A stretch of 64,000 bases of DNA from Bacteroidaceae bacterium. Lineage in GTDB: Bacteria > Bacteroidota > Bacteroidia > Bacteroidales > Bacteroidaceae. Positions 1-64,000 of this stretch are shown here, piece by piece. The notes beneath the pieces are model-generated. The model saw only the letters and a program-made list of their open reading frames with translations, did no database searches and had not been told where the DNA came from. Within the stretch, counting starts at the first letter, position 1. Each line of letters begins with the position of its first letter. The position numbers and the translations under genes were made by a program. The stretch is from the NCBI GenBank assembly GCA_017464815.1, contig JAFTYI010000031.1, forward strand, positions 1 to 64,000, given 5' to 3'.

Positions 1-41
1 ATGACAAAATCTGTGTTTATGCTTGATGATTTCTTTTCCAT
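1..41 (-). CDS. possible 5' end of an unidentified gene running off the left edge
   Basis: An ATG at 39-41 on the minus strand opens a frame that runs off the left edge after 13 codons (Met-Glu-Lys-Lys-Ser-Ser...). A Bacteroides-type -7 element (TACCTTTG, minus strand) lies at 47-54, just upstream, but I find no good -33 TTG at the usual distance. Too little is present to name a product, and the whole call could be chance. Confidence 0.25.
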   Translation of the reverse strand, partial: MEKKSSSINTDFV

Positions 42-200
42 GGCTGCAAAGGTACAACCAATTTGCCAATATCCATCATGTCTGTACCATCTTTGGTTAA
101 CATATCTTCTCAGATTGCCACGGAAGTTTTAAACTGCGCCCTTTTCCGCCTTTGTCACCGCCTTGGACTTTTCATGCCGTTCTTATTTTTTAACGGTAAA

Positions 201-842
201 TTATAGTGGAACATGTTTGAATTTCTTTTGTGGATGTTGCACCATTTTTATGAGGCGGTCAGCAATTTTTCCCCAACAGAAGTTTCCGTTTATCATCACG
301 ATGGACTCTTCGAAGTCGATGTCATTGAAATAAGTCAGGGCTTTGGTGGGCATCATGATGTTGGCGTTGGGATATTTCCTCTGGTAGAAATCCAACATTT
401 CGTCCAAGGTGTAGAGGGAAGAAAGATAGGCCACATCGATGTAGTCCTTGATGCGAGTGCCATTTTGTGCAATGGCCGACAGTTTCATGGCAATGATATC
501 GGGAATACTTTCCAAACGTACTCCGCCGATGGTTCGTGGATTTTCCAAATGAGGGTAATCAAAACGGATGCAGTCAATCATTACATTGTTGATGAAACCT
601 TTCAGTGTCTGCTTTCTGGCATAGGAAATTTTCAGATTGTACTTGTCAACAAGCATAGAGGCTAACTCATCCAAGTTGAAAGCTTCGTTAGTGAACAGGT
701 CAAGGTCGATGCTTTTCCTATGCCCTATTTGCAAAGCCAGTGAGGTTCCTCCCACAAGGTTGAATTTTTCCAGTTCGGGTTCGCTCTGAAGACTTTTCAA
801 TAGTTCCAGTGTGCCGGGTTCGATAGTTTCTTTATGTAACAT
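201..842 (-). CDS. AbiEii/AbiGii-family nucleotidyltransferase toxin
   Basis: A 213-residue protein with the nucleotidyltransferase core near the N-terminus: LVGGTSLALQIGHRKSIDLD carries the GG-T-S-L and DLDLF signatures of the AbiEii family around residues 29-51. In known AbiE systems this enzyme is the toxin of a type IV toxin-antitoxin and phage-abortive-infection module. Its start overlaps the end of the upstream DUF6922-like gene by 46 nt, so the two are probably co-translated, with that gene as the likely antitoxin partner. Family assignment is firm; the phage-defence role here is inferred. It lies downstream of a clear promoter at 1148-1178. Confidence 0.85.
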   Translation of the reverse strand: MLHKETIEPGTLELLKSLQSEPELEKFNLVGGTSLALQIGHRKSIDLDLFTNEAFNLDELASMLVDKYNLKISYARKQTLKGFINNVMIDCIRFDYPHLENPRTIGGVRLESIPDIIAMKLSAIAQNGTRIKDYIDVAYLSSLYTLDEMLDFYQRKYPNANIMMPTKALTYFNDIDFEESIVMINGNFCWGKIADRLIKMVQHPQKKFKHVPL

Positions 843-1117
843 CTGAGTTCCTCCTTTTTCAGGTTAAAGAAAGTGCAGACAAAATGTTGGTCCAACTCAT
901 TCAAGTAGGGGACGGTCTTCAGTATTTCGCGGAAACCTTCAATGCCACTGTATAGGTCGAAGGCTGCGTAGAAATCCTCAGGCGTACCCAATTCCACCAC
1001 ACGTTGTACAACGACGGTCTTGGACTTCTGCCAGTCGAAGTCTTCCATGTCGTATTCCCACAACAGAGCTGTGTTCATGCGGTGTCCTCCCGGGACGTAT
1101 TTGTCGAGTATTACCAT
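797..1117 (-). CDS. DUF6922-like protein, putative antitoxin of the AbiEii pair
   Basis: About 106 residues beginning Met-Val-Ile-Leu-Asp-Lys. I chose the ATG at 1115-1117 rather than an upstream alternative because an AGGAG ribosome-binding site (1126-1130, minus strand) sits 8 nt away and the promoter at 1148-1178 would lie inside any longer frame. The sequence has the NTALLWEYDMEDFDWQKSK stretch that I associate with small DUF6922 proteins next to AbiEii toxins in Bacteroidales. It overlaps the toxin by 46 nt. It resembles no classical AbiEi winged-helix antitoxin, so the antitoxin role is inferred from position. Confidence 0.65.
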   Translation of the reverse strand: MVILDKYVPGGHRMNTALLWEYDMEDFDWQKSKTVVVQRVVELGTPEDFYAAFDLYSGIEGFREILKTVPYLNELDQHFVCTFFNLKKEELRCYIKKLSNPAHWNY

Positions 1118-1147
1118 GAATGAATCTCCTTTCCCTTTTTTCCGATG

Positions 1148-1178
1148 CAAAAATATTCCATCCTCCACACATTTCCAA
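1148..1178 (-). promoter_or_regulatory. Bacteroides-type promoter of the AbiEii operon
   Basis: Read on the minus strand: -33 TTG (1176-1178), 20-bp spacer, -7 TATTTTTG (1148-1155). The expected transcript start would be about 20-25 nt before the ATG at 1117. Confidence 0.7.
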
Positions 1179-1327
1179 ACAAAAGGGGGAGAAAGTGAGG
1201 AAAATAACGGCGGGAATGGGAAATCTCTCTTCCTTTGCCAAAAAACTGTTAAGAATAAAAAAGGAAATGCTGAAGCTGAAAAATGGAAATGCTTGGGGGA
1301 AAATAAAATATCCTTTAGTCAAAACTT

Positions 1328-1411
1328 TAATCACCACTGCTAATCATGTAATCAGCAGTGGTGATTATGTGATTAGCACTGCTGATTATATAATTAGCAC
1401 TGCTGATTAAA
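1328..1411. repeat. four tandem 21-bp near-palindromic units
   Basis: Units begin at 1328, 1349, 1370 and 1391, each of the pattern TAATnAnCAnTGnTnATTA. Units 1 and 2 also form a perfect 13-bp inverted repeat (AATCACCACTGCT at 1329-1341, AGCAGTGGTGATT at 1354-1366). The array stands in the 500-bp gap between the divergent AbiEii operon and the SPFH lipoprotein. It could be a multi-operator, a foldback RNA or a passive repeat. The rest of the gap (1179-1617) shows no gene I can support. Confidence 0.8.
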
Positions 1412-1617
1412 CTTTTCCCTTAACTCTGATTAAAAAGAGCAAGGGACAATCCGTTTTTTCTGTTAGGCAAAACCTATTTTTCCCTTGATAATTATCCCTT
1501 TATGCAGAAGAGTTGTGGAAAAGTGTAGGATTTTCTTTGTCACGTGCTCCTGAATATGTATTTTTGTGGCGATTAATGAAGCGAAAGCGTATGGCAATTG
1601 ACAAAATAAGAAAGAAT

Positions 1618-2451
1618 ATGAAGATGAGAAGATTATTTTCATGCTTGGCGACAGGCATGTTGGTGTGTGTCGGACTGACATCATGCCACCGTGTGACCCC
1701 TAATGCGGGAACAGAAGCAGTGTTGATTCACAAACCCTATTTCTTTGGTAAAGAGGGTGTGGACCCAGACCCGGTGGAGACGGGTTCGGAGTGGGTGTGG
1801 TTCTCAACGGAGTATGTGACTGTGTCGATGGTGCCCCGCAAGTATGACGAGAATCTGGAGGATGTGACCTCGAACGACAACACGTTGCTTGACTTCAACA
1901 CCCAGATTCAGCTGCAAGTGATTGACAACAAGTCGCCTCTGCTGATTGAAAAGTACGGCCCCGACTGGTACACCAACGTGATACAGGAGACCTATCGCAA
2001 CACGGTGCGCAGCTACATTTCGCGCTACAATCCCTTTGACCTGATGTCGAACCGCGAGGTGCTCGACAGCATCAATCTGATGGTGAAGCGCGACATGGTG
2101 AACCACATTGCCAACTTGTCAAAGGAGTGTGAGCTGCCCATCCGCGTGGTGAACGTGATTGTGGGACGTGCCATCCCCAACGGTCCGCAGAAGGAAGAGA
2201 TGGATCGCACGGCCGCTGCCACACAGGCCAAGCGCACCGAGGAGTCGCGCCGCGAGATGCTGGTGGCCCGCGAAGCAGCCGAGCGCCAGCGTGCCATCGC
2301 CGACAAGGCTTATCAGAAGGAGTTGGGCCTGAATACCGAACAGTTCATCCAATTGCGTGCCTGGGATATTATCGAGAAGAAGGAGGGAGCCAATATCGAC
2401 GTCCTCGTAGGCTCGGGCGGCACTGCCAGCATGTGGAATGTGAGAAGATAA
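1618..2451 (+). CDS. SPFH/band-7 domain lipoprotein
   Basis: About 277 residues from the ATG at 1618. The N-terminus is a lipoprotein signal peptide (MKMRRLFSCLATGMLVCVG, then lipobox L-T-S-C), so the protein is probably anchored in a membrane facing the periplasm. The middle resembles an SPFH/prohibitin domain; the stretch rich in A, E, R and K near residues 195-235 is the helical, likely coiled-coil segment typical after an SPFH core. It is followed 37 nt later by the GH43 lipoprotein gene. SPFH proteins organise membrane microdomains or regulate proteases, but no partner here says which. An upstream in-frame start exists but would spoil the signal peptide. Confidence 0.7.
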   Translation: MKMRRLFSCLATGMLVCVGLTSCHRVTPNAGTEAVLIHKPYFFGKEGVDPDPVETGSEWVWFSTEYVTVSMVPRKYDENLEDVTSNDNTLLDFNTQIQLQVIDNKSPLLIEKYGPDWYTNVIQETYRNTVRSYISRYNPFDLMSNREVLDSINLMVKRDMVNHIANLSKECELPIRVVNVIVGRAIPNGPQKEEMDRTAAATQAKRTEESRREMLVAREAAERQRAIADKAYQKELGLNTEQFIQLRAWDIIEKKEGANIDVLVGSGGTASMWNVRR

Positions 2452-2488
2452 TTATTTAGGAGTGCAAAAATTAAAAACCAACTATATC

Positions 2489-3535
2489 ATGAAAAGGAAC
2501 ATCATCCTGATGGCCTGCCTGACGATGGCCCTGACAGCCTGTGTGCAAGCCAATAAGACCAATGCAGAGGAGCAGACAGCACAGAGTGAACAGCCCCAGA
2601 AGACGCGCCGCTTTCGCACGGACATCCCGCTGGACAGCATCCGCCTGAGCGACCCTTGCATCCTGGCCGACAAGGCGACTGACATGTATTACATGACCGG
2701 CACGGGCGGCCTCTTGTGGAAGAGCAAGGATTTGGCCCTGTGGGAAGGCCCCTACCGCGTGGCATTGACCGACACCGCTTCGTGGATGGGCCGCCGTCCG
2801 CAGATATGGGCTGCCGAGCTGCACCAGTATAAAGGGAAATATTACTACTTTGCCACCTTCACCAACGAGGCCATCAAGATTGACACCGTGCGTGGCAATG
2901 TCATCCCCCGCCGTGCCAGCCACGTGCTTGTGAGCGACAAGGCCGAGGGACCCTACCGCCCCATGGCCGACCCTACCTATTTGCCCGAGGGACAGCCCAC
3001 GCTGGACGGCACCTTTTGGGTGGACACCGACGGGAAACCCTACATGGTCTATTGTGGCGAATGGCTGCAAAACTGGGACGGCACGATGGAGAAGATTGAG
3101 CTGAAACCCGACCTGAGCGGCTCCATCGGCGAAGGCAAACTGATGTTCCGCGCCAGTTCGTGCCCCTGGAGCCGCGAGGTGGAGGACGGCAAGGTGCGCC
3201 CCAACAAAGTGACCGACGGGCCGTGGCTCTTCAAGACCGGCACCGGCCGCCTCGGCATGATATGGACCAGTTGGGTCGACAATGTCTACACACAAGGCGT
3301 GGCCTACTCCGAAAGCGGCACGCTCGATGGTCCTTGGGTACACGAGGCCGAGCCCATCACCCCGCCTAACTTCGGACACGGCATGCTCTTCCAGACTCTC
3401 GAAGGCAAGTGGCTGATGTCAGTCCACAGCCACAAGGACGTTGGCCGCTACATCCGCATCCCCAACCTCTTTGAAATCGACCTCTCAGGCGACCGCCTCG
3501 TGGTGGGCGGGAAGTATGTGCCGGGGAGGAAATGA
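2489..3535 (+). CDS. glycoside hydrolase family 43-like lipoprotein
   Basis: A 348-residue exported protein: signal peptide MKRNIILMACLTMALTAC with the lipobox Cys at its end, then a five-bladed propeller-like GH43 sequence. RLSDPCILAD near the start of the mature domain holds the Asp expected as catalytic base; IWAAEL and LDGTFWVD correspond to later conserved strands. At the place where many GH43 enzymes have Glu-Gly-Pro (general acid), this one reads T-D-G-P-W. GH43 enzymes cleave arabinose- or xylose-containing glycans; the substrate cannot be read from sequence. No SusC/SusD genes are adjacent, so it is not part of an obvious polysaccharide locus. Confidence 0.8.
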   Translation: MKRNIILMACLTMALTACVQANKTNAEEQTAQSEQPQKTRRFRTDIPLDSIRLSDPCILADKATDMYYMTGTGGLLWKSKDLALWEGPYRVALTDTASWMGRRPQIWAAELHQYKGKYYYFATFTNEAIKIDTVRGNVIPRRASHVLVSDKAEGPYRPMADPTYLPEGQPTLDGTFWVDTDGKPYMVYCGEWLQNWDGTMEKIELKPDLSGSIGEGKLMFRASSCPWSREVEDGKVRPNKVTDGPWLFKTGTGRLGMIWTSWVDNVYTQGVAYSESGTLDGPWVHEAEPITPPNFGHGMLFQTLEGKWLMSVHSHKDVGRYIRIPNLFEIDLSGDRLVVGGKYVPGRK

Positions 3536-3555
3536 ATGAGTACTAATAATTCTGA

Positions 3556-4176
3556 ATGAAGATGAAGTATATAGATTTTGAGGATGCCTTTTCTGTCGAA
3601 AGGTTAAATAGGTATGTTACCGCATGCAATGGAGACACACGAAAAGCAATGACGCTTTACCGTTATAATCTCCGATTGTCACAAGAACTGTTTACACTTA
3701 TCTCTTGTTTCGAGGTGACTTTACGTAATCGAATAGACAGGCATCTGAAAACTCGTTTAGGTAATGATTGGTTGCGTGATGCCATCCTTCCTAATGGTGC
3801 ACTCTATTATGATCGTCGCGTAGAAAAAACTCGCAAAATTATTGAGAAAGTTTATAATGAACAAATGCGTCAGGGAGTCTATTCACATTCGAAATTGCTT
3901 TCTGAAATGGAATTTGGAGTGTGGAAATATATGTTTTCTAACGTCGTTTACGCATTGATGGGACAGACTCTTTTGAGAATTTTTCCTCGAAAACCGACCT
4001 CCTCGCGGCAGCATCAATATGACAATTCCTATATATTTCAGGAATTGGATTATATCAATAAACTGCGTAATCGGATTGCTCATCACGAACCGATATGTTT
4101 TAATCGCCCTAATGCTGTAATTGATACGGCCTATGCTCTCAATCAGTATGTACGAATGATGCGGCTGTTCAGTTGA
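3556..4176 (+). CDS. Abi-like (AbiD/AbiF type) HEPN-family protein
   Basis: A 206-residue protein of the Abi_2 type. Towards the C-terminus LDYINKLRNRIAHHEPICF carries the R-N-R-I-A-H-H form of the HEPN RNase motif (R-x4-6-H). In lactococci AbiD/AbiF proteins abort phage infection, and the HEPN fold suggests RNA cleavage. It starts 20 nt after the GH43 stop but has more A+T-rich, differently biased codons than the two lipoprotein genes, consistent with separate acquisition. A strong hairpin (4324-4355) follows. The family is fairly secure; the defence role is inferred. Confidence 0.75.
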   Translation: MKMKYIDFEDAFSVERLNRYVTACNGDTRKAMTLYRYNLRLSQELFTLISCFEVTLRNRIDRHLKTRLGNDWLRDAILPNGALYYDRRVEKTRKIIEKVYNEQMRQGVYSHSKLLSEMEFGVWKYMFSNVVYALMGQTLLRIFPRKPTSSRQHQYDNSYIFQELDYINKLRNRIAHHEPICFNRPNAVIDTAYALNQYVRMMRLFS

Positions 4177-4323
4177 ATGGGGATTGACGGTGCTTCATTA
4201 ATGTTTGGTTTGGATCATGTTGGAATAGCATGTGGAAAATTATGTGTTTATAATGCTCCTTTGAGAAAAAATGCAAAAGATTTGTTTATATCAAAAATAA
4301 TGTCTATTTTTGCACTGTTGATT

Positions 4324-4360
4324 CCCGGCAGCCTCTGATTTATCAAGCTGTCGGGTCTGT
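4324..4360 (+). terminator. hairpin terminator after the Abi-like gene
   Basis: Arms CCCGGCAGC (4324-4332) and GCTGTCGGG (4347-4355), one G-U pair, followed by a short T-rich tail (TCTGTTTT). Confidence 0.7.
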
Positions 4361-4378
4361 TTTACTCCTATATCAATT

Positions 4379-4414
4379 AAAGAAAGGGATGCATCGCGCA
4401 CCCCTTTTCTTTTT
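4379..4414. terminator. second, T-flanked hairpin (probably bidirectional)
   Basis: AAAGAAAGGG on the left pairs with CCCCTTTTCTTTT on the right around a TGC/GCA core, so both strands end in a T run. It would stop readthrough from both the Abi-like gene and the leftward genes that end at 4529. The rest of 4177-4528 holds no gene I can see. Confidence 0.6.
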
Positions 4415-4528
4415 TGCCGGCTGATTTAGAACTAATACAACATTATTATTTTAGTTTTATAGAACCAACCCTCTACAAAAAGATTGGTAGAGGGCGGCAC
4501 TTTGAAACTTAGTTTCTCCGATGGGGGA

Positions 4529-4795
4529 TTAACGGCTGAACAGATGTTGGTTGAGTGACTTCTGTATTTCCGCAGACGGTTTCTCCTTCGTGAACCTGCA
4601 AATGTTCACGATGTAATCAATCGTTTCCTTTGGCATTTTGGTCTGTTTCTTCCACACGTCGTTGCGGTTTGCCCAACGGCCTTTGAAGGTGTTTTTGTCA
4701 ATTAGCACCATGTTTTCCTTGGCGACAGCCGGGCGGCCCATTTCTGAATAGACTCCATCCTTGTAGGAGTATGTTCCGTACTCATGAGGACACAC
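4529..4795 (-). CDS. hypothetical small protein, possibly a gene remnant
   Basis: At most 88 residues if translation begins at the GTG at 4793-4795. The open frame continues upstream without a stop to 4844, into the end of the nucleotidyltransferase gene, with plausible protein sequence (QIYLEKSGEIVV) but no ATG. This looks like the C-terminal part of a once longer protein. I recognise no domain; it is Lys- and Asn-rich with several Trp/Tyr residues. It lies last behind the HepT-MntA pair on the same strand. Confidence 0.4.
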   Translation of the reverse strand: MCPHEYGTYSYKDGVYSEMGRPAVAKENMVLIDKNTFKGRWANRNDVWKKQTKMPKETIDYIVNICRFTKEKPSAEIQKSLNQHLFSR

Positions 4796-4814
4796 AACAA
4801 TTTCCCCGCTCTTT

Positions 4815-5132
4815 TCAAGGTAAATCTGTGAGATTTGAGTATATCACAACTCCCCTGCGGCGGATGTGGTCAATCAGTTCGTCGCTCTTGAGCGAGGCGA
4901 ACAGGGAGATGTCGAATTGATAGGGAAGGGATGATTCGGCAAGGGCGGACTGCAGTCGGATGATGTCGGTGCGCGAGAGGTGGTCGCCCGTCAGTGTGAT
5001 GTCCACGTCGGAAAACGGCTTGTGGTTCCCTTTGGCTCGCGAGCCGTAGAGGATGACTTGTTGGATGTTCCCGTTGGCGCGGAACAACTCGTGCAGTTTT
5101 TGCAGTTCTGATTCTTGTAGTCCGTATGGCAT
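4815..5132 (-). CDS. mntA: MntA-type minimal nucleotidyltransferase, antitoxin
   Basis: A 105-residue minimal nucleotidyltransferase. LYGSRAKGNHKPFSDVDITL holds the G-S-x10-D-x-D catalytic signature (Gly30-Ser31, Asp42, Asp44). In characterised HepT-MntA (type VII) systems such a protein neutralises its HEPN RNase partner by adding AMP to a tyrosine of the toxin. It starts 4 nt after the stop of the HepT-like gene, the usual tight arrangement. The HI0073/HI0074 pairing fits the same call. Confidence 0.8.
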   Translation of the reverse strand: MPYGLQESELQKLHELFRANGNIQQVILYGSRAKGNHKPFSDVDITLTGDHLSRTDIIRLQSALAESSLPYQFDISLFASLKSDELIDHIRRRGVVIYSNLTDLP

Positions 5133-5136
5133 GGGG

Positions 5137-5580
5137 TCAGAATAATGTGGGTTCGTTGCCGGCTAACTTCGACATGGTATTTTCAAAGCAGATGAAGAGC
5201 GGATGATATTTGTGTACAATGGCTTCGTACACCTCTTCGGCCACCTCTTCGTCGTAGTTGTGAGAGGTCAGGTTGCGGTCTTCAATGGAGTCCATCCAGG
5301 CCGCATCACTGATGATTCCCATTTGTAAGGCTTGGCGGAAGGCATCCCTCGAACCGCGCACGTCGGTATATCCTTGGTACTCGGCATAGTCCTTCATTAC
5401 CTTCCAGGCCAGCTCGTGGGTATATTCAAAACGTTGGATAAGCCCCTCTTTCAGGAGTTCGTCCATTTCCTTTACGTTCGCTGCTTGATTGGCTATGATG
5501 CCGATGGCCTGATTCAGTTTGACCAGTGCTTTGCGGAAGTTGCTGAATCGCTGCATCCATCGTATGTCCTTCTTCTCCAT
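5137..5580 (-). CDS. hepT: HepT-like HEPN toxin (HI0074 family)
   Basis: 147 residues from the ATG at 5578-5580, chosen because a promoter at 5605-5635 excludes the longer reading. The sequence is the alpha-helical HI0074 type, once annotated as nucleotidyltransferase substrate-binding protein. EDRNLTSHNYDE carries the HEPN motif R102-N-x3-H107 followed by N-Y, the region that the partner modifies in studied systems. The MntA-like gene follows after 4 nt. The pair occupies the position after PBP2 where related genomes commonly have rodA. Confidence 0.8.
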   Translation of the reverse strand: MEKKDIRWMQRFSNFRKALVKLNQAIGIIANQAANVKEMDELLKEGLIQRFEYTHELAWKVMKDYAEYQGYTDVRGSRDAFRQALQMGIISDAAWMDSIEDRNLTSHNYDEEVAEEVYEAIVHKYHPLFICFENTMSKLAGNEPTLF

Positions 5581-5604
5581 GTCGTATGATATGCTTATTG
5601 TTGG

Positions 5605-5635
5605 CAAAAGTACCGCTTTTGTTTCATAAAACCAA
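5605..5635 (-). promoter_or_regulatory. promoter of the hepT-mntA pair
   Basis: Minus strand: -33 TTG (5633-5635), 20-bp spacer, -7 TACTTTTG (5605-5612), about 25 nt before the hepT ATG. Confidence 0.7.
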
Positions 5636-5663
5636 CGATGTGCATAAGAAAAAACAGTCTGCT

Positions 5664-5731
5664 GATGGATTTCCATACTGCACGGATGGATTTCCATAGT
5701 GTACAGATGGACTTTCAGAGTGTACAGATGG
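5664..5731. repeat. tandem 21-bp repeat, three units and a partial fourth
   Basis: Units start at 5664, 5685 and 5706 (GATGGATTTCCATACTGCAC and variants), with a truncated fourth at 5727. Each has a small TGGA/TCCA-type dyad. The array fills the gap between the end of PBP2 and the hepT promoter. Confidence 0.75.
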
Positions 5732-5738
5732 GGGATGA

Positions 5739-7586
5739 TTATCGCTTATCGTCGTAGTAAATAGGTCGCTCACGGATGTAGTCAACTTTGGCTTGGCTTT
5801 CGGGCGACAGTTCCCCGTTGATGTACTGCTCCATGATGAGGGCGCCGATGGGTACGCCGAAAGTGGCTCCGAAGCCACCGTTCTCGACATAGACGGCGAC
5901 GGCTATCTGTGGGTCATCCTTGGGGGCGAAGCCCATGAAGATGGAGTGGTCTTTGCCACGGTTCTGTGCCGTTCCCGTCTTGCCGCACACCTCGATGCCG
6001 GGCAGGTTGGCACCGCGGCAAGTGCCGTTGAGCACGGCTTGGCGCATGCCTTCGACCACAATGTCGTAGTTCTTCTGCGATGCCATGGTGTAGCGGCGGG
6101 TAGTGTAGAGCGAGTCGAGCGGTTCGCCCTCAATCTCCTTCACCACGTGGGGCGTGATGAACCAGCCACGGTTGGCGATGGTGGCTCCAAGGTTGGCTAT
6201 CTGCAGGGGGGTGAGGTTCACCTCGCCCTGTCCGATGGAGATGCTGATGATGGTCATGCCATTCCACGAGCTGCGGTAGATTTTGTCGTAGAACTCTGCA
6301 TTGGGGATGAGGCCGCGCTTCTCGCCCGGGAGGTCTACGCCGAGGGGGTAGCCGAAGCCCATGGAGACCATGTAGTCGCGCCAGCGGTTCATGGCCTTCT
6401 GCACAGTGCCGTACTTCTTCTTGGCACCAATCATGTGGTAGAGGCCCCAGCAGTAGAAGGCGTTGCACGAGGTGGCTAGCGAGGGCACGACGGGGATGGG
6501 CGAGCCGTGGGCATGACAGCCCACACGCAGGCCGCGGTGTACGAATCCGCCGTGGCAGGGATAGGCGGTGTGTTCGGTGATGATGCCCTCTTCCAGAAAC
6601 GTGAGGGCCTGTGATGTCTTGAAGGTGGAGCCGGGCGGATAGGTGCCCATGATGGCGCGGTTGAGCAGAGGTTTCCATCCGTCGCGCGAGAGCTCCAGGT
6701 GGTTGGCTCCGCGTTGGCGGCCTACCATCAGGTGGGGGTCGAAGGTGGGGGCGCTGACCATGCAGAGCACCTCGCCCGTCTGTGGTTCGATGGCCACGAT
6801 GCTGCCGATTTTTCCCTCCAACAGGCGTTCGCCCAAGGCTTGCAGGCGGATGTCGAGCCCCAACCGCAGGTTCTTTCCGGGGGTGGAGCGCACGTCCATG
6901 GCCCCGTCCATATATTTCCCCTGTATGCGGCCGTGTACGTCGCGGAGCAGGATTTCCACTCCCTTTTCACCGCGCAACTGCTTCTCGTAAGAGCGCTCGA
7001 TGCCCTGTTTGCCGATGTAGTCGCCACGTTTGTAGTACTCGTCCTGCTCGATCTCCTTCTTTGACACCTCGGCGATGTCGCCCAACACGTGGGCACCCAC
7101 GTCGCACGTATATTGTCGGATGCTGCGGCGTTGCACATAGAAACCAGGAAAGCGGAAGAGCTTCTCCTGAAAGACCGAGAACTCCTCGCCCGAGAGCTGG
7201 GTGAGCAGCGTCTGATGGGTGTAGCGCGAGTAGCCGGGGTTGATGTTGCGGTTGCTGAGGTCCTTCATCCGCTTCTCGAAGTATTCGCGCGTGATGCCCA
7301 GGGCGTTGCAGAGGTCAAGCGTGTCGAGGTTCTTCTCTATCTCTCGGGGAATGAACGTCACGTCGTAGGCCGGCTGGTTGTAGACGAGCAGGCTGTCGTG
7401 GCGGTCGTAGATGATGCCGCGCGAGGGGTATTGGGTCTTTTTCAGGAAGGCGTTGCTGTCGGCATGCTGCTTGTATTCGTCGCTGACAATCTGTAGCGAG
7501 AAGAGGCGCAGGATGTAGATGAGCACGATGCCCACCACGATGCTGCCAATGACGTACTTGCGCGTTTCGAACGGATTTTTCTTCAT
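5739..7586 (-). CDS. mrdA: penicillin-binding protein 2 (peptidoglycan transpeptidase of elongation)
   Basis: A 615-residue class B PBP. One N-terminal membrane helix (residues 11-30) is followed by the dimerisation domain and a transpeptidase domain with all three motifs: S320-T-F-K323, S373-C-N375 and K536-T-G538. It cross-links peptidoglycan in the rod/elongasome complex with MreBCD and RodA. It is the last gene of the mreB-mreC-mreD-mrdA operon, 21 nt after mreD. No rodA follows; instead there is a toxin-antitoxin pair on the same strand. Confidence 0.95.
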   Translation of the reverse strand: MKKNPFETRKYVIGSIVVGIVLIYILRLFSLQIVSDEYKQHADSNAFLKKTQYPSRGIIYDRHDSLLVYNQPAYDVTFIPREIEKNLDTLDLCNALGITREYFEKRMKDLSNRNINPGYSRYTHQTLLTQLSGEEFSVFQEKLFRFPGFYVQRRSIRQYTCDVGAHVLGDIAEVSKKEIEQDEYYKRGDYIGKQGIERSYEKQLRGEKGVEILLRDVHGRIQGKYMDGAMDVRSTPGKNLRLGLDIRLQALGERLLEGKIGSIVAIEPQTGEVLCMVSAPTFDPHLMVGRQRGANHLELSRDGWKPLLNRAIMGTYPPGSTFKTSQALTFLEEGIITEHTAYPCHGGFVHRGLRVGCHAHGSPIPVVPSLATSCNAFYCWGLYHMIGAKKKYGTVQKAMNRWRDYMVSMGFGYPLGVDLPGEKRGLIPNAEFYDKIYRSSWNGMTIISISIGQGEVNLTPLQIANLGATIANRGWFITPHVVKEIEGEPLDSLYTTRRYTMASQKNYDIVVEGMRQAVLNGTCRGANLPGIEVCGKTGTAQNRGKDHSIFMGFAPKDDPQIAVAVYVENGGFGATFGVPIGALIMEQYINGELSPESQAKVDYIRERPIYYDDKR

Positions 7587-7607
7587 AGGGGGTTGGCTAT
7601 GCGGCGG

Positions 7608-8105
7608 TTATTTTCGGGTGAATTCAATGGCCCAGATGCAAAGGGTGGTGAGCAGGGCGCCCGACACCACCTTGAGCAACATCACAAGCGGGTGGGCAAA
7701 GGAAAAGGTGAGCAACAGGATGAGCGCCGTCTGATGGACGAGTGAAGCCATGGAGGCATAGCGGATGAAGGGGCCGGTGCCCATGCTGTGCACGCTGGGT
7801 GAGAAGTCTTCGGCGCCGTCGCGTGGGGCAAAGAGCTTGAGCAGGGTAGGGCGGGAAAAGGCCAACAAGGTGGCCGACGCGGCGTTCACCCCCGGTGTGT
7901 TGGAAAAGATGTCGACGGCCAGGCCGAGGGTGAATCCCCACAGCAGCAGGCTGTAGCGCGACATGTTGGCGTCGAATTTCAGCAGCAGATAGATGTAGAG
8001 GAAGGGGGTGGCGTAGCCAAAGAAGTGTACGTTGTTGAGAATGAGTGCCTGCATGATGACGAGCACCCAGAACCAACCGAAGCGTTTGAGGAATGTGATG
8101 AGCAT
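7608..8105 (-). CDS. mreD: rod shape-determining protein MreD
   Basis: A 165-residue, strongly hydrophobic membrane protein with four to five predicted helices; the N-terminus (FWVLVIMQALILNNVHFFGY) and the GFTLGLAVDIFSNTPGVNAA stretch are typical of MreD. It sits between mreC and mrdA and presumably forms the membrane part of the elongasome. The 70-bp gap to mreC contains the short TATAG-type repeat at 8124-8175. Confidence 0.9.
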   Translation of the reverse strand: MLITFLKRFGWFWVLVIMQALILNNVHFFGYATPFLYIYLLLKFDANMSRYSLLLWGFTLGLAVDIFSNTPGVNAASATLLAFSRPTLLKLFAPRDGAEDFSPSVHSMGTGPFIRYASMASLVHQTALILLLTFSFAHPLVMLLKVVSGALLTTLCIWAIEFTRK

Positions 8106-8123
8106 GTTTGTTTCTTTTGTTTT

Positions 8124-8175
8124 TTATAGTTTTTATAGTTCCTATAGTATCTATAGTTCCTATCGGCTCCTATGG
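8124..8175. repeat. short tandem TATAG-containing repeat between mreC and mreD
   Basis: Near-tandem copies of TATAGTTCC / TATAGTATC / TATAGTTCC fill the intra-operon spacer. On the transcribed strand it reads as repeated ACTATAG blocks. No function can be assigned. Confidence 0.6.
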
Positions 8176-9021
8176 CTATTCCTTTATGGCTTTTGCCTCC
8201 AAGGCGTGCTGCTCTTCTTGGCTCTTGTTAGCGATAATCAGGGCGTTGTCCAAGCAGGCAAAGTCGGTTGACAGTCGGACATGCAGCAGGTAGGAAAGAC
8301 CGTCGTTGCTGTCGGCAATGCTGTCCACCGTGCCCACCATCAGCCCTTGAGGAAAGACGGCGGAGTAGCCGCTGGTGACCACCGTGTCGCCCTTCTGAAA
8401 CAGGGCATGGCGGGGTACATCCTCCAGCAGGGCATGTTGCGAGCTGCCTCCCTTCCATTTCAGGTAACCAAAGTAGTCGTTATGCTTGAATTTGCAGCTG
8501 ATGCTTGATTTGCTGTTGAGCAACGAAATGGCCAGTGAGTAATGCTTGGAGACCATGTAGACGATGCCCACAACGCCATTGCCGTTCACCACGCCCATTT
8601 CGGGTGACACGCCGTCGGCGGCCCCCTTGTCCAGCGTGATGTAGTTGTCGGGCAAGTGCAGGGAGTTGTTGATGACGTGAGTCGGGATGATGTCGTAGCC
8701 GCCTTCTTGCAAAGCGTGGGCGGTTGTCTCCTCCTGTGCGTCAGGCTGTATGTCTTTCAACGCTTCGCGAAGAGCCTTGTTCTCGGCCTGCAGATGGATG
8801 TTGTGGAGGGTCAGCTGGTCGTTGACGGTGCGCAGTTTGAAGAAAGAGGAGACCTCTGCTGAGACGGCATAAATCTGTCCCACCACCCTGTTGGCTGAGG
8901 TGAAACCCACGCTGCCCTGATAGCTGTTGAAGCGAAACAGCAGCAGGAGACTGGCCACCTCCAACAAGAGGAACAGCAGCCAATAGCCGTAGTTGAAAAG
9001 GAAATTCAGCAGATTGCGCAT
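8176..9021 (-). CDS. mreC: rod shape-determining protein MreC
   Basis: 281 residues from the start MRNLLNFLFNYGYWLLF at 9021; the upstream in-frame start would read through the hairpin repeat at 9069-9129. One N-terminal membrane helix, a coiled coil around residues 60-90 and a periplasmic beta domain with the family's GVSPEMGVVNGNGVVGIV stretch are visible. MreC links MreB inside to PBP2 in the periplasm. A hairpin-forming repeat separates it from mreB. Confidence 0.92.
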   Translation of the reverse strand: MRNLLNFLFNYGYWLLFLLLEVASLLLLFRFNSYQGSVGFTSANRVVGQIYAVSAEVSSFFKLRTVNDQLTLHNIHLQAENKALREALKDIQPDAQEETTAHALQEGGYDIIPTHVINNSLHLPDNYITLDKGAADGVSPEMGVVNGNGVVGIVYMVSKHYSLAISLLNSKSSISCKFKHNDYFGYLKWKGGSSQHALLEDVPRHALFQKGDTVVTSGYSAVFPQGLMVGTVDSIADSNDGLSYLLHVRLSTDFACLDNALIIANKSQEEQHALEAKAIKE

Positions 9022-9068
9022 AATATCATTGTTTCGGGGGACGGTCAAAAGCCCCCTCTTTATTCTTA

Positions 9069-9129
9069 AGGCACGGATTACGCGGATAAGACAGAGGGGA
9101 ATCTGTGTCAATCCGTGTAATCCGTGCCT
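9069..9129. repeat. 61-bp foldback repeat between mreB and mreC
   Basis: Arms AGGCACGGATTACGCGGAT (9069-9087) and ATCCGTGTAATCCGTGCCT (9111-9129) pair over 19 positions with one mismatch, and the centre can extend the hairpin. The arm sequence resembles interspersed extragenic repeats found in many bacterial genomes. It lies within the mre transcript, so it could tune mreC expression or act as a partial terminator. Confidence 0.8.
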
Positions 9130-9159
9130 AAATCTGACATCGTCTTATTGTAATTGGAC

Positions 9160-10182
9160 TTATCTCATCAGGAAGGTGAAGTTATCCACGTTCTTCAGGG
9201 CGATGCCTGTGCCGCGTGCCACGCTGTGCAAGGGGTCTTCGGCGATGTGGAACTGGATGTTGATTTTGTCCGTCAGTCGCTTGTCCAATCCGCGGAGCAG
9301 GGCGCCGCCACCAGCCAGCCAGATGCCGTTCTTCACGATGTCGGCATAGAGTTCGGGCGGCGTGTTTTCGAGCGCACTCAGCACGGCCGTCTCAATCTTG
9401 GCAATGGTCTTGTCCAAGCAATGGGCAATCTCCTGATAGCAGACGGGGACCTCCATCGGGAGGGCAGTCACGCGGTTAGGACCATATACAACGTAGTCTT
9501 CGGGAGCATCGTCGCCCAAGTCGGGGAGGGCAGAGCCCACGTGAATCTTGATTCGCTCAGCCATACGCTCGCTGACCTTCACGTTGTGCTGGCGGCTCAT
9601 GTAGGCTTGGATGTCGGATGTGAGGTCGTCACCCGCCGTGCGGATGGAGTTGTTGGACACGATACCGCCGAGTGAGATAACGGCAATCTCGGTGGAGCCA
9701 CCGCCTATGTCTACAATCATGTTGCCTTCAGGCGCCTCCACGTCGATGCCCACGCCGATGGCGGCTGCCATTGGCTCGAACAGCAGATACACGTCGCGTC
9801 CGCCGGCATGTTCGGCACTGTCGCGCACGGCACGCAACTCAACTTCGGTGCTGCCCGAAGGCACTCCGATGACCATGCGCAACGAGGGAGAGAAGAGGCG
9901 GCGTCCGGTGTTCACCATCTTGATGAGGCCGCGCATCATCTGTTCGCAGGCATAGAAGTCAGCAATCACACCGTCGCGCAAGGGGCGGATGGTCTTGATG
10001 TTGTCGTGAGCCTTTTCGTACATCATCTTAGCCTTTCCACCCACGGCAATCATTTTGTCGGAGTGGCGGTCGAGGGCTACAACGGACGGCTCGTCAACAA
10101 CAATCTTTCCGTTGCTGATGATGATGGTGTTGGCAGTGCCAAGGTCCATCGCTATTTCTTGTGTGAAAGAGAATAATCCCAT
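9160..10182 (-). CDS. mreB: rod shape-determining protein MreB
   Basis: A 340-residue actin-like ATPase. The phosphate-1 motif AMDLGTANTIIISNGKIVVD, the phosphate-2 motif IVDIGGGSTEIAVISLGG and FEPMAAAIGVG are all intact. MreB filaments under the inner membrane guide lateral wall synthesis. First gene of the leftward mre operon; purH lies upstream on the same strand, separated by a hairpin at 10200-10253. Confidence 0.96.
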   Translation of the reverse strand: MGLFSFTQEIAMDLGTANTIIISNGKIVVDEPSVVALDRHSDKMIAVGGKAKMMYEKAHDNIKTIRPLRDGVIADFYACEQMMRGLIKMVNTGRRLFSPSLRMVIGVPSGSTEVELRAVRDSAEHAGGRDVYLLFEPMAAAIGVGIDVEAPEGNMIVDIGGGSTEIAVISLGGIVSNNSIRTAGDDLTSDIQAYMSRQHNVKVSERMAERIKIHVGSALPDLGDDAPEDYVVYGPNRVTALPMEVPVCYQEIAHCLDKTIAKIETAVLSALENTPPELYADIVKNGIWLAGGGALLRGLDKRLTDKINIQFHIAEDPLHSVARGTGIALKNVDNFTFLMR

Positions 10183-10199
10183 GTCTTTGTTTGTTATTT

Positions 10200-10253
10200 A
10201 GTGAAGAGTGAAGAATCTTAATGTGTTGACTATTTGATTCTTCACTTTTCACT
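10200..10253 (-). terminator. hairpin between purH and mreB
   Basis: Arms AGTGAAGAGTGAAGAATC (10200-10217) and GATTCTTCACTTTTCACT (10236-10253) pair over 18 positions with one wobble. It follows the purH stop on the minus strand, so it can end purH transcription. The T run is weak, so partial readthrough into mreB is possible. Confidence 0.6.
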
Positions 10254-10271
10254 CTTAGTTCTTCGTTTTTT

Positions 10272-11798
10272 TTAGTGCTTAAAGTGACGGAATCCCGTTG
10301 TTACCATGGCGATGCCGTGCTCGTTGCAGTATTGGAACGAGAGTTCGTCCTTCACCGAGCCACCAGGTTGGATAACGGCGGTGATGCCTTCGTTGCCGGC
10401 AATCTCCACGCAGTCGGGGAAGGGGAAGAAGGCGTCGCTGGCCATGACGGCACCCTGAAGGTCGAAGCCGAAGCCCTTGGCCTTCTCGATGGCGTGCTTC
10501 AAGGCGTCCACGCGTGAGGTCTGACCCACACCGCTGGCGCAAAGCTGCTTGTTCTTAGCCAATACGATGGCGTTGCTCTTGCTGTTCTTCACAATCTTGT
10601 TGGCGAAGAGCATATCCTCTACCTCCTGAGCAGTGGCTGCTTTATCGGTAACCTGTTTCAGGTCTTCGGGAGTTTCGGTCTTCAGGTCGCGGTCCTGCAC
10701 GAGCACGCCGTTCAGCACCGAACGGTATTGCTTCTTGGGCAACTGCACACCCTCCTTGCGGACAAGGATGATGCGGTTCTTCTTCTGTCCGAGGATTTCC
10801 AAAGCATCCACGTCGTAGTCGGGGGCAATGATGATTTCAAAGAAAATCTTGTTCACCTCTTCGGCCGTCTCCTTGTCGATGACAGCGTTGGTAATCAACA
10901 CACCGCCGAAAGCTGACACGGGGTCGCCGGCGAGGGCATCCTTCCATGCGTCAACCAAGGTGGGACGTGAGGCAAGGCCGCAAGCGTTGTTGTGCTTCAG
11001 GATGGCGAAGGTCACTTCGTCGAATTCGTCAATCAGGTCAACGGCTGCATTGATGTCGAGCAGGTTGTTGTAGGAGATTTCCTTGCCATGAATCTGGTCA
11101 AACATGGCTTCGAAGTCGCCGAAGAAAGCACCCTGCTGATGGGGGTTCTCGCCGTAGCGGAGTGACTTGGGACACTCAACGGCGGCGCGGAAGGCCGAGC
11201 CGTTGTCGCCATCGAAGTAGTTGAAGATGGCTGAGTCGTAGTGAGAAGAGACGGCGAAAGCCTCCTTGGCAAACCAGCGGCGCTCTTCGAGGGTTGTCTC
11301 TGCGCCGTGGTCGTTCAAGATGTCGGCCAACGGCTGATACTGGGCCTTGCTGGCTACGATGACAACATCCTTGAAGTTCTTGGCTCCGGCACGGATGAGT
11401 GAGATGCCGCCTATGTCAATCTTCTCGATGATGGCAGCCTCCTCGGCGCCTGATGCTACGGTAGCTTCAAACGGATAGAGGTCAACGATGACGAGGTCTA
11501 TTTCGGGGATTTCGTATTGTTCAATCTGTTGGATGTCCTCCTCCAGGTGGCGACGGCAGAGGATTCCGCCGAACACCTTCGGGTGAAGGGTCTTTACGCG
11601 ACCTCCCAGGATGGAGGGGTATGAAGTGAGGTCTTCCACTGCTTTGCAGGGGTAACCCAATGATTCGATAAACTGACGGGTGCCTCCGGTTGAGAGGAAC
11701 TCCACTCCTTCTTCGTGCAGTTTGGTAATAATTTCATCCAAACCTTCTTTGTGATAAACCGATACAAGTGCGGTCTTGATTCTTTTCGTTTCAGACAT
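10272..11798 (-). CDS. purH: bifunctional AICAR transformylase / IMP cyclohydrolase
   Basis: A 508-residue PurH of usual length. The N-terminal MGS-like cyclohydrolase domain has VSVYHKEGLDEIITKLHEEG and STGGTRQFIE; the C-terminal transformylase domain includes ECPKSLRYGENPHQQGAFFG and the ILKHNNACGLA stretch. It carries out the last two steps of IMP synthesis with 10-formyltetrahydrofolate. It appears to be a single-gene unit upstream of the mre operon; a -7-like TATTTTTG lies about 30 bp before the start without a convincing -33. Confidence 0.96.
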   Translation of the reverse strand: MSETKRIKTALVSVYHKEGLDEIITKLHEEGVEFLSTGGTRQFIESLGYPCKAVEDLTSYPSILGGRVKTLHPKVFGGILCRRHLEEDIQQIEQYEIPEIDLVIVDLYPFEATVASGAEEAAIIEKIDIGGISLIRAGAKNFKDVVIVASKAQYQPLADILNDHGAETTLEERRWFAKEAFAVSSHYDSAIFNYFDGDNGSAFRAAVECPKSLRYGENPHQQGAFFGDFEAMFDQIHGKEISYNNLLDINAAVDLIDEFDEVTFAILKHNNACGLASRPTLVDAWKDALAGDPVSAFGGVLITNAVIDKETAEEVNKIFFEIIIAPDYDVDALEILGQKKNRIILVRKEGVQLPKKQYRSVLNGVLVQDRDLKTETPEDLKQVTDKAATAQEVEDMLFANKIVKNSKSNAIVLAKNKQLCASGVGQTSRVDALKHAIEKAKGFGFDLQGAVMASDAFFPFPDCVEIAGNEGITAVIQPGGSVKDELSFQYCNEHGIAMVTTGFRHFKH

Positions 11799-11887
11799 GT
11801 CTTATGCTATTAAGTTATTAGACGGCAAAAATAACGATTTTCACGCTAATAGCAGGCATGTTCTGCCAGGAAAATAGCAAATATTTG

Positions 11888-12919
11888 TTATTTTAACGGA
11901 TATGTGAACGTAATGTCCTCGGATTGGATGCTGAATGTGCCTCCAAAATGCTCGATGAACAATTGGGCAATCTTCTGACGGATGGAGTTCAGCGAGTCCT
12001 CTTCGGCATTCTTTGTCATGGGCGAATTCTCGATACTTATCTGCAGGAAGGATGAGTTTTCTTTACATCTCGACAGGCTCAAGGTGGCATGTTCGCCCTC
12101 GGCTTGCTCCACTTTGTGAAGCGGGGTATACAGCATCTCTGACAGGAGTTGGGTCAGGCGTGCGACATCGGTGTGGATGATGTCCTTGCCCTCCTCCTCG
12201 GTGGAGCTGAAGTATATCTTGACGCTCTTCGTCTCGTCATGCAGGCGGACGATGCTGATTGCATCCTGGCAGATTTGGGTCAGGCTGTAATCCGAAAGGC
12301 TGTATTTCATCATGCCTGACTCCAAGCGCGAGAGATCGAGCACGGCGTTCACCAGTTGTTGCAGCTCTTGTGAGTTGTTCTGTATGGCTTCGGAGATGGC
12401 CTTCACGTCCTCGGCTTCAATCAGTTCGGGGTTGTTTGCAAGGATTTCCGAGAGACCCATCACACTGTTCAGCGGAGTGCGGATTTTGTAGCTGACATCT
12501 TGCAGGAAGCGGGCTTTGGTGGTGTTGATGTCCTCGGTGTTTGCCAGCAATTCCTGAATCTTCTTCTCGTTTTCCTGTTCGCTCTGATAGAGCTGGTACA
12601 TCCGTCGGATGGCGTAAATCAAGAAGAAGCCGAAGATGATGAGGATGAGAATCAAAACACTGTAAATCAGGCTCGACGTCTTTGTGTATCGTGTCTGTAG
12701 GGCCTTGGCCTGAAACGAGTTGTTGAGCTGGTTGATGAGGCTGTGGTAGAAGGCATTCTCTTCGGCATTCTGAAGAGCCAGATGCTCGCTGTATTGCTTG
12801 ATTTTCTCCTCCGCAGGCAAGTTGGCAACGGCTTGTTCGATGCTGTCCACGGGGGTGTTGGCCAATGTGCTTCCCGCCAACCCCATAATCAAGAAAAGTA
12901 TAAGTCGGATTCGTCTCAT
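11888..12919 (-). CDS. degenerate histidine kinase-like membrane protein (no phospho-acceptor His)
   Basis: 343 residues: signal peptide (MRRIRLILFLIMGLAG), a periplasmic stretch, one membrane helix (about 83-104), then a sequence aligning with the dimerisation domain of a histidine kinase. Where the neighbour has SHEIRTPLN, this protein reads S-Y144-K-I-R-T-P-L-N, so the phosphorylated His is Tyr and the next Glu is Lys. The ATP-binding part lacks recognisable N, G1 and G2 boxes. Its start overlaps the stop of the intact kinase by 4 nt (ATGA), so the two are co-expressed. It probably acts, if at all, as a non-catalytic partner or regulator of that kinase. Confidence 0.8.
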   Translation of the reverse strand: MRRIRLILFLIMGLAGSTLANTPVDSIEQAVANLPAEEKIKQYSEHLALQNAEENAFYHSLINQLNNSFQAKALQTRYTKTSSLIYSVLILILIIFGFFLIYAIRRMYQLYQSEQENEKKIQELLANTEDINTTKARFLQDVSYKIRTPLNSVMGLSEILANNPELIEAEDVKAISEAIQNNSQELQQLVNAVLDLSRLESGMMKYSLSDYSLTQICQDAISIVRLHDETKSVKIYFSSTEEEGKDIIHTDVARLTQLLSEMLYTPLHKVEQAEGEHATLSLSRCKENSSFLQISIENSPMTKNAEEDSLNSIRQKIAQLFIEHFGGTFSIQSEDITFTYPLK

Positions 12920-14769
12920 AATGTCTGTTTTTTAGGTATGGGATGTGAGAATACGAAGCGTGCTCCCTTGGTGTAGGAGGAGTCAATCCAGATGTCTCCG
13001 CCCAAGCGGTGGATAATCGATTGGCAGATGGAGAGGCCAAGGCCTGTGCCGCTGACATTCTCGTGCAGTTTTTCGAAGCGCGAGAAGACTGATTTCTGCT
13101 TCTCCAGGGGGATGCCGCATCCCGTGTCGGTGACGGCAAACAGGGCATGTTCGTGCTGCTTGTCTATCGTGAGCGAAAGGGTGATGGTGCCCTCCTTGGT
13201 AAACTTGGTGGCGTTGATGAGCAGGTTTATCAGCATCTGTCTCAGGCGGTTTTCATCGGTGTGGAGGATGAGCTCCTTCACATCGCTTTCAAACACGAGG
13301 CGTGCGTTGCTCGAGTGCTTGATGTTCTGCAACATGTTGATGAGCGAGCGTCCGATGCTCACCACGTCGTGGTTTTCGAAGCTGAAGCTCATCTTCTCGA
13401 TGTCGAGGTTCGACAAGTCAAGCACGTCGTTGAGCAACTTCAGCAACAGCATCGAGTTTTCGCGGATGATGTTGTTGCATTCGCTGCGCATCTCCATGTC
13501 CATGTCGGGTTGTGAGATGAGGATTTCCGAGAAGCCCGAGATGGCGTTCAGCGGTGTGCGTATCTCGTGGCTCATGTTCGAGAGGAAGAGGCTCTTTGCC
13601 TGGATGCTCTCGTCGGCTCTTCTTTGTGCCTCCTGTAGCTTGATGGTCGATTTCTTCAGTTTGCGGTGCAGGCGGCGCTGGTTGATGATGCCCAGTGCAA
13701 TCAGCAACAATCCGCCGATGCCAATCCAGAAGGCATATTGCAACAGGTCGTGGCGATTCTTCCACAACTGGTATTCAAGTTCGTCGATGCGTTGTTCCTC
13801 CTTCAGTATCACCTCTTCCCTGTCCATGCTGAGGTTTGTCAGCGAATCCTTCAGCGCCACGGCTGTGCGGTAGTAGGGGAGGGACTCTTCCAGCTTTCCG
13901 GCATCCCTCATGATGTCGCCTGCCCGTGTGTAGGCGTTCAACTCCCAATGGCGGTTTTTCAGCTTTTTGCATTCGTCGATGTAGGTTTGGGCGTGATGCA
14001 TGGCCTTGTCGTATTCTTTCACGGCCGTGTGGTAGTTGCGGCGGAGCAGATGGTGGATGGCGGTGTAGCCGTAGGAGGATTGCAGTGTCTTGTCCTCCTC
14101 GAACTCCGTCATCAGGCGGTGGCAGTACTCCGTTTCGCCGAAGTAGAGATAAGCCAGTGCTTTCCACGTGGCGTAGCGTATCTGGATGTTGTGAGGCAAC
14201 GTGTGCAGTCCTTCCACGGCATTCAGCCGTTCGATTTTGTCGATGCGCAACATGGCTTGGTTGAAGCTCTTCTGGATGACGTTCAACTCCAGCAGATGCA
14301 GGTGTATGCGTGTTTGCAGGATGCGGTTTTGGGGCAACAACTCAAAGGCGTCCAGCAGGCGTTCGCGGGCTTTGGCAAACAGGTTCAGCTCGATGTCGAT
14401 GTTTGAGAGGGTCAGGAAGTAGATACCTTCGTCGAAGTTGCAATCGGCGTCTTCCAGCAGTTTTCGGGCCTCGTTGAAGGCCAATGCGTTGTGGCCGCTC
14501 ATGATGTGGAGGTCGGCACGGATGTGGTGAATCATTGCCTCTCCTGAACAATCGTTGTCCAGCGAGCAGATGCGTTCGAGGCTGTCAAGTTCCTCGAAGA
14601 TGGCGGAGATGCTTTTCTCCTTTGGGAGGAAAAAAAGGCTGTCGTCCAACTCCACCAGTCGGGCGGTCATGGGACTGATGTCATCGTTCTTTCCGTGACA
14701 CGAAAGACATATCGCACACACGATGTATAGCGGTATGAAAGCAAGCGATCGTATGAGTTTTCTCTTCAT
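12916..14769 (-). CDS. TPR-type sensor histidine kinase
   Basis: 617 residues from MKRKLIRSLAFIPLYIVCAI. An N-terminal signal sequence ending L-S-C (possible lipobox) is followed by about 300 residues of TPR-like helices, a membrane helix near 346-364, a coiled coil and a complete kinase core: H-box SHEIRTPLNAI (His401), N-box with LINLLINATKFTKEG, G1 TDTGCGIP and G2 GTGLGLSI. No receiver domain or adjacent response regulator is present, so its partner is unknown. It is transcribed together with the degenerate kinase. A -7 TAACTTTG lies just upstream of the start. Confidence 0.88.
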   Translation of the reverse strand: MKRKLIRSLAFIPLYIVCAICLSCHGKNDDISPMTARLVELDDSLFFLPKEKSISAIFEELDSLERICSLDNDCSGEAMIHHIRADLHIMSGHNALAFNEARKLLEDADCNFDEGIYFLTLSNIDIELNLFAKARERLLDAFELLPQNRILQTRIHLHLLELNVIQKSFNQAMLRIDKIERLNAVEGLHTLPHNIQIRYATWKALAYLYFGETEYCHRLMTEFEEDKTLQSSYGYTAIHHLLRRNYHTAVKEYDKAMHHAQTYIDECKKLKNRHWELNAYTRAGDIMRDAGKLEESLPYYRTAVALKDSLTNLSMDREEVILKEEQRIDELEYQLWKNRHDLLQYAFWIGIGGLLLIALGIINQRRLHRKLKKSTIKLQEAQRRADESIQAKSLFLSNMSHEIRTPLNAISGFSEILISQPDMDMEMRSECNNIIRENSMLLLKLLNDVLDLSNLDIEKMSFSFENHDVVSIGRSLINMLQNIKHSSNARLVFESDVKELILHTDENRLRQMLINLLINATKFTKEGTITLSLTIDKQHEHALFAVTDTGCGIPLEKQKSVFSRFEKLHENVSGTGLGLSICQSIIHRLGGDIWIDSSYTKGARFVFSHPIPKKQTL

Positions 14770-14809
14770 GGTGTGCAAAGTTACAGAAAAACTTCATACG
14801 ACGAGCTTT

Positions 14810-16555
14810 TTAGAGCGAATCTTTGCAGTTTTTCTCCACTTTTTCAATAAAGTCATTCACCAAAGTTCCGTCCATATCGCCCAAAGCCAACTCTTTGCGG
14901 GCATCGGCTATCAACAGGTGCTTCCATTCATCGATAGCAACCTCGGCCTCGTTTTGTAGAGTACCGTCGGTAAACTTCTGGCCGAACAGACGTGTCAGCA
15001 TAGCGGCTCCCCATTGTTGCGACAGGGTGGTGTAGAAGGCGTTTGCCTCATCCCAAGGATTTGCCTCCCTTAGCTCTGGGTTAAGGGTACCATAGCCTTG
15101 GGTTAACAGTTCCTCAACCATAGGCAGACCTGCCACGTCTATCCAATGCCAGTCGTATGCCTCTTCGCGAATGTCACTTGTGGGCGTAATCTTATGTGCA
15201 TACATGCGGATGGCTAACTCATAGCGTTGCAATCCCTTCTGCAAGGCGCTCTTGCGGATGAATGTGCCGTTGTAGGGATACTCCTCCGTCTCTGTGCCGT
15301 ATCTCTCTTGAAGGGCTTTCAGGACTTCCACCCCTTTGAATACGCTCTGCATGACGATGGGCGACAGAAATTCGTACTCTCCCACGTAAGGTGAACTCCC
15401 GCGTTCTTTCCATTTCATCACGTCGCGGAAGGTTCCTGCTGTGCCCAAATTTATACCAGGTACGGAAAAAACTTTTTCCCCGTCTGCAATAACGTATGAG
15501 AAGGGCAATGCCGATAAGTTGGGATGTGTCTTCACCTTGCCCATCACCATGGTGAAGGGGGCCGTCTGCATCGGCCACAGGATGTGGCTTCCCGAGGCCG
15601 TCTTCGAGCCACGTGCCAATGTGCCGTGGTGTACGGGGCCAAGTTTGTAGGCGTGGTTGCTTTGGTTGGTGTTCGAGCCGGCGTTGTAAAACGAGAATTC
15701 GCCACCGATGAGCAGTGTCGATTTGTGGTGACTCACCGTGTGGGGGCCAGCAAAGATGGCACACGCCTCGCCACAAAACATCTCGCAATGGTGGCTGAAG
15801 TAGCAGTTCTCGGCCATGAATCCCTTGCCTATCTTGCAATCGTTGGTGGTGATGACATGGTAGAGCTTCGCTCCGTCGGTCACCTTGGTGCGGGGGCCGA
15901 TGAAGAACTTGTGGGCAATCACCTGTGTGCCGACGTAGGCATCCTCCTCTATGAATCCGTCTTCCAGATGTGCGGCACCTTCAATGTGGACACAATAACT
16001 GATATTTACGTTACGTAGAGTTCCGCAATTCCTAATTGTTGCTCCATCATCTATGAATGCGACAGGAGGGTTTTTGGTGTCGTCATCTTCATCTTCATCA
16101 TCTTCATCATTTTCATCCTCATCCTCCTCCTCATCCTCCTCCTCATCCTCATCATCTTCTTCTAAGAGAAATTCATCGACGTGTGGATATTGCGGATAGT
16201 GTGCATTCAACCAATCCAATTGCTCATTAGGGGAGAGGGTAAAATGGATATTCGGTTCACCTGCTTCGTTGCCTACGGTGATGCCCTCTCGGGCAAGACT
16301 TGTGTCTATCCACTTGTCGCAGGTGATTTCGTTCACGCGGCAGATTTCCACTTTGCCTTCGATGACGATGTTCTTTATGAGACCTACATGACTTATGCTC
16401 ACATCTCCTCCTATTTCCACTAAGCCTTCAAAGTGGGTGTGGCGCACGTGGTCGGTGGAAAAATTCTCATCGACCAAAACCTTTGTCCAGTCTTCGGCCG
16501 AGCATCCTTGTTGCTCGAGGCGCTTGATTTCTTCGGTGGTCAGTTGTCTTTTCAT
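14810..16555 (-). CDS. DUF4954 protein, left-handed beta-helix like, with acidic insert
   Basis: A 581-residue protein whose middle has many short I/V-x-x repeats (hexapeptide, left-handed beta-helix pattern), such as stretches around residues 165-330, as in nucleotidyl- or acyltransferase-like DUF4954 proteins of Bacteroidales. The substrate is unknown. Residues 132-159 are almost only Asp and Glu, encoded by a GAT/GAA/GAG microsatellite-like tract at about 16075-16160. Its start overlaps the hflX stop by one base (TAATG), so it is translationally coupled to hflX. Confidence 0.75.
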   Translation of the reverse strand: MKRQLTTEEIKRLEQQGCSAEDWTKVLVDENFSTDHVRHTHFEGLVEIGGDVSISHVGLIKNIVIEGKVEICRVNEITCDKWIDTSLAREGITVGNEAGEPNIHFTLSPNEQLDWLNAHYPQYPHVDEFLLEEDDEDEEEDEEEDEDENDEDDEDEDDDTKNPPVAFIDDGATIRNCGTLRNVNISYCVHIEGAAHLEDGFIEEDAYVGTQVIAHKFFIGPRTKVTDGAKLYHVITTNDCKIGKGFMAENCYFSHHCEMFCGEACAIFAGPHTVSHHKSTLLIGGEFSFYNAGSNTNQSNHAYKLGPVHHGTLARGSKTASGSHILWPMQTAPFTMVMGKVKTHPNLSALPFSYVIADGEKVFSVPGINLGTAGTFRDVMKWKERGSSPYVGEYEFLSPIVMQSVFKGVEVLKALQERYGTETEEYPYNGTFIRKSALQKGLQRYELAIRMYAHKITPTSDIREEAYDWHWIDVAGLPMVEELLTQGYGTLNPELREANPWDEANAFYTTLSQQWGAAMLTRLFGQKFTDGTLQNEAEVAIDEWKHLLIADARKELALGDMDGTLVNDFIEKVEKNCKDSL

Positions 16556-17808
16556 TATTCCTCTGTATCGTATGTCTGGTAAAGGAAGTCGTTGTAGGGG
16601 TACTTCTGTACGTGCAGCTCCCTCACCTTATTATATATAACGGTTTTCAGTTCCTCCAAGTTCGTCTTCTCACGTGCCGAGATGAAGATGCAGTCGCCAT
16701 TCATCTTGGCCATCCAAGTCTTCATCAGTTCGGGCAGGGTGATGTTCTCCTTGGTGCGTGGTGTCAGGTCGTCCTCGTCCTTCTCCACGTAGGTGTAGGC
16801 GTCAATTTTGTTGAAGATGATCATGCTCGGCTTGTCGCTGCATCCGAGGTCGCCCAACGTGCGCTCCACCACCTGTATCTGCTCCTCGAAGTCGGGGTGC
16901 GAAATGTCCACCACATGCAGGAGCAAGTCGGCCTCGCGCACCTCGTCCAGTGTGCTCTTGAACGACTCCACCAGCTCCGTCGGCAACTTGCGGATGAATC
17001 CCACCGTGTCGCTCAACAGGAAGGGTAGGTTTTCGATAATCACCTTGCGCACCGTGGTGTCCAGTGTGGCAAAGAGCTTGTTTTCGGCAAACACCTCGCT
17101 CTTGGCCAGCAGGTTCATCAGTGTCGATTTCCCCACGTTGGTGTATCCCACCAGCGCCACGCGGATGAGGCGTCCGCGGTTTTTGCGTTGCGTTGTCTTC
17201 TGCTTGTCAATCTCCGCCAATTGTTGCTTCAGCAGGGCCATGCGGTTGAGGATGATACGGCGGTCCATCTCCAGCTGCGTCTCACCCGGTCCTCTCAAAC
17301 CCACTGAACCGCCTTTTCCGCTACCCGAGCCGCCACCTTGTCGTTCGAGGTGTGTCCACAAGCGTTGCAAGCGGGGGAGCATGTAGCGGTTTTGCGCCAG
17401 CTCCACCTGGGTCTTGGCGTGAGCCGTCTGGGCACGCATGGCAAAGATGTCGAGGATGAGCGACGTGCGGTCGAGGATTTTTATCTGCAACTCCTTCTCG
17501 ATGTTGCGCATCTGCTTGGCCGAGAGTTCATCGTCGAAGATGACCATGCCCACCTCGCGCTCCTCCTCCGCTTCGCGTCGGATGTATTCCTTTATTTCCT
17601 GTAGTTTACCCTTTCCGATGTAGGTCACCGAGCTGGCACCGTCCAGTCGTTGGGTGAATCGTTTCACCGTCTTGGCACCGGCCGTTTCGGCCAGAAACTC
17701 CAGTTCGTCCAGATACTCATTGGTCTTCCGCTCATTCTGTTGCGGAGTGATGATGGCCACCAGTACGGCCGTCTCGGTTTGGGCTTCAGATATTACGAAT
17801 TCCTTCAT
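16555..17808 (-). CDS. hflX: ribosome-associated GTPase HflX
   Basis: 417 residues from MKEFVISEAQ; the start at 17808 fits the promoter at 17825-17854. The N-terminal HflX domain and the glycine-rich linker (GGGSGSGKGGSVGLRGPGET) precede a GTPase domain with G1 GYTNVGKST, the DTVGFIRKLP switch and NKID. HflX splits stalled 70S ribosomes under stress. It forms a two-gene unit with the DUF4954 gene. Confidence 0.95.
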   Translation of the reverse strand: MKEFVISEAQTETAVLVAIITPQQNERKTNEYLDELEFLAETAGAKTVKRFTQRLDGASSVTYIGKGKLQEIKEYIRREAEEEREVGMVIFDDELSAKQMRNIEKELQIKILDRTSLILDIFAMRAQTAHAKTQVELAQNRYMLPRLQRLWTHLERQGGGSGSGKGGSVGLRGPGETQLEMDRRIILNRMALLKQQLAEIDKQKTTQRKNRGRLIRVALVGYTNVGKSTLMNLLAKSEVFAENKLFATLDTTVRKVIIENLPFLLSDTVGFIRKLPTELVESFKSTLDEVREADLLLHVVDISHPDFEEQIQVVERTLGDLGCSDKPSMIIFNKIDAYTYVEKDEDDLTPRTKENITLPELMKTWMAKMNGDCIFISAREKTNLEELKTVIYNKVRELHVQKYPYNDFLYQTYDTEE

Positions 17809-17824
17809 TCTTCTTATTTTGGTG

Positions 17825-17854
17825 CAAAGATAGTGCAAGGCGATGGAAATACAA
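17825..17854 (-). promoter_or_regulatory. hflX promoter
   Basis: Minus strand: -33 TTG (17852-17854), 19-bp spacer, -7 TATCTTTG (17825-17832). It ends 17 bp before the hflX ATG, implying a very short leader. Confidence 0.75.
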
Positions 17855-17902
17855 AAAGAAACGAATCCTTTTTATTCCGAGCCGTCGCCTATTCTCGATT
17901 TT

Positions 17903-20218
17903 TTATTGCCATCCCTCCTCGGTGAAGTCAGGCACTTCGCCACGCAGTGGACGGTTGCGTCCGCGAGGGCCGTGCGGACGGGCATTCTCGTCGACGGGGG
18001 TGAAGTTGAGCTGCTTCTTCTCCAAATTGGCGCTGGCGACGCGTATCTTCATCTTGTCGCCCAAGCTGATGCGTTGGCGTGTGCGTCGTCCGACGAGGCA
18101 ATAGTTGCGCTCGTCGAACTCGTAGTAGTCGTCGCCCAAGTCGCGCATGGGAATCATGCCTTCGCACTTGTTCTCCTCAATCTCCACGTAGAGTCCCCAG
18201 TCGGTCACACCGCTCACCACGGCGTCGTACACCTGACCGATGTGTTCGCTCATGAACTCCACCTGCTTGTATTTGATGCTGCTACGCTCGGCACTGGCTG
18301 CCAGTTGCTCCATGGCCGACGAGTGTTCACACATCTCCTCGTACTTGGCCTGTTGCACCGTGCGTCCGCCACCCAGGTAGCGGGTGAGCAGGCGGTGCAC
18401 CATCATGTCGGGATAGCGCCGGATGGGCGAGGTGAAGTGGGTGTAGTAGTCAAAGGCCAATCCGTAGTGGCCGATGTTGTGGGTGCTGTACTTCGCCTTC
18501 TGCATGGTTTTCAGCGAGACGGTTTCGATGAGGTTCTGCTCGGCTTTCCCGTGTACCTCGGTCAGCAGTTTGTTGAAGCTCTTGTTCATCTCCCCCTTGG
18601 TGCCTCCTGTGCGCAGTTTGTAGCCGAATCGGGCGATGAATTGCTTCAGGTTGTCCAGCTTCTCGGGGTCGGGCAGGTCGTGTATGCGGTAGACGAATGC
18701 CTTTGCCTTCTTGTCCCGTGGCACTTTGCCGATGGCCTCGGCCACGGTGCGGTTGGCCAGCAGCATGAACTCCTCGATGAGTTTGTTGGCCTCCTTCGAC
18801 TCCTTGAAGTAGACGCCGAGGGGCTTGCCGTTCTCGTCGATGTGGAAGCGCACCTCCACGCGGTCGAAGTTGATGGCTCCCGCGGCAAATCGTTTTTCTG
18901 TCAGGCGTTGTGCTAGGCGGTTGAGGGTGAGGATTTCATCCTTGAAAGACGGCCCCTCCCCCTTCCCCTCCGCAAGGGAGGGGTGCAGAATGTTGGCGTC
19001 CGAGGTATTCACTCCTTCCCCTTGAGGAAGGTCGGGATGGGGGCCACCTCTCTCGATAATCTCCTGTGCCTCCTCGTAGGTGAAGCGCCGCTGGCTGCGG
19101 ATGATGGTGCGCACGATGCGGTGTTTCTTCACCTCGGCCTTGTCGTTGATGTGGAAGATGACCGAGTAGGCCAGCTTGTCCTCATCGGGACGGAGCGAGC
19201 AGAGCAGGTTGCACAATCGCTCGGGCAGCATGGGGATGGTGCGGTCGACCAGATAGACCGATGTGGCGCGTCGGTAGGCCTCCTTGTCGATGATGCCTCC
19301 CTCGTTGACGTAGTGGGTGACGTCGGCAATGTGCACTCCCACCTCCCACAACCCCTCTTTCAGGGGGCGTATGCTGAGGGCGTCGTCGAAGTCCTTGGCA
19401 TCGGCCGGGTCGATGGTGAAGGTGGGCACTCCGCGGAAGTCCTCGCGCGTGGCCAGCTCCTGTGGATGTATCTCGTCGGGGATCATGTCGGCCGCGTGCT
19501 CCACGGCCTCGGGGTACTTGTAGGGCAAGCCATATTCGGCCAGGATGGCGTGCATTTCGGCATTGTTCTCGCCCGTCCTTCCCAGAATGTCGACCACCTG
19601 TCCGATGGGGTTACGCGACTCCTCGGGCCACTCCACAATCTTCACCACGGCCTTGTCGCCGTCCTTCCCGTTCTTCAGCTTGCTTTTGGGGATGAAGATG
19701 TCGTGAGCCAGAGTGCGTGTCTCGGTCAGCAGGAAGGCGTAGCTCTTCTCCACGCGCAGTGTCCCCACGAAGGTGTCGTTGGCGCGTTCGATGATTTCGA
19801 TGACCTCGCCCTCCTTTCCCCTGCCGCGGCGTTTGGCAAAGAGGGCCACCTTCACGCGGTCGCCGTCGAGGGCGTGTGCCGAGTTTCGCTCGGCAATGCT
19901 CACGGGGTCGCTCCCATCGTCGGGCACGAAGGTGTTGCGTCCGCTGGGTTTGCGTTGGAAGATTCCCTCCAGGGTCTGTCCCATGTTGTTCAGTTTGTAG
20001 CGTCCGCGCGACAATTCGCGGACATACTCGTCAAGCACCAGGTCCGAAAGGACATCCATGCAGAGCATCTTCAGCGGATGCGTCTTCAAGTAGAGGTCGG
20101 CGTATATCTGCTTGAGGGTGAATTCCCAATCGGGGTTGTTGCGAAACAGTTCCACCAACAAGTCTGTCAATGCCCGTTTGTTGAGCCCTTTTCCTGCTTT
20201 CTTTTCAAATTTTCCCAT
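17903..20218 (-). CDS. rnr: ribonuclease R
   Basis: A 771-residue 3'-5' exoribonuclease: N-terminal winged-helix and cold-shock domains, an RNB catalytic core (the Asp-rich FTIDPADAKDFDDALS is present) and a C-terminal S1 domain ending in a basic, Arg-rich tail. About 33 residues near 391-423, between EEAQEIIERG and FKDEILTLNRLAQ, do not belong to the family; the DNA there is a repeat-type element (18950-19047) inserted without breaking the frame. The enzyme degrades structured RNA and helps tmRNA quality control. It is divergent from the epimerase gene. Confidence 0.94.
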   Translation of the reverse strand: MGKFEKKAGKGLNKRALTDLLVELFRNNPDWEFTLKQIYADLYLKTHPLKMLCMDVLSDLVLDEYVRELSRGRYKLNNMGQTLEGIFQRKPSGRNTFVPDDGSDPVSIAERNSAHALDGDRVKVALFAKRRGRGKEGEVIEIIERANDTFVGTLRVEKSYAFLLTETRTLAHDIFIPKSKLKNGKDGDKAVVKIVEWPEESRNPIGQVVDILGRTGENNAEMHAILAEYGLPYKYPEAVEHAADMIPDEIHPQELATREDFRGVPTFTIDPADAKDFDDALSIRPLKEGLWEVGVHIADVTHYVNEGGIIDKEAYRRATSVYLVDRTIPMLPERLCNLLCSLRPDEDKLAYSVIFHINDKAEVKKHRIVRTIIRSQRRFTYEEAQEIIERGGPHPDLPQGEGVNTSDANILHPSLAEGKGEGPSFKDEILTLNRLAQRLTEKRFAAGAINFDRVEVRFHIDENGKPLGVYFKESKEANKLIEEFMLLANRTVAEAIGKVPRDKKAKAFVYRIHDLPDPEKLDNLKQFIARFGYKLRTGGTKGEMNKSFNKLLTEVHGKAEQNLIETVSLKTMQKAKYSTHNIGHYGLAFDYYTHFTSPIRRYPDMMVHRLLTRYLGGGRTVQQAKYEEMCEHSSAMEQLAASAERSSIKYKQVEFMSEHIGQVYDAVVSGVTDWGLYVEIEENKCEGMIPMRDLGDDYYEFDERNYCLVGRRTRQRISLGDKMKIRVASANLEKKQLNFTPVDENARPHGPRGRNRPLRGEVPDFTEEGWQ
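18950..19047. repeat. repeat element inserted in frame within rnr
   Basis: About 98 bp with two G/C-rich hairpins: CCCCTCC-GCAA-GGGAGGGG at about 18967-18983, and a CCTTCC/GGAAGG dyad at about 19014-19032. Such paired C-rich/G-rich foldbacks are typical of small dispersed repeats. In the rnr frame it encodes Pro/Gly-rich sequence (GGPHPDLPQGEG ... HPSLAEGKGEGP) unlike the rest of the enzyme. Confidence 0.75.
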
Positions 20219-20310
20219 GCTTCTTTCTCTGTTTTGTAGGTGAGGGGCAAGTGTAGGCTTGCCTAATTGCTTACAAAGGAAACAAAATATTCGATTGGTT
20301 GGATGTTTTT

Positions 20311-20341
20311 TTGACAGTTATTTATAAAAATTGTATCTTCG
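20311..20341 (+). promoter_or_regulatory. promoter of the epimerase/PAP2 pair
   Basis: -33 TTG (20311-20313), 20-bp spacer, -7 TATCTTCG (20334-20341, one mismatch to TAnnTTTG), 21 bp before the ATG at 20363. Confidence 0.65.
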
Positions 20342-20362
20342 CGGCCGAAAAAAGCGAAAAAC

Positions 20363-21406
20363 ATGAAGATATTAGTCACCGGAGCCAGCGGTTTCATTGG
20401 CAGTTTTCTTTGTGAAGAGGGACTTCGGCAAGGCCACCAGGTGTGGGCAGGTGTCCGCCGTAGCAGCAGCCGGCGCTACTTGCAGGATGCCCGGCTGAAG
20501 TTTGCCGAGCTGGACCTCTCTTCGCCCGAAACATTGTCCGCCCAGTTGCTTGCCCACAAGCAGGAGCATGCCGGGTGGGACGTGGTCATCCATTGCGCCG
20601 GCGTCACCAAGTGTCCGCGCGAAGAGGATTTTGAGCTCAACAACCACCAGTACACCCGCCACTTGGCCGAGGGGCTGATGCAGGCAGGGATGGCTCCCCG
20701 CCAGTTTGTCTACCTCAGTTCGCTCAGTGTCTTCGGACCCATTCGCGAAGAGGTGGCTCATCCCGACTTCCCCCAAGGTTCGTCTTGCCTCTATGCCCCC
20801 ATCACCGAGGGCGACACGCCCCGTCCCAACACCGCCTACGGGCGTAGCAAACTCCGTGCCGAGCACTATCTGCAAGGATTGGGCGACTGGCTTCCCACCG
20901 TCATCTTCCGCCCCACGGGCGTCTATGGCCCGCGCGAGCGGGACTACTTCCTGATGGCCAAGAGCATCAAGGGACACACCGACTTCTCCGTGGGTTACCG
21001 TCGGCAGGAGATTACCTTCATCTACGTGAAGGACCTGGTGAGCGCCATCTACCTGGCCGTGCAGAAGGGCACCGTGGGTCGCGCCTACTTCGTCAGCGAC
21101 GGAGGCATCTACGAGAGCCGCGCCTTCAGCGACCTCATCCAGCGCGAGTTAGGCCATCCCTGGGTGCTGCGCATCAAGAGCCCCCTGTGGTTGTTGAAAC
21201 TCATCTCCTACGTGGCCGGATGGGGAGCGTCGCTCGTGGGGAAAACCTGCACATTGAACAAAGATAAATATCAGATTATGAAACAGCGCAACTGGCAGTG
21301 CGACACGGCTCCGTTGAGGGAGGAATTGGGGTGGATGCCCCAGTATGACCTCGAGCGTGGCGTGCGCGAAACCATTGCGTGGTACAAACAAGAGAAATGG
21401 CTTTAA
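20363..21406 (+). CDS. NAD(P)-dependent epimerase/dehydratase-family protein
   Basis: A 347-residue extended short-chain dehydrogenase. The Rossmann motif VTGASGFIGSF is at residues 5-15; the active-site Y-G-R-S-K (YxxxK) is near residue 154. It starts the two-gene unit with the PAP2 protein, whose ATG overlaps its stop. The exact substrate cannot be told: sugar nucleotides are common for the family, but pairing with a PAP2 membrane enzyme hints at a lipid, for example a sphingolipid precursor. That last point is inference. Confidence 0.8.
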   Translation: MKILVTGASGFIGSFLCEEGLRQGHQVWAGVRRSSSRRYLQDARLKFAELDLSSPETLSAQLLAHKQEHAGWDVVIHCAGVTKCPREEDFELNNHQYTRHLAEGLMQAGMAPRQFVYLSSLSVFGPIREEVAHPDFPQGSSCLYAPITEGDTPRPNTAYGRSKLRAEHYLQGLGDWLPTVIFRPTGVYGPRERDYFLMAKSIKGHTDFSVGYRRQEITFIYVKDLVSAIYLAVQKGTVGRAYFVSDGGIYESRAFSDLIQRELGHPWVLRIKSPLWLLKLISYVAGWGASLVGKTCTLNKDKYQIMKQRNWQCDTAPLREELGWMPQYDLERGVRETIAWYKQEKWL

Positions 21407-22362
21407 TCGACACACTGACCACCCCCATAGCAAAGCGTAACGGCCTGTTTGCCATCGAATGGATAAGTCTGGCCTACAACCTGTTCACCACCCTGCTTAT
21501 CTGCTGCTTCTACATGAGGCTCGACCATCCTGCCACCCAGTTGCTCGAGCGCATGGCCATTGTGGCGATGACGGTTGTCACTTTCACCCTCTACCGGTGG
21601 CGCCCCTGCCGGCTCACCCAGTTCCTCCGCGTGGTGGCACAGATGGGATTGCTGGCCTATTGGTATCCCGACACCTATGAGTTCAACCGCCTCTTCCCCA
21701 ACCTCGACCACCTCTTTGCCCGGTGTGAAGAGGCCCTCTTCGGTTGCCAACCCTCCCTCTGCTTCAGCGAAGTGTGCCACACCGTGTGGTGGAGCGAGGC
21801 CTTCAACATGGGCTACTGGGCCTACTATCCCATGATTTTCCTCGTGGTCTTCTACTACTTTTTTGCCCGCTACGAGCGCTTCATGAAGGCCAGTTTCATC
21901 GTCCTCTGCTCCTTCTTCATCTACTACCTCATCTACATCTTCCTCCCCGTCACGGGTCCTCAGTTCTATTTCCACGCCATCACCCCCCTGCAAGCCGCGG
22001 CGGGCCATTTCCCCGAGGTGGGCGACTACTTCCTCCACCACTCCGAACTGATGCCCAACCCCGATGCCATCGACGGATTCTTCTTCCGCCTGGTGGAGGC
22101 CGCCCAAGCCACAGGCGAACGTCCCACGGCCGCTTTCCCCAGTTCCCACGTGGGCATCTCCACCATCCTGATGATTTTGGCAGGAAAGGCCAACCGTCGG
22201 CTCATGTTCGGCATGTTGCCCTTCTACCTGCTGCTTTGCTGTGCCACCGTCTACATCCAGGCTCACTACCTCATCGACTCCATCGCCGGTTTCCTCTCGG
22301 CCTTTCTCATCTATGGGGTGTCGGCCGCGCTCTATCAAGTGTGGGCAAAGGGTAAAGAATAG
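21397..22362 (+). CDS. PAP2-superfamily membrane phosphatase/transferase
   Basis: 321 residues from MALIDTLTTPIAKRNG; start at 21397 overlaps the previous gene's end by 10 nt. About six membrane helices. The PAP2 signatures are FPSSHVGIS (motif 2, P-S-x-H) and IQAHYLIDSIAG (motif 3, H-x3-D); motif 1 (KxxxxxxRP) is not obvious. This spacing and the hydrophobic core resemble the inositol-phosphorylceramide-synthase-like branch as much as plain lipid phosphatases. Function in lipid head-group transfer or dephosphorylation is inferred. A terminator follows at 22434. Confidence 0.75.
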   Translation: MALIDTLTTPIAKRNGLFAIEWISLAYNLFTTLLICCFYMRLDHPATQLLERMAIVAMTVVTFTLYRWRPCRLTQFLRVVAQMGLLAYWYPDTYEFNRLFPNLDHLFARCEEALFGCQPSLCFSEVCHTVWWSEAFNMGYWAYYPMIFLVVFYYFFARYERFMKASFIVLCSFFIYYLIYIFLPVTGPQFYFHAITPLQAAAGHFPEVGDYFLHHSELMPNPDAIDGFFFRLVEAAQATGERPTAAFPSSHVGISTILMILAGKANRRLMFGMLPFYLLLCCATVYIQAHYLIDSIAGFLSAFLIYGVSAALYQVWAKGKE

Positions 22363-22433
22363 CTCCTCCGATGTCAATCTGGTGGTTCTTTGTAAATGTT
22401 CATTCACGCTGTTTGTCAAGATATTAAAAAATA

Positions 22434-22469
22434 CCCCGTCTGCGTTGAGTATGCAGATGGGGCATTTTT
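22434..22469 (+). terminator. rho-independent terminator after the PAP2 gene
   Basis: Arms CCCCGTCTGC (22434-22443) and GCAGATGGGG (22453-22462), one wobble, then a run of T (22465-22469). Confidence 0.85.
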
Positions 22470-22682
22470 GCATTGGGGGAGGTTTGTGGAGTAGTGCGTT
22501 ATGTGTTGATAATCAATGCGCTATTGACTACTTCTTGTTTTCCTCGTATTTCCGTCCAAATGGAATTCTCGTCCCAAATACCGCATTCTCAGAGCCTCAA
22601 TTTTGCATAAATATACGTTCATTGCATATTTATGCATTTCCCGGTCGGGAAAACCAGGCAAAAATCGCCTTTTCCCCACCCT

Positions 22683-22790
22683 TTAGCCGCTAAGGTGTCA
22701 AGTGGTCAGCCGCTGACCACTTGAGAGTATACGGGCTAACCGCCGGACACCTTAGCCGCTGACCACTTGAAAGGTCAGCCGCTGATCGCT
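22683..22790. repeat. cluster of CCG-centred palindromes
   Basis: Five CCG cores at 22687, 22710, 22740, 22756 and 22779 are each flanked by TTAG/CTAA or TCAG/CTGA-type arms. The best is a perfect 11-bp inverted repeat, CAAGTGGTCAG (22699-22709) and CTGACCACTTG (22713-22723). AAGGTGTC (22692-22699) also pairs with GACACCTT further on, so the whole block can fold back on itself. The rest of the 758-bp gap holds only a -7-like TACCTTTG near 22902; no gene is seen. Confidence 0.8.
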
Positions 22791-23120
22791 TTGATGCTTG
22801 CCTCATTGCTCCACCTTCAGATTGCATAAACATACAAAAATGCCCTTCTCGCGGGGCTTGAAAAATTGCAAAACAGAAAATTCTACGAATGCATGATTTG
22901 TTACCTTTGCATGTCGGGAATTGTTATTCGCTTTGCCTGATAACTGTAGGGGCGGGTTGCAAACTCTGATGGACGGGCATCATCGCCTGTTGTTAGTGCG
23001 CCCCTCCCTGTTTTTTCTGTTGCATATATGTTTTTTAACACTTTTCTGTGTAGGGGATAAAGGAATCTTTGTATTTTTGCGGCGTTGAAGAGTTGAAACA
23101 TACTTAATAATCATCTGCGT

Positions 23121-23405
23121 ATGAAGAAGACCTATCACATTGAACCAGTTGAGACACCCCGCGCCTGCGAACCGATGGCGGTGTATCAGCGTACCGACCC
23201 GGCGACCTATCGCCATGGGGTGAGGCCACCGTCGCGCACCGAGGAAGAGATGGACCGGATGGCCAAAGAGTGGCTCCGTCCCTTCACGATGGAGGAACTC
23301 CACCGAAGGATGGACGAAGCCGAGGCAGAGATTGAGGCTGGCGAAGTGATGACCTGCGAGGAGGCTAACGCGGAAATCAGAAGATTGCTCCCATGGCTGT
23401 CGTAG
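23121..23405 (+). CDS. putative antitoxin of a RelE-type pair
   Basis: A 94-residue, Glu/Arg-rich protein. It has no DNA-binding domain that I can name; the C-terminal half (EEMDRMAKEWLRPFTMEELH and an acidic helix) looks like a toxin-wrapping helix. It overlaps the RelE-like gene by 13 nt, which is the main evidence. TATTTTTG about 45 bp upstream is a possible -7 element. Confidence 0.6.
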   Translation: MKKTYHIEPVETPRACEPMAVYQRTDPATYRHGVRPPSRTEEEMDRMAKEWLRPFTMEELHRRMDEAEAEIEAGEVMTCEEANAEIRRLLPWLS

Positions 23406-23713
23406 TTTGGAGAAAGAAGGCCAACCGTTCGCGTTTGAATGCCTTGCTGTACGGTCGGAAAGAGTTCGGACTTGGAGCAGCCAACAGGATGAACCAACGT
23501 TTTGAACATTGTGCCGACCTCCTTGCTGAGCATGCTTACCTCGGTAAAGTGGAACCGTTGCTTGTCGGTCGCCGTTTTGAATACCGCTCCATTGTGGTGC
23601 ACGAACATTATAAAATGATATATCACGTGGACAAGGTTCGTGACATCATCTATATTGTTGACCTCTGGGATATCCGCCGAGAACCCCAACAACTGACAAA
23701 AGAAACAACATAA
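23393..23713 (+). CDS. RelE/ParE-superfamily toxin
   Basis: A 106-residue protein with the small beta-sheet pattern of RelE/ParE toxins; VGRRFEYRSIVVHEHYKMIY and IIYIVDLWDIRREP are the two C-terminal strands with the basic and aromatic residues of the family. Such toxins cut ribosome-bound mRNA or poison gyrase; sequence alone does not decide. Translationally coupled to the upstream antitoxin. Confidence 0.8.
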   Translation: MAVVVWRKKANRSRLNALLYGRKEFGLGAANRMNQRFEHCADLLAEHAYLGKVEPLLVGRRFEYRSIVVHEHYKMIYHVDKVRDIIYIVDLWDIRREPQQLTKETT

Positions 23714-23783
23714 TCAGTTCGCTGTCGCTCATCAGCTTAGCAATCATAATTAATAACTCATTCTTGGGGAATGAGCAAGAAAA

Positions 23784-23831
23784 ACAGAGACGCAAAGCGT
23801 AGAGTTTTCCCCTGCGACTTTGCGTCTCTGT
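23784..23831 (-). terminator. strong hairpin downstream of typA
   Basis: Perfect 14-bp arms ACAGAGACGCAAAG (23784-23797) and CTTTGCGTCTCTGT (23818-23831). On the minus strand the hairpin follows the typA stop and is followed by TTTTTC. It may also stop the convergent RelE transcript. The arm sequence resembles a dispersed repeat. Confidence 0.75.
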
Positions 23832-23851
23832 GTGGTTATCCGCACGCGTTT

Positions 23852-25651
23852 TTACTGCTTGTTCGCCCGCTTGCGCTCCAGTTCATCGAGGATGATTTTG
23901 CGCATGCGCATGCTTTTGGGCGTGATTTCCACGTATTCGTCCTCCTTGATGTACTCCAACGCCTCTTCGAGGGAGAAGACGATGGGGGGCACGATGCGGG
24001 CCTTTTCGTCCGAGCCGCTGGCACGCATGTTGGTCAGCTTCTTGCTCTTGGTGACGTTGATGACCAGGTCGTTGTCGTGCGCATGTTCGCCCACCACCTG
24101 TCCGGCATAGACCTCCTCTTGCGGGAAGATGAAGAACTTTCCGCGGTCCTGCAACTTGTCGATGGCGTAGGCAAAGGCGGTGCCCGTCTCCATGGCAATC
24201 ATCGAACCGTTGGTGCGGCGCTCGATATCGCCCTTGTAGGGCTGGTATTCCTTGAACCGGTGGGCCATGATGGCCTCTCCGGCCGAGGCGGTGAGCACGT
24301 TGGTGCGCAATCCGATGATGCCTCGTGAGGGGATGTTGAACTCGATGTTCACGCGGTCGCCCGTTGTCTCCATCGAGGTGAGTTCGCCCTTGCGGCGGGT
24401 CACCATGTCAATCATTTTGCTCGAGAACTCTTCGGGCACACTGATGGTGAGCTCTTCGATAGGTTCGCACTTCACGCCGTCGATGGTCTTGTAGATGACC
24501 TGTGGCTGGCCCACTTGCAGCTCGTATCCCTCGCGACGCATGGTCTCGATGAGCACCGAGAGGTGGAGCACACCGCGTCCGAAGACCGTCCACTTGTCGG
24601 TCGTCTCGTCCTTCTGCACGCGCAGGGCGAGGTTTTTGTCCAGCTCCTTCATCAGACGGTCGTGGATGTGGCGGCTGGTGACGAACTTGCCCTCTTTGCC
24701 GAAGAAGGGCGAGTCGTTGATGGTGAACACCATGCTCATGGTCGGCTCGTCGATGGCGATGGTGGGCAGAGGTTCGGGGTTTTCGAAGTCGCAGATGGTG
24801 TCGCCGATTTCAAAGGCTTCCAGTCCTACGATGGCGCAGATGTCGCCCGAACTGACGCTCTCCACGCGCTTGCGTCCCAGTCCTTCGAAGGTGTGCAGCT
24901 CCTTGATTTTCGCGCGTGTCTGGCTTCCGTCGCGGTGGCTGAGGGTGATGTTCATCCCCTCGGTGAGTGTGCCACGGTGTACGCGTCCCACGGCGATACG
25001 GCCCGTGTACGACGAGTAGTCGAGCGAGGTGATGAGCATCTGCGGTGTGCCCTCCAACCGCTTGGGGGCGGGGATATGTTCGATGATTTGGTCGAGCAGG
25101 TAGTTGATGTCCTCGGTCGGAGTCTTCCAGTCTTCGCCCATCCAATAGTTCTTGGCCGAGCCGTAGACAACGGGGAAGTCCAGCTGGTCCTCCGTAGCGT
25201 TGAGGCTGAACATCAGGTCGAACACCATCTCGTACACCTCCTCGGGGCGGCAATTGGGCTTGTCCACCTTGTTCACCACCACGATGGGCTTCAGCCCTAT
25301 CTGCAGGGCCTTCTGGAGCACAAAGCGCGTCTGTGGCATCGGTCCTTCGAAAGCATCCACGAGCAGGATGCATCCGTCGGCCATGTTGAGCACGCGCTCC
25401 ACCTCGCCACCGAAGTCGCTGTGTCCCGGGGTGTCGATAATGTTGATTTTCGTGTCTTTATATAGGATGGAGACGTTCTTCGACAGGATGGTTATACCTC
25501 GTTCGCGTTCCAAGTCGTTGTTATCCAGCACCAGTTCACCGTTCGTCTGGTCGCCACGAAACAGGTGCCCGGCCAGCATCATCTTGTCAACCAGCGTCGT
25601 TTTTCCGTGGTCAACGTGTGCAATAATTGCAATGTTTCTTATGTTTTGCAT
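23852..25651 (-). CDS. typA: translational GTPase TypA/BipA
   Basis: A 599-residue EF-G-like GTPase. AHVDHGKTTLVDKM (G1), RERGITILSKN (G2), DTPGHSDFGGEVERV (G3) and NKVDKP (G4) are intact, followed by domain II and the TypA-specific C-terminal domain. It helps ribosome assembly and stress adaptation. Its own promoter is at 25686-25716 and a terminator at 23784-23831, so it is a single-gene unit. Confidence 0.97.
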   Translation of the reverse strand: MQNIRNIAIIAHVDHGKTTLVDKMMLAGHLFRGDQTNGELVLDNNDLERERGITILSKNVSILYKDTKINIIDTPGHSDFGGEVERVLNMADGCILLVDAFEGPMPQTRFVLQKALQIGLKPIVVVNKVDKPNCRPEEVYEMVFDLMFSLNATEDQLDFPVVYGSAKNYWMGEDWKTPTEDINYLLDQIIEHIPAPKRLEGTPQMLITSLDYSSYTGRIAVGRVHRGTLTEGMNITLSHRDGSQTRAKIKELHTFEGLGRKRVESVSSGDICAIVGLEAFEIGDTICDFENPEPLPTIAIDEPTMSMVFTINDSPFFGKEGKFVTSRHIHDRLMKELDKNLALRVQKDETTDKWTVFGRGVLHLSVLIETMRREGYELQVGQPQVIYKTIDGVKCEPIEELTISVPEEFSSKMIDMVTRRKGELTSMETTGDRVNIEFNIPSRGIIGLRTNVLTASAGEAIMAHRFKEYQPYKGDIERRTNGSMIAMETGTAFAYAIDKLQDRGKFFIFPQEEVYAGQVVGEHAHDNDLVINVTKSKKLTNMRASGSDEKARIVPPIVFSLEEALEYIKEDEYVEITPKSMRMRKIILDELERKRANKQ

Positions 25652-25685
25652 ATCGTTCTTATTGTCTTTTTACCTAAAAACGCGG

Positions 25686-25716
25686 CAAAGTTACAGAAAA
25701 ACAACGAAATATTCAA
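25686..25716 (-). promoter_or_regulatory. typA promoter
   Basis: Minus strand: -33 TTG (25714-25716), 20-bp spacer, -7 TAACTTTG (25686-25693). Confidence 0.75.
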
Positions 25717-25802
25717 CGGAAAGCGGAAGAAAGGTGCGTATTTATCCCTTGTGCTCCTTTTGCTAATGATGTTTATACGGAAGTTATTTTTTGTTGAAGA
25801 TG

Positions 25803-25833
25803 TTGTCTTTCTTGCCAAAAAGTGCGATATTTG
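25803..25833 (+). promoter_or_regulatory. fprA promoter
   Basis: -33 TTG (25803-25805), 20-bp spacer, -7 GATATTTG (25826-25833, one mismatch), 27 bp before the ATG at 25861. Confidence 0.6.
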
Positions 25834-25860
25834 CATCCGAAAATCAAAAGCAGAAGCAAT

Positions 25861-27027
25861 ATGATATGTAATGTAACAGAGAAAATCAGATACATCGGTG
25901 TTGACGACACCAATATAGACCTCTTTGAGAGTCAGTACATTGTGCCTAACGGAATTTCCTACAACTCCTACCTGATTACGGACGAGAAGGTGGCCATTAT
26001 GGATACCGTGGATTTGCGTAAGAGCGACGAATGGTGGGACAACCTTGTCACGGCCTTGGAAGGGCGCATACCCGACTACCTGGTCGTTCACCACATGGAG
26101 CCTGACCACGCCGGCAACATGGCTGAAGCACTCCGGAAATACCCCGCGCTGAAGGTGGTGGCCTCTGCCCGTGCCATACAGATGATGCCCCAGTTTTTCG
26201 AGGGCACCGATTTCGAGGGGCGTACCATTGCCGTCAAGGAGGGCGACACCCTCTGTTTGGGCAGTCACACGTTGCAGTTCCTTATGGCTCCCATGGTGCA
26301 TTGGCCGGAAGTGATGGTCAGCTACGATCAGGCGGACAAGGTGGTCTTCTCGGCCGACGGATTCGGCAAGTTCGGCGTCTTGGCGCACGACGAGGAGTGG
26401 GCTTGCGAGGCACGCAGATACTATTTCAACATCTGTGGAAAGTACGGCATGCAGGTGCAGGCATTGCTGAAGAAGCTGGCCACCCTCGACGTGGCTTGCA
26501 TCTGCCCTCTGCATGGCCCCATCCTGAAGGAAAACCTGAGCTACTACATCGGCCTTTACGACACGTGGAGCAAGTACGAAGTGGAGACCGAAGGCATCTT
26601 CATTGCCTACGCCTCCATCCACGGTGGTACGGCTGAAGCTGCCCGCAAGATGGCCGAGATATTGCGTCAGAAGGGGGCACCCAAGGTGTCGGTGGCCGAC
26701 TTGAGCCGCGACGACATGGCCGAAGCCGTAGAAGACGCCTTCCGAATGGGCAAGCTGATTGTGGCTGCAGCCTCCTACGATGCCGACGTGTTCCCGCCCA
26801 TGCACGACTTCCTGCATCACCTCAAACTCAAGGCTTACCAGAAGCGTCGCGTGGGCATCATCGAAAACGGCTCGTGGGCACCCACGGCTGCCAAGGTGAT
26901 GACTGCCATGCTCGAGCAGATGAAGGGGATAGAAATAGTAGGCCCCACCGTCACCATCCGTTCGCGCATGAAGCAGGCCGACCTTCCCGCCATGGAAGCC
27001 TTGGCCGATGCCATGTTGGCGCAGTGA
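25861..27027 (+). CDS. FprA-family diiron flavoprotein (A-type)
   Basis: 388 residues from MICNVTEKIRYIGVDDT; an upstream alternative start lies within the promoter. The N-terminal metallo-beta-lactamase-like domain carries the diiron ligands in VHHMEPDHAGNM and the later H-G-P; the C-terminal flavodoxin-like domain has IAYASIHGGTAEAARKMA, the FMN phosphate loop. Such proteins reduce O2 to water or NO to N2O in anaerobes, protecting against oxidative or nitrosative stress. Likely cytoplasmic and monocistronic; a trp promoter follows. Confidence 0.92.
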   Translation: MICNVTEKIRYIGVDDTNIDLFESQYIVPNGISYNSYLITDEKVAIMDTVDLRKSDEWWDNLVTALEGRIPDYLVVHHMEPDHAGNMAEALRKYPALKVVASARAIQMMPQFFEGTDFEGRTIAVKEGDTLCLGSHTLQFLMAPMVHWPEVMVSYDQADKVVFSADGFGKFGVLAHDEEWACEARRYYFNICGKYGMQVQALLKKLATLDVACICPLHGPILKENLSYYIGLYDTWSKYEVETEGIFIAYASIHGGTAEAARKMAEILRQKGAPKVSVADLSRDDMAEAVEDAFRMGKLIVAAASYDADVFPPMHDFLHHLKLKAYQKRRVGIIENGSWAPTAAKVMTAMLEQMKGIEIVGPTVTIRSRMKQADLPAMEALADAMLAQ

Positions 27028-27145
27028 AGCGGTTCTTGAACGGTTCCTCCCCTTTGTCGGCTTTCTTCATCGTCCTCGGGAGATAGGATTCCGTCAGAAA
27101 ATCAATGAATTTGGGTGTTGGTGTAGAAAAAATAGGGCAAATGTT

Positions 27146-27175
27146 TTGTACAATAAAAAATAACACATAACTTTG
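27146..27175 (+). promoter_or_regulatory. trp operon promoter
   Basis: -33 TTG (27146-27148), 19-bp spacer, -7 TAACTTTG (27168-27175). Transcription from it would begin about 20 nt before the leader peptide ATG at 27202. Confidence 0.8.
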
Positions 27176-27201
27176 CGCCCAGAAAACAAGAAAAAAGACA
27201 A

Positions 27202-27291
27202 ATGAAGACAATGATGGCAAATACATGTTGGTGGCGCTCTTACTACTCCACGAGTCGTAAGGGAAGCAAGCCGTGTATATCCATCTCATAG
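27202..27291 (+). CDS. trpL: tryptophan operon leader peptide
   Basis: A 29-codon reading frame, Met-Lys-Thr-Met-Met-Ala-Asn-Thr-Cys-Trp-Trp-Arg..., ending with TAG at 27289-27291. Trp10-Trp11 are tandem TGG codons; a Ser-Tyr-Tyr follows. It sits between the trp promoter and an intrinsic terminator ahead of trpB. Ribosome stalling at the Trp codons when charged tRNA-Trp is scarce would favour readthrough, as in classical attenuation. The peptide is too short for ordinary gene callers. Confidence 0.85.
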   Translation: MKTMMANTCWWRSYYSTSRKGSKPCISIS

Positions 27292-27334
27292 ATTATACCT
27301 TAATATATAAATATAGGTAAGAGAATTCAAGCAG

Positions 27335-27367
27335 AAGGCCTGTCGTACTTTACGACGGGCCTTTTTT
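27335..27367 (+). terminator. trp attenuator terminator
   Basis: Arms AAGGCCTGTCGTA (27335-27347) and TACGACGGGCCTT (27351-27363), 13 pairs with one G-U, three-base loop, followed by a T run to 27367. It lies 40 bp before trpB and 44 bp after the leader stop. A competing antiterminator pairing with the leader region is expected, but I could not delimit it by eye. Confidence 0.88.
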
Positions 27368-27407
27368 CGTATATCCCGATTCAAGAACTTTTAAACATAG
27401 GAAAAAG

Positions 27408-28583
27408 ATGAAAACGTATCAAGTGAACAACGAAGGCTACTACGGAGAGTTTGGCGGAGCCTACATCCCCGAAATCCTTCACCGGTGTGTAGAGGAACTG
27501 CGGAATGCCTATCTGCAAGTGTTGGAAGACGAGAGTTTCAAACAGGAATATCACCAACTGTTGCGCGATTATGTGGGTCGTCCCTCTCCCCTGTACTTGG
27601 CACACCGGCTGAGCCGGAAGTATGGGTGCCGCATCTACCTGAAGCGGGAAGACCTGAACCATACGGGTGCACACAAAATCAACAACGCCATCGGTCAGGT
27701 GCTCCTGGCCAAGCGGATGGGAAAGACACGCATCATTGCCGAAACGGGGGCCGGACAACACGGAGTGGCCACGGCTACGGTCTGTGCCTTGATGAACATG
27801 CCCTGTCATGTCTATATGGGCAAGACGGATGTAGAGCGCCAACGCGTGAATGTGGAGAAGATGAAGATGCTCGGTGCCACCGTCGTCCCCGTGACATGTG
27901 GAAACATGACGTTGAAAGATGCCACCAACGAAGCTATCCGAGACTGGTGCTGTCATCCGGCAGACACCTATTATGTCATCGGCTCCACCGTCGGTCCCCA
28001 TCCTTATCCCGACATGGTAGCCCGTCTGCAATCGGTCATCAGCGAAGAAATCAAAAAGCAATTGGACCGGCAGGAGGGTCGCGACTATCCCGACTATCTC
28101 ATGGCTTGTGTGGGTGGAGGAAGCAATGCCGCCGGCACCATCTACCATTATATTGATGACGAACGGGTGCAGATAGTCCTGGCTGAAGCCGGAGGGAAAG
28201 GGATTGGCACCGGATTTTCTGCCGCTACCATCCAATTGGGCAAGATGGGAATCATCCATGGAGCCAAGACCCTGGTGATGCAGAATGAAGACGGCCAGAT
28301 AGAAGAACCATACAGCATCTCTGCCGGTTTGGATTATCCGGGTATCGGACCGATGCATGCCCATCTTGCCCGACAGGGGCGGGCACTCGTCTTGGCTGTC
28401 AATGACGACGAAGCCCTCCGTGCCGCCTACGAGCTGACCCGGCTCGAGGGTATCATCCCCGCCCTGGAAAGTGCCCACATATTGGGTGCCCTGGAAAAGA
28501 TGAGTTTCAAACCCGACGATGTGGTGGTGCTGACCGTTTCGGGACGGGGCGACAAGGATATGGAAACTTACTTGAATGTTTAA
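27408..28583 (+). CDS. trpB: tryptophan synthase beta subunit
   Basis: A 391-residue PLP enzyme condensing indole with serine. [20 protein letters not shown] holds the PLP lysine and [13 protein letters not shown] and [15 protein letters not shown] bind substrate and phosphate. It is first in the trpBEGDCFA order, an arrangement used in Bacteroidetes, behind the leader/attenuator. Confidence 0.97.
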
Positions 28584-28600
28584 CTCAAATGACCCAAATG

Positions 28601-30001
28601 ATGAAAACTTACAACTACCAAACCCGCTGCAAGACAGTGCTTGGCGACCTGCATACCCCCGTCAGCACCTATCTGAAGGTGCGCGACCTTTTTCCACAAA
28701 GCGCACTCATGGAGAGCTCGGACTATCACGGAAGCGAAAACAACCGCTCGTTCATCGGGCTCGACCCGGTGGCAAGCATCGGCATCAACCATGGTGTAGC
28801 CACCGCCACCTATCCCGATGGTACGACTGAAGAACGGCCCATCGATGACACTTTTCGGGTGGAGGATGCACTGAACAATTTCCTGAGCCGCTTCAACGTG
28901 TCGGGAGAGGGAAGCAACTACTGTGGCCTTTATGGATACACGACTTTCAATGCTGTCCGCTATTTTGAACACATCGACGTGAAGGACAGCCGGGATGCCA
29001 AGAACGATGCCCCCGACATGCTCTATATCCTGTACCGCCACCTGATTGTGTTCAACGACTTCCGCCACGAAATGATGTTGGTGGAAATATTACAGGACAA
29101 AGAGACAAGTCACCTCGACCAGATAGAAAAGGCCGTGAACAACCGTAACTATACCACCTACGATTTTCGGGCCGTAGGCGAAACCACCAGCACGCTGACC
29201 GATGAGGAACACAAAGCAAACATCCGCAAAGGGATAGCCCATTGTCTGAGAGGCGACGTGTTTCAGATTGTGCTTTCCCGTCGGTTCATCCAGCATTATG
29301 AGGGCGACGACTTCAAACTCTATCGTGCCTTGCGGAGCATCAACCCCTCGCCCTATCTGTTTTACTTCGACTTCGGAGGTTTCCGCATCTTCGGCTCTTC
29401 GCCCGAGACCCATTGCAAGATAGAGGACGGACGGGCCACCATCGACCCGATAGCCGGAACCACCCGGCGTACGGGCAACAAGGCAGAGGATGCCCGACTG
29501 ACCGCAGCCCTCTTGAACGATCCGAAAGAGAATGCCGAACATGTGATGCTTGTCGATTTGGCACGCAACGACCTCAGCCGGAATTGCCACGGGGTGGAGG
29601 TGGAGTTTTACAAAGAGCCCCAGTACTACAGCCACGTCATCCATCTGGTCAGCCGGGTCAGTGGAATCCTGGACGAAGGTGCCAATCCTATCAAAACATT
29701 CATCGACACCTTCCCTGCCGGAACACTGAGCGGTGCACCCAAGGTACGTGCCATGCAACTTATCAGCGAGTACGAGCCTCACAGCCGAGGAGCCTACGGA
29801 GGCTGCATCGGGTTCATCGGGCTGAACGGCACGCTGAATCAGGCCATCACCATCCGCACGTTCGTGAGCAGAAACAATGAACTGTGGTTCCAGGCCGGTG
29901 GCGGCATCGTGGCAAAGAGCAACGAGGAGATGGAGCTGCAGGAAGTGAACAACAAACTGGGTGCATTGAAGAAAGCAATCATCCTGGCAGAAAAACTATA
30001 A
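28601..30001 (+). CDS. trpE: anthranilate synthase component I
   Basis: 466 residues from MKTYNYQTRCKTVLGDLHTP; two ATGs lie just upstream (28589 and 28598), so the true start is uncertain by four codons. It makes anthranilate from chorismate with ammonia from TrpG. ALMESSDYHG matches the L-x-E-S-S tryptophan feedback site near the N-terminus, and DPIAGTTRRTG and VDLARNDLSRNC are the chorismate-binding core. TrpG follows after 13 nt. Confidence 0.96.
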   Translation: MKTYNYQTRCKTVLGDLHTPVSTYLKVRDLFPQSALMESSDYHGSENNRSFIGLDPVASIGINHGVATATYPDGTTEERPIDDTFRVEDALNNFLSRFNVSGEGSNYCGLYGYTTFNAVRYFEHIDVKDSRDAKNDAPDMLYILYRHLIVFNDFRHEMMLVEILQDKETSHLDQIEKAVNNRNYTTYDFRAVGETTSTLTDEEHKANIRKGIAHCLRGDVFQIVLSRRFIQHYEGDDFKLYRALRSINPSPYLFYFDFGGFRIFGSSPETHCKIEDGRATIDPIAGTTRRTGNKAEDARLTAALLNDPKENAEHVMLVDLARNDLSRNCHGVEVEFYKEPQYYSHVIHLVSRVSGILDEGANPIKTFIDTFPAGTLSGAPKVRAMQLISEYEPHSRGAYGGCIGFIGLNGTLNQAITIRTFVSRNNELWFQAGGGIVAKSNEEMELQEVNNKLGALKKAIILAEKL

Positions 30002-30014
30002 AGACAAAAAAACA

Positions 30015-30581
30015 ATGAAAACGGTTATTATAGACAATTACGATTCCTTTACCTACAACCTCAGTCATCTGGTGAAGGAAGCCGGAGCGGAAGTGACAGT
30101 CCTCCGCAACGACCGGTTCGTTTTGGAAGAGTTGCGACCTTTTGACAAAATCATCCTCTCGCCGGGGCCGGGCATCCCCTCGGAAGCGGGATTGCTGCTT
30201 GATGTCATCCGGCGGTATGCCGGAAAGAAACCGATACTCGGTGTCTGCTTGGGCGAGCAAGCCATTGGAGAGGTGTTTGGCGGCAGACTCACCAATCTTT
30301 GCGAAGTGTTCCATGGCGTACAGACACCTGTCACTCTAAAAGGGACGGACTATCTGTTTGACGGCTTGCCCGAAACCATCCACGTGGGACGATACCATTC
30401 CTGGGTTGTGGATTCGGAGAGTTTGCCCGCTTGCCTGGAGGTTACCGCCTTGAGTGAGGAGGGGCATATCATGGCCCTCCGTCACAAGGAATATGACATT
30501 CATGGCATCCAGTTTCATCCCGAATCCGTACTGACGCCCGACGGCAAGAAAATGATTGATAACTTCTTAAACAGACAATGA
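30015..30581 (+). CDS. trpG: anthranilate synthase component II (glutamine amidotransferase)
   Basis: A 188-residue class I glutamine amidotransferase. LSPGPGIPSEAG forms the oxyanion region, GVCLGEQAIGEVFGG contains the nucleophilic Cys, and HPESVLTPDG has the catalytic His-Glu. The residue after CLG is Glu where many homologues have His or Gln. It feeds ammonia to TrpE. The next gene, trpD, begins one base after its stop. Confidence 0.95.
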   Translation: MKTVIIDNYDSFTYNLSHLVKEAGAEVTVLRNDRFVLEELRPFDKIILSPGPGIPSEAGLLLDVIRRYAGKKPILGVCLGEQAIGEVFGGRLTNLCEVFHGVQTPVTLKGTDYLFDGLPETIHVGRYHSWVVDSESLPACLEVTALSEEGHIMALRHKEYDIHGIQFHPESVLTPDGKKMIDNFLNRQ

Positions 30582-30582
30582 T

Positions 30583-31578
30583 ATGAAACAGATATTATCC
30601 CGCCTCTTCAACCACGAAGAGCTGACTTCCGAAGAAGCCAGGACATTGTTATTGAATATCACCACCGGACGATACAACGAGACTCAAATCGCTTCCCTGC
30701 TGACCGTCTTCCAGATGCGCGGCATCAAGGTGGATGAGCTGATTGGTTTCCGCGAAGCCTTGCTCAGCACGCGTGTACCTGTAGATTTGTCGGCTTATCG
30801 TCCGATTGACATTGTAGGTACAGGGGGCGACGGAAAAAACACGTTCAACATCTCTACTTGTGCCTGCTTTGTCGTGGCCGGTGCCGGATACAAGGTGGCC
30901 AAACACGGCAACTATGGAGCCACCTCAATCAGTGGTGCCAGCAATGTGATGGAGCAGCACGGTGTAAAGTTCACCAACGAACAGGACAGACTGGTTCAAT
31001 CCATGGAGGCATGTGGCATGGTGTATATGCACGCCCCGCTGTTCAATCCGGCCATGAAGAGTGTAGCCGGTGTGCGTAAGGCATTGCAAGTCCGCACCAT
31101 CTTCAACCTGCTCGGTCCGCTGGTCAATCCGTGCAAGCCTGCCTACCAGCTCTTGGGAGTGGCAGACCTTCCGCAAATGCGGCTATATACCAACGTCTTC
31201 CAACGCTTGGGCATCGGCTTTGCAGTGGTGAACAACCTTGACGGCTACGATGAAATTTCGCTGACCGACCAGTTCAAGGTGATGACCAACCGTTACGAAA
31301 CCATCTACAAGCCATCAGAACTGGGGTTCTCGCTTGCCCGTCAGGAAGAGCTGTCCGGAGGGAACAGTCCCGAAGAAGCTGCCCGAATCTTCGACCGTGT
31401 ACTGATGAACGAAGCTACCCGGGCACAAACGGACTGTGTACTCATCAATGCCTCGTTTGCCATTCAGGCCATAGAGCCGGACAAGTCCATTGAGGAGTGT
31501 GTGGCCGCCTCCCGCGAATCGTTGGAGAGCGGGCGGGCATTGCAGACCTTCAAGAAGTTCATCGAAATAAACAGTTGA
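30583..31578 (+). CDS. trpD: anthranilate phosphoribosyltransferase
   Basis: A 331-residue enzyme transferring phosphoribose to anthranilate. DIVGTGGDGKNTFNISTCAC (PRPP-binding GTGGD) and KVAKHGNYGATSISGASNVM are the family's substrate loops. Separate from trpG, not fused as in enterobacteria. trpC follows after 3 nt. Confidence 0.96.
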   Translation: MKQILSRLFNHEELTSEEARTLLLNITTGRYNETQIASLLTVFQMRGIKVDELIGFREALLSTRVPVDLSAYRPIDIVGTGGDGKNTFNISTCACFVVAGAGYKVAKHGNYGATSISGASNVMEQHGVKFTNEQDRLVQSMEACGMVYMHAPLFNPAMKSVAGVRKALQVRTIFNLLGPLVNPCKPAYQLLGVADLPQMRLYTNVFQRLGIGFAVVNNLDGYDEISLTDQFKVMTNRYETIYKPSELGFSLARQEELSGGNSPEEAARIFDRVLMNEATRAQTDCVLINASFAIQAIEPDKSIEECVAASRESLESGRALQTFKKFIEINS

Positions 31579-31581
31579 GCC

Positions 31582-32367
31582 ATGAAAGATATATTGGAAG
31601 AAATCATCGCCCACAAGCGAATGGAAGTGGCCCGCCAGAAAGAGGCGGTTGACGTAAGACAACTCATCCGCCTTTGTGACCCGGCGGCTCCTGCCGTCAG
31701 TATGAAGAGGGCATTGGCAACGTCCCCTACAGGAATCATAGCCGAGTTCAAACGCCGCTCTCCCTCAAAGGGCTGGATAAAGGAACACGGAGATGCCGGA
31801 GTCATTCCGCCCGGCTATGAACAAGCCGGGGCTTCTGCTCTCTCCATCCTGACGGACAAACCGTTCTTCGGCGGCTCGTTGGACGACATCCGTACCGTAC
31901 GCCCGTTGGTGAAACTTCCCATCCTCCGAAAGGATTTCATCATCGACGAATACCAGCTGTATCAATCCAAAGCCGTCGGAGCCAATGCCATATTGCTCAT
32001 TGCTGCTTGCCTCCGTACAGATGAATGCAGCGCTTTAGCAGCCAAGGCACACGACCTTGGCCTGGAAGTGTTGCTGGAGATACATAGCGAAACGGAACTG
32101 GATTATATCTGTCCACACATTGATATGGTAGGCGTAAACAACCGCAACCTCGGCACGTTTCATACGGATGTGGAAAATTCCTTCCGCATGGCAGAGCTTC
32201 TCCCGAAGGGGATGCTTAAAATATCGGAAAGCGGTATCTCCCAGGCCTCGACCATCAAGACTCTTCGGGAAGTCGGATTCAGAGGATTCCTCATCGGCGA
32301 AACCTTTATGAAGACAGAAGAGCCGGACAAAGCCCTACGCGAACTAATCAACGGTGTGCTATGTTAG
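31582..32367 (+). CDS. trpC: indole-3-glycerol phosphate synthase
   Basis: A 261-residue TIM barrel. FKRRSPSKGWI, LRKDFIIDEYQ and VGVNNRNLGTF are the phosphate and catalytic loops and SESGI the phosphate clamp. Not fused with trpF. Its end overlaps the trpF start by 7 nt. Confidence 0.96.
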   Translation: MKDILEEIIAHKRMEVARQKEAVDVRQLIRLCDPAAPAVSMKRALATSPTGIIAEFKRRSPSKGWIKEHGDAGVIPPGYEQAGASALSILTDKPFFGGSLDDIRTVRPLVKLPILRKDFIIDEYQLYQSKAVGANAILLIAACLRTDECSALAAKAHDLGLEVLLEIHSETELDYICPHIDMVGVNNRNLGTFHTDVENSFRMAELLPKGMLKISESGISQASTIKTLREVGFRGFLIGETFMKTEEPDKALRELINGVLC

Positions 32368-32978
32368 TCAAAGTATGTGGTATGCGTGAAGCCGAAAACA
32401 TTCACGCCATCGAATCGTTGAAGATTGACTTCATGGGATTCATCTTCTATCCGAAGTCGCCTCGCTATGTGAAGGAAAAGCCCGACTATCTGCCCGTACA
32501 TTGTCAACGGGTGGGTGTCTTTGTCAATGCTTCAAAGGCTGAAATTCTAAATCGCACCAAAGATTTCGACTTGGACTTCGTACAGCTTCATGGGGACGAA
32601 TCTCCTGAGCAATGTGCTGCATTGAAAGCCGAAGGGCTGCAAGTTATCAAGGCCTTTCCCATCGGTCAGGACTACGACTGGAAAAACACCTGTATATATA
32701 AAGGTGTAGCCGACTACTTTCTTTTCGATACGGCTTGCCCAAGCTATGGCGGCTCCGGCAGACGGTTCGATTGGAAAATCCTAAAAGATTACTCCGACGA
32801 CACGCCTTTCCTGCTGAGTGGAGGCATCCGCCCCGAAAGGCTGAACGATGTGCTTGCCTTTCATCATCCCATGCTGGCAGGCATCGACCTCAACAGCGGA
32901 TTCGAGACCTCGCCGGGCATGAAGGATGTGAGCCTATTAAACGAATTTGTCAATAACCTAAAAAAAGAATCATTATGA
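32361..32978 (+). CDS. trpF: phosphoribosylanthranilate isomerase
   Basis: A 205-residue TIM barrel with KVCGMRE (catalytic Cys near residue 6), GFIFYPKSPRYV, VQLHGDE and LSGGIRPE. Overlaps trpC by 7 nt and trpA by 4 nt, so the three are translationally coupled. Confidence 0.96.
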   Translation: MLVKVCGMREAENIHAIESLKIDFMGFIFYPKSPRYVKEKPDYLPVHCQRVGVFVNASKAEILNRTKDFDLDFVQLHGDESPEQCAALKAEGLQVIKAFPIGQDYDWKNTCIYKGVADYFLFDTACPSYGGSGRRFDWKILKDYSDDTPFLLSGGIRPERLNDVLAFHHPMLAGIDLNSGFETSPGMKDVSLLNEFVNNLKKESL

Positions 32979-33751
32979 ACCGGATAAACCAACTTTTCAG
33001 TGAGAAGAAAGAGCACATTCTTTCCATCTATTTTTGTGCCGGACACCCGACCCTCGAGAGCACCGTGCCCATCATTCAGACCCTTGAAGCCAAAGGCATC
33101 GACATGGTAGAGATAGGCATCCCATTCAGTGACCCGATGGCCGACGGCCCTGTCATCCAACAGGCCGCTACCCAAGCCTTGCGCAACGGCATGTCGCTCC
33201 GCACGCTGTTCTCCCAATTGGAAGACATCCGCCGTACAGTCAGCATTCCCCTTATCCTCATGGGATATCTCAATCCCATCATGCAGTTCGGGTTTGAAGC
33301 GTTCTGCCAAAGATGCAACGAAGTGGGAGTCGATGGAGTTATCATTCCCGACCTTCCCTTCAAGGATTACGTGGAGGCATACAAGCCCATAGCCGACAAA
33401 TATGACATCAAAGTCATTATGCTCATCACGCCCGAGACATCAGAAGAACGTATCCGTGAAATAGACGCACACACCGACGGTTTTATCTACATGGTGTCGA
33501 GTGCGGCCATTACGGGAGCACAAAAAGACTTCGACGGACAGAAGCAAGCCTATTTCCGCCGCATTGCGGCCATGAACCTGCGGCATCCCCGCATGATAGG
33601 TTTCGGCATCAGCAACCGCCAGACGCTGGAAGCCGCTACCGCCCATGCATCGGGGGCCATCATCGGGAGTAAGTTCGTCAGCTTGCTGAATGAAGCGGCA
33701 GGCAATATTTCCGCCGCCATAGAGAAACTGTTGGAGTCTTTGGAAAATTGA
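32975..33751 (+). CDS. trpA: tryptophan synthase alpha subunit
   Basis: A 258-residue TIM barrel that splits indoleglycerol phosphate. EIGIPFSDPMADGPVIQQA carries the catalytic Glu and Asp; GVIIPDLPF is the second conserved loop. It ends the operon and is followed at once by a strong terminator. Its partner trpB is at the other end of the operon. Confidence 0.96.
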   Translation: MNRINQLFSEKKEHILSIYFCAGHPTLESTVPIIQTLEAKGIDMVEIGIPFSDPMADGPVIQQAATQALRNGMSLRTLFSQLEDIRRTVSIPLILMGYLNPIMQFGFEAFCQRCNEVGVDGVIIPDLPFKDYVEAYKPIADKYDIKVIMLITPETSEERIREIDAHTDGFIYMVSSAAITGAQKDFDGQKQAYFRRIAAMNLRHPRMIGFGISNRQTLEAATAHASGAIIGSKFVSLLNEAAGNISAAIEKLLESLEN

Positions 33752-33759
33752 AAAGGAAT

Positions 33760-33814
33760 GAGGAGGCAGTCAAAAAAAAGAATATATTCAATCTTTTTTT
33801 TTGACTGCCTCCTC
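33760..33814. terminator. bidirectional terminator between trpA and the response regulator
   Basis: About 22-bp arms, GAGGAGGCAGTC plus an A run (33760-33781) and a T run plus GACTGCCTCCTC (33792-33814). The A/T part gives a T tail on either strand, serving two convergent genes. Confidence 0.9.
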
Positions 33815-33838
33815 AGGACTTCTTGCGGACAGAAGGTT

Positions 33839-34486
33839 TCAGATGTAGTACTCCATCATCTCTACCAACCCGGCACGCAGTGCAAACTTTGTAGCCTCGT
33901 AGATATTGTTCACCTCCAGTTTGCGGAAGATGTTCTTCTTGTGGGTGATGATGGTATGGATGCTCGACACGCGGATGGCGGCAATTTCCTTCACCGTCTT
34001 TCCGCGGGCGATAAGGCGCAACACCTCCAGCTCTGTGGCCGTGAGGTCGGTCGGCACATCCCGTCGGTACGGATTGGAGGCCAACATGTTGGCAATCTGG
34101 TGGCAGAGGTAGCGTTCGCCACGTAGCGAGCACCGCAGTGCCGCCACAATCTCATCGCCCGCACACTCCTTGAGCAGGACACCGATGTTTCGTTCCATCA
34201 CGACCTGACGAATGAAGCTCTCGCTCAGTTCGTGCGAGAAGAGCAGCCACCGGCTCCTTGGGTAACGACGGGCAATGACCAGCACATCCTCCACCCCGTT
34301 GAGGTCGAAGAGTGTATAGTCGAGCACCACTACGGGAGCACTGCCGATCTCCCTACTCAGTTCTGCCAGCAGTTCGCGCTTGTTGCTTGCCCGACTGACA
34401 GAGGCCCCGACCGTAAGGTGTGAGACATAGTGCTCCACCCCCGCACGGGTTATGTCCTGATTGTCGGCTAAGATAAATGATTCCAT
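33839..34486 (-). CDS. LuxR/NarL-type response regulator
   Basis: 215 residues from MESFILADNQDITRAG. The receiver domain has the acidic N-terminal Asp pair and VVVLDYTLFDLNGVEDVL with the likely phosphorylated Asp; the C-terminal HTH reads LTATELEVLRLIARGKTVKE and later VSSIHTIITHKKNIFRKL. No histidine kinase is adjacent. It lies 15 nt after cysK on the same strand, so it may be cotranscribed with it. Confidence 0.88.
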   Translation of the reverse strand: MESFILADNQDITRAGVEHYVSHLTVGASVSRASNKRELLAELSREIGSAPVVVLDYTLFDLNGVEDVLVIARRYPRSRWLLFSHELSESFIRQVVMERNIGVLLKECAGDEIVAALRCSLRGERYLCHQIANMLASNPYRRDVPTDLTATELEVLRLIARGKTVKEIAAIRVSSIHTIITHKKNIFRKLEVNNIYEATKFALRAGLVEMMEYYI

Positions 34487-34501
34487 CTGCTGCAACGTAA
34501 A

Positions 34502-35449
34502 TTACACGGGATACTCTTCAAAGGCATAGAGCACCGTGGAGAGATACCGTTCACCCGTGTCGGGCAACAGGGCCACAATGGTCTTTCCTGCATTCTCCTC
34601 CAGTTTGGCCAATTGCAGGGCGGCATGGAATGCAGCTCCCGAAGAGATGCCCACTAACAAGCCCTCGCTACGTGCCAGAAGGCGCGAAGCGCGGATGGCA
34701 TCGTCGTCTTTGACAGGGATGATGGCATCTGCCGCACCGGGGTGAAAATTCTTGGGCACGAAGCCTGCACCGATGCCCTGTATCTTGTGCGGACCGGGAT
34801 TGCCCCCGCTCAGTACGGGCGAATTTTCAGGTTCTACGGCCACTGCCTTGATGGCAGGATTGTGGCTCTTCAGCCCTTCAGCCGTACCGCTCAGCGTACC
34901 TCCTGTGCCTACTCCTGCTACAAAGATGTCCACCTTCCCGTCAGTGTCGCGCCATATCTCCTCGGCCGTGGTGCGGACGTGTACGGCAGGGTTTGCCGGG
35001 TTTTCAAACTGCTGCAGGATGATGCTTCCCGGGGTCTCCTCCTTCAGCTCGTTGGCCCGTCGGATGGCTCCCTTCATTCCTTCGCTTCCCGGGGTCAGCA
35101 CAAGGGTTGCACCAAGTGCTTTCAACAGGTTTTGGCGCTCGATGCTCATCGTCTCGGGCATGGTCAGGACAAGGCGATAGCCTTTCACAGAGGCGACCCA
35201 TGCCAATCCGATGCCGGTGTTGCCGCTTGTCGGCTCGATGATGACAGCACCGGGTTTCAGCAACCCCTTGGCTTCGGCACTCTCTATCATGGCCAGCGCG
35301 ATGCGGTCTTTCACACTGCCGCCCGGATTGAAATATTCGATTTTAACTACGAGGCGTGCTTTCAGCCCTTCAGCTTTCTCAATGTTCGTAACCTCCAAGA
35401 GAGGCGTGTTCCCGATGAGGGAAGTCAGATTTTGATGAATCTTTGCCAT
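34502..35449 (-). CDS. cysK: cysteine synthase A (O-acetylserine sulfhydrylase)
   Basis: 315 residues from [20 protein letters not shown]; the start matches the promoter at 35477-35507. PLP-binding Lys47 lies in [22 protein letters not shown] and [19 protein letters not shown] are the substrate and phosphate loops. It makes cysteine from O-acetylserine and sulfide. It is divergent from the second, variant synthase that opens the encapsulin operon, so this is the housekeeping copy by sequence. Confidence 0.95.
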
Positions 35450-35476
35450 AATTCCATTCACGATTAAAATTTTTTG

Positions 35477-35507
35477 CAAAGGTACGCCCCTTTCGTGGGA
35501 CGGACAA
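35477..35507 (-). promoter_or_regulatory. cysK promoter
   Basis: Minus strand: -33 TTG (35505-35507), 20-bp spacer, -7 TACCTTTG (35477-35484). Confidence 0.8.
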
Positions 35508-35670
35508 TACCGCGAGTGTGGTATTTTCCAAAAAAGCATGTTTTTAGCCTCATTTTTGCAATAAATTACATTTGGGAAAGCTTCCAATCAAAAATCAATA
35601 AATAAAATTCGTGCGCGCGTACTTTATACTATTCTTGATACATATTGCTTTCCTAGTTATCCAGAGAGTT

Positions 35671-35701
35671 ATTGCCTGCTACCACAAACATGGTAGGCAA
35701 T
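35671..35701. promoter_or_regulatory. inverted repeat, candidate operator of the sulfur/encapsulin operon
   Basis: ATTGCC and TACC (35671-35676, 35680-35683) mirror GGTA and GGCAAT (35692-35701), with a 3-bp bulge on the left and an 8-bp centre. It ends 17 bp before the -33 element of the operon promoter, a good place for an activator. The protein that would bind is unknown. The rest of the 337-bp gap back to cysK shows only the cysK promoter. Confidence 0.5.
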
Positions 35702-35718
35702 ATGCCGCATGGATGGGA

Positions 35719-35749
35719 TTGTACACCGTGGCGGCTTGCACTAATTTTG
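35719..35749 (+). promoter_or_regulatory. promoter of the sulfur-carrier/encapsulin operon
   Basis: -33 TTG (35719-35721), 20-bp spacer, -7 TAATTTTG (35742-35749), 37 bp before the ATG at 35787. No terminator is seen until 41952, so all eight genes are probably one transcript. Confidence 0.8.
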
Positions 35750-35786
35750 CACCATGAAAGCAAAATAAATGAAATTTAGTTGGCAT

Positions 35787-36725
35787 ATGGAAAAAATAGC
35801 ACATGATTTGACGGATTTGATAGGGCGTACTCCCCTATTGGAACTTTCGCGAATAGGAAAGGACCTCGGATTAAAGGCACGGCTTATAGCCAAATTGGAA
35901 GCATTCAACCCCTTGCGCAGTGTGAAGGATAGGGTGGGATATGCGCTGATAACGTCTGCTATTGAGCAGGGAAAGATTGACGAAAAGACGACGATTATAG
36001 AACCGACAAGCGGCAATACGGGTATTGGCCTTGCTTTTGCTTGTGCGATATATGGCCATCGGCTGATTCTTACCATGCCCGACTCCATGAGTATCGAACG
36101 TCGCAGCTTGCTTCAAGCCTTGGGAAGCGAAATCGTATTGACTCCTGCCCACGAAGGTATGGTGGGGGCCATCCGGCGTGCCGAGGAACTGGCTGAAGAG
36201 ATCGGCAATGCCTATATCCCCCAACAGTTTAAGAATCCGGCCAATGCAAATATCCATCGTACCACTACCGCCATTGAGATTTGGAATGACACTGACGGGC
36301 AGGTCGATGTCTTTGTGAGCGGTATCGGCACGGGTGGTACAATCACCGGAGTAGGCGAAAGTCTGAAGAAACTTAATCCGAAAGTTAAGGTTGTGGCTGT
36401 AGAACCGGCTGACTCTCCCGTATTGAGTGGGGGCAAATCGGGACCGCACAAGATACAGGGCATCGGTGCAGGATTTGTTCCTAAAGTATTGAATACGGAT
36501 GTTTACGATGAAATTGTCCGCGTGAAGACGGAAGAGGCTGTCCAAGCAGGGCGATTGTTAGCCCTGAAGGAAGGAGTGTTGGCGGGAATTTCAAGTGGAG
36601 CAGCTCTGCATGCTGCCATTGAATTGGCCCGTCGGCCGGAGAATGCGGACAAGACGATTGTCGTGCTTCTTCCCGATACAGGCGAACGGTATCTTTCGAC
36701 TTTATTGTATAATCAAAAATTATGA
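35787..36725 (+). CDS. cysteine synthase-like PLP enzyme (CysM role proposed)
   Basis: 312 residues from [20 protein letters not shown]; an ATG six codons earlier is possible. The fold is that of O-acetylserine sulfhydrylase: Lys47 in [18 protein letters not shown], and [19 protein letters not shown]. The loop before the PLP lysine reads N-P-L-R-S where the CysK copy 340 bp away has N-P-G-G-S. In mycobacteria a related enzyme (CysM) takes sulfur from a thiocarboxylated carrier rather than free sulfide; here a carrier gene starts 3 nt later, so that use is proposed, not shown. Confidence 0.85.
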
Positions 36726-36728
36726 GAC

Positions 36729-36947
36729 ATGGCTAAAATTACAGTGAATGGTGAAGTGCAGGAGGTACAACTCCCCCTGACAGTTGCGGAGTTACTCCAG
36801 CAAAGTGACGTGCAGCAACCGGACATGGTTTCTGTGCAGTTGAATGAAGAGTTCTTGGAGCGGAATGAATTTCCGACACAACAGTTACAAGAGGGTGACG
36901 AAGTGGAATTTCTTTACTTTATGGGTGGAGGACAGGTGTATGTATGA
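36729..36947 (+). CDS. ubiquitin-like (ThiS/MoaD/CysO type) sulfur carrier with capped C-terminus
   Basis: A 72-residue beta-grasp protein beginning MAKITVNGEVQEVQLPLTVA. Sulfur carriers of this family must end in Gly-Gly to be adenylated and thiocarboxylated. This one reads F-M-G66-G67-G68 and then four more residues, Gln-Val-Tyr-Val, so it has to be trimmed first; a JAMM protease is encoded in the same operon. The last codons overlap the start of the E1-like gene by 8 nt. The neighbourhood (cysteine synthase, protease) argues for a CysO-like role rather than thiamine or molybdopterin synthesis, whose genes are absent. Confidence 0.88.
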   Translation: MAKITVNGEVQEVQLPLTVAELLQQSDVQQPDMVSVQLNEEFLERNEFPTQQLQEGDEVEFLYFMGGGQVYV

Positions 36948-37752
36948 TTTCACAGAGGAAGAACTGAAACGTTATAGCCGGCACATTTTGCTGCAGGATG
37001 TGGGCGTGGAAGGACAAGAAAAAATCAAGCAGGGTAAAGTCCTGGTTGTCGGGGCAGGAGGACTTGGTGCTCCTGTTGCTCTCTATCTGGCAGCAGCCGG
37101 AGTGGGAACAATCGGTATCGTGGATGGGGATGTGGTAGATATCAGTAACCTGCAGCGTCAGATTATCCACTTTACTCCCGATACAGACCGGCCCAAAGTG
37201 GATTCGGCCCGCGAAAAGATAAAGCTGATCAATCCGAATGTGAAAGTAAACACATACAAGCAGTTCTTGAGTGCCGACAATGCCCTTGACATCATTAAAG
37301 AGTATGATTTCGTAGTCGATGGGACGGATAATTTCCCGGTGAAGTTCCTCATAAATGATGCTTGTGTCATGGCCGGAAAGCCTTTTTCGCATGGAGGCAT
37401 CCTCCGCTTTGAGGGGCAGACATTCACACATCTTCCGGGTACTGCTTGTTACCGTTGCTTGTTCAATTCGCCACCTCCAGCAGGTGCTGTCCCCACCTGT
37501 TCGCAAGCCGGAGTGTTGGGGGCCATTGCCGGAATGCTGGGAACCATCCAGGCTGCTGAAACATTGAAGTATCTGACGGGCGTTGGCGAATTGCTGACCG
37601 ACCGTTTGCTTACGTTCAATGCCAAGACAATGGAGTTCCGTAAGATAAAGACTCGCCGACATGACCATTGTCCGTTGTGCGGGACACATCCCACGGTGAA
37701 AGAACTGGTTGATTATGAACAACCAACGTGTGAACTGAAGAAACATAAATGA
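36940..37752 (+). CDS. E1-like carrier-adenylating enzyme (ThiF/MoeB/HesA family)
   Basis: 270 residues from MYDFTEEELKRYSRHILLQD. The ATP-binding G-A-G-G-L-G is at 38-43, the conserved Asp and R-Q-I-I-H follow, Cys187 in PTCSQAG is the likely catalytic Cys, and two C-x-x-C pairs (170/173 and 244/247) bind structural zinc. It would adenylate the C-terminal glycine of the carrier encoded just before. No rhodanese domain is fused, unlike mycobacterial MoeZ, so sulfur must come from another protein; DsrE-, TusA- and desulfurase-like genes follow. The next gene overlaps by 4 nt. Confidence 0.92.
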   Translation: MYDFTEEELKRYSRHILLQDVGVEGQEKIKQGKVLVVGAGGLGAPVALYLAAAGVGTIGIVDGDVVDISNLQRQIIHFTPDTDRPKVDSAREKIKLINPNVKVNTYKQFLSADNALDIIKEYDFVVDGTDNFPVKFLINDACVMAGKPFSHGGILRFEGQTFTHLPGTACYRCLFNSPPPAGAVPTCSQAGVLGAIAGMLGTIQAAETLKYLTGVGELLTDRLLTFNAKTMEFRKIKTRRHDHCPLCGTHPTVKELVDYEQPTCELKKHK

Positions 37753-38276
37753 ACAAGCGTATGGGAATCATTGAAAATGCACTGACAAAATCGGAAGCAA
37801 AGAGTGTCAAAAAACTCTCCATTATTGCCTTTAGCGGCGACTTTGACAAGTTGACGGCTGTCTTTACTCTTGCCACAGGTGCAGCTGCTGTGGGTTATGA
37901 GGTCAATATCTTTTTCACCTTCTGGGGATTGGATGCAATCAAGCAGAAACGGGGAAGAGCTTTCGTAGGAGGTAATTGGCTGACAAAACTATTCGGATTC
38001 TTGATGGGAGGTGTAAAGGTTGCCCCCAACAGCCGTTTCAACTTCCTTGGAGCCGGTCCCCGCATCTTCCGCCATCTGATGCGCAAGAAAAACATTGCCA
38101 CATTGGAAGAACTGATGGAGGCAGCGAATGCTCTTGGGGTCAACCTGTATGCTTGTGAAATGGCAATGCTTGTCCTTGGTTTGGAAAAGAAGGATTTCAT
38201 TCACGAGGTAAAGGATGTTTTGGGAGTCGCCACTTTCCTTCGTATCAGTGAAGGGGGAGAAACATTATTCATTTAA
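37749..38276 (+). CDS. DsrE-family (DsrE2/DrsE_2-like) sulfur-relay protein
   Basis: A 175-residue protein of the DsrE/F/H-like superfamily. It contains a hydrophobic N-terminal strand-loop (IIAFSGDFDKLTAVFTLATG) and an amphipathic segment around 79-90; Cys136 in NLYACEMAM is the plausible persulfide carrier. Members pass sulfur between TusA-like and other proteins in sulfur oxidation and tRNA thiolation. Here it lies between the E1 and TusA genes, overlapping the former by 4 nt. Confidence 0.82.
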   Translation: MNKRMGIIENALTKSEAKSVKKLSIIAFSGDFDKLTAVFTLATGAAAVGYEVNIFFTFWGLDAIKQKRGRAFVGGNWLTKLFGFLMGGVKVAPNSRFNFLGAGPRIFRHLMRKKNIATLEELMEAANALGVNLYACEMAMLVLGLEKKDFIHEVKDVLGVATFLRISEGGETLFI

Positions 38277-38291
38277 AAAATCAGAAAACAG

Positions 38292-38513
38292 ATGACACAT
38301 ACATTGGATATAACTCAGGAACATTGTCCCATGACATTTGTACGTACCAAACTGAAATTGGCCCAAATAGAAAAGGGCGACATCTTGGAAGTGCTTCTCA
38401 GTGAGGGGGAACCTTTGGAAAATGTGCCCCGAAGTGCAGAAGAGCAGGGCTTCAAGGTGATTGCAGTAGAGCATGTGGAAGGACCTGTGCATCGGGTCAT
38501 CATAGAAAAATAG
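38292..38513 (+). CDS. TusA-like sulfur-transfer protein
   Basis: A 73-residue TusA-family protein. The sulfur-carrying Cys12 is kept, but the family motif C-P-x-P reads C-P-M-T here, followed by FVRTKLKLAQI. TusA proteins accept persulfide sulfur from cysteine desulfurases. Encoded 15 nt after the DsrE-like gene and 9 nt before the JAMM protease, it is well placed as the link between the desulfurase and the carrier. Confidence 0.85.
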   Translation: MTHTLDITQEHCPMTFVRTKLKLAQIEKGDILEVLLSEGEPLENVPRSAEEQGFKVIAVEHVEGPVHRVIIEK

Positions 38514-38522
38514 GTACAGGTT

Positions 38523-38936
38523 ATGAAAATAAAGAGAGAGATTGTGGAACAAATAGTGGCACAGGCCCTTCGGGAACTTCCGAATGAGTCGTGCGGTTAT
38601 CTGTTCGGTAAGAAGAATGCTGTATCGGCAAACTATCCCATGACTAATGCCGATCACAGTCCTGAACATTTTTCGTTCGTTCCGCAAGAGCAATTTGCAG
38701 CCATCAAAGAGGCGCGCAAACAGCACCTGGAAGTGGTAGGCAGCTGGCACAGCCACCCGTCTTCTCCTTCCCGGCCTTCGGAAGAGGACATTCGTTTGGC
38801 GTATGATCCGAACATCATTTATTTTATCCTTTCGCTGGAAGCAAAGGAACCTGTACTCAATGCGTTCCGTATCGACAACGGTCATGTGGAAAAATTGGCA
38901 TTGGAAATAATGGACCAGGAAGAATCAGATTTATAA
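38523..38936 (+). CDS. JAMM/MPN+ metalloprotease (Mec+-like)
   Basis: 137 residues with the full JAMM zinc motif: Glu22 (NESCGYLFG), H76-S-H78, Ser86 and Asp89 in WHSHPSSPSRPSEED. In mycobacteria Mec+ releases cysteine from CysO-cysteine; in thioquinolobactin and Wolinella methionine systems JAMM enzymes trim extra residues from a carrier to expose Gly-Gly. The capped carrier in this operon makes the second activity, or both, likely. Confidence 0.92.
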   Translation: MKIKREIVEQIVAQALRELPNESCGYLFGKKNAVSANYPMTNADHSPEHFSFVPQEQFAAIKEARKQHLEVVGSWHSHPSSPSRPSEEDIRLAYDPNIIYFILSLEAKEPVLNAFRIDNGHVEKLALEIMDQEESDL

Positions 38937-38956
38937 CGACTAAAAACAAAATTATT

Positions 38957-40396
38957 ATGGCAGAAAACAATTTACAGCGCAGTGTTACAACTGCAACCGC
39001 CCGCAAGCTGGCGAATACGACCAAGACGGCACCTCAAATGGGGTCCATTACTCCGCGTCTTCTTTTGAAGCTTCTCCCTTGGGTGCAGGTGGAGAGCGGT
39101 ACTTATCGGGTAAACCGCACCAAGGTGGAATTAAAGAAAGCCGAACGTGTCTCTGTAGAATATCTTGAAGGGGTTCCCAGTTTTCAGGCGAAAAGCTTAC
39201 GAGGCATCCCCGTATTTTCACACATTGAAGAAGAGGTTGTCCGCCGTATAGCCAAACGTTTCATCACAGAGGAGGTGGACTTGGGCAATTACCTGATTCG
39301 TGAGGGGCAGGACAAGCAGAAGTTCTTCATTGTAGCCAGCGGACAGGCAGAAGTCATCAGTAAAGGTATTCATGGCGAAGAGTTGCGTATCGCTCTCTTG
39401 AGTGAAGGTGAATATTTTGGTGAAGCAGACCTGTTGAGCGACAGCCTTTCCGGGGTGACGGTGAGAAGTGTCACACCCAGTGTCTTCTTCACATTGCAAA
39501 GCAGTGAACTGGAAAACATCATAAAGGAAGTTCCTGATTTCAGGGAGCGTTTCCAGAAGGCCGTGGACGAGCATCTCCGCTTGAAGGCTACCGTAAACGT
39601 CCATGGAGAAAAGCATATCGATCTGGTGAGCGGACACGAGGAGGACAATATAATCCCTGAAACGTACATCGACTATGAAGAGCACCCGGCCGAATACTCA
39701 TTGAATACACTTCAGACGGTAGTGCGGGTACATACCCGTGTGAGTGACCTTTACAACAACCCGCTCAACCAGCTGGAGCAGCAATTGCGCCTCAGCATTG
39801 AGAGTATCAAGGAACGTCAGGAATGGGAACTCATCAACAACAAAAGGTTTGGTTTGCTGGCAAGTGTGGATCCCGGCTATCGCATTTCCACCCGTTATGG
39901 CGCACCGACACCGGATGATTTGGACGAACTCCTTTCACTGGTATGGAAGAATCCGGCTTTCTTTATCGCCCACCCGCGTGCAATAGCAGCTTTTGAGCGT
40001 GAATGCACATGGAGGGGTGTACCCCCTGCAACCACGGACATTTTTGGAACAAAGGTGATTTTGTGGCGTGGGGTACCCATTATCCCAAGTGACAAGGTTG
40101 AAATCAAAGGGCAATATCTGACAAACCGCGGAGTGGGAACAACCGACATCATTTTAGTACGCACGGGAGAAAAGGAGCAAGGTGTTGTAGGATTGCACCA
40201 GACAGGGATACCCGGAGAGATTGCCCCCTCGCTTTCAGCCAGGCTCATGGGATTGGACAAGTATGGAGTGGCCTCTTATTTGTTGACCAAGTATTTCAGC
40301 CTTTCAGCTTTGACGGACGATGCCATTGCCGTATTGGAAAATGTGGAAGTGGGTTACTATCACGACTATCAACATCGCAACAAAGTAGAAAAATAA
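38957..40396 (+). CDS. family 2B-type encapsulin shell protein
   Basis: A 479-residue protein. Residues about 83-205 form a Crp-like cyclic-nucleotide-binding domain (GQAEVISKG and YFGEADLL), set inside an HK97-type encapsulin shell fold: the N-terminal arm (1-80) and the C-terminal 270 residues, including TRYGAPTPDDLDELLSLVWK, IFGTKVILWRGVPIIPSDKV and GEIAPSLSARLMGLDKYGVA. Such inserts mark family 2B encapsulins. The phosphate cassette lacks the usual Arg after FGE-x-L-L, so nucleotide binding is doubtful. The next gene, 10 nt on, is the cargo enzyme. Confidence 0.9.
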   Translation: MAENNLQRSVTTATARKLANTTKTAPQMGSITPRLLLKLLPWVQVESGTYRVNRTKVELKKAERVSVEYLEGVPSFQAKSLRGIPVFSHIEEEVVRRIAKRFITEEVDLGNYLIREGQDKQKFFIVASGQAEVISKGIHGEELRIALLSEGEYFGEADLLSDSLSGVTVRSVTPSVFFTLQSSELENIIKEVPDFRERFQKAVDEHLRLKATVNVHGEKHIDLVSGHEEDNIIPETYIDYEEHPAEYSLNTLQTVVRVHTRVSDLYNNPLNQLEQQLRLSIESIKERQEWELINNKRFGLLASVDPGYRISTRYGAPTPDDLDELLSLVWKNPAFFIAHPRAIAAFERECTWRGVPPATTDIFGTKVILWRGVPIIPSDKVEIKGQYLTNRGVGTTDIILVRTGEKEQGVVGLHQTGIPGEIAPSLSARLMGLDKYGVASYLLTKYFSLSALTDDAIAVLENVEVGYYHDYQHRNKVEK

Positions 40397-40406
40397 AAAA
40401 AGGATT

Positions 40407-41921
40407 ATGATTCCAACTGAATTTGATCATACGTTTGTCGGGACAGAATGGGGTGACATCGGCCGGTTGCGGTCGATAGCCTCCGGATTCTGTTCCGAGG
40501 AGCTTGCACATGAGACGCCTCCATGTGTCTTGGAGAAGACGGATGGGCAGCTTAATCTTGAGGAATTGGAACAGGGTTTTCTGCGGATGTTGAACGGTGA
40601 TGACGGCTTTCCTGCCGTCACGCCCTCGCAACAATGGATTGGAGAGAGTGGTTTTGGCATAGGCATCCCCGAAACGGAATCGCTCAGACAGTTGCACTAT
40701 ACCGATTCGGATACTCTTCCAATAGAAGAAGCCCGAAAGGATTTTCCGATTTTGCAGCAGAAGGTGAACGGTCATGAACTCGTATGGTTTGACAACGGAG
40801 CCACCACGCAAAAGCCCCGTCAGGTGATAGAGGCCATCTCCGACTACTATTCCCGATACAACAGCAACATCCATCGGGGCGCACATACGCTTGCAGCAAA
40901 GGCCACCGACGCTTACGAAGAAGCCCGTGAAAAGGTGCGCAGCTTCATCAATGCCTCTTCCACAGAAGAAATCGTATTTGTCAGAGGGACAACCGAAGCC
41001 ATCAACCTGGTAGCCCAGACGTTCGGGCGGAAGTTTCTGGGGGTAGGCGATGAAGTGATAGTTTCTACGCTGGACCACCATGCAAACATTGTGCCTTGGC
41101 AACAAGTCTGCAAGGAACGTGGGGCGGAACTGAAAGTCATCCCCATTGACAAGGACGGCAATCTGATTCTTGAAGACTATGAACGGCTCATTTCACCGCG
41201 CACCAGATTCGTATCGGTGGGGCATGTGAACAATACGTTTGGGACCATCAACGATGTGAAACGGATTATCGAGGTGGCACATCGTCTGAATGTGCCCGTA
41301 CTGATTGACGGTGCACAGAGTATCGCCCACACCAAGGTCGATGTGCAAGCTTTGGATGCCGATTTCTTTGTCTTTTCAGGGCATAAGATTTATGCTCCTA
41401 CGGGCATAGGGGTGCTGTATGGCAAGCAACGTCTGCTCGAAATTCTTCCCCCTTGGCAGGGAGGAGGCAATATGATAAAGGACGTCACGATCGAAGAAAC
41501 CCAGTTCAATGCCCCTCCCGCCCGTTTTGAGGCCGGCACACCCAATGTGGCGGATGCCATCGGATTGGGGGCGGCTCTTGACTATGTCAGCCGGATAGGC
41601 ATTTCCGTCATCGAACGGCATGAGCACGAACTGACCGAGTATGCCCGCCAACAATTGTCGCAGATTAAAGGACTGACACTTATCGGCAATCCCAAGCAAC
41701 GTGTCAGTGTCGTCTCTTTCGAACTGGATGGCATTGCTACTCCCGAAGTCGGCAGGCTGCTCGACAAAGAGGGGATAGCCGTCCGTGCCGGTCACCATTG
41801 TGCCCAACCCGCCCTGCGGGCCTTGGGCTACGAAATGAGTGTGCGTCCCTCCTTCGCCTTTTATAACACCAAAGAAGAAATCGACCGTTTGGTCAGTGCC
41901 GTCAGGAAGATAGTAGGCTGA
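40407..41921 (+). CDS. SufS-type cysteine desulfurase, encapsulin cargo
   Basis: 504 residues, about 105 more than SufS. The catalytic domain starts near residue 106 (IEEARKDFPIL): PLP Lys327 in SGHKIYAPTGIG and persulfide Cys465 in RAGHHCAQPALRALG. The first ~105 residues are low in recognisable structure, rich in Gly, Glu and Pro, with motifs such as GEWGDI-like and IGESGFGIGIPE; family 2 encapsulin desulfurases use such an extension for loading into the shell. The enzyme removes sulfur from cysteine as a persulfide. Last gene of the operon; a terminator follows. Confidence 0.92.
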   Translation: MIPTEFDHTFVGTEWGDIGRLRSIASGFCSEELAHETPPCVLEKTDGQLNLEELEQGFLRMLNGDDGFPAVTPSQQWIGESGFGIGIPETESLRQLHYTDSDTLPIEEARKDFPILQQKVNGHELVWFDNGATTQKPRQVIEAISDYYSRYNSNIHRGAHTLAAKATDAYEEAREKVRSFINASSTEEIVFVRGTTEAINLVAQTFGRKFLGVGDEVIVSTLDHHANIVPWQQVCKERGAELKVIPIDKDGNLILEDYERLISPRTRFVSVGHVNNTFGTINDVKRIIEVAHRLNVPVLIDGAQSIAHTKVDVQALDADFFVFSGHKIYAPTGIGVLYGKQRLLEILPPWQGGGNMIKDVTIEETQFNAPPARFEAGTPNVADAIGLGAALDYVSRIGISVIERHEHELTEYARQQLSQIKGLTLIGNPKQRVSVVSFELDGIATPEVGRLLDKEGIAVRAGHHCAQPALRALGYEMSVRPSFAFYNTKEEIDRLVSAVRKIVG

Positions 41922-41951
41922 GATATTCTGACGGACAAAAAAGAGAGACAG

Positions 41952-42003
41952 ACTCCGCTCGCGAACCTATTATATATAGGGACGGGAGCGGAGTTTATGT
42001 TTT
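41952..42003 (+). terminator. terminator of the encapsulin operon
   Basis: Arms ACTCCGCTC (41952-41960) and GAGCGGAGT (41986-41994), with an inner CCTAT/ATAGG pairing, then TTATGTTTT. Confidence 0.8.
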
Positions 42004-42095
42004 ATACAACTTCCCGGAGATATACTCCATCCGCAAAGTCAGTATATATCTGTTGGTAATTTAATATACCTCCTTTGACGGGTGAAGTATATTTG

Positions 42096-42252
42096 CCTTG
42101 AAAAAGAAAGAGTAAACCCATTTCATGACTAAGTTAAAAACAAGTCAACGATAACTAAAAATAAAGTTTAACTCAGTCAACCCAAGCTACAAATAAGATA
42201 GAAAGTAGTCAACGGAAATCGTTAACATACACCTTGAAAAAGAAAGAGTAAA
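42096..42252 (+). repeat. pair of identical 21-bp direct repeats
   Basis: CCTTGAAAAAGAAAGAGTAA plus one A occurs at 42096-42116 and again at 42232-42252, 136 bp apart. Between them AGTCAAC occurs three times. No gene is visible in 41995-42676; the gap holds this pair, the palindrome array and promoter-like elements. Confidence 0.75.
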
Positions 42253-42263
42253 GCTGGCAAGCC

Positions 42264-42351
42264 AGTACTTCTCAAGAAATACTCGAGTACTTCCTAAGAA
42301 GTACTGCAATACTTATTAAGCAATACTGTAGTATTTCCTAAGAAGTACTGG
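42264..42351. repeat. four tandem 22-bp palindromic units
   Basis: Units begin at 42264, 42286, 42308 and 42330, of the form AGTACTTCnnAAGAAGTACT with small changes. The flanks add an outer dyad (AAGCC ... GGCTT). A -7-like TACCTTTG on the minus strand (42406-42413) would transcribe leftward through the array, though its -33 is poor. Confidence 0.85.
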
Positions 42352-42605
42352 CTTACCTTTTGCATTGTCTGAAACCTTTTTCATACACAATCAATTTCAA
42401 TGGTGCAAAGGTAGTGCCGTTTCTGTCAATGGAAAATCCCATAGTGGAGGCATTTGTCCTGCCATGCATAAGGTAGAAAGAATGAGTCTCTCTAAAAATG
42501 AAGAATATCCACACTGTCAAACACCCGATTTATAGAATAATATTCTGCTCAGACATGTCGGTTTACCTGTAGAAAGAATAATTTTCCAAAGTGATGAGGA
42601 GGTAG

Positions 42606-42635
42606 TTCGTATCTCAGAATTTCTCTTTACCTTTG
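42606..42635 (+). promoter_or_regulatory. promoter of the MetY-like gene at 42710
   Basis: -33 TTC (42606-42608, one mismatch to TTG), 19-bp spacer, -7 TACCTTTG (42628-42635). Confidence 0.6.
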
Positions 42636-42709
42636 CAGCCGGAAAAGGTGAGAAATCATAGAAATAGAATATAATAATGTATTTCAAAAAGGATATACGA
42701 GAAAAACAG

Positions 42710-43879
42710 ATGAAGAAACAGACACGAGCCATCCATACGGCATTCCAAAGCGTGGATGCATACCACGCCCTCGCCATGCCTGTCTATCACACGGCTGCCT
42801 ATGAGTTTGATACGGCGAATGCCATGGCCGACGCCTTTTGCGGACGTACGGAAATGCCCGATTACAGCCGGGTGACAAACCCTACGGTGACTTTTCTTGA
42901 GAATAAGGTGAAAGCATTGACCGGAGCAGTCCATGTCATCGCCATGAACTCGGGAATGGCTGCCATCGCCAATACATTGCTGGCTGTGGCAGGAACAGGG
43001 CGGAACATCGTCGCCTCGCGCCACATGTTCGGTAACACCTATGCACTGATTGCGGGAACCCTGCTCCGTTTCGGAGTGAAACCGAAGCTGTGCGACCTCA
43101 CCGACCTTGCAGCCGTCGGGCGGGCCATAGATGAGAATACTTGTTGCATCTATTTGGAAATCATCACCAACCCCCAACAGGAGGTGGCAGACTTGCGTGC
43201 CCTCTCGCAAATGGCAAAAGTCCGAGGCATCCCCCTGATAGCAGATACGACGATGATTCCTTTCACCGAATTCAGTGCGAAGGAGCTGGGAGTTGACATT
43301 GAGGTAGTGTCAAGCACCAAGTATCTCTCGGGCGGAGGCACTTCCATTGGCGGGCTGGTCATCGACTATGGCACTTGTCCGGGCTTCGGCAAACGGATGA
43401 AGACGGAAATGCTGCTCAATATGGGAGCCTATATGACGCCCCACGCAGCCTATATGCAGACGCTGGGGCTGGAGACACTGGATGCCCGCTACCGTGTGCA
43501 GTCGGCCAATGCACTTGAGTTGGCCAAACGCCTCCGTACATTGCCTGCCATCAGGCGGGTGACATACATCGGCTTGGAAGACAATCCCTTCCACCAATTG
43601 GCAAAAGAGCAGTTCGGCCCTACGGGTGGTGCTATGATGACCATCGACTTGGAGAGCCGCGAGGAGTGTTTCCGCTTCATCAACAAACTGGGGCTTATAC
43701 GCCGTGCAACCAACCTGTTTGACAACAGGTCGCTGGCCATTCATCCCGCCAGCACCATTTTCGGAAACTTCACCGACCGGCAACGCAAGCAGATGGATGT
43801 GTCTGACACCACCATCCGCCTCTCCATCGGGTTGGAGCATGTGGATGACTTGTTTGAGGACATAAAGAACAGCCTGTGA
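42710..43879 (+). CDS. Cys/Met-metabolism PLP enzyme (trans-sulfuration family)
   Basis: 389 residues from MKKQTRAIHTAFQSVDAYHA. The family's PLP Lys lies in VVSSTKYLSGGGTSIGG and the substrate Arg region near RLSIGLEHVDD. It could be an O-acetylhomoserine sulfhydrylase, a cystathionine gamma-synthase or a methionine gamma-lyase; sequence by eye does not decide. A more typical MetY is at 53585. Placed after the sulfur operon and 99 nt before the PatB-like gene on the same strand. Confidence 0.8.
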   Translation: MKKQTRAIHTAFQSVDAYHALAMPVYHTAAYEFDTANAMADAFCGRTEMPDYSRVTNPTVTFLENKVKALTGAVHVIAMNSGMAAIANTLLAVAGTGRNIVASRHMFGNTYALIAGTLLRFGVKPKLCDLTDLAAVGRAIDENTCCIYLEIITNPQQEVADLRALSQMAKVRGIPLIADTTMIPFTEFSAKELGVDIEVVSSTKYLSGGGTSIGGLVIDYGTCPGFGKRMKTEMLLNMGAYMTPHAAYMQTLGLETLDARYRVQSANALELAKRLRTLPAIRRVTYIGLEDNPFHQLAKEQFGPTGGAMMTIDLESREECFRFINKLGLIRRATNLFDNRSLAIHPASTIFGNFTDRQRKQMDVSDTTIRLSIGLEHVDDLFEDIKNSL

Positions 43880-43978
43880 CAGGCCACAGACAATCTGATA
43901 GGGAAACGTTTCCATTGGACAATAAAGCATGTTTTTTTCGTATATTCTTAATGAATAACAAATTAAAGAAGAGAGACT

Positions 43979-45154
43979 ATGGCAACATACGATTTTGACA
44001 AACTGACAGAACGCCGGGGCACGGGCTCATTGAAGTGGGATGCCTTGGCAGAACGCTACGGCAACGCCAACCTTCTTCCCCTGTGGGTGGCTGATATGGA
44101 CTTCGAGACTCCTCCTTTCATCGTCGATGCATTGAAGGAGCGGATGGAGCATCCCGTCTTCGGATATACCACAATCCCCGAAGACTATTGGACCACTATC
44201 GGCCAATGGATTGAGCATCATCATGGCTGGAAGGTCAGGCCTGAGTGGCTGACCTACATACCCGGCATTGTGAAAGGCATTGGCATGGCCATCAATGTTT
44301 TCGTGAAAGAGGATGAGAAGGTCATCATCCAACCGCCCGTCTATCATCCCTTCCGCTTGGTGCCCTTCGGAAACAACCGAGAGGTGGTGTACAATCCGCT
44401 CCGCCAAACTTCGGATGGGCTGTACGAGATGGACTTTGATAATCTTGAACAGGTGGCAGACGAGAAGTGCCGCATGCTGATACTCTCCAATCCACATAAC
44501 CCCGGTGGTGTCGTATGGGACAGGGAGACACTCGTGCGGCTGGCCGATTTCTGCTATCGGAAGAACATCGTGGTCATCTCTGATGAAATACATTGCGACA
44601 TGACACTTTGGGGTAACAAGCATATCCCCTTTGCGACTGTTTCACCTGAAGCCGAGGCATGCAGCATCACATTCGGCGCTCCGTCCAAGACATTCAACAT
44701 TGCCGGAATTGTCAGTTCGTATGCCATTGTCCCCAACGACAACCTTCGCACCCGTTTCTATAATTGGATGGGAGCCAACGAACTGAACTGGCCGACCCTC
44801 TTTGCCACCATTGCCACACAAGCCGCATTCCAAAAGGGTGAACAGTGGAGACAAGAAATGTTGCATTACGTGGAGGAGAACATTCTCTTTGTCGAGAGGT
44901 TTTGCAATGAACACATCCCTCAGGTGCGCCCCATCCGCCCGCAGGCCTCCTTCCTCGTATGGTTGGATTGCAGGTCTCTCGGCCTTTCACAACGCGAGTT
45001 GGTCTCCCTCTTTGTCGATAAAGCCGGACTCGCATTGAACGATGGTGCCATTTTCGGACGAGAGGGCGAAGGATTCATGCGCCTCAATGTAGGATGCCCC
45101 CAAAGCATCCTTCGCGAAGCGTTGGAGCGGTTGGAGAAAGCGGTGAATCAGTGA
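43979..45154 (+). CDS. MalY/PatB-family C-S lyase (cystathionine beta-lyase type)
   Basis: A 391-residue fold-type I aminotransferase-like enzyme. LWVADMDFETPPFIVDAL near residue 36, VISDEIHCDMTLWGNKHIPF and ITFGAPSKTFNIAGIVSSY (PLP Lys in PSK) are typical of MalY/PatB. These cleave cystathionine or other S-conjugates to homocysteine or a thiol, pyruvate and ammonia. The start is preceded by a purine-rich AGAAGAGAG. Its last 10 codons are the left copy of a 31-bp direct repeat whose right copy ends the AraC gene. Confidence 0.85.
   Translation: MATYDFDKLTERRGTGSLKWDALAERYGNANLLPLWVADMDFETPPFIVDALKERMEHPVFGYTTIPEDYWTTIGQWIEHHHGWKVRPEWLTYIPGIVKGIGMAINVFVKEDEKVIIQPPVYHPFRLVPFGNNREVVYNPLRQTSDGLYEMDFDNLEQVADEKCRMLILSNPHNPGGVVWDRETLVRLADFCYRKNIVVISDEIHCDMTLWGNKHIPFATVSPEAEACSITFGAPSKTFNIAGIVSSYAIVPNDNLRTRFYNWMGANELNWPTLFATIATQAAFQKGEQWRQEMLHYVEENILFVERFCNEHIPQVRPIRPQASFLVWLDCRSLGLSQRELVSLFVDKAGLALNDGAIFGREGEGFMRLNVGCPQSILREALERLEKAVNQ
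45122..45152 (+). repeat. left copy of a 31-bp direct repeat bracketing the efflux locus
   Basis: TTGGAGCGG-T-TGGAGAAAGCGG-TGAATCAGT at the 3' end of the PatB-like gene. 30 of 31 bases match 52441-52471. It encodes L-E-R-L-E-K-A-V-N-Q. Confidence 0.85.
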
Positions 45155-45196
45155 AGGGATTGAATAACTTTGATGCACAGAGGACTGTTTTCTGCA

Positions 45197-46303
45197 TCAA
45201 CTGTTCTTTTGGAAACTGACCACCGCCCACACCCCAGCCACTATTCCGTAGATACAGAGGGGGATGAACTGGCTTATGAGTTGCGGGAAAGTGCTCCCCT
45301 TCAGGTAAATGTCGCGCATGGCCGCAATGATGTAGCGCAACGGGTTGAGCCGGGTAGCTTCCTGCGCCCAATCAGGCATGGACGACAGGGGAGAAATCAA
45401 TCCGCTTGTAAGAACAAAGATTACGACGAAGAAAAACATCACAATAGCAGCCTGACGCATGTTCTCCGAATAATTGGAGACGGTAAGTCCCAATGACGAG
45501 ATGACGAAGATATAAACGATATTGAACAGGAAAATCAACGGGATACTACCGGCAGGAACTACTCCGTGGATTTTCCATGCCAATATCATCGAGAAAGCCA
45601 CAATAAACAGCCCTACTGTCCAGTAGGGAATCATCTTCGATAGGATAAACTCGATACGGCCAACGGGTGTCACATTGATTTGCTCTATCGTGCCACGCTC
45701 CTTCTCACCCACCACATTCAATGCAGGCAGGAATCCGACGAGCAACACAAGGGTCATGGACATCAGGGCTGGTATCATATAAGGTTTGTAATCAATCCCA
45801 GGATTGAAGAGGTAGCGAGGCTCCACACTCACCGGATGTTTGACGGACGTACCATTCTCAGCGGACAGTTCGCCAGCATATTGCATAACTATTTGTGTCA
45901 GATAGCCATTCCCTAAACCACCCTTCATCCCGTTAACGGCATTGACCGTTACCATCACCTCTGCCCCACCTGTGCGGTAGAGATTGCGTTCAAACTCATT
46001 CTCAATGGTTATGATGAAATCGACATCGCCCCGTTGAAGCAGGTCGTATGCCTGATTATAATTGTCACATACGGCAAAGAGGTTGAAGTATTCCGATGCC
46101 GATACTTTCTGCATCAAACGGGCTGACAGGGTTGAATGGTCACAATCGATGATGGCCAGATTCAGGTTCTTGATTTCTTGTGTGGCTATGCGGGGCACCA
46201 CATTGACCATGGCAAAAGGCAACACCACAAAAAAGAAGGGCAACAGATAGTTGCGGAACATCTGCTTGTACTCCTTCACCAAAAGATATCTCAGTGCTTT
46301 CAT
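45197..46303 (-). CDS. ABC-2 type transporter permease
   Basis: A 368-residue membrane protein: one N-terminal helix, a large periplasmic domain (about 45-175) and five to six helices in the C-terminal half, the layout of YbhR/YhhJ-like permeases. VGEKERGTIEQINVTPV is the family's coupling region. It pairs with the next permease; together with two ATPases, an HlyD and a TolC protein it forms a drug-efflux operon. Convergent with the PatB-like gene, 42 bp apart. Confidence 0.88.
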   Translation of the reverse strand: MKALRYLLVKEYKQMFRNYLLPFFFVVLPFAMVNVVPRIATQEIKNLNLAIIDCDHSTLSARLMQKVSASEYFNLFAVCDNYNQAYDLLQRGDVDFIITIENEFERNLYRTGGAEVMVTVNAVNGMKGGLGNGYLTQIVMQYAGELSAENGTSVKHPVSVEPRYLFNPGIDYKPYMIPALMSMTLVLLVGFLPALNVVGEKERGTIEQINVTPVGRIEFILSKMIPYWTVGLFIVAFSMILAWKIHGVVPAGSIPLIFLFNIVYIFVISSLGLTVSNYSENMRQAAIVMFFFVVIFVLTSGLISPLSSMPDWAQEATRLNPLRYIIAAMRDIYLKGSTFPQLISQFIPLCIYGIVAGVWAVVSFQKNS

Positions 46304-46324
46304 CTCTTTATTCCTCCTCTCCTT

Positions 46325-47455
46325 TTATTCCAATCTTGTTTTAAACAGTTTCCATGATAGCAACAGAAGTGCCACACCCTCCACTATCAGACAAACAATC
46401 TCCTTTATTACATACCTAAATTCTACGCCTTGAATCATAATCTTGCGCGAAGCCGAGATGAACCATTTGGTGGGGACGATGTTGCTGACCACCTGTGCCG
46501 GTGCGGGCATACTCTCGATGGGGAACACCATACCCGACAGGTAGATGGCCGGGACAATCAGCAACAACGAGATAAGCATAGCAGCCAACTGGGTGTTGAC
46601 ACAAGTGGAGATAAGCAACCCCAGCATCAACGATGTAAAAATGTAGATGAAGGACGTCAGCAGGTAAGTTGCAAGACTCCCCACCATCGGCACATCCATC
46701 ATGAAGTTGGTGATGCAAAGGATAGTGGCCAAGTTGAACAACGAGATAACCATGTAGGGTACTAACTTGGCCAACACAATGTAGATGGCCGGAAGGGGCG
46801 AAGCCAGCAGAATCTCCATGGTGCCCATCTCCCGTTCGCGAACGATGGCAATGGAGGTCATCATACAACAGATGAGCAACATAATCAAGCCCACCACCCC
46901 CGGCACGAAGTTCACTTCCGAGCGTTGTTGGGGGTTGAACAACATCCGGCTATTCACCTTGATGTTGAAACTTCCTGCTTCTTCCCCCACTCCCAGGCGG
47001 GAAAAGTTCTGTTGTAGCAACTCCTTTTGGAAACTGGCTATCACTTGTTGGGCATACGCCACGCGCACACTCCCTTGGTTAGGCTCGCTACCATCGGAAA
47101 GAATCTGTATGGTGGCATCCTGCGAATGGAGAATACGGTTGGCAAATTCACTTCCAAATACCACCACTAAGTCAATGTCGCCCTTACGAAACAGTGTCTC
47201 GGCATCGGCTTCAGTCTGCACCTCACCCATATAGGTGAAATATTTGTTGGCTGCAAAGCGCTCCGTTATCTGCGAGGTATAGATGTCGTGCGACTGGTCA
47301 ATGATGGCCACCCTTATGTCAGTCACTTCATTCTTGATGACATCCCCGAGGAGCACCACCATGACAAGTGGCATGGCAAGAAGAATGAGTAGCGAGCGCG
47401 AATCGCGAAAGATATGTATGAACTCCTTTCGCACAAAGGACAAGAATTGCTTCAT
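46325..47455 (-). CDS. ABC-2 type transporter permease (second)
   Basis: A 376-residue protein of the same layout as its neighbour: N-terminal helix, periplasmic domain, then helices, with IVREREMGTMEILLASPLPA as the coupling region. Corresponds to YbhS in the YbhFSR exporter. The two permeases are 21 nt apart, consistent with a heterodimer. Confidence 0.88.
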   Translation of the reverse strand: MKQFLSFVRKEFIHIFRDSRSLLILLAMPLVMVVLLGDVIKNEVTDIRVAIIDQSHDIYTSQITERFAANKYFTYMGEVQTEADAETLFRKGDIDLVVVFGSEFANRILHSQDATIQILSDGSEPNQGSVRVAYAQQVIASFQKELLQQNFSRLGVGEEAGSFNIKVNSRMLFNPQQRSEVNFVPGVVGLIMLLICCMMTSIAIVREREMGTMEILLASPLPAIYIVLAKLVPYMVISLFNLATILCITNFMMDVPMVGSLATYLLTSFIYIFTSLMLGLLISTCVNTQLAAMLISLLLIVPAIYLSGMVFPIESMPAPAQVVSNIVPTKWFISASRKIMIQGVEFRYVIKEIVCLIVEGVALLLLSWKLFKTRLE

Positions 47456-47527
47456 TTTTTTCTTTTCTTTGTTATTTAAGTATCATAAGTAGAAATACTT
47501 ATATTTCTTGTATTCAGGCGGTCTTTT

Positions 47528-47555
47528 GTCATCCTGAGCGGAGTCAAAGGATCTG
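47528..47555. repeat. dispersed repeat in the efflux operon spacer
   Basis: TCATCCTGAGCGGAGTCAAA followed by GGATCTG matches a short motif seen between genes in many bacterial genomes. Just upstream TAAGTAT (47477-47483) mirrors ATACTTA (47495-47501). Both lie in the 130-bp spacer between permease and ATPase genes. Confidence 0.5.
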
Positions 47556-47585
47556 CCAGTCGAACATTTAGTGAGGTGTATGCGT

Positions 47586-48332
47586 TCAGCCATCTCCCCG
47601 TTTTGCTTTTCGGGCAAGGGTGTAGAACACATCATACATGGTGCTTACACCGAACATCTGCTTCAGATTGGCAGGAGTGTCCAGCGCCTCGATTTTCCCA
47701 TCGACCATGATACTGACCCGATCACAATATTCGGCCTCATCCATGTAATGAGTGGTCACAAACACGGTGATTCCCCTGTCGGACGCTCGGTAGATGAGTT
47801 CCCAAAACTGACGTCGGGTGACGGGGTCAACTCCTCCCGTAGGCTCGTCCAAGAAAACAATCTTCGGGTCGTGGAAGATGGCCAGCGAGAAGGCCAACTT
47901 CTGTTTCCAACCAAGGGGGAGCGACTTCACCATCGTGCGACGTTCAGAAGCGAACCCCAGTTCTTGTAGCAGGTCAGCCATCTTCTCCTTCACCTTTGCC
48001 GGAGTCATGCCGTAGATGCCTCCGAAAAGTTTCAGATTCTCCTCCACCGTGAGGTCATCGTAGAGGGAGAACTTTTGGCTCATATACCCGATGTGGCGTT
48101 TTACCTGTTCGTGCTCCCGAGCCACATCATATCCTGCCACCGATGCTTTGCCATCCGAGGGTTGTGAGAGTCCGCAAAGCATCCGCATGGCGGTAGTTTT
48201 TCCCGCTCCATTGGCTCCGAGGAATCCGAATATCTCTCCTTCGCGGACTTCGAACGACACGTGGTCGGTAGCCACAAAATCGCCGAATTGCTTGGTCAGT
48301 CCTTCTGCCTTAATTACTATCTTGTCAGTCAT
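47586..48332 (-). CDS. ABC transporter ATP-binding protein
   Basis: A 248-residue ATPase: Walker A GANGAGKTT, Walker B VFLDEPTGGVDP, His-switch VTTHYMDEAEYCD. The signature reads S-L-P-L-G-W-K-Q-K instead of LSGGx, so this half-site may be weak. It corresponds to one half of YbhF, with the next gene as the other half. 5 nt separate the two. Confidence 0.9.
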   Translation of the reverse strand: MTDKIVIKAEGLTKQFGDFVATDHVSFEVREGEIFGFLGANGAGKTTAMRMLCGLSQPSDGKASVAGYDVAREHEQVKRHIGYMSQKFSLYDDLTVEENLKLFGGIYGMTPAKVKEKMADLLQELGFASERRTMVKSLPLGWKQKLAFSLAIFHDPKIVFLDEPTGGVDPVTRRQFWELIYRASDRGITVFVTTHYMDEAEYCDRVSIMVDGKIEALDTPANLKQMFGVSTMYDVFYTLARKAKRGDG

Positions 48333-48337
48333 ACGCT

Positions 48338-49255
48338 CTATCCTTTTTGCAAATTCATGAAGCAGTCCTCAATGGAAGGCTTTACTTTCTCCACATGAAT
48401 ATCTTGATGTCCCTCCTCTTGAAGCACCTGTGTCAAAGCCTCCATGGTTATGACGGATGCATCCACCGTGACATGATGCTCTTCTCCGAAAGCGAAAGCG
48501 CTCTTGATGCCCTTGATGTCCCGCAAGTCAGTCAAGAGTTTGTGCATCCGGTCACTACGTACAGCCCACAGGGTCTCTGTGTAATCATCAATGATGCCTT
48601 GTGGAGAGTCGATGGTCAGGAACCTGCCGTTTTGGATGAGGGCTATACAGTCGCACTGTGTAGCCTCATCCATATAAGGAGTGGAAACCACAATGCTCAG
48701 GTGGAAATTCCTTTTCAGTTTCTGAAGCATCTCCCAAAACTCTTTGCGGCTTACGGGGTCAACTCCCGTGGTCGGCTCATCCAAGAACAGGACGTGCGGA
48801 GCATGGATGAGTGCACAGGACAAGGCCAGCTTCTGTTTCATCCCCCCCGAGAGTTTGCCTGCCTTCCTTTTCTTGAAAGGTTCTATCTGTCGGTAGATGT
48901 CTTCTATCAGATGATAGTTCTCCTCGATGCTTGTGTTGAACACGGTGGCAAAGAATGAAAGGTTTTCCTCCACCGTCATGTCCTGATAGAGCGAGAAGCG
49001 TCCGGGCATATAGCCAATGTGCTGGCGGATGCACTTGTAGTCCTTCACCACATCGTATCCATCGACAACCGCACTCCCCGAGTCGGCCAGTATGAGAGTG
49101 GTCAGTATCCTGAACAGGGAGGTTTTGCCTGATCCGTCAGGACCTATTATCCCGAATATTTCTCCGGGCTCGACGTTGAAACTGACATCTTGCAAGGCCA
49201 CGGTCTTCCCCTTGTTGTAGGCTTTGCTGATGTTTCTGACGGAAATGATACTCAT
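48338..49255 (-). CDS. ABC transporter ATP-binding protein (second)
   Basis: A 305-residue ATPase: Walker A GPDGSGKTS, signature LSGGMKQKLALS, Walker B VLFLDEPTTGVDP, switch STPYMDEATQCD (Pro-Tyr instead of His at the usual switch position). A C-terminal ~75-residue domain follows, as in drug-exporting ATPases. With the preceding gene it probably makes an asymmetric nucleotide-binding pair. Confidence 0.9.
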   Translation of the reverse strand: MSIISVRNISKAYNKGKTVALQDVSFNVEPGEIFGIIGPDGSGKTSLFRILTTLILADSGSAVVDGYDVVKDYKCIRQHIGYMPGRFSLYQDMTVEENLSFFATVFNTSIEENYHLIEDIYRQIEPFKKRKAGKLSGGMKQKLALSCALIHAPHVLFLDEPTTGVDPVSRKEFWEMLQKLKRNFHLSIVVSTPYMDEATQCDCIALIQNGRFLTIDSPQGIIDDYTETLWAVRSDRMHKLLTDLRDIKGIKSAFAFGEEHHVTVDASVITMEALTQVLQEEGHQDIHVEKVKPSIEDCFMNLQKG

Positions 49256-49266
49256 GGCATACTTGA

Positions 49267-50163
49267 TTAGAATTTCACATCGCCATACATGCCCCGTTTG
49301 ATGGTGCCGTCGTTCTTCACGTCAATCTTGATGGCATAGACAAGGTTGGAGCGTTCGTCGCGTGTCTGGATGGTCTTGGGAGTGAACTCGGCTTCGCTGC
49401 TTATCCACGAAACCACCCCGTCGTATTCCTTACGCTCGTCTTCTCCCAAGTCGGCATATACCTTCACCTGTTGTCCCAACTCCAAGGTGGTCAGTTGGTT
49501 GGCGGTAATGTATGCTCTCAGTTTGAGGTTGCTGATGTCTCCCACCTTGAAGAGCGGGCGTCCCATGGAGGCAAATTCTCCCTGCTGGGCATATTTGGAC
49601 AACACGACACCTTCTATAGGGCTCTTGATAAAGCAGTTGGCCAACTGGTCTTCGATTTGTCTGATTTGTGCCACAATCCCTGCACTTTGGCCATTGAGGC
49701 TGGTGTTTGCACTTCCGATCTGTTCGGAGGTGGCACTCAACTGTTTCTCCAGCACCTGCAGGTTGTAGTTGATGTCATCCAATTGCTTTTGCGAGGCGGC
49801 ATTTGCCTTTATGAGTTCCTGAAAACGCTTCTGTTCCTTCTTCAGGTTGGCGATTTGTTGGCGAAGGGAGGCCAGCTGGCGTGTCTCGTCCAACTTGCGA
49901 CTATCGGTGGCCGAAAGAGTAGCCACGAGCTGTTCCTTCTTCAACACCCATTGTGTAGTATCAATGTGTCCCACTGCCACATCCGGCTGTAGTCCAACTC
50001 CTTCCTCTATCTGCAAACACTTGATTTCACCGGCCACCTTTGCCGACACGATGATTTCTGTAGCTTCAAACACTCCAGAGGCATCCGCCTCCTGTTCACC
50101 GTTTCCACAAGCAGGGAAAAGCACTGTGACTATAGCTCCAAGTAACAACTTACAGTTTTTCAT
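49267..50163 (-). CDS. HlyD-family periplasmic adaptor lipoprotein
   Basis: A 298-residue membrane-fusion protein. MKNCKLLLGAIVTVLFPAC ends in a lipobox Cys. The lipoyl half (about 30-60), a long coiled coil (about 75-165) and the beta-barrel with DQLANCFIKSPIEGVVLSKY are seen. It bridges the inner-membrane ABC exporter and TolC. YbhG is the closest functional analogue by context. Confidence 0.9.
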   Translation of the reverse strand: MKNCKLLLGAIVTVLFPACGNGEQEADASGVFEATEIIVSAKVAGEIKCLQIEEGVGLQPDVAVGHIDTTQWVLKKEQLVATLSATDSRKLDETRQLASLRQQIANLKKEQKRFQELIKANAASQKQLDDINYNLQVLEKQLSATSEQIGSANTSLNGQSAGIVAQIRQIEDQLANCFIKSPIEGVVLSKYAQQGEFASMGRPLFKVGDISNLKLRAYITANQLTTLELGQQVKVYADLGEDERKEYDGVVSWISSEAEFTPKTIQTRDERSNLVYAIKIDVKNDGTIKRGMYGDVKF

Positions 50164-50175
50164 ATATCTTTGTCT

Positions 50176-51456
50176 TTATTGGTTTACCGTATGTTTCAAT
50201 TCATAAATGGTCTTCAGCAGTTCTATCTCACGAGCCGAACGTGCCGTGGTAGCTTGTGCCTCTTCTGTAATCTTCCGCAACAGGTCATTAGTGTCAATAA
50301 TGCCGTTTTCCAGTTTTGCTTCAGCAGCCTTCCGCACCGAGCGACGCAGGGAGACAATCTTGTCATCATCTGCCAAAGCACTCTTCAAGCTCATGATTAC
50401 GCCATTCTCCTGAGTGGCCTGAAGCGAGGTGTTGAACAGGAAGACGTCGCGCTGGACATTCACCTGCTGCTGTGCTGTGCGCAACTTCTGAAGCGTGTTC
50501 TTTTTCGTGTAGAAGGCACCGATACTCCAGTTCATCCTCACACCCACCATTGCATTCCAAGACCAGTCATCGTTCATCATGCCCTCGAACATATCCATAC
50601 CCGGATAGCCATAATAGCCTTGCGCAAACAGGCTGAGCCGAGGCATGACAGAGGTTTTCGCGAGGCGTTCTTGGGCAGCTATGCGACCAGCCTTTGCATC
50701 AAAAAGCGCAAGCTCCGGGCGTGCCGGTTCAAGGGTAGTCGGCTCTGCCACGTCAGGACGTGTCAGTTTTCCATCTCCAAGAGACTTCCCGATTAACAAT
50801 TCCAGCATTTTGCGGTAGCTCTGACGGGATGCTTCCATAGCGGTGATTTGTTGCCCCACGGTGAGCAGTTCGGCCTCGATGACGTACACATCACTCTGTA
50901 TGGCTATGCCATTCTGTTGCAACGTGCACACCTTCTCCAAGTTACTCTGCAACAGCTCCTTGGTGAGACTCGTCTGCCCGATACGTTCATCCAAGAGCAG
51001 GATGCCGAAATAGATGTTGTTCACCCTGCCCTCCAAGGTGTACAGGCTGACATTCGTGGCAGCGCGTTGCTCATTGGCCTCGCCACGGGCAATGGCCCGT
51101 TCGGCCTTCGATTTTCCACCATCCCAAATGTGCTGGTTCAGTTCGAGGGCCAGTTTGTACTGGTCCTTTTCCATCCCCGGCATATTCACTCCCTGTTTGC
51201 TCAACATGCCAGCGAGCGCATCGGGATAAGTCGGCACATCCGTCTGCCAAGTGGCTTGGGCAGCAATGCCGATTTGGGGTATCCATCCGCGAGCCACATT
51301 AGATAAGGTATAGGACTCTGTTTTCGAAATCAAATCGTACTGCCTGATTTCGGGATAATGCTCCCTTGCCAAGCGGTGACATTCGTCAAGCGATGGTTGG
51401 GCCACACCCGCCATGACCACCAACGATGAGCATAAAAGCAACATGAATCGCATCAT
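50176..51456 (-). CDS. TolC-family outer membrane efflux protein
   Basis: A 426-residue protein with signal peptide MMRFMLLLCSSLVVMAGVA and two TolC-type repeats of long coiled-coil helices (SLDECHRLAREHYPEI is the usual opening). First gene of the leftward efflux operon; 12 nt before the HlyD gene. Divergent from the AraC regulator, sharing a 174-bp control region. Confidence 0.9.
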   Translation of the reverse strand: MMRFMLLLCSSLVVMAGVAQPSLDECHRLAREHYPEIRQYDLISKTESYTLSNVARGWIPQIGIAAQATWQTDVPTYPDALAGMLSKQGVNMPGMEKDQYKLALELNQHIWDGGKSKAERAIARGEANEQRAATNVSLYTLEGRVNNIYFGILLLDERIGQTSLTKELLQSNLEKVCTLQQNGIAIQSDVYVIEAELLTVGQQITAMEASRQSYRKMLELLIGKSLGDGKLTRPDVAEPTTLEPARPELALFDAKAGRIAAQERLAKTSVMPRLSLFAQGYYGYPGMDMFEGMMNDDWSWNAMVGVRMNWSIGAFYTKKNTLQKLRTAQQQVNVQRDVFLFNTSLQATQENGVIMSLKSALADDDKIVSLRRSVRKAAEAKLENGIIDTNDLLRKITEEAQATTARSAREIELLKTIYELKHTVNQ

Positions 51457-51630
51457 AATTCTTCTCTTTTTTAGGCATTATTAGTTTTCACGATGCAAAA
51501 TTATACCCAATATCAGAGGCGTACAATGCCAATAATAGGCTTAAATTGAGCAAAAAGCGATATTGCGGCATAAAAACCTATATTTTATTCATGTTTTTAT
51601 GTAATTTTGCATCATCAAGCCCGATTCAGG

Positions 51631-52473
51631 ATGGACAAGTGGATATATAATTCGGAAATACTCAACACACAAGGGAGAGCAGGCATCTACATGTGTGTCA
51701 AGGGAGAAGCCCAATTGCTCATAAATGGCAAGCTGTTCCTCTTTGAGCGAGGTTTCATCAGTGCCATCAGCCCCCTTCTGCACATACAGATACTCTCGCG
51801 AAGCAACGATTGTGAGTTCCTGATTGTGACGGAAAAGGTTGAACACGTCTTTCCTACGGGGAGAAAATTCATGGACATCATCCTGGAAATGCGCCGCTAT
51901 AATGATGTGGTATTCCGTGCCGATGAGGAATTCATCCGGTTCGTCACCCGACGATGCCAACGGATTGACGAGAAAAGAACTGTTCTTGAACATTCCACAG
52001 ACGAAAGGGAAAAACGTCTGTATGCATCCATGGTTTACCTGCTTGTGCAGGAACTTGCTGTTGAGGTGTTGGCCTTGGCCCATAGCAGGGCAAAGGTGAA
52101 GCCCGTGGAGGTCGATAAGAACACGGCCATTGCCTTTCAGTTCATCTGTTCGGTGAACATGAATCCTACCCACAACCGCTCAGTTGCCTTTTATGCAGAA
52201 GAGGCGGGACTCTCCGTCGGACATTTCACACGCATAGTGAAGGGGTGCACCCAAAAGACTCCCACCGAGTGGATTATCTTTTTCACCATCACCATGGCCA
52301 AGAACCTGTTGGAGAACAGCAAAATGAGCATCAAGGAAATCGCATCGGAGCTCCATTTCCCTGAGCAGTTCACTTTCCGCAAATATTTCAAACAACATGC
52401 GGGAGTGTCCCCCAAGCAGTACCGCCAGCTTCAAGGAGAGTTGGAGCGGCTGGAGAAAGCGGTGAATCAGTAA
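51631..52473 (+). CDS. AraC-family transcriptional regulator
   Basis: 280 residues from MDKWIYNSEILNTQGRAGIY. N-terminal sensor half, then two helix-turn-helix motifs, FYAEEAGLSVGHFTRIVK and IKEIASELHFPEQFTFRKYF, ending in GVSPKQYRQLQ. A -7 TAATTTTG lies at 51602-51609, so the leader is short. Divergent from the efflux operon, which it probably controls. Its last ten codons (LERLEKAVNQ) are nearly identical to the end of the PatB-like gene 7.3 kb away and are unlike a normal AraC tail. Confidence 0.9.
   Translation: MDKWIYNSEILNTQGRAGIYMCVKGEAQLLINGKLFLFERGFISAISPLLHIQILSRSNDCEFLIVTEKVEHVFPTGRKFMDIILEMRRYNDVVFRADEEFIRFVTRRCQRIDEKRTVLEHSTDEREKRLYASMVYLLVQELAVEVLALAHSRAKVKPVEVDKNTAIAFQFICSVNMNPTHNRSVAFYAEEAGLSVGHFTRIVKGCTQKTPTEWIIFFTITMAKNLLENSKMSIKEIASELHFPEQFTFRKYFKQHAGVSPKQYRQLQGELERLEKAVNQ
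52441..52471 (+). repeat. right copy of the 31-bp direct repeat
   Basis: Differs from 45122-45152 at one base (C for T) and forms the 3' end of the AraC gene in the same reading frame. The stop codon is TAA here and TGA at the other copy. Confidence 0.85.
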
Positions 52474-52490
52474 GGGTAAGGGATAATGAT

Positions 52491-53558
52491 TTAACGACCA
52501 ATCTCGCCACTGCCCAAACACAAGCGATGGTCTCTGTCATATATCACCCCAAATTGTCCGGGGGCAATGCCTTGGATGGGAAGATCGGCTTCGACAAGCC
52601 ATGTTCCATCATCGCAAGGTGACAGTCGGCCAGTGAAGAATTCGGGGGTATGCCTTATCTTAAAACTGATTTCTGTGGAATGGGTACAGTCATGCCAGGG
52701 ATTCTCTGTGATGAATCGGAAATCTGACAGACGGAAAGTATGGCCATATTGCAGCGGAGTGTCGCACCCACGAGACGCATAGACAATATTCTGTGCGATG
52801 TCCTTTTCTACGACAAACCAAGGGCCTCCACCAAGTCCCAACCCCTTGCGTTGCCCAATGGTGTAGAACCAGTATCCTTGATGAGTGCCTACCTTACGGC
52901 CGGTTTCTTTCTCTATCACATCTCCTTGTCTGACACCCAAGAACCGACGCACTAAGTCTGGATAACGAGTCTTGCCCAAGAAACAGATTCCTTGACTGTC
53001 ACGTCGTTGTGAAGCTGACAGATGTGCTTTCTCGGCAATGCTGCGTACTTCGGACTTCATCAAGCCACCTATCGGAAACAATGTCTTGGACAGTTGTATG
53101 CCGTCTATCTGCGCCAAGAAGTCTGTCTGATCCTTGACGGCATCTACTGCTGTTCCCAGCCATATCTTTTCATCTTGATGAATCACTTGTGCATAATGCC
53201 CGGTAGCTGTCCTGTCGAAAAGATGTCCTATTTGACGCTCGAAACAACCGAATTTGATGAGGCGGTTGCACATCACATCTGAATTGGGGGTCAGCCCTTG
53301 CTTCAGTTTGTCCATCATGTAGCCCACAACCTCTTCCCAATACTGATGATGCAAATCCACCACCTCGAAAGGGAGTCCATAACGGTGCGCTACGCTTTGG
53401 CAAATCTCCACATCTTCTTCCATGGAGCAATCCATCGTTCCCGCTTCATCACCGCTTATACGGATATAAAACAAGGAGGGGTGATAGCCCTGCTCGCAAA
53501 GCAAATGCACTGCGACCGAACTGTCCACCCCTCCAGAAAGCAATACTGCTACAGTCAT
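52491..53558 (-). CDS. mnmA: tRNA-specific 2-thiouridylase MnmA
   Basis: A 355-residue enzyme. PP-loop LSGGVDSS (8-14), catalytic Cys97 in [13 protein letters not shown] and persulfide-forming Cys182 in SQGICFLGK. It thiolates U34 of Lys, Glu and Gln tRNAs with sulfur from a cysteine desulfurase, commonly through TusA-type relays. Its placement near a TusA/desulfurase operon is suggestive, but mnmA genes occur widely apart from such clusters. Genomes of this group often have a second copy. Confidence 0.95.
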
Positions 53559-53584
53559 TCTCTAAACAATCTTTCCGACCTTAA

Positions 53585-54874
53585 TCAAATCTTCTCCAAT
53601 GCCTGCGCCAAGTCGGCCAGCAGGTCGTCGATATGCTCCGTTCCTATGGAGAGGCGGATGGTAGAGGGGGTGATGTGTTGCGCTTCCAGTTCCTCCGGCG
53701 AGAGTTGCGAATGGGTGGTGGTGTAGGGGTGGATGACCAGGCTCTTCACATCGGCCACATTGGCGAGGAGCGAGAATATATTAAGCGAATCGATGAACCG
53801 CCATGCCTCCTCCTGTCCGCCCTTTATCTCGAAGGTGAAGATGCTGGCCGCACCATGGGGGAAGTATTGCTGATAGAGTGCGTGGTCGGGATGAGTGGGC
53901 AGAGAGGGATGGTTCACCTTGGTCACTTTCGGATGACGGCTCAGAAAATCGACCACCTTCAAGGCATTGTACACGTGTCGCTCCACACGGAGAGAAAGCG
54001 TCTCCAACCCTTGCAGAAGGATGAAGGCATTGAATGGAGAAAGGGTGGCACCCGTGTCGCGAAGGATGACCGCACGGATGCGGGTGACGAAGGCTGCCGC
54101 TCCGGCCACATCGGCAAAGACAGCACCGTGGTAGCTCGGCTCAGGTTTGGCCAGTGTGGGGAACTTGTCGGGATTGGCTTTCCAGTCGAAACGGCCACCA
54201 TCCACAATGACACCGCCCAACGAGGTGCCGTGTCCGCCAATGAACTTGGTGGCAGAGTGTACCACGATGTCGGCACCATGCTCCAGCGGGCGGAAGAGGA
54301 AGGGAGTGGCAAACGTGTTATCTACAATCACCGGGATACCGTGGCGGTGAGCCACTTCGGACACCCCTTCAAGGTTGGTCACATCAGAGTTCGGATTGCC
54401 GAAGGTCTCCACAAACACCGCTTTTGTGTTGGGGCGGATGGCCTGCTCCAAAGCCTCCAAATCGTTCACCTTCACAATGGAGTTTGCAATGCCTTGCGTG
54501 GCCAGCGTGTGGGTGATAAGGTTGTACGAACCGCCATACAGATTGTCCGCAGCCACCACATGGTCGCCCGCCTGAAGGATGTTCTGAAGGGCATAGGTGA
54601 TGGCTGCTGCCCCTGATGCCACCGCCAATCCGGCCACACCACCTTCCAGTGCGGCCACGCGCTCTTCAAAGACCCCTTGGGTGGAGTTGGTTAACCGGCC
54701 ATAGATGTTTCCTGCATCGCGAAGCCCGAAGCGGTCGGCTGCATGTTGCGAATTGCGGAACACATACGAAGTGGTCTGATAGATGGGCACGGCGCGTGCA
54801 TCAGTGGCGGGGTCGGGTTGCTCTTGTCCAACGTGGAGTTGCAATGTCTCGAAATGCAAATTCTTTGTTTCCAT
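53585..54874 (-). CDS. metY: O-acetylhomoserine sulfhydrylase MetY
   Basis: A 429-residue trans-sulfuration-family enzyme of MetY length. [39 protein letters not shown] (PLP Lys) and [15 protein letters not shown] are characteristic. It makes homocysteine from O-acetylhomoserine and sulfide or a sulfur carrier. Its promoter is at 54922-54952 and it is divergent from an Lrp-family regulator. Confidence 0.92.
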
Positions 54875-54921
54875 AATTTCTATTCTTTTTTAAGTGATAC
54901 ATTTTGTTTCGTTTTCTGCTG

Positions 54922-54952
54922 CAAAGGTAGAAAGTGTGGAGATTTCCCACAA
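54922..54952 (-). promoter_or_regulatory. metY promoter
   Basis: Minus strand: -33 TTG (54950-54952), 20-bp spacer, -7 TACCTTTG (54922-54929). A -7 TAATTTTG for the divergent Lrp gene lies at 54981-54988. Confidence 0.75.
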
Positions 54953-55059
54953 GATGTAGCGGATTTTTAGAAAATATCACTAATTTTGCGCCTTCAAAAA
55001 GAATAAAACTACTAATCAAGGGGCTGAAAAGCCCTGTAAACAGAATGAGGTCATTTTAT

Positions 55060-55521
55060 ATGGAGACATTAGACAAAGTGGATTTGCAAATCCTGCGCAC
55101 CCTGCAAGCGAACGCCCGACTGACCACCAAGGAGCTGGCTTCGCGCGTGAGCCTTTCATCTACGCCCGTGTTCGAACGGTTGAAGCGGTTGGAGGCCAAC
55201 GGGTATATCAAGAAGTACATCGCCGTGCTCGATGCCGAGAAACTCAACCAAGGCTTCATCGTCTTCTGCAACGTGAAGATGAGCCGGTTGAGCCGCGAGA
55301 TTGCGCAAGACTTCGCCCGCGTCGTCAATGGGATTCCCGAGGTGGTGGAGTGCTACAACATCTCCGGCAGCTTCGACTACCTGCTGAAGATACATGCCCC
55401 CAACATGAAGTACTATCAGGAGTTTGTCCTCAACGTGTTGGGCACCATCGAGAACCTCAGTTCACTGGAAAGCACCTTCGTGATGGACGAAATCAAGCAC
55501 GAGTACGGCATTCATATTTAA
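55060..55521 (+). CDS. Lrp/AsnC-family transcriptional regulator
   Basis: 153 residues from METLDKVDLQILRTLQANAR. N-terminal HTH (TTKELASRVSLSSTPVFERL) and C-terminal ligand-binding RAM domain (VVECYNISGSFDYLLKI). Divergent from metY, so regulation of methionine synthesis is a reasonable guess. Its stop overlaps the pstB stop by 4 bp (TTAA), with no terminator between the convergent genes. Confidence 0.9.
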   Translation: METLDKVDLQILRTLQANARLTTKELASRVSLSSTPVFERLKRLEANGYIKKYIAVLDAEKLNQGFIVFCNVKMSRLSREIAQDFARVVNGIPEVVECYNISGSFDYLLKIHAPNMKYYQEFVLNVLGTIENLSSLESTFVMDEIKHEYGIHI

Positions 55522-56285
55522 CCCATCCGCCCCGTCAGGTAGGCTTTGGTGCGCTCGTCCTTGGGGGTGGAGAACATGGTGGCCGTGTCGCCATACTCCA
55601 CCAGTTCGCCAAGGTACATGAACATGGATTTTGAGGAAATGCGCATGGCTTGCCCCATGTTGTGGGTTACTATCAGGATGGTGACCTCCTTTTGAAGCTC
55701 CTGCATCAGCTTCTCGATGTGGGCGGTGGCAATAGGGTCGAGTGCCGAAGTAGGCTCGTCCATCAGCAGCACGTCAGGCTTCATGGCGAGGGCGCGTGCA
55801 ATGCAGAGGCGTTGCTGTTGGCCACCCGAAAGGAAAGTACCTTTCTTATTCAGCACGTCCTTCACCTCATCCCACAAGGCTACACTTTTCAAGCAACGCT
55901 CGACGGTTTCCTCCCTTTCGGCTTTCGACAGGCGGATGCCGTTCAGCGCATATCCGGCAAGGACATTGTCCGTGATGCTCATCGTGGGGAATGGGGCGGG
56001 ACGCTGGAAGACCATACCTATGCGGCGACGCACGTCAACAGGCTCCATGGAGAGAATGTTTTCACCGTTCAGGAGTATCTCTCCATCCACACGGATGTTG
56101 GGATAGAGTTCGTGCATCAGGTTGGCGGCACGTAGCAATGTGCTCTTTCCACAACCCGAAGGTCCCATGATGGCGGTGATGGTATTGCGGTCGATGGCTG
56201 CTGATACATACTTCACGGCCATCGTCTGCTTGGTATAGGATACGCAAGTCTTATTAAATTCAAGTATAGGCTTTACTGATTCCAT
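55518..56285 (-). CDS. pstB: phosphate ABC transporter ATP-binding protein
   Basis: A 255-residue ATPase: Walker A GPSGCGKST, signature LSGGQQQRLCIARAL, Walker B VLLMDEPTSALDP and IVTHNMGQAMRIS. Last gene of the pst operon; overlaps pstA by 13 nt. phoU, which often follows, is not present. Confidence 0.96.
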   Translation of the reverse strand: MESVKPILEFNKTCVSYTKQTMAVKYVSAAIDRNTITAIMGPSGCGKSTLLRAANLMHELYPNIRVDGEILLNGENILSMEPVDVRRRIGMVFQRPAPFPTMSITDNVLAGYALNGIRLSKAEREETVERCLKSVALWDEVKDVLNKKGTFLSGGQQQRLCIARALAMKPDVLLMDEPTSALDPIATAHIEKLMQELQKEVTILIVTHNMGQAMRISSKSMFMYLGELVEYGDTATMFSTPKDERTKAYLTGRMG

Positions 56286-57139
56286 TTCTTTGCAAGATAT
56301 TTAGCTGTAAGATTCAATGTGAGAACAAATAATAAGAGGAAGAGCGAGGCTCCCCAGATGAGTTCCTGAAGATTAGGGTCGTTGAAAAACTCCCAGATGA
56401 GCAACGGCACGGCCGATATGGGCTTGTCGATGGAGAAGCGGATGAACGAGCAACCGAGGGCGGTGAACATGAGGGGCGCCGTTTCGCCAATCACACGCGA
56501 GATGGCCAGCAACACACCCGTGAAGATGCCGCCGAATGCGGCAGGCAGTTGCACCTTCAGCATCACACGGGCACGGTTCCCGCCGAGTGCCAAGCCGGCC
56601 TCTTTGAGCGATGCAGGCAGAATCTTCAATGTCTCCTCCGTCGAACGGATAATGAGCGGGAGCATCATAACGAACAGTGCCACACTGCCCGCAATGGCCG
56701 AATAGCCCTTCATCGGGACAACCACCCACATGTAGGTGACAATGCCGATAATCACCGATGGGGTTCCTTGCAAAAGGTCGGTGAGGTAACTGACCGTTTG
56801 AGAAAAGCGGTTCTTGGGATTCTCGGCCAGAAAGGCACCGCACAAGATACCAGTCGGGACGGCCACAATGGCAGCCATGCCGAGCATAATCATGGTGCCG
56901 ATGATGCCATTGGCAATACCGCCAGGGATGGGTTCACCTGCCTCAATGGCTTTCATGGCCTTGTAGGCAGTGGGAGTGGTTTCGGTGAAGAACGACCATG
57001 AGAGTTGGTCGTAACCACGGAGTAGCACTTCACCCAAGATGGCGAACAGGGGTACTGCCGTGAGTGTGGCAAACAGGCAGACTATCCACAACATGGCTTT
57101 GTCTGCCAACAAACGGTGTTTTGTTTTCAAGTGTGTCAT
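56273..57139 (-). CDS. pstA: phosphate ABC transporter permease PstA
   Basis: A 288-residue inner-membrane permease with six helices; IRSTEETLKILPASLKEAGL is the ATPase-coupling loop. Encoded between pstC and pstB. Confidence 0.95.
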   Translation of the reverse strand: MTHLKTKHRLLADKAMLWIVCLFATLTAVPLFAILGEVLLRGYDQLSWSFFTETTPTAYKAMKAIEAGEPIPGGIANGIIGTMIMLGMAAIVAVPTGILCGAFLAENPKNRFSQTVSYLTDLLQGTPSVIIGIVTYMWVVVPMKGYSAIAGSVALFVMMLPLIIRSTEETLKILPASLKEAGLALGGNRARVMLKVQLPAAFGGIFTGVLLAISRVIGETAPLMFTALGCSFIRFSIDKPISAVPLLIWEFFNDPNLQELIWGASLFLLLFVLTLNLTAKYLAKKWNQ

Positions 57140-57144
57140 ATCTG

Positions 57145-58002
57145 TTAAGATATTCTTGCGCGTGTAATCATCATTTTACCTATCATGTTGATTACCGCCG
57201 TGATGAGGAAGAGCACGAGTCCGATGGCTATCAAGGAAGAGAAGCGAAGGTCGGAAGCCTCGCCAAACTGATTGGCAATGATGGAAGCCATGGAGTTGCC
57301 TGTTGAGGTAATCGACTCGGGAATGTTGTTGGTGTTGCCGATAAGCATCGTCACCGTCATTGTCTCGCCCAACGCGCGACCGATGGCCAACACGTAGGAA
57401 GAGAATACGCCCGAACCGGCCACGGGAAACACCACCTTGCGGATGACTTCGGCACGAGTGGCACCAAGGCTGTATGCGCCCTCCTTCAGGTCATTAGGAA
57501 CCATCTTGATGAACTCGGCACTGAGCGATGCCGCGTAGGGCACAATCATGATGGCCAGTACCAACGAGGCGGTCAGCACACCCGACCCTTGTGGCGAGAT
57601 TCCCAATGCCATGATGAGCGGACGCAGGGTGTAAAAGCCCCAAAGACCATAGATGATAGAGGGAATGCCTGCCAAAAGGTCGGTCACTGTGCTGAGCACC
57701 GAAGCTACCTTTGTCCCCTTGAAGTATTCGCCCACAAAGAGGGCTACGGGCAACGAGAAGGGTATGCAGAAGATGAGGGCCAATGCCGTCGTCATCAGCG
57801 TGCCTGTAATGAATGGCAATGCTCCGTATTGCTCTGCCCCCTCGGTGTAGCTCCACTCTTTCGAGGTAAGGAATTGGATAAAACCGAAATGTTCGAAGGC
57901 TTCGTAAGCATCGGTGACGAGGGCGTAAACTACGCCCCCGCACACGATTGGCATTGTCAATGCAGCAACGAATAAAAGCACTTTATAGAGTTTGTCGGTC
58001 AT
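57145..58002 (-). CDS. pstC: phosphate ABC transporter permease PstC
   Basis: A 285-residue permease with six helices; SAEFIKMVPNDLKEGAYSLG is its coupling loop. It starts 5 nt after pstS. Shorter than the ~400-residue PstC of some Bacteroides, close to the usual bacterial length. Confidence 0.94.
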   Translation of the reverse strand: MTDKLYKVLLFVAALTMPIVCGGVVYALVTDAYEAFEHFGFIQFLTSKEWSYTEGAEQYGALPFITGTLMTTALALIFCIPFSLPVALFVGEYFKGTKVASVLSTVTDLLAGIPSIIYGLWGFYTLRPLIMALGISPQGSGVLTASLVLAIMIVPYAASLSAEFIKMVPNDLKEGAYSLGATRAEVIRKVVFPVAGSGVFSSYVLAIGRALGETMTVTMLIGNTNNIPESITSTGNSMASIIANQFGEASDLRFSSLIAIGLVLFLITAVINMIGKMMITRARIS

Positions 58003-58007
58003 GTTTT

Positions 58008-59078
58008 TTATTGCGATATAGCTACTCCGTCGTAAGTGACGGTCTTCAGATTTTTCAAACTGATTTTCTTGGCTTTGGCAGGCAGCGGAGCATAGTGCAC
58101 CTCAGAAGTGATGCTTTGCGCTTCGTCAGAGAGGATGTACTTCAACAAGTCCAGTGTCGCCTCGGCCTGCTCGCGAGTACGGTCGGCATAGTGTTGCTCC
58201 TTGTAGATAATCATCCAAGTGAAGGTCGAGATGGGATAAGCCCCTTCGGCATCAGCATTGGTGATAGAGGTGCGTGTGTCTGTGGGGATTTCGCCCATGG
58301 CTGCAGCCGAGATGCTGGCGGAAGAAGGCTCCACCAGTTCGCCCCGTTGGTTGGCTATGCGGGCGTAGGGAATCTTCTGGGCGAAAGCGTACTCCGAACC
58401 CACGTAGCCGATGGAATACTTGGTTTGTGCAATCACTCCTGCCACACCGGGATTGCCCTTCGCGGCCTGTCCTGCGGGGAAGTTTACCGACTTGCCGGCT
58501 CCATACTTGGACGCCCACATCGGGCTTACCTTAGTCAGATAGTCGGTGAAGACGAATGTCGTACCCGAGCCGTCCGAACGATAGACAGGGATAATTTCTG
58601 CATCGGGCAACTGGGCATTTGGATTCAACTCCACCAGTCGGGCATCGTTCCATCGCTTCACCTCACCGGCAAAGATGTCGGCCACCAGTTCGCCTGAAAG
58701 ATTCAGTTTCCCTACTCCGTCAAGATTGTAGGCCACCACCACGGCTCCCATGCAAGTGGGCACATGGATGACGGCATCCATCTCGCTCATCTCTTTATCC
58801 GAAAGGAATGCGTCACTACCCGCGAAATCCACAATCTTGTCGCGCAAGTTGCGCACACCACCACCCGAACCGATGCCACCGTAGGCCACGGCATCGCCAT
58901 TCACTTGGGCAAACTGTTCGAACACTACATTATAGAAAGGAAGGGGGAATGTGGCACCTGCTCCTGAAAGTTCTTGCGCCTCGCGCCCATTTTCCTTGTC
59001 CTTGTTTGCATTACCACCACATGCGACCATTGCAAAGGCGATAGCGAGTGTCATTACTGACGAAAAAATCTTTTTCAT
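58008..59078 (-). CDS. pstS: phosphate-binding lipoprotein PstS
   Basis: A 356-residue periplasmic phosphate-binding protein with lipoprotein signal MKKIFSSVMTLAIAFAMVAC. LSGAGATFPLPFYNVVFEQF and VYRSDGSGTTFVFTDYLTKV are the phosphate-binding loops. First pst gene, 28 nt after the porin. Confidence 0.95.
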   Translation of the reverse strand: MKKIFSSVMTLAIAFAMVACGGNANKDKENGREAQELSGAGATFPLPFYNVVFEQFAQVNGDAVAYGGIGSGGGVRNLRDKIVDFAGSDAFLSDKEMSEMDAVIHVPTCMGAVVVAYNLDGVGKLNLSGELVADIFAGEVKRWNDARLVELNPNAQLPDAEIIPVYRSDGSGTTFVFTDYLTKVSPMWASKYGAGKSVNFPAGQAAKGNPGVAGVIAQTKYSIGYVGSEYAFAQKIPYARIANQRGELVEPSSASISAAAMGEIPTDTRTSITNADAEGAYPISTFTWMIIYKEQHYADRTREQAEATLDLLKYILSDEAQSITSEVHYAPLPAKAKKISLKNLKTVTYDGVAISQ

Positions 59079-59106
59079 ACTTGTTTATGGATTAATGTTT
59101 GTTCTA

Positions 59107-60087
59107 TTAAAATCCGAAATAGCAATTGACGTATGCCGAGTAACAATCATCGGCCCCATCAGCCTTTGGCATACTTATCCTGAAGTTGGGGGCAATCTTC
59201 ACGTACTTACCGAGTTTGAACTGAGCACCCAGAATGGCCGCAGACTCATCCTTGGAGATGTTCCAATCGTTTTTAGAAGAGAGGTCATCGTAGCGGACAA
59301 AGAGGTCTGTCATCTTTGACAATTTGCCCGAGGCAAAGAGTGAATAACCGCTTTGGTCAGCACCCTCCTTGTTCGAAGCATTCCACATTTGGTTATATTC
59401 TGCACCAATCGTGAACCTCTCGTGCTTGTAGCCTATGAATGCGGCAACGTTTGTAATGTCCTCTTTCCCTTCTTCGCTGCCTTCGTTCAATCCTCCGTAG
59501 AGACGAACCTGGAGACCTTTCACAGGGGTGAGCGTCACACCCAAACCGTAGTTCAGTCCATCGTTTTTCTGAATCTTCTTATAGCCCTCGCCATTCACAA
59601 TGATGGCATCGGCTGAGACCCAATCGGCAAACTTGTAGGCCACCGAGAGACCAAGGTCGGCACTGCTTCCGAACTTGTATTCATCCTGAAAAGACTTCAT
59701 GATGTAGCGGTATCCCCAGAACTTCTCCTGAAAGTTGAATTGCGTGGTCGAGATAAGACCTCCGTTCAATGTCAGGCCGTCCTTTTTCCAAGAGACCATA
59801 GCATTCTTGATGTAAGCCATGCGTTGGTAATCCGACACGTCGCTCGATTTGCCGATGTCCATCACCGCCTTGGCCGAAAGTCCCTTACCGAAGTTGTACT
59901 CGTAACCGAAATAGCTGCGCTCCAACTCAAATCCGCGGTCATCGTTCTCTGCCCCGAAACCCGTGTGGAAGTTTCCGAACGCTTGCACAATGGCTTTACC
60001 TTTAGGCTCCTCTCTGTTGGCATCCTGCGCCTGGGCAGTGATACCGATGCAGGCTAAAACGCCTGCCATGATTACGTTTGTTTTCAA
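59107..60087 (-). CDS. OprP/OprO-like porin, probably for phosphate
   Basis: A 326-residue outer-membrane beta-barrel with signal peptide MKTNVIMAGVLACIGITAQA and a C-terminal Phe (YVNCYFGF). Alternating aromatic strands run along the length. It heads the pst operon, so outer-membrane phosphate entry is likely. Upstream, GTAAC and GTTAC form an inverted pair near 60105-60138 that may belong to phosphate control; I cannot identify a Pho box with confidence. Confidence 0.85.
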   Translation of the reverse strand: MKTNVIMAGVLACIGITAQAQDANREEPKGKAIVQAFGNFHTGFGAENDDRGFELERSYFGYEYNFGKGLSAKAVMDIGKSSDVSDYQRMAYIKNAMVSWKKDGLTLNGGLISTTQFNFQEKFWGYRYIMKSFQDEYKFGSSADLGLSVAYKFADWVSADAIIVNGEGYKKIQKNDGLNYGLGVTLTPVKGLQVRLYGGLNEGSEEGKEDITNVAAFIGYKHERFTIGAEYNQMWNASNKEGADQSGYSLFASGKLSKMTDLFVRYDDLSSKNDWNISKDESAAILGAQFKLGKYVKIAPNFRISMPKADGADDCYSAYVNCYFGF

Positions 60088-60266
60088 TTCTCTATGATTT
60101 TTGATTTCCGCTGCAAAGTAACGGAGATATTGTTACATAAAGGTTTCAAAACTGTTAGGCTTTCGTGAAATGCTTATCCTTCATATAAAAGGATTCCCCT
60201 TATCAGAAATCATTTCTAACAAGAGGAATCAAATGCTCCAAATAGGAAATCATAGAGAAAGGAGCA

Positions 60267-61430
60267 TTATTTGGTCCATCCATTCATCCAGGTACATTCC
60301 TTTTCAATATCATCCAATGAAGCATATTCAAAGGATTGTTCTGTCAGATTCCCCACACTGACAAACAACTCGTTTGTATAAATGCCTTCCTTGCTGTCCA
60401 AAGTACTGCTGATGCTCACAGATTCAAGTGTAGAAGTACCATTGAGCAAGGCATTTTCCGTTTCAGCACTTTCTACTGCCAGAGCCTTTGCTTTGCCGCA
60501 TACTTTCGCTGATGTAATTTCTACCTCAGTGCCACGACGCAGGCGGATCCCCTGCTTGCTACCTCCATTGCCTACTAAAATAAGGTTGTGCAGTACTGGG
60601 TGTGAAACAGGTGTGGCGGCATAATTGTTTTCATTGTTGTCCGCTTCAATCAAGCAGTCACAATCATAACCTAATGTGCTTTCCGCTTCTTGGAATACCA
60701 CCAGGTTCTCGCCCTTTCCATTCCAGCCTTCTGTCCAGTCAAACGAATCATCCGAACAGTTTACCGCCACCATGTTCTTTACATTGACAGAACCGCCAAA
60801 GAATTCAAAGCCGTCATCAGAGCCGTGATAAGCTTCGCAGTTTTCCACTACAGTACCACTACCGACACCATAGAAGGTCATACCATTGGCTTCATGCTCC
60901 TCATCAAAAGCATAGCCGGTATATTCTACACGCACGTATTTCAATACACCTGAGTTGTCGCTCTCAACAGTGCCTCCATACTGTGCACCACCAATTTCGG
61001 AACTACCCTTGCCTCCCTCAGCATTGGTGTGGGCACGTCCACAGAGGTGAATACCTCCCCAAGCACCGGTCTCTTCTTTCTCGCTGGTCATCACAATGGG
61101 AGCATCTGCAGTACCTACAGCATTGATTTTTGCGCCTTGTTTTACCAAAATGTAATCTACAATATCGTCATAAACAGCCACAATCTTCACACCTTTCTCG
61201 ATATTGAGGGTAGCTCCCTCTTCGACAATGTATTCACCGCTAAGCTTGTAGGTGTTGCCTGCCTTCAGGGTTACATTTGAGGTTACTGAACCTTTAAGAA
61301 CAGTGCCATCGGGGGTGATACCAGGGTCAATACTTCCATTGTTGTTGTCGTCATCATCACTACAAGCTGTGAGCATTGACATACCGGCTGCAAGAGCCAT
61401 CACACTGAATTTCCAAACTTTTGTTTTCAT
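60267..61430 (-). CDS. exported beta-helix-like lipoprotein
   Basis: A 387-residue protein with signal peptide MKTKVWKFSVMALAAGMSML and lipobox T-A-C, then an Asp/Asn-rich linker. The body has I/V-rich repeats around 70-260 as in right-handed beta-helix proteins (ATLNIEKGVKIVAVYDD, GSVNVKNMVAVNCSDDSFDW). Surface anchoring is likely. It follows the TonB-dependent receptor on the same strand, 87 nt apart, so the two probably work together; the ligand is unknown. The neighbouring pst operon raises a link to phosphate, which is only a guess. Confidence 0.75.
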   Translation of the reverse strand: MKTKVWKFSVMALAAGMSMLTACSDDDDNNNGSIDPGITPDGTVLKGSVTSNVTLKAGNTYKLSGEYIVEEGATLNIEKGVKIVAVYDDIVDYILVKQGAKINAVGTADAPIVMTSEKEETGAWGGIHLCGRAHTNAEGGKGSSEIGGAQYGGTVESDNSGVLKYVRVEYTGYAFDEEHEANGMTFYGVGSGTVVENCEAYHGSDDGFEFFGGSVNVKNMVAVNCSDDSFDWTEGWNGKGENLVVFQEAESTLGYDCDCLIEADNNENNYAATPVSHPVLHNLILVGNGGSKQGIRLRRGTEVEITSAKVCGKAKALAVESAETENALLNGTSTLESVSISSTLDSKEGIYTNELFVSVGNLTEQSFEYASLDDIEKECTWMNGWTK

Positions 61431-61517
61431 TGTTCTTTTTGTTAGTTTGTTAATAATAACTTGGTTTTATTTTTCTATGTCTATTTTGTCTTCGTGGAGA
61501 TTTATCATATAAGCTGT

Positions 61518-64000
61518 TTACAATTGGCAAGAAATACCAATCTCCATTCCGACTCCTTTTTTGTACCGTTCGACTTCCACCTCGGAACCTGTCTGCGGAA
61601 CCTCTTGCCTGAACACGATGTCGCGATTAAGTATATCGTCCACCTGTAGTTTCAGAGTCAGCCTCTTGTTCAGTGCATAACTTGCGTTGAGATTCAACGT
61701 GTGTACAGCCTGTTGTTCGATGTCACCCAATCCTGAGACTCCCACTGCATGGATGCGTTTACCTTGCATATTGTATAACAGAGTCATATTGAGCCGACGA
61801 TTGTTATCGAAACTGGGTGACCATGTGACATCAGCATTCACCAATATGGGCGAAGCTCCTTGCAACGAACGTTCCTTATTTGTATAGGCACCTCCTTCGG
61901 GAAGAGCCACATTGGTGTGCATATAGCTGACATTGGCTCCTACACGCAAATCCTTTGCAAGCAGTTTGCGGATTTCCATTTCCAATCCAGCAGCCATACC
62001 ATCTTCGGCATTTTGGAAACTGTGAAGCGTGGCGCCTCCCTGAAGAGCTTGAATGCGTTCGATAGGGTTGTCCAATCGCTTGTAGTAAGCAGTCACAGAG
62101 AGCATATCACCCTCTTGGTTCATGAGTTCGTAGCGCAAGTCAAAGTTATAGTTATAACCATTCTGCAACTCTTCGTTTCCACGGATTTGTGCCGAGCCAT
62201 AGGACTCCTGATAGAGGAAGGGAGCCATTTCGATGAAGGATGGACGGGTGACTGTACGTGAGGCTGAGAAACGCAAACTGTTCTTATCGTTCAAGGTGTA
62301 TTTAATGTTTAGCGCAGGAAACAAATCGTTCTTCTTCAAGTCACGACGTTGACCATACCTCTCGCCTCCATCAGTAGCATAACGCACCCATTGGTGACTC
62401 GATTCATAGCGCACTCCGGCATTGAGCTGCACTTTGTCCAACAGATGAAGATTGGCGAGCAGGTAAGCAGCAAAAATATCGTTACCTGCCAAATAACTAT
62501 CTTTGGGTTGCATCTTACGCTCAACAGTAATGTTTCCATTGGCCACATTCTCCTGATTCAGGTATCCATTGGTGTCGAATATGTTTTTGATTTCAGGATT
62601 CAATTTGTTTACATTATAATAGAAGCGTGTGCCCATGTAGTCGCGATTCTTGTCCTTGTAATCCATTCCCATGCTCAGGTTGTCTGTGTCGTTCCATCCC
62701 CACTTTATAGCAAGATGTGTATTCCACTCTTCTTCATTGAGTTCGCCAAAGTAACGCATGGTCTCCTGTCGATTCAGTTTGAAAAGCGACAACTTTCCTC
62801 CTTCGTTATTGAACATCACCTGTCTGCGATCGGGTTCTTCGCTGGAAGTTTTTGTATAAGAGGTAGCCCAATTGATTCGCCAATGGGTATCGGCTGTGAG
62901 ATTATGCAATCCGCGGACTTGATGATTTTGTAAGGAGTAGATGTGGGTACTATTGTTACTACCCGTCAAGTGATGACCCTCAGAGTCTATACCTTGACGC
63001 TGTTCGTAGGTGTCACTGGCATTACGGGCATAAAAGAATGTATAGCCTATATGGTCGCTATGTCTTAACGTATAGTTCACATGACCAAGCGCAGCCATCC
63101 TCAAAGCCTGTTCGTAGCTATCGTAGGAAAAATCATTCTGTACATTGCCTGTAGCTTCCAAAGTCTTGTAGAAGGCATCCTCCATGTGTTGATAGCCGTT
63201 GCTCAGGCTAAATGAGCCAAGTAGGCTGAGGGTCTGTCCGCCCAAAGGTAGTTTTTTACCAAAAGAGAGGTCAGTTCCCAAGTCGGGTAATGCATGTTTC
63301 TTCTCTACTGCAAAAGTGGAATTGAAGATATTGTGTTTTTTTACATATTCGTCAAACTCCATCAGTGGCAATCCCAATGCTTTGGAATCAATGGATGGAG
63401 AATGAAACAACGAGCCATCCCGATTCATCTGATAGTGACTTTTACCCAATGTATTGAATTTGCCTCCCACCTTCAATCCAATGTTCAGAAAATCCTTATC
63501 CACCCGTTCCTTGGTGGTGATTCCTATATGTGCCCCACTGTAGTCAGCATAAGCTTCAGCATTATACACTTTGCTTACTGCGATATTTTGCACCGTACTT
63601 GATGGGAACAATTCAAGCGGCACCAACTTGTTATCAGGGTTAGGAGATGCTATGGGAAGCCCGTTCAGCGTCGTTATGCTATAGCGATCTCCTAATCCAC
63701 GAACAATCAGTTGCCCTGCATCTGCAATAGATATTCCTGTAACCTTTTTTACTCCCTCTTGAACTGTACTGACGCCCTTTACCTCCATCTCCTTTGATCC
63801 CATATATTCAAGAGACAAGATAGCTTTTTGCCTATCAATTAACAGGGCCTTTTCACTTTCACGATTAAGTTTGGCTACCACCGACACCTCTCCCAATTGC
63901 TTACTATCGCTCAACATTTCGAAGTTCTGTATTTGTTCGCTCTGTTTTACTGTCAATTGGTGCGTGATTTGCTGATATCCTACATAATCAACCAATAGTG
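61518..64000 (-). CDS. TonB-dependent receptor, 5' end outside the window
   Basis: About 827 residues are present and the frame stays open to the right edge, so the signal peptide and the start are missing. The visible N-terminus is the end of a carboxypeptidase-regulatory-like domain; the plug follows (GVSTVQEGVKKVTGISIADA, IVRGLGDRYSITTLNGLPIA), then a 22-strand barrel to the C-terminal GISCQL. No SusD homologue follows; instead a beta-helix lipoprotein does. Ligand unknown. Confidence 0.9.
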   Translation of the reverse strand, partial: LLVDYVGYQQITHQLTVKQSEQIQNFEMLSDSKQLGEVSVVAKLNRESEKALLIDRQKAILSLEYMGSKEMEVKGVSTVQEGVKKVTGISIADAGQLIVRGLGDRYSITTLNGLPIASPNPDNKLVPLELFPSSTVQNIAVSKVYNAEAYADYSGAHIGITTKERVDKDFLNIGLKVGGKFNTLGKSHYQMNRDGSLFHSPSIDSKALGLPLMEFDEYVKKHNIFNSTFAVEKKHALPDLGTDLSFGKKLPLGGQTLSLLGSFSLSNGYQHMEDAFYKTLEATGNVQNDFSYDSYEQALRMAALGHVNYTLRHSDHIGYTFFYARNASDTYEQRQGIDSEGHHLTGSNNSTHIYSLQNHQVRGLHNLTADTHWRINWATSYTKTSSEEPDRRQVMFNNEGGKLSLFKLNRQETMRYFGELNEEEWNTHLAIKWGWNDTDNLSMGMDYKDKNRDYMGTRFYYNVNKLNPEIKNIFDTNGYLNQENVANGNITVERKMQPKDSYLAGNDIFAAYLLANLHLLDKVQLNAGVRYESSHQWVRYATDGGERYGQRRDLKKNDLFPALNIKYTLNDKNSLRFSASRTVTRPSFIEMAPFLYQESYGSAQIRGNEELQNGYNYNFDLRYELMNQEGDMLSVTAYYKRLDNPIERIQALQGGATLHSFQNAEDGMAAGLEMEIRKLLAKDLRVGANVSYMHTNVALPEGGAYTNKERSLQGASPILVNADVTWSPSFDNNRRLNMTLLYNMQGKRIHAVGVSGLGDIEQQAVHTLNLNASYALNKRLTLKLQVDDILNRDIVFRQEVPQTGSEVEVERYKKGVGMEIGISCQL

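Follow-up and report, generated by a model that had tools for sequence, protein, structure and literature searches.

In the window, the whole 64,000-nucleotide stretch of Bacteroidaceae DNA analysed here (contig 6 of a 2.63 Mb assembly that is 78.7% complete), the genes for an encapsulin shell and a cysteine desulfurase form one operon with the genes of a ubiquitin-like sulfur carrier pathway. The linkage of these two sets is the firm result of this work and is well supported, and it suggests that shell, desulfurase and carrier genes belong to one sulfur-handling system.

Eight ORFs are tightly packed on the + strand between 35769 and 41921 (ORF list, Pfam and NCBIfam), in the order synthase, carrier, E1, DsrE2, TusA, JAMM, shell and desulfurase, with successive intergenic gaps of 3, -8, -4, 15, 9, 20 and 10 nt. 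An earlier note on this DNA had described an eight-gene operon with this order and strand between a promoter and a terminator, and its description holds: all eight ORFs were assigned to families by both Pfam and NCBIfam (in operon order, PALP/CysK, ThiS, ThiF, DrsE_2, TusA, Prok-JAB, SrpI-like with cNMP_binding, and Aminotran_5/SufS), and signals were found at both ends. Judged from its letters, the unit is bounded by a Bacteroides-type promoter motif (TTG-N20-TAATTTTG, 35719..35749, + strand) and by a very stable terminator-like hairpin (41945..42003, + strand; z -7.40, with 0 of 200 shuffles equally stable). The motif TTG-N20-TAnnTTTG, which we take to be the Bacteroides promoter consensus, has nine matches in the window against 0.56 expected. 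A generic sigma-70 and terminator scan singled out neither the 35719-35749 motif nor the 41945-42003 hairpin, and its own matches were at chance level.

The association recurs across the family. Among 201 family genomes a full-length shell was found in 29, three further matches being short, and a JAMM gene was present in all 29 shell genomes versus 2 of the 172 without a shell (G028 and G039); Fisher's test gives 5.5e-33, a value that is overstated since related genomes were counted as independent. Within the window's genus, shell and JAMM occur in the window's genome alone of the 13 listed. The two genes lie no more than 5 kb apart in 24 of the 29 genomes, 12 kb apart in G199, and on different contigs in G023, G049, G171 and G066 (in G066 possibly just a contig break), and in these five genomes dsrE still adjoins the shell gene. 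Both shell-less exceptions can be described. G039 (92% complete) has the synthase, carrier, E1, a truncated DsrE2, TusA and JAMM, and no intact shell or desulfurase within its 6 kb stretch; its short shell-like match was considered as a shell remnant and rejected, as it falls in the cNMP-like part. In G028 (56% complete), the trio of thiS, E1 and jamm, hereafter the carrier trio, adjoins genes for a PAPS reductase, a CysN-like GTPase and a LuxR-type regulator. A phylum-wide tie between JAMM and shell was ruled out, with a JAMM match in 127 of 395 genomes and distant JAMMs in many shell-less ones. Of the joint system claimed in the earlier note, the union of shell, desulfurase and carrier genes therefore stands on the 29 of 29 versus 2 of 172 count, with TusA and DsrE2 as a plausible bridge, while its equivalence to the mycobacterial pathway does not.

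Gene order was compared in the best 80 of 446 matching loci, a sample that leans to close relatives and partly overlaps the family set. The earlier note had proposed looking for the same order in relatives, and over these 80 loci the core synthase-dsrE-tusA-shell-desulfurase is indeed near-constant and the trio mobile. Within 7 kb of the shell gene, these best 80 of 446 loci hold the desulfurase in 78, tusA in 77, dsrE in 76, a CysK-type synthase in 75, thiS in 62, E1 in 62 and jamm in 60. In 78 of them the shell gene is followed by the desulfurase gene, and dsrE and tusA are adjacent in 76, followed by the shell (61) or by jamm and then the shell (15). For the same best 80 of 446, the trio lies 3' of the desulfurase in 32 loci, inside the operon as in the window in 15, before it in 11 and on the opposite strand in 4; none is nearby in 8, and the position is uncallable in 10. 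Where at least 6 kb is available on both sides (41 of these loci), 33 have a complete trio and 8 have none. On the shell tree the trio changes position a minimum of 14 times, counting "none nearby" as one state and with weak support for 27 of the 74 inner branches.

Eighteen loci have no trio nearby, and 16 of their genomes (all except those of L102 and L115) were searched for a distant copy: a JAMM gene lies elsewhere in 13, four of which also belong to the family set, and none was found in three, all of them MAGs. One of these three is the genome of L060, whose shell is the nearest to that of the window among the best 80 of 446 and whose contig begins within an acetyltransferase-like gene 5' of the shell. 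In L090, L091, L094 and L134, acetyltransferase-like ORFs also occur, placed between jamm and the shell gene; they appear CysE-like by eye, and the one scanned is Hexapep. Chance, or an oddity of a single genome, is ruled out by the family co-occurrence, the 80-locus comparison, the moves of the trio and the unlinked JAMMs.

The first gene (35769..36725, + strand) encodes a CysK-type cysteine synthase (PF00291; TIGR01139, 436.6 bits), for which the cysK model scores above its cut-off and the cysM model below; its start may be the ATG at 35787, because 35769 lies only 20 nt past the promoter motif. We read its PHKIQGIG loop as CysK-type rather than as that of an O-phosphoserine-type CysM. A second, divergently transcribed CysK-type synthase (34502..35458, - strand) is 63% identical to it over 308 residues. 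The carrier gene (36729..36947, + strand; PF02597, TIGR01683) encodes a capped ThiS-like protein ending in FMGGG followed by QVYV. All 73 carrier sequences outside a group of loci called f18 are capped, with FMGGG followed by 1-40 residues (1-6 in 69), and PDB 2k5p, the best solved relative, shares the FLYFMGGG tail and likewise continues beyond it. The MoeB/ThiF-like E1 (36940..37752, + strand; NF004281 MoeB, 280.5 bits against a cut-off of 266) carries PTCSQAGVLG; within its 270 aa ThiF (PF00899) is the sole Pfam domain, and a rhodanese domain is absent. The JAMM metalloprotease (38523..38936, + strand; PF14464) is Mec+-like, is related to PDB 2kks and has an HSH-x7-SxxD motif of the HxH-x7-SxxD type.

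When two locus collections were pooled, with some species represented twice and rows truncated at contig ends scored as misses, the PHK(I/L)QGIG loop was found in 98 of 105 rows, PTCSQAGVLG in 73 of 85 (f18 ThiF-like rows account for four misses), the HSH-x7-SxxD motif in the window and 77 of 78 rows, and CPMT or CPIT of TusA in 101 of 111, where 7 of the 10 misses reflect a start chosen inside the motif. The DsrE2 cysteine motif CEMAM is present in 105 of 109 rows and the RxGHHCxQP motif of the desulfurase in 73 of 74. The catalytic parts of the operon proteins thus look intact. A thiamine reading was rejected: the window's carrier is capped and accompanied by a JAMM gene, unlike the uncapped ThiS of four f18 loci. 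In those four loci, the shell region runs into the uncapped ThiS gene, the carriers end in FAGGG, and ORFs of the size of ThiG, ThiH and ThiF are present in L140 and L143.

The seventh gene (38957..40396, + strand) encodes a Family 2B encapsulin shell protein, SrpI-like HK97 with an inserted cNMP-binding-like domain (PF19307, 377 bits; PF00027, 52 bits; NF041163, 564 bits against a cut-off of 400). Its solved relatives are 9bje and 6x8m, and its product would presumably assemble into a shell. The last gene (40407..41921, + strand; PF00266, TIGR01979) encodes a SufS-type cysteine desulfurase, the predicted cargo. The N-terminal extension of about 105 residues that the earlier note attributed to it agrees with a SufS-family model that begins at residue 108, and the protein has the layout of a Family 2 cargo, that is, a SufS domain preceded by a non-catalytic extension, with its gene adjoining that of the shell. 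The Family 2A cargo model NF041166 matches residues 97-502 at 741.3 bits, below its cut-off of 800. For the Family 2A targeting motif LARLANEFFS, the window's extension offers a loosely similar GRLRSIASGFC (by eye only), and the second 2A cargo motif, AASPYYFLDG (PYYFL type), is absent from it; YYFL is present in those f18 and 2A extensions that were inspected. Loading into the shell would probably occur through this extension.

One might suspect a housekeeping SufS in an odd place; this was ruled out, as relatives hold both kinds. The 28 further shell genomes of the family set each have an operon-type desulfurase (74-81% identity, in an open frame of at least 508 aa) and an additional SufS of 53-56% identity, broken into pieces or cut in G197 and G171, and 28 shell-less genomes, hand-picked from the 172, have at full length only the 53-56% type. 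On these identities, the operon desulfurase is a dedicated enzyme, distinct from the housekeeping SufS. The window's assembly contains the operon copy only, and the second SufS is probably missing through incompleteness.

Between the E1 and JAMM genes lie those for a predicted stand-alone DsrE2-like persulfide carrier (37749..38276, + strand; PF13686) and a TusA-like protein with a CPMT cysteine motif (38292..38513, + strand; PF01206). Stand-alone DsrE2 (77-89% identity) occurs in exactly the 29 shell genomes of the 201 in the family set; in the other 58 genomes with a DsrE2 match, the matches are of about 36-43% and lie inside ORFs of mostly 800-900 aa, or are a fragment (G039). That TusA and DsrE2 bridge the shell and desulfurase on one side and the carrier genes on the other is plausible from this gene content, because they are shell-adjacent in shell loci and lie within the carrier operon in two shell-less relatives. 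The way in which DsrE2 remains with the shell when the trio relocates fits a bridging role.

Two phylum relatives without a full shell, G388 and G274, have thiS, metY, E1, dsrE, tusA and jamm in a single run, preceded in G388 by a synthase, and in both the run lies downstream of genes for a CysN-like GTPase, siroheme synthase and sulfite reductase (families scanned in G388 only). These arrangements look like a relay module with alternative front ends, sulfite reduction in some bacteria and an encapsulated desulfurase here. None of the eight operon genes is a sulfate or sulfite assimilation gene, and the 78.7% complete assembly yielded no close CysH (PAPS reductase). Sulfate assimilation is unlikely as the general sulfur source for most shell genomes, with a close CysH, the sole gene searched, in 3 of 29, some of them incomplete.

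Genes for a desulfurase and a cysteine synthase can sensibly share an operon provided that sulfur is held in store between the two enzymes, or that it goes to a different acceptor. We consider the chances evenly balanced that the operon stores sulfur and also provides the route by which it is withdrawn. A more specific form, to which we would give somewhat less than an even chance, is a rechargeable sulfur battery, in which the desulfurase banks sulfur in the shell and TusA and DsrE2 withdraw it onto the capped ubiquitin-like carrier for conversion to cysteine; we infer the storage, the cargo loading, and the direction and order of the sulfur transfers. The available text of PMC12407261 cites desulfurase encapsulins as sulfur stores. 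In such a store, the SufS-type desulfurase, held in the Family 2B shell through its N-terminal extension, would strip sulfur from cysteine while cysteine is plentiful and deposit it inside the compartment in sulfane or elemental form. Under sulfur shortage, the E1 would receive persulfide sulfur that the TusA-like protein and DsrE2 ferry out of the shell. As a first step, the JAMM protease would trim the carrier's cap (at the FMGGG-QVYV junction, after GGG), the E1 would adenylate the exposed glycine, and addition of sulfur would give the thiocarboxylate, which the CysK-type synthase would couple with aminoacrylate from O-acetylserine; the JAMM protease would then free cysteine from the carrier. 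In many relatives, MetY may route the same sulfur to homocysteine.

MetY is also central to an alternative without a store, in which TusA, DsrE2 and the carrier receive their sulfur straight from the encapsulated desulfurase, and O-acetylhomoserine is the acceptor, by way of MetY, or the outcome is another product. Cysteine sulfur would then reach homocysteine without free sulfide, the shell limiting leakage. Of the best 80 of 446 loci, 54 have a metY relative no more than 7 kb from the shell; it follows the desulfurase in 12 (median gap 8 nt) and precedes the synthase in 26, and metY sits within the carrier operon of two shell-less relatives and of L067, a shell locus in which it separates thiS from E1. 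Wolinella reportedly makes methionine by a thiocarboxylate-dependent route, which we count on the same side. However, the near-constant partner is the CysK-type synthase (75 of those 80), not MetY, and the window's own MetY/MetB-like sulfhydrylase (42677..43879, + strand; PF01053), a possible second client of the carrier, sits beyond the hairpin. We regard this alternative as unlikely.

It is likewise improbable, in our judgement, that one promoter drives two opposing arms with no handover between them, the shell and desulfurase removing excess cysteine and the carrier route making cysteine from sulfide, sulfite or thiosulfate. The carrier genes do lie beside sulfate or sulfite assimilation in G028 and two shell-less phylum relatives, an arrangement that also speaks against a store, the shell being dispensable there for feeding the carrier. 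Yet 26 of the 29 shell genomes, some incomplete, have no close CysH, and dsrE adjoins the shell in the five genomes that have the trio elsewhere. Use of the E1 and carrier to modify the shell or cargo, with JAMM removing the carrier, is very improbable: the JAMM protein does resemble an archaeal desampylase (NF041370, 70.8 bits, below the cut-off of 130) and the carrier cap is variable and removable, but the rest of the operon encodes proteins of sulfur-metabolism families, and no E2-like family is matched by any of the eight. A block on which unrelated sulfur genes simply hitchhike together would accord with the patchy distribution (a shell in one genome of the 13 listed for the genus), but is scarcely credible when the trio is retained where unlinked and shifts position around the core.

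The operon can be compared with several known systems. Family 2 encapsulins with desulfurase cargo (PMC8049743, PMC8346489; available text) share with the window the SrpI-like shell and the adjacent, extended SufS-type desulfurase, and with some of its relatives an acetyltransferase-like gene; the accessories that the 2021 survey names as most enriched are serine acetyltransferases and rhodaneses. The window differs from the S. elongatus cargo described there in its extension (about 105 versus 225 residues, without the PYYFL motif), and from these encapsulins generally in the adjoining full capped-carrier pathway with DsrE2 and TusA. A 2006 survey (PMC1779556), in the portions available, lists operons that join thiS-E1-JAB-SirA to sulfur assimilation and others that join thiS-E1-JAB to cysteine synthase; its operons 4c and 4e resemble the window's in the ThiS-like carrier, JAB protease, SirA/TusA, cysteine or homocysteine enzymes and, in 4e, a rhodanese-free E1. 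Operon 4e has sulfate/sulfite assimilation, whereas the window's has a shell, an encapsulated desulfurase and DsrE2 instead.

The mycobacterial CysO-CysM-MoeZ-Mec+ system (PMC3227635, as far as its available text goes) likewise has a thiocarboxylate carrier, an E1, a JAMM-type protease and a cysteine synthase, with a rhodanese domain in MoeZ and a CysM that uses O-phosphoserine. The likeness drawn in the earlier note thus extends to the carrier, E1, JAMM motif and synthase and stops at the details: the window has a short, ThiF-only E1 with TusA and DsrE2, a synthase with the CysK-type loop, and a carrier capped like PDB 2k5p. Capped carriers trimmed by JAMM proteases operate in the Wolinella homocysteine pathway and in thioquinolobactin synthesis (QbsE/QbsD). 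These two are like the window in the residues past the glycines that need removal and in the adjacent JAMM protease; the shell and encapsulated desulfurase are found in the window only.

To our knowledge, how sulfur leaves desulfurase encapsulins and which donor charges CysO-like carriers are both open questions. The sulfur source of CysO is called unknown in the available text of PMC3227635. If true, the battery reading would answer both how sulfur stored in an encapsulin is put to use and where the sulfur of a thiocarboxylate carrier comes from. Both questions become testable with an operon that unites the two sides and is widespread among Bacteroidales, records titled as cultured strains (L088 and L134, the latter a Parabacteroides strain) being among its carriers. 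The earlier note knew of no described system that joins all the parts. This needs narrowing, as carrier-E1-JAB-SirA and cysteine synthase combinations are in print (PMC1779556, available text), and a search of open-licence papers, supplements excluded, found none joining shell, desulfurase and DsrE2 with the carrier pathway. As far as the available text of these sources goes, the shell, the cargo type and the carrier-E1-JAB-TusA operons have each been described already (PMC8346489, PMC8049743, PMC1779556), and it is their joining that appears new.

The insert resembling a cyclic nucleotide-binding domain within the shell gene (window, about 39170-39560) was examined in an alignment of 27 shells (alignment A1), where the glutamate of the FGE motif (E156) is invariant. 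Reading the same alignment by eye, we found no arginine in any of the 27 at the canonical phosphate-binding position, which makes classical cNMP binding by the insert doubtful.

The window also carries a second CysK-type synthase (34502-35507 including its promoter region, minus strand), which is 63% identical to the operon synthase and is transcribed divergently from the operon; a motif scan of the window places a separate promoter motif for this gene at 35477-35507. On the 3' side of the operon lie about four units of a 22-nt tandem palindrome-like repeat (42263-42350), and a perfect 21-nt repeat has copies at 42096 and 42232.

Similar-looking LuxR-type regulators adjoin a gene of CysK type or the trio of carrier genes (thiS, E1 and jamm) in the window (33839-34495, minus strand) and in two further loci, L150 (8216-8857, plus strand) and L140 (13188-13841, minus strand), the first two recognized by family scan and that of L140 judged by eye. 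This regulator is a candidate sulfur regulator.

L140 belongs to f18, a group within the phylum-wide set that is probably the green sulfur bacteria. Some of its genomes (G361, G397, G341, G417 and G505) have a pair of full-length shell genes of Family 2B-like type, located on separate contigs. In the f18 loci L140-L143, the shell genes, accompanied by synthase, desulfurase and metY, continue into an uncapped ThiS, and in L140 and L143 there are, in addition, an acetyltransferase-like ORF and others with sizes like those of ThiG/H/F. These loci are a second case in which a ThiS-type carrier is linked to an encapsulated desulfurase.
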